Shown here piece by piece: positions 1 to 5,063 of a stretch of DNA of 5,063 bases. Position numbers and translations under genes: made by a program. Source of the stretch: an uncultured Odoribacter sp. (lineage in GTDB: Bacteria; Bacteroidota; Bacteroidia; Bacteroidales; Marinifilaceae); NCBI GenBank assembly GCA_905204385.1, contig CAJKZL010000274.1:1-5063 (forward strand), given 5' to 3'. A model generated the notes under the pieces. That model saw only the letters and a program-made list of their open reading frames with translations, made no database searches and had not been told where the DNA came from. Position 1 is the stretch's first letter. Each line of letters starts with the position of its first letter.

Positions 1-2236
1 GTCCCTGTCGGGTAGGAGTCCATACCCAGGCTGATAAATAATCGAAAAATTCTTCTGCAGTATAGGTATCCTTACTCTTCTCAGCCAGGAAAAACATATA
101 CTCGATCCGTCCGAAGATCTCACCGAATATACGGCCCATCAGCAGACTAGAAGGATCATTGGCTAAATCGGGATTGCGCAGGATTTGCCCCAATCCGAAC
201 TCTTTCTTATCTGTCAGCCAGCTCAGCATCAGATCAGTATATTTTTTCTGCTCAGCGCGTGTGGCAATGTTCATAGTAATCCCATCGCTACCATAATCGA
301 CCACCATACCTCCGATGTGCGACACCAGCATCCGGGCATAAGTGAAAATATTCTGCACCATGGCAAGACTGAGTTCCATCCGTTTTTTATAATTCAGGTC
401 TCCGTCAGCACACCAGGATTCGATGTGTTTTAATGCATACCGGGTGTTTTTCATAAACTGTTTCATCGCCGTATAATGGTCATCGCTGATCAAACCCGAA
501 ATAACAGACGGATCGTACATCAAACGGTTTGCCGGTGCATAAGCACAATTGGGATTCCCCTTTTCGGCTGTTATCCAGCTATCCAGTACCGGCAATTCTT
601 CTTCGGCAGTCTTTGCTTCAAAGACTGGCGCATAAAGCCATTTTATCGCGTAACGGTCGTACTCGCCCGGTCCTTTCGGAATCAGTCGTACTCCTTTTTC
701 AACATCCTTCTCCTCTGCAATGTAATTGTATTCCAGATAATGCATAATAGATGGAGTCACTCCGTACTTCTGAGTAAAGGTTACAGACCGCAACGAATCC
801 AGGGGAAAAGCACTGCCTACCTTATAATTGCTACTTAATCCCAGACATTTACCGGCAAGCTGGGTCATATAGGCTTTCATCAGTTCATACCGAAGTTCCG
901 ACGGGAAGGCACTATTGGTCCGGGCCCTGGCATCCGAGGCTATAGCAGCTCTTTTATAAGTGAATTCCAGAGTTTTCATCAATTCACAATTCATGACAAT
1001 AGGAGTATTCAGGATTTCCCCACTCCGGATATCTGCCAATACGGTATGTTTCGCATATCCTTTCCACAACACAGAATACCAGATCATGCAATGCCGGACA
1101 TCCATCGGGTCAAAGGAAGGATCATCCCGGGGATAAGCCTTCACCTGAATCACATCCTTGAAACCGATAGCTTCGAATGCTTCATTCCAGGCTTCCATAC
1201 CGTCCTTCACTGCTTTCTGCCAATCGGCAGGAATCAAGGTATCCATATAAAACACGATAGGCTTACGGGGAGCGACTAATGTTCCGGCACGATAGGCCGC
1301 CGTGTCCGACGGTTCCAAACGCCAGCGCATCGCATAATTTTTACGCACAAATCCCTGTCCGGCATCGTCGATCCCGTTCATCGCCAGCATCATCGTCCCG
1401 ATGCGCGAATCTGAATATCTCGGCCGCATAGGGGTCTCCGGCAACAACCACAAAATCCGGTCGGACAACACATCGATGGGCCGGTTTCTCTGGATATTCA
1501 CCGCTCCCAGCATATTATAATCCGTAAAATAGTGAAAGTCGGCTGTCACCACAAGCTGATCCGTCCGCGACTTCACTGTTTTCAGTTTGCTCATATCCGC
1601 CTGCAACCTGTAATTACGCTGATTATATCCCCCAAAGGCATTGCTTCCTCCAGCGTCAAACGGACTGGTATATTCCGTATGATCCATAAACAGTTTCGTC
1701 ATGTCTACCACAACGGCACTGCTATCCGGAGTATAAGCCAGAATTTTCAGCGTTTGCCAGACACCGGGGGTATTGGCAGCCTGCAGAGCTCCCCCGATAT
1801 TCTCCTCTTCACTGTCATTCAACAAAAGCGGTTCTCTTTTCAACCGGATCAGCAAAGCAGAATCCCGGCGGCTAAAGTTCAGATAAAGATAATTATTCAA
1901 TTGACCCACAATTCCTTCACCGACATCACTGATTTCATGAATTCCCGTTGTAAACATAAACTCTCTTCCCAACAATCTACAGGGAAATTCGACATACACT
2001 TTTTCTTTTCCGCGTTCCCGGACAGCATGGATGGTCATCAATCCTCCCTTTGAACTGTCAACCTTTTTACCCCTGAAAAGCCTATTGTATGCCTGTTCCC
2101 CGGCAGTAGTCTGCATTACCGGGGCAGGTTGTTTTTGTTTACTCCGGCGCTGCGCCATCCCTGAAGATTGAAAAAACAGCAACAATAGAAAACAGCATAT
2201 CCACACAAACACAACTCTGTATTTCATATCTTTCAT
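1..2236 (-). CDS. Zinc-site-dead Met-zincin paralogue (predicted pseudoprotease), partial at the left edge
   Basis: The gene is open for 745 codons and runs off the window. By comparison with the upstream paralogue, about 150 codons are missing. Residues 8-22 are hydrophobic (VVFVWICCFLLLLFF), and signal peptidase I cleavage is plausible after GMA (residue 28). The domain order matches the neighbour: DUF5118-like (YNRLFRGKK, about 50-86), DUF5117-like (ending LLPETPMRPR, about 273), RWRLEPSDTAAYR at 304-316, and a zincin-like region containing RSGEI (404-408), PLDSLRS, FTQKYG, SIMHY (M498) and YAIKWLY. Aligned without gaps to the neighbour's site, the zinc motif reads QLAGKCLGLSS: H to Q459, E to L460, H to K463, H to S469. 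Zinc binding and peptide hydrolysis by the usual mechanism are therefore not expected. The long intact frame argues for a selected, non-catalytic role such as partner, inhibitor or binding protein, which is inference. The start at 2236 lies one base after the upstream stop with no clear Shine-Dalgarno. ATG 2227 (MKYRVV) is the alternative. Confidence 0.9.
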   Translation of the reverse strand, partial: MKDMKYRVVFVWICCFLLLLFFQSSGMAQRRSKQKQPAPVMQTTAGEQAYNRLFRGKKVDSSKGGLMTIHAVRERGKEKVYVEFPCRLLGREFMFTTGIHEISDVGEGIVGQLNNYLYLNFSRRDSALLIRLKREPLLLNDSEEENIGGALQAANTPGVWQTLKILAYTPDSSAVVVDMTKLFMDHTEYTSPFDAGGSNAFGGYNQRNYRLQADMSKLKTVKSRTDQLVVTADFHYFTDYNMLGAVNIQRNRPIDVLSDRILWLLPETPMRPRYSDSRIGTMMLAMNGIDDAGQGFVRKNYAMRWRLEPSDTAAYRAGTLVAPRKPIVFYMDTLIPADWQKAVKDGMEAWNEAFEAIGFKDVIQVKAYPRDDPSFDPMDVRHCMIWYSVLWKGYAKHTVLADIRSGEILNTPIVMNCELMKTLEFTYKRAAIASDARARTNSAFPSELRYELMKAYMTQLAGKCLGLSSNYKVGSAFPLDSLRSVTFTQKYGVTPSIMHYLEYNYIAEEKDVEKGVRLIPKGPGEYDRYAIKWLYAPVFEAKTAEEELPVLDSWITAEKGNPNCAYAPANRLMYDPSVISGLISDDHYTAMKQFMKNTRYALKHIESWCADGDLNYKKRMELSLAMVQNIFTYARMLVSHIGGMVVDYGSDGITMNIATRAEQKKYTDLMLSWLTDKKEFGLGQILRNPDLANDPSSLLMGRIFGEIFGRIEYMFFLAEKSKDTYTAEEFFDYLSAWVWTPTRQG

Positions 2237-2240
2237 TTTA
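2228..2240 (-). repeat. Stop/start junction, copy 2 (TAAAATGAAAGAT)
   Basis: The TAA of the intact protease is followed by one base and then the ATG of the dead paralogue. It matches the junction at 4917-4929 in 12 of 13 positions. No convincing Shine-Dalgarno lies upstream; the preceding bases (AATGAGAAA) are A-rich, so translation probably depends on coupling or on an A-rich leader. There is no room for a promoter or terminator between the two genes, so they must share an mRNA. Confidence 0.5.
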
Positions 2241-4925
2241 TTTCTCATTAAACATCCGGTTGAGTTTGAAGATCATCAGCCGGTAATAATCCCGGGTGTC
2301 ACCGGAACCTGTAGAAGCTTTTTCTTTCATCAGCCGTTCTATTTTGCGGAGTAAGCTATAATAGTAATAATCTACGGGATAACTTCCCGGAGACAATTGA
2401 GGTTCCCCAAAACCCATAAATTCTTCCTGTCCGGCATAGGATTCTGAGACGATTTCCCTGTTCGAAAACATTCCGGCCATATTTTCGGGAATATCCCCAT
2501 AGTCTGCGCGGCTATTGGCTTTCACAACATCCGGTATTTCCACCCGGCAGGCAAAAGCCTTGGTGGAAGCACTGATGTCTGTTCCCTTCATTCCCTTCCG
2601 ATTCATCGCTGCCGAACGGTAAAGCTGATCGATAAACTTCATCTGCAATTTTTTCTCCACATCACTCAACGTCTTTCCCTGCATCGTCGGACGCATAAAA
2701 TGGCGGTAAAGATCGTCCATATACAACTTTCGGGTATAGGCATCCTTCCCGGCTTTTTCTTCACAGATCACCACATTTCCCAACGCTTTCATCAAGGCAT
2801 TGAAAAGGGCATCCTCCAACTGTCCTGAAATGTTTCCGACTATAGGGTATCCCCGTTGCAGACTCATTGAATTAATCCACGACAGATCATCCAGTTGGTC
2901 CAGTAAAAACTGAACAGATTGCCTCTGTTTCTCCCGTGCTACCGGTTCATAAGCCGGCAAAGCATCGCCGTCGTAACGCTGATTCAGATAAATTCCTCCG
3001 ATATTCAGGGCCACATGATTCAGATAACGGAAATACTGATAAACAATCTCATTATAAATACGCTGGCGGAAAGCATAATCCTTATCCTCCCCATTTGTCC
3101 ATTCATCCAGGTGTTTCATAATATATTTCAGGTTCTTCACCCCATACGCAGCGGCTTTGACCGCATCATCCCCCAAATCTTCTTCCACAGAAGAAGGGTC
3201 GATGCGCAGCCCGATCTGTTGTTTTCCGTAACGGTAGACCGGATCGCCCGATTTTTCTGTAATCCAGCGGTCCAGCACTATTACTTCCTCCTGCGGAGTT
3301 TTCGCATCCAACAAAGGAGTATACAGCCATTTAATGGCATAATAATCATACAATCCCAAATCGGGAGGTGTCAGTTTCACCCCTCTTTCCTTATCTCCCG
3401 GTTGGGCAACATAATTATTCCGGGCATAATCCATAATAGAGTAAGTGGTCCCATGCTTTTGTGTAAACGAAGGCGACCGCAGGGAATCCACCGGAATAGC
3501 CGCCGAGGCCGACATATTATGCATCAGGGCAAGCGTATGTCCCACTTCGTGTGCGACGACATACCGTAAACCTTCTCCCAATATTTCATCGGTGAGATGC
3601 ACACCCCTGACCTCCGGGTCGGCAGCCGCCGTCTGTATCAACCGCCAGCTTTGCAGCATATCCACAATATTATGATAGATATAAACGGTAGCATGTATAA
3701 TTTCACCGGTGCGGGGGTCCACAACCGGCATCCCCATTGCATTGGCAACAGCCGTCGGACAATACCGGACACAGGTATATTTAAAATTTTCCGGATCGAA
3801 TTCCGGGTCATCTTTCGGAAAATCCCGGGCAATAATGGCATTTTTAAAACCGATTTTTTCAAATGCTTTTTGCCAGATCTCGATTCCCGATTTGATATAA
3901 GCCTTCCATGCTTCCGGGAATTTATCATCCACATAATAAACGACAGGCTGTTTCGGTTCCACCAGTTCTCCTCTGCGATAGGCTTCCTCATCGCGGGGTT
4001 CAAGCCGGCGCCTCCAGGCATACATCAAGGGTTCGGTCCCGATACCGGGTTCAAAATGGATCATCCGCTGCGAGAACACCCCGATCCGGTAATCCGCCAG
4101 CCGCGGGCGCATGGGGTTCTCAGGCAACAAATGAATGCTACGGGTCATCAATGCCGTGAAAGGACGTTTACTGACATACGGACGCTTTTCTTTGGCACCG
4201 CGTACACTCACCGAATAAGACAACAGGCTGCGGATACTCACATTATCCCGGAAAGCCTTTATCCCTTCAAGCATCGAATTTTCCCGGCTGAAACTCTTGT
4301 CCAGTTGCCGCTGTCCCCCGGCCAAAGCCGGGGAATGCGGGTAAAATGGATCCAGATACTCCTTATCGCTGACAAAAAAATTGGTCATATCGATCACGAC
4401 AGCAGAGCTATCCGGATTGTAAGCCAGCACTTTATACTTCTCCAATATGGGAGCTTTCATATTCAATGCCAGCCGTTGTTCAATATTTTTATCACCGGTG
4501 ATACAAATACTGTTGGCACCGCTCAGCATATTTACTGCCGAATCGGCCAATGAGAAAATGACATGTACTGCCGGATGAGGAATTTCACCGACATTACCGA
4601 AACGGTTATCCGAAATTTCACTGACTGTGGAAGCTATCAGCATGTCCTTATTCATCTCCTTCAGAGGAAACTCGACATACAGTTTCCCCTCCACCTTATG
4701 CAAAGTCAGTAAACCTTTTACCGTTTCAGCTTTTTTCCCGGCGAATAAACGCTCATAAGGGGTTTGCCGGCGTGCTTGCGGTTGAGCCACCGTTTCCGGC
4801 TGTTTTTTGTTTTTTCTTTTCCATATTCCTTCTGCACCGGAAGCCATCAAAGCCCCCTCACCCAGCAAAGAAATTACTAATACTAAAATAAATGTCTTCA
4901 TTCTCATTATTATATCATCCTTCAT
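2238..4925 (-). CDS. Exported zinc-dependent metalloprotease, DUF5118/DUF5117/Met-zincin type, catalytically intact
   Basis: This is an 895-residue predicted exported metallopeptidase; its substrate is unknown. Residues 1-10 are charged, 11-27 are hydrophobic (FILVLVISLL core), and signal cleavage is likely near residues 27-31. There is no lipobox cysteine, so a periplasmic or secreted protein is expected. A basic, Gln-rich linker (about 35-53) follows, then a DUF5118-like segment (about 55-97, PYERLFAGKK and KLYVEFP), a DUF5117-like segment (about 98-290, ending in LLPENPMRPR), and the zincin domain. The zinc site is HEVGHTLALMH, with H459, E460, H463 and H469. The Met-turn is SIMDY (M498), and the DPRTGEI strand motif is at 403-409. 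The C-terminus is helical. I chose ATG 4925 because GGGAG at 4935-4939 lies 9 bases upstream, it follows the upstream stop by one base, and the paralogue downstream starts the same way (MKD). ATG 4907, preceded by AAGGA, is a good alternative (889 residues). ATG 4982 lies inside the upstream coding tail. Family assignment rests on recalled motifs; no search was run. Confidence 0.93.
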   Translation of the reverse strand: MKDDIIMRMKTFILVLVISLLGEGALMASGAEGIWKRKNKKQPETVAQPQARRQTPYERLFAGKKAETVKGLLTLHKVEGKLYVEFPLKEMNKDMLIASTVSEISDNRFGNVGEIPHPAVHVIFSLADSAVNMLSGANSICITGDKNIEQRLALNMKAPILEKYKVLAYNPDSSAVVIDMTNFFVSDKEYLDPFYPHSPALAGGQRQLDKSFSRENSMLEGIKAFRDNVSIRSLLSYSVSVRGAKEKRPYVSKRPFTALMTRSIHLLPENPMRPRLADYRIGVFSQRMIHFEPGIGTEPLMYAWRRRLEPRDEEAYRRGELVEPKQPVVYYVDDKFPEAWKAYIKSGIEIWQKAFEKIGFKNAIIARDFPKDDPEFDPENFKYTCVRYCPTAVANAMGMPVVDPRTGEIIHATVYIYHNIVDMLQSWRLIQTAAADPEVRGVHLTDEILGEGLRYVVAHEVGHTLALMHNMSASAAIPVDSLRSPSFTQKHGTTYSIMDYARNNYVAQPGDKERGVKLTPPDLGLYDYYAIKWLYTPLLDAKTPQEEVIVLDRWITEKSGDPVYRYGKQQIGLRIDPSSVEEDLGDDAVKAAAYGVKNLKYIMKHLDEWTNGEDKDYAFRQRIYNEIVYQYFRYLNHVALNIGGIYLNQRYDGDALPAYEPVAREKQRQSVQFLLDQLDDLSWINSMSLQRGYPIVGNISGQLEDALFNALMKALGNVVICEEKAGKDAYTRKLYMDDLYRHFMRPTMQGKTLSDVEKKLQMKFIDQLYRSAAMNRKGMKGTDISASTKAFACRVEIPDVVKANSRADYGDIPENMAGMFSNREIVSESYAGQEEFMGFGEPQLSPGSYPVDYYYYSLLRKIERLMKEKASTGSGDTRDYYRLMIFKLNRMFNEK

Positions 4926-4929
4926 TTTA
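4917..4929 (-). repeat. Stop/start junction, copy 1 (TAAAATGAAGGAT)
   Basis: The upstream stop TAA, one spacer base and the protease ATG with its first codons form a 13-base block. The block recurs with a single change at 2228-2240. The compact arrangement favours reinitiation by the terminating ribosome. The near identity of the two junctions fits tandem duplication of a unit that included the junction, although A-rich start regions make part of the match unsurprising. Confidence 0.5.
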
Positions 4930-5058
4930 TTCTTCTCCCAATATAGAAGCATACTTGGGTAAATCCACCCGGTAATTTTCAATCATATATTTCACAACAA
5001 TATCATATTTCAGGTTTATGATCTCATGACCTTTCCGGACCAGCGGATCTTCGGCATC
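4927..5058 (-). CDS. C-terminal tail of an upstream gene, possibly a SusC/D-associated zinc metallohydrolase lipoprotein (partial)
   Basis: Forty-three codons read open to a TAA at 4927-4929, beginning DAEDPLVRKGHEII and ending DLPKYASILGEE. The piece lies on the same strand as the two proteases and ends one base before the next ATG. The pattern K..IV..YM....R.DL..Y..I resembles the C-terminus I associate with the Bacteroidetes zinc metallohydrolase lipoproteins of SusC/SusD operons (PF15890 / TIGR04549 type). That match is from memory over a short stretch and is tentative. The catalytic part would lie outside the window. A TAG codon sits in frame immediately upstream (5059-5061), and no ATG occurs before the internal one at 4986-4988. 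The tail is therefore either the remnant of a gene interrupted by a nonsense or frameshift change, or affected by a sequence error at the edge. The other two frames of this strand also close within about 50 bases. Confidence 0.4.
   Translation of the reverse strand, partial: DAEDPLVRKGHEIINLKYDIVVKYMIENYRVDLPKYASILGEE
4935..4939 (-). promoter_or_regulatory. Ribosome binding site of the intact metalloprotease
   Basis: GGGAG lies 9 bases before ATG 4925, inside the last codons of the upstream tail (ATATTGGGAGAAGAATAAAATG). It supports 4925 over the longer start at 4982. A second purine patch, AAGGA at 4918-4922, sits 10 bases before ATG 4907, so initiation at 4907 cannot be excluded. Such sites are usually weak in Bacteroidetes, so this is only moderate support. 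Confidence 0.5.
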
Positions 5059-5063
5059 CTACG

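Follow-up and report, generated by a model that had tools for sequence, protein, structure and literature searches.

The window (the whole stretch of DNA analysed, 5,063 nucleotides) carries on its (-) strand two tandem Met-zincin genes of one architecture and, upstream of them, the end of a third gene. The first of the two (2238..4901, (-)), recognised from its open reading frame, alignment, Pfam matches and a structure model, possesses an intact zinc site, HEVGHTLALMH (3519..3551, (-)), identified by translation and alignment. Its frame is open up to 4982, with ATG codons at 4925, 4907 and 4901 as candidate starts. The second gene (2..2248, (-)) encodes, according to its open reading frame and Pfam matches, a protein with a signal-type N-terminus followed by DUF5118, DUF5117 and PF16313; its C-terminal end lies beyond the window edge and its start is at 2248 or, alternatively, at 2236. 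In the junction sequence the stop codon of the upstream gene (2238-2240) either overlaps or abuts the start of the downstream gene: a start at 2248 gives an 11-base overlap with the end of the neighbour, and a start at 2236 lies one base past its stop. The third gene is represented by its final 43 codons (4930..5058, (-)), assigned to a PF15890/TIGR04549-like lipoprotein relative on the basis of frame, alignment and comparison with the proteins P0276-P0278.

In the downstream paralogue the former zinc-site helix (830..862, (-)) reads QLAGKCLGLSS in translation and alignment, and the three His ligands and the catalytic Glu are all replaced (H459Q, E460L, H463K and H469S), as the sequence-only reading had stated, while G462, L465, L467 and N470 are retained. 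That reading had placed both helices at residue 459, which holds when the proteins start at MKDDII (4925) and MKDMKY (2236), and had described an alignment with no gaps between the zinc helix and the Met-turn (M498 in both), which is correct, the gaps lying further upstream. The Met-turn methionine of the dead copy, M498 when counted from MKDMKY, is encoded at 743..745 (-) and is retained (PSIMHY, compared with YSIMDY). The frame is indeed open, but its length is not the 745 codons that had been given: counted from the first ATG, at 2248, it comprises 749 codons before it reaches the window edge. Over 738 aligned positions the two window proteins share 253 identical residues.

Both proteins exceed the curated Pfam cut-offs of PF16313 (24.2 bits), PF17148 (27 bits) and PF17162 (27 bits), the domains that had been proposed for them; the dead protein scores 180.4 bits for PF16313 (DUF4953, Met-zincin), 102.6 for PF17148 and 29.3 for PF17162. 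An excerpt of PMC3890501 defines catalytic Met-zincins (MEROPS subclan MA(M)) by HEXXH plus a third His ligand. The dead copy, with QLAGKCLGLSS, lacks this HExxHxxxxxH pattern; it possesses the Met-turn methionine of the subclan (PSIMHY) and is predicted to adopt its zincin fold. The AlphaFold model of P0001, a protein 98% identical to the dead window protein, has a pLDDT of 86.9, and the model of the intact partner one of 89.1. A Foldseek search with the model of the dead copy gave no match at E <= 0.001, no relative of known structure was found for it by sequence at E <= 1, and a profile of active copies touched the metzincins among solved structures solely in the region of the HExxH helix, with an E value of 0.0043 at best. 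The dead window copy shares the full architecture, with scores above the same cut-offs, of the Bacteroidota PF16313/PF17148/PF17162 proteins named "zinc-dependent metalloprotease". Databases apply this name to dead copies as well (e.g., P0003 and P0028); because the dead window copy lacks the zinc ligands and the catalytic Glu, the name is wrong for it.

Dead relatives and their gene order

The closest named relatives of the window protein are Butyricimonas proteins. P0001 (874 residues at full length), which represents 18 member sequences, differs from it at 14 of 745 residues and has an identical site, and P0002, 78% identical to the window protein, reads QLKN at the four zinc-site positions. 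Among the 120 listed relatives (the best of 432 found) not one retains a ligand His; the Glu is retained in 92 of these 120, all belonging to one near-identical Butyricimonas-type cluster with REIY. When a second kind of dead copy served as the query, 66 of the 120 proteins listed, out of 1800, did not have the HEHH set. A genome scan with a single sequence as the query gave no match. Of the three ways in which, according to the sequence-only reading, its proposal could fail, two are answered by these relatives, and neither applies. A sequencing or assembly error is rejected, since the 18 member sequences of P0001 have the identical site and P0002 is dead too, and so is a lone recent mutation, since HExxH is kept in none of the 120 relatives listed of 432. 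The retrieval of orthologues that it had recommended thus found no HExxH-keeping relative among those 120, and the altered site recurs in independent sequences.

Gene order was surveyed in 13 genomes (Butyricimonas sp. Marseille-P3923, B. synergistica, Sanguibacteroides and ten other relatives), a non-random sample of which three were reached via named loci and ten were selected by candidate numbers out of 56 genomes. Regions were chosen from the 226 PF16313 matches after four that were short or weak had been set aside, one of which (in G003) was regained as L119. Frames were counted when they had at least 450 residues and an E value no higher than 1e-20; a "solitary" copy could therefore have an unnoticed, highly diverged partner next to it. 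Of the 224 family frames recovered in this way, 180 have HEHH, four have HEHD or HEHN, and 40 lack every ligand His, the Glu being retained in 13 of these 40. Dead copies are present in 10 of the 13 genomes and comprise 18 of clade I, 18 of clade II, two of clade III and two others.

In the 13 genomes every one of the 40 dead copies comes immediately after an intact copy encoded on its own strand. In the direction of transcription there are 102 solitary intact copies, 36 intact-dead pairs, 15 tandem runs without a dead copy, and one run each of the orders intact-dead-intact-dead-intact, intact-intact-dead and intact-dead-intact; the first gene is intact in 54 of 54 tandem runs and none of the 102 solitary copies is dead. 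The dead state is associated with tandem position (Fisher p = 1.2e-12, for rows that are not independent). Beyond the 13 genomes zinc sites were read in seven loci, all from the order survey, so that the count of 40/40 refers to the 13 genomes, to which two outside pairs can be added: L222 has the intact copy before the dead one, and L221 has the reverse order, its dead copy (QEMGS) keeping the Glu and the third His. The reversed pair counts against the dead copy being a partner of an active copy upstream. Several tandem runs are fully intact (six pairs and five triplets: L069, L097, L101, L071, L111, L072, L095, L096, L113, L117 and L118), and in many lineages the tandem arrangement thus exists without catalytic loss.

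By a crude test, a hydrophobic export-type N-terminus is present in 39 of the 40 dead copies and in all 40 partners. Gene neighbourhoods were compared for five loci, every one from clade I: the active-dead pair stays the same in all of them, and the genes around it change. L001 has FecR, SusC, SusD and a lipoprotein before the pair and two TlpA-like genes after it; L002 has SusC and SusD (by eye), DUF4843 and a PKD-like gene before it and an ABC gene after it; L003 has SusC, SusD, DUF4843 and a PKD-like gene before it and GH92 genes after it, and the frames of L005 appear, by eye, near-identical to those of L003. In L004 three S9-like frames, two of them profile-scanned, precede the pair and one scanned S9 gene follows it; SusC- and SusD-like frames lie further downstream (by eye). 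SusC-/SusD-type genes thus lie ahead of the pair in four of the five loci (L001 and L003 from profile matches, L002 and L005 from inspection by eye), and in most of the loci examined the pair sits in an operon with a SusC/SusD-type importer.

This neighbourhood would also fit a dead copy that works by itself as a peptide- or glycoprotein-binding import protein, co-transcribed with the protease without touching it, adjacency then reflecting shared regulation. The importer genes, before the pair in four loci and downstream of it in L004, agree with this, as do the conservation and export-type N-termini of the dead copies. However, a free binder would be expected to occur at times without an intact neighbour, and not one of the 102 solitary copies is dead; we regard this explanation as rather unlikely.

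Origins and maintenance of the dead state

A FastTree tree of 253 rows, from which the zinc columns were excluded, requires at least five changes for the dead state, and a mixture-model tree of 48 rows, to which L221 was added, requires six. Given how widespread HEHH is, these changes are taken to be losses. That all dead copies go back to one origin is rejected (p = 2.7e-7), and a single origin is likewise rejected for clades I and II together (1e-4) and for clades I and III together (2e-5), although these unions were named after the tree had been seen. When only five origins are considered, the chance that all of them fall in non-first tandem slots, which hold 68 of the 224 copies, is about 0.003, a figure that ignores duplication bias; tandem duplication alone favours dead copies beside intact ones, which weighs against reading adjacency as partnership. 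In two triplet arrays the loss is graded: the middle slot is HEHH in L069, L097 and L101, HEHD in L091 and L114 and QKNN in L070, and the third slot is HEHH in L071 and L111, HEHN in L076 and L086 and NNTC in L100, the two other members of each array remaining HEHH. The active-dead pairing seems, from these sequence comparisons, to have arisen several times in relatives of Butyricimonas, and this recurrence suggests that the dead copy is the partner of a live one.

Thirty ortholog pairs were used for dN/dS, all but five of which were near or at saturation. In the five with dS < 1 the dead copies gave 0.157, 0.052, 0.095, 0.071 and 0.072, and the corresponding partners 0.083, 0.023, 0.048, 0.085 and 0.048. 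The sequence-only reading had asked whether this ratio is near 1; at 0.05-0.16 it is well below this value in comparable dead copies, the window gene itself not being among them. Judged from these ratios, which come from comparable copies and not from the window gene, dead copies are under purifying selection. They evolve about 1.5 times as fast as their partners. Two carry an in-frame TAG (L099 and L115) and two are short (L119 and L124), the shortest intact frame having 753 codons; the four broken or shortened copies out of 40, together with the faster evolution, indicate that the dead copies are the more dispensable members of the pairs.

Distances among dead copies follow those among their active partners (r 0.94 for 19 pairs of clade I, the window included, and r 0.86 for 17 pairs of clade II, out of 18), none of 5000 shuffles being as high, and the partner trees have 13 of 16 splits in common in clade I and 11 of 14 in clade II. 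With 40/40 adjacency in the 13 genomes and these matched trees, an active and an inactive gene are conserved side by side as a unit. Since the genes are linked, matched trees testify to co-inheritance and are weak on contact.

The faster evolution, the four disrupted or shortened copies and the graded loss of ligands in the triplets are what redundant tandem duplicates in slow decay would leave behind. Such decay is nevertheless very improbable: dN/dS is 0.05-0.16 in every computable pair, the trees match those of the partners, and most copies have long open frames and export-type N-termini. The earlier proposal, that the pseudoprotease is maintained for a non-catalytic job, agrees with the relatives, the dN/dS values and the recurrence of the altered site, the job itself being a matter of interpretation.

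The sequence-only reading had recommended a look at whether QLAGK-like sites are conserved. QLAGK is not a conserved new motif: of the former catalytic columns of dead clade I, three out of four rank among those that vary most. Among 37 rows of dead clade I (18 loci, the window and 18 chosen database proteins) the variability percentiles are 0.89 for the Glu, 0.95 for the second ligand, 0.90 for the third ligand and 0.52 for the first His column, which holds Gln in 19/37 and Arg in 10/37. The Met-turn Met is present in 34/37, and the helix Gly and the Asn after the helix in 37/37. In dead clade II, for which 16 of 18 copies were used, the corresponding counts are 2/16, 9/16 and 16/16, and the third ligand is Pro in 14/16. 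Four residues that are invariant or nearly so in intact copies, i.e., N387, G390, R494 and E574 (with M at 4901 as residue 1), have largely disappeared from dead clades I and II. Dead-specific conserved residues occur in 12 columns, with no coherent patch. A displaced zinc site, or a new set of metal-binding residues, was also sought and rejected, dead clade I having no conserved replacement set.

The dead protein might instead have acquired a new catalytic activity or bind a different metal in its altered pocket, which would agree with the predicted fold and the Met-turn kept in clade I and with the Glu kept in 13 of the 40 dead copies. We give this scarcely any credence: the Glu, second-ligand and third-ligand columns of dead clade I vary strongly with no set to replace them, and N387, G390, R494 and E574 are mostly lost as well.

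A probable partner subunit for the active Met-zincin

The dead gene probably encodes an exported Met-zincin that has lost catalysis and serves the active one, encoded directly upstream, as its partner subunit. The steps that support this are observed: the loss of the site, retention of the predicted fold, conservation, the export-type N-terminus, adjacency in 13 genomes, co-inheritance and recurrence. The overlapping or abutting genes would lead to the dead and active proteins being produced together, and the two would come together either in the periplasm or at the outer membrane. A hetero-oligomer may result there, the dead copy providing a substrate-binding or structural surface and the upstream copy cutting, and the cleavage products could be imported via the SusC/SusD-type importer of the same operon. 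Besides the points named above, this reading has against it that the Glu persists in 13 of the 40 dead copies and in 92 of the 120 listed relatives, that clade II has mostly lost the Met-turn Met and conserves Pro at its third ligand, and that the dead-specific residues form no coherent patch.

Adjacency, co-diversification and the export signal would serve equally well if the dead copy were an inhibitor, a pro-region-like regulator or a folding helper that keeps the protease off until export or until substrate is met. Neither the sequence nor the predicted fold contains a pointer to inhibition, though, inhibition by a protein of nearly 900 residues would be expensive, and the 102 solitary intact copies have no such companion, which makes such a role improbable.

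For the partner subunit, the M16B peptidases offer a likeness. Excerpts of PMC12731061 and PMC11266112 describe M16B heterodimers (MPP alpha/beta, SPH2681/SPH2682, TTHA1264/TTHA1265 and AlbF/AlbE) and call the inactive MPP subunit essential to function. As here, according to these excerpts, there are two homologous subunits with the zinc motif in one, and the bacterial genes adjoin. However, the M16B fold and motif (HxxEH) are different, the systems are non-homologous and the resemblance is in arrangement alone; M16 is absent from the Pfam matches of both window proteins (E <= 0.001). The M16B heterodimers in these excerpts are solved structures, whereas for the proposed Met-zincin hetero-oligomer we infer physical contact between the dead and the active copy. 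Unlike M16B, the Met-zincin family has many solitary intact copies, and the loss recurred within one family.

A second likeness concerns the site itself. The ADAM pseudopeptidases ADAM2, 11, 18, 22, 23 and 32, listed in Table 2 of PMC11266112, are, in the part of the source consulted, metzincins without HExxH that keep the Met-turn and in which the first His is often Gln (QLLGL, QTLGQ), a substitution that dead clade I shares (19/37 rows). They differ, as far as the same part goes, in belonging to animals, where they are membrane proteins that carry disintegrin domains and act in adhesion or as receptors, and pairing by adjacency with one active paralogue was not found described for them there. 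In the open-access literature, subscription journals being mostly outside the search, we found no paper on the Met-zincin family or on its active-dead pairing.

If the losses have been read correctly, catalysis has been lost repeatedly and in linkage with a partner within one protease family, with intermediates in homologous gene slots, and the family would thus be a natural case of an enzyme becoming a subunit. The function of the pseudoprotease becomes a direct two-gene question.

The gene before the pair (4930-5058 (-) in the window; L001:6112-7254) is related to the lipoproteins of PF15890/TIGR04549, named "substrate import-associated zinc metallohydrolase", matching these families at its C-terminus alone and under the cut-offs. 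HExxH is present at the aligned site in none of 51 aligned sequences, where the site resembles IHxxACxFSYP; P0277 does contain HExxH, but elsewhere. With this lipoprotein the operon might contain another dead peptidase, the aligned site of the lipoprotein being a putative counterpart of HExxH. In the window its frame has an in-frame stop at the edge (5059-5061, (-)), where P0276-P0278 have a sense codon; this could be a real break or a contig-end error. As a wider and more tentative idea, for which we see perhaps one chance in three, tandem Met-zincins would have given rise repeatedly to obligate hetero-oligomers whose dead member is a specificity or docking subunit and which, possibly joined by the HExxH-less, peptidase-like lipoprotein encoded upstream, would form a surface degradation machine feeding the SusC/SusD importer of Butyricimonas-type bacteria.

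Correcting the automatic annotation also matters for numbers, as protease gene counts taken from it overstate activity in an expanded family (45 and 54 matches). There are 45 PF16313 matches in Butyricimonas sp. Marseille-P3923 (G001), 17 in G002 and 54 in B. synergistica (G003). In a sample of 119 genomes of the order that includes G001, the 18 other genomes with a match have one to four, so that the expansion in G001 and G003 is very large compared with most sampled genomes of the order. Across the phylum 104 of 198 genomes have a match, among the matches listed. A longer frame of 1228 residues (L223:1730-5413, in G166) contains an intact PF16313 site.
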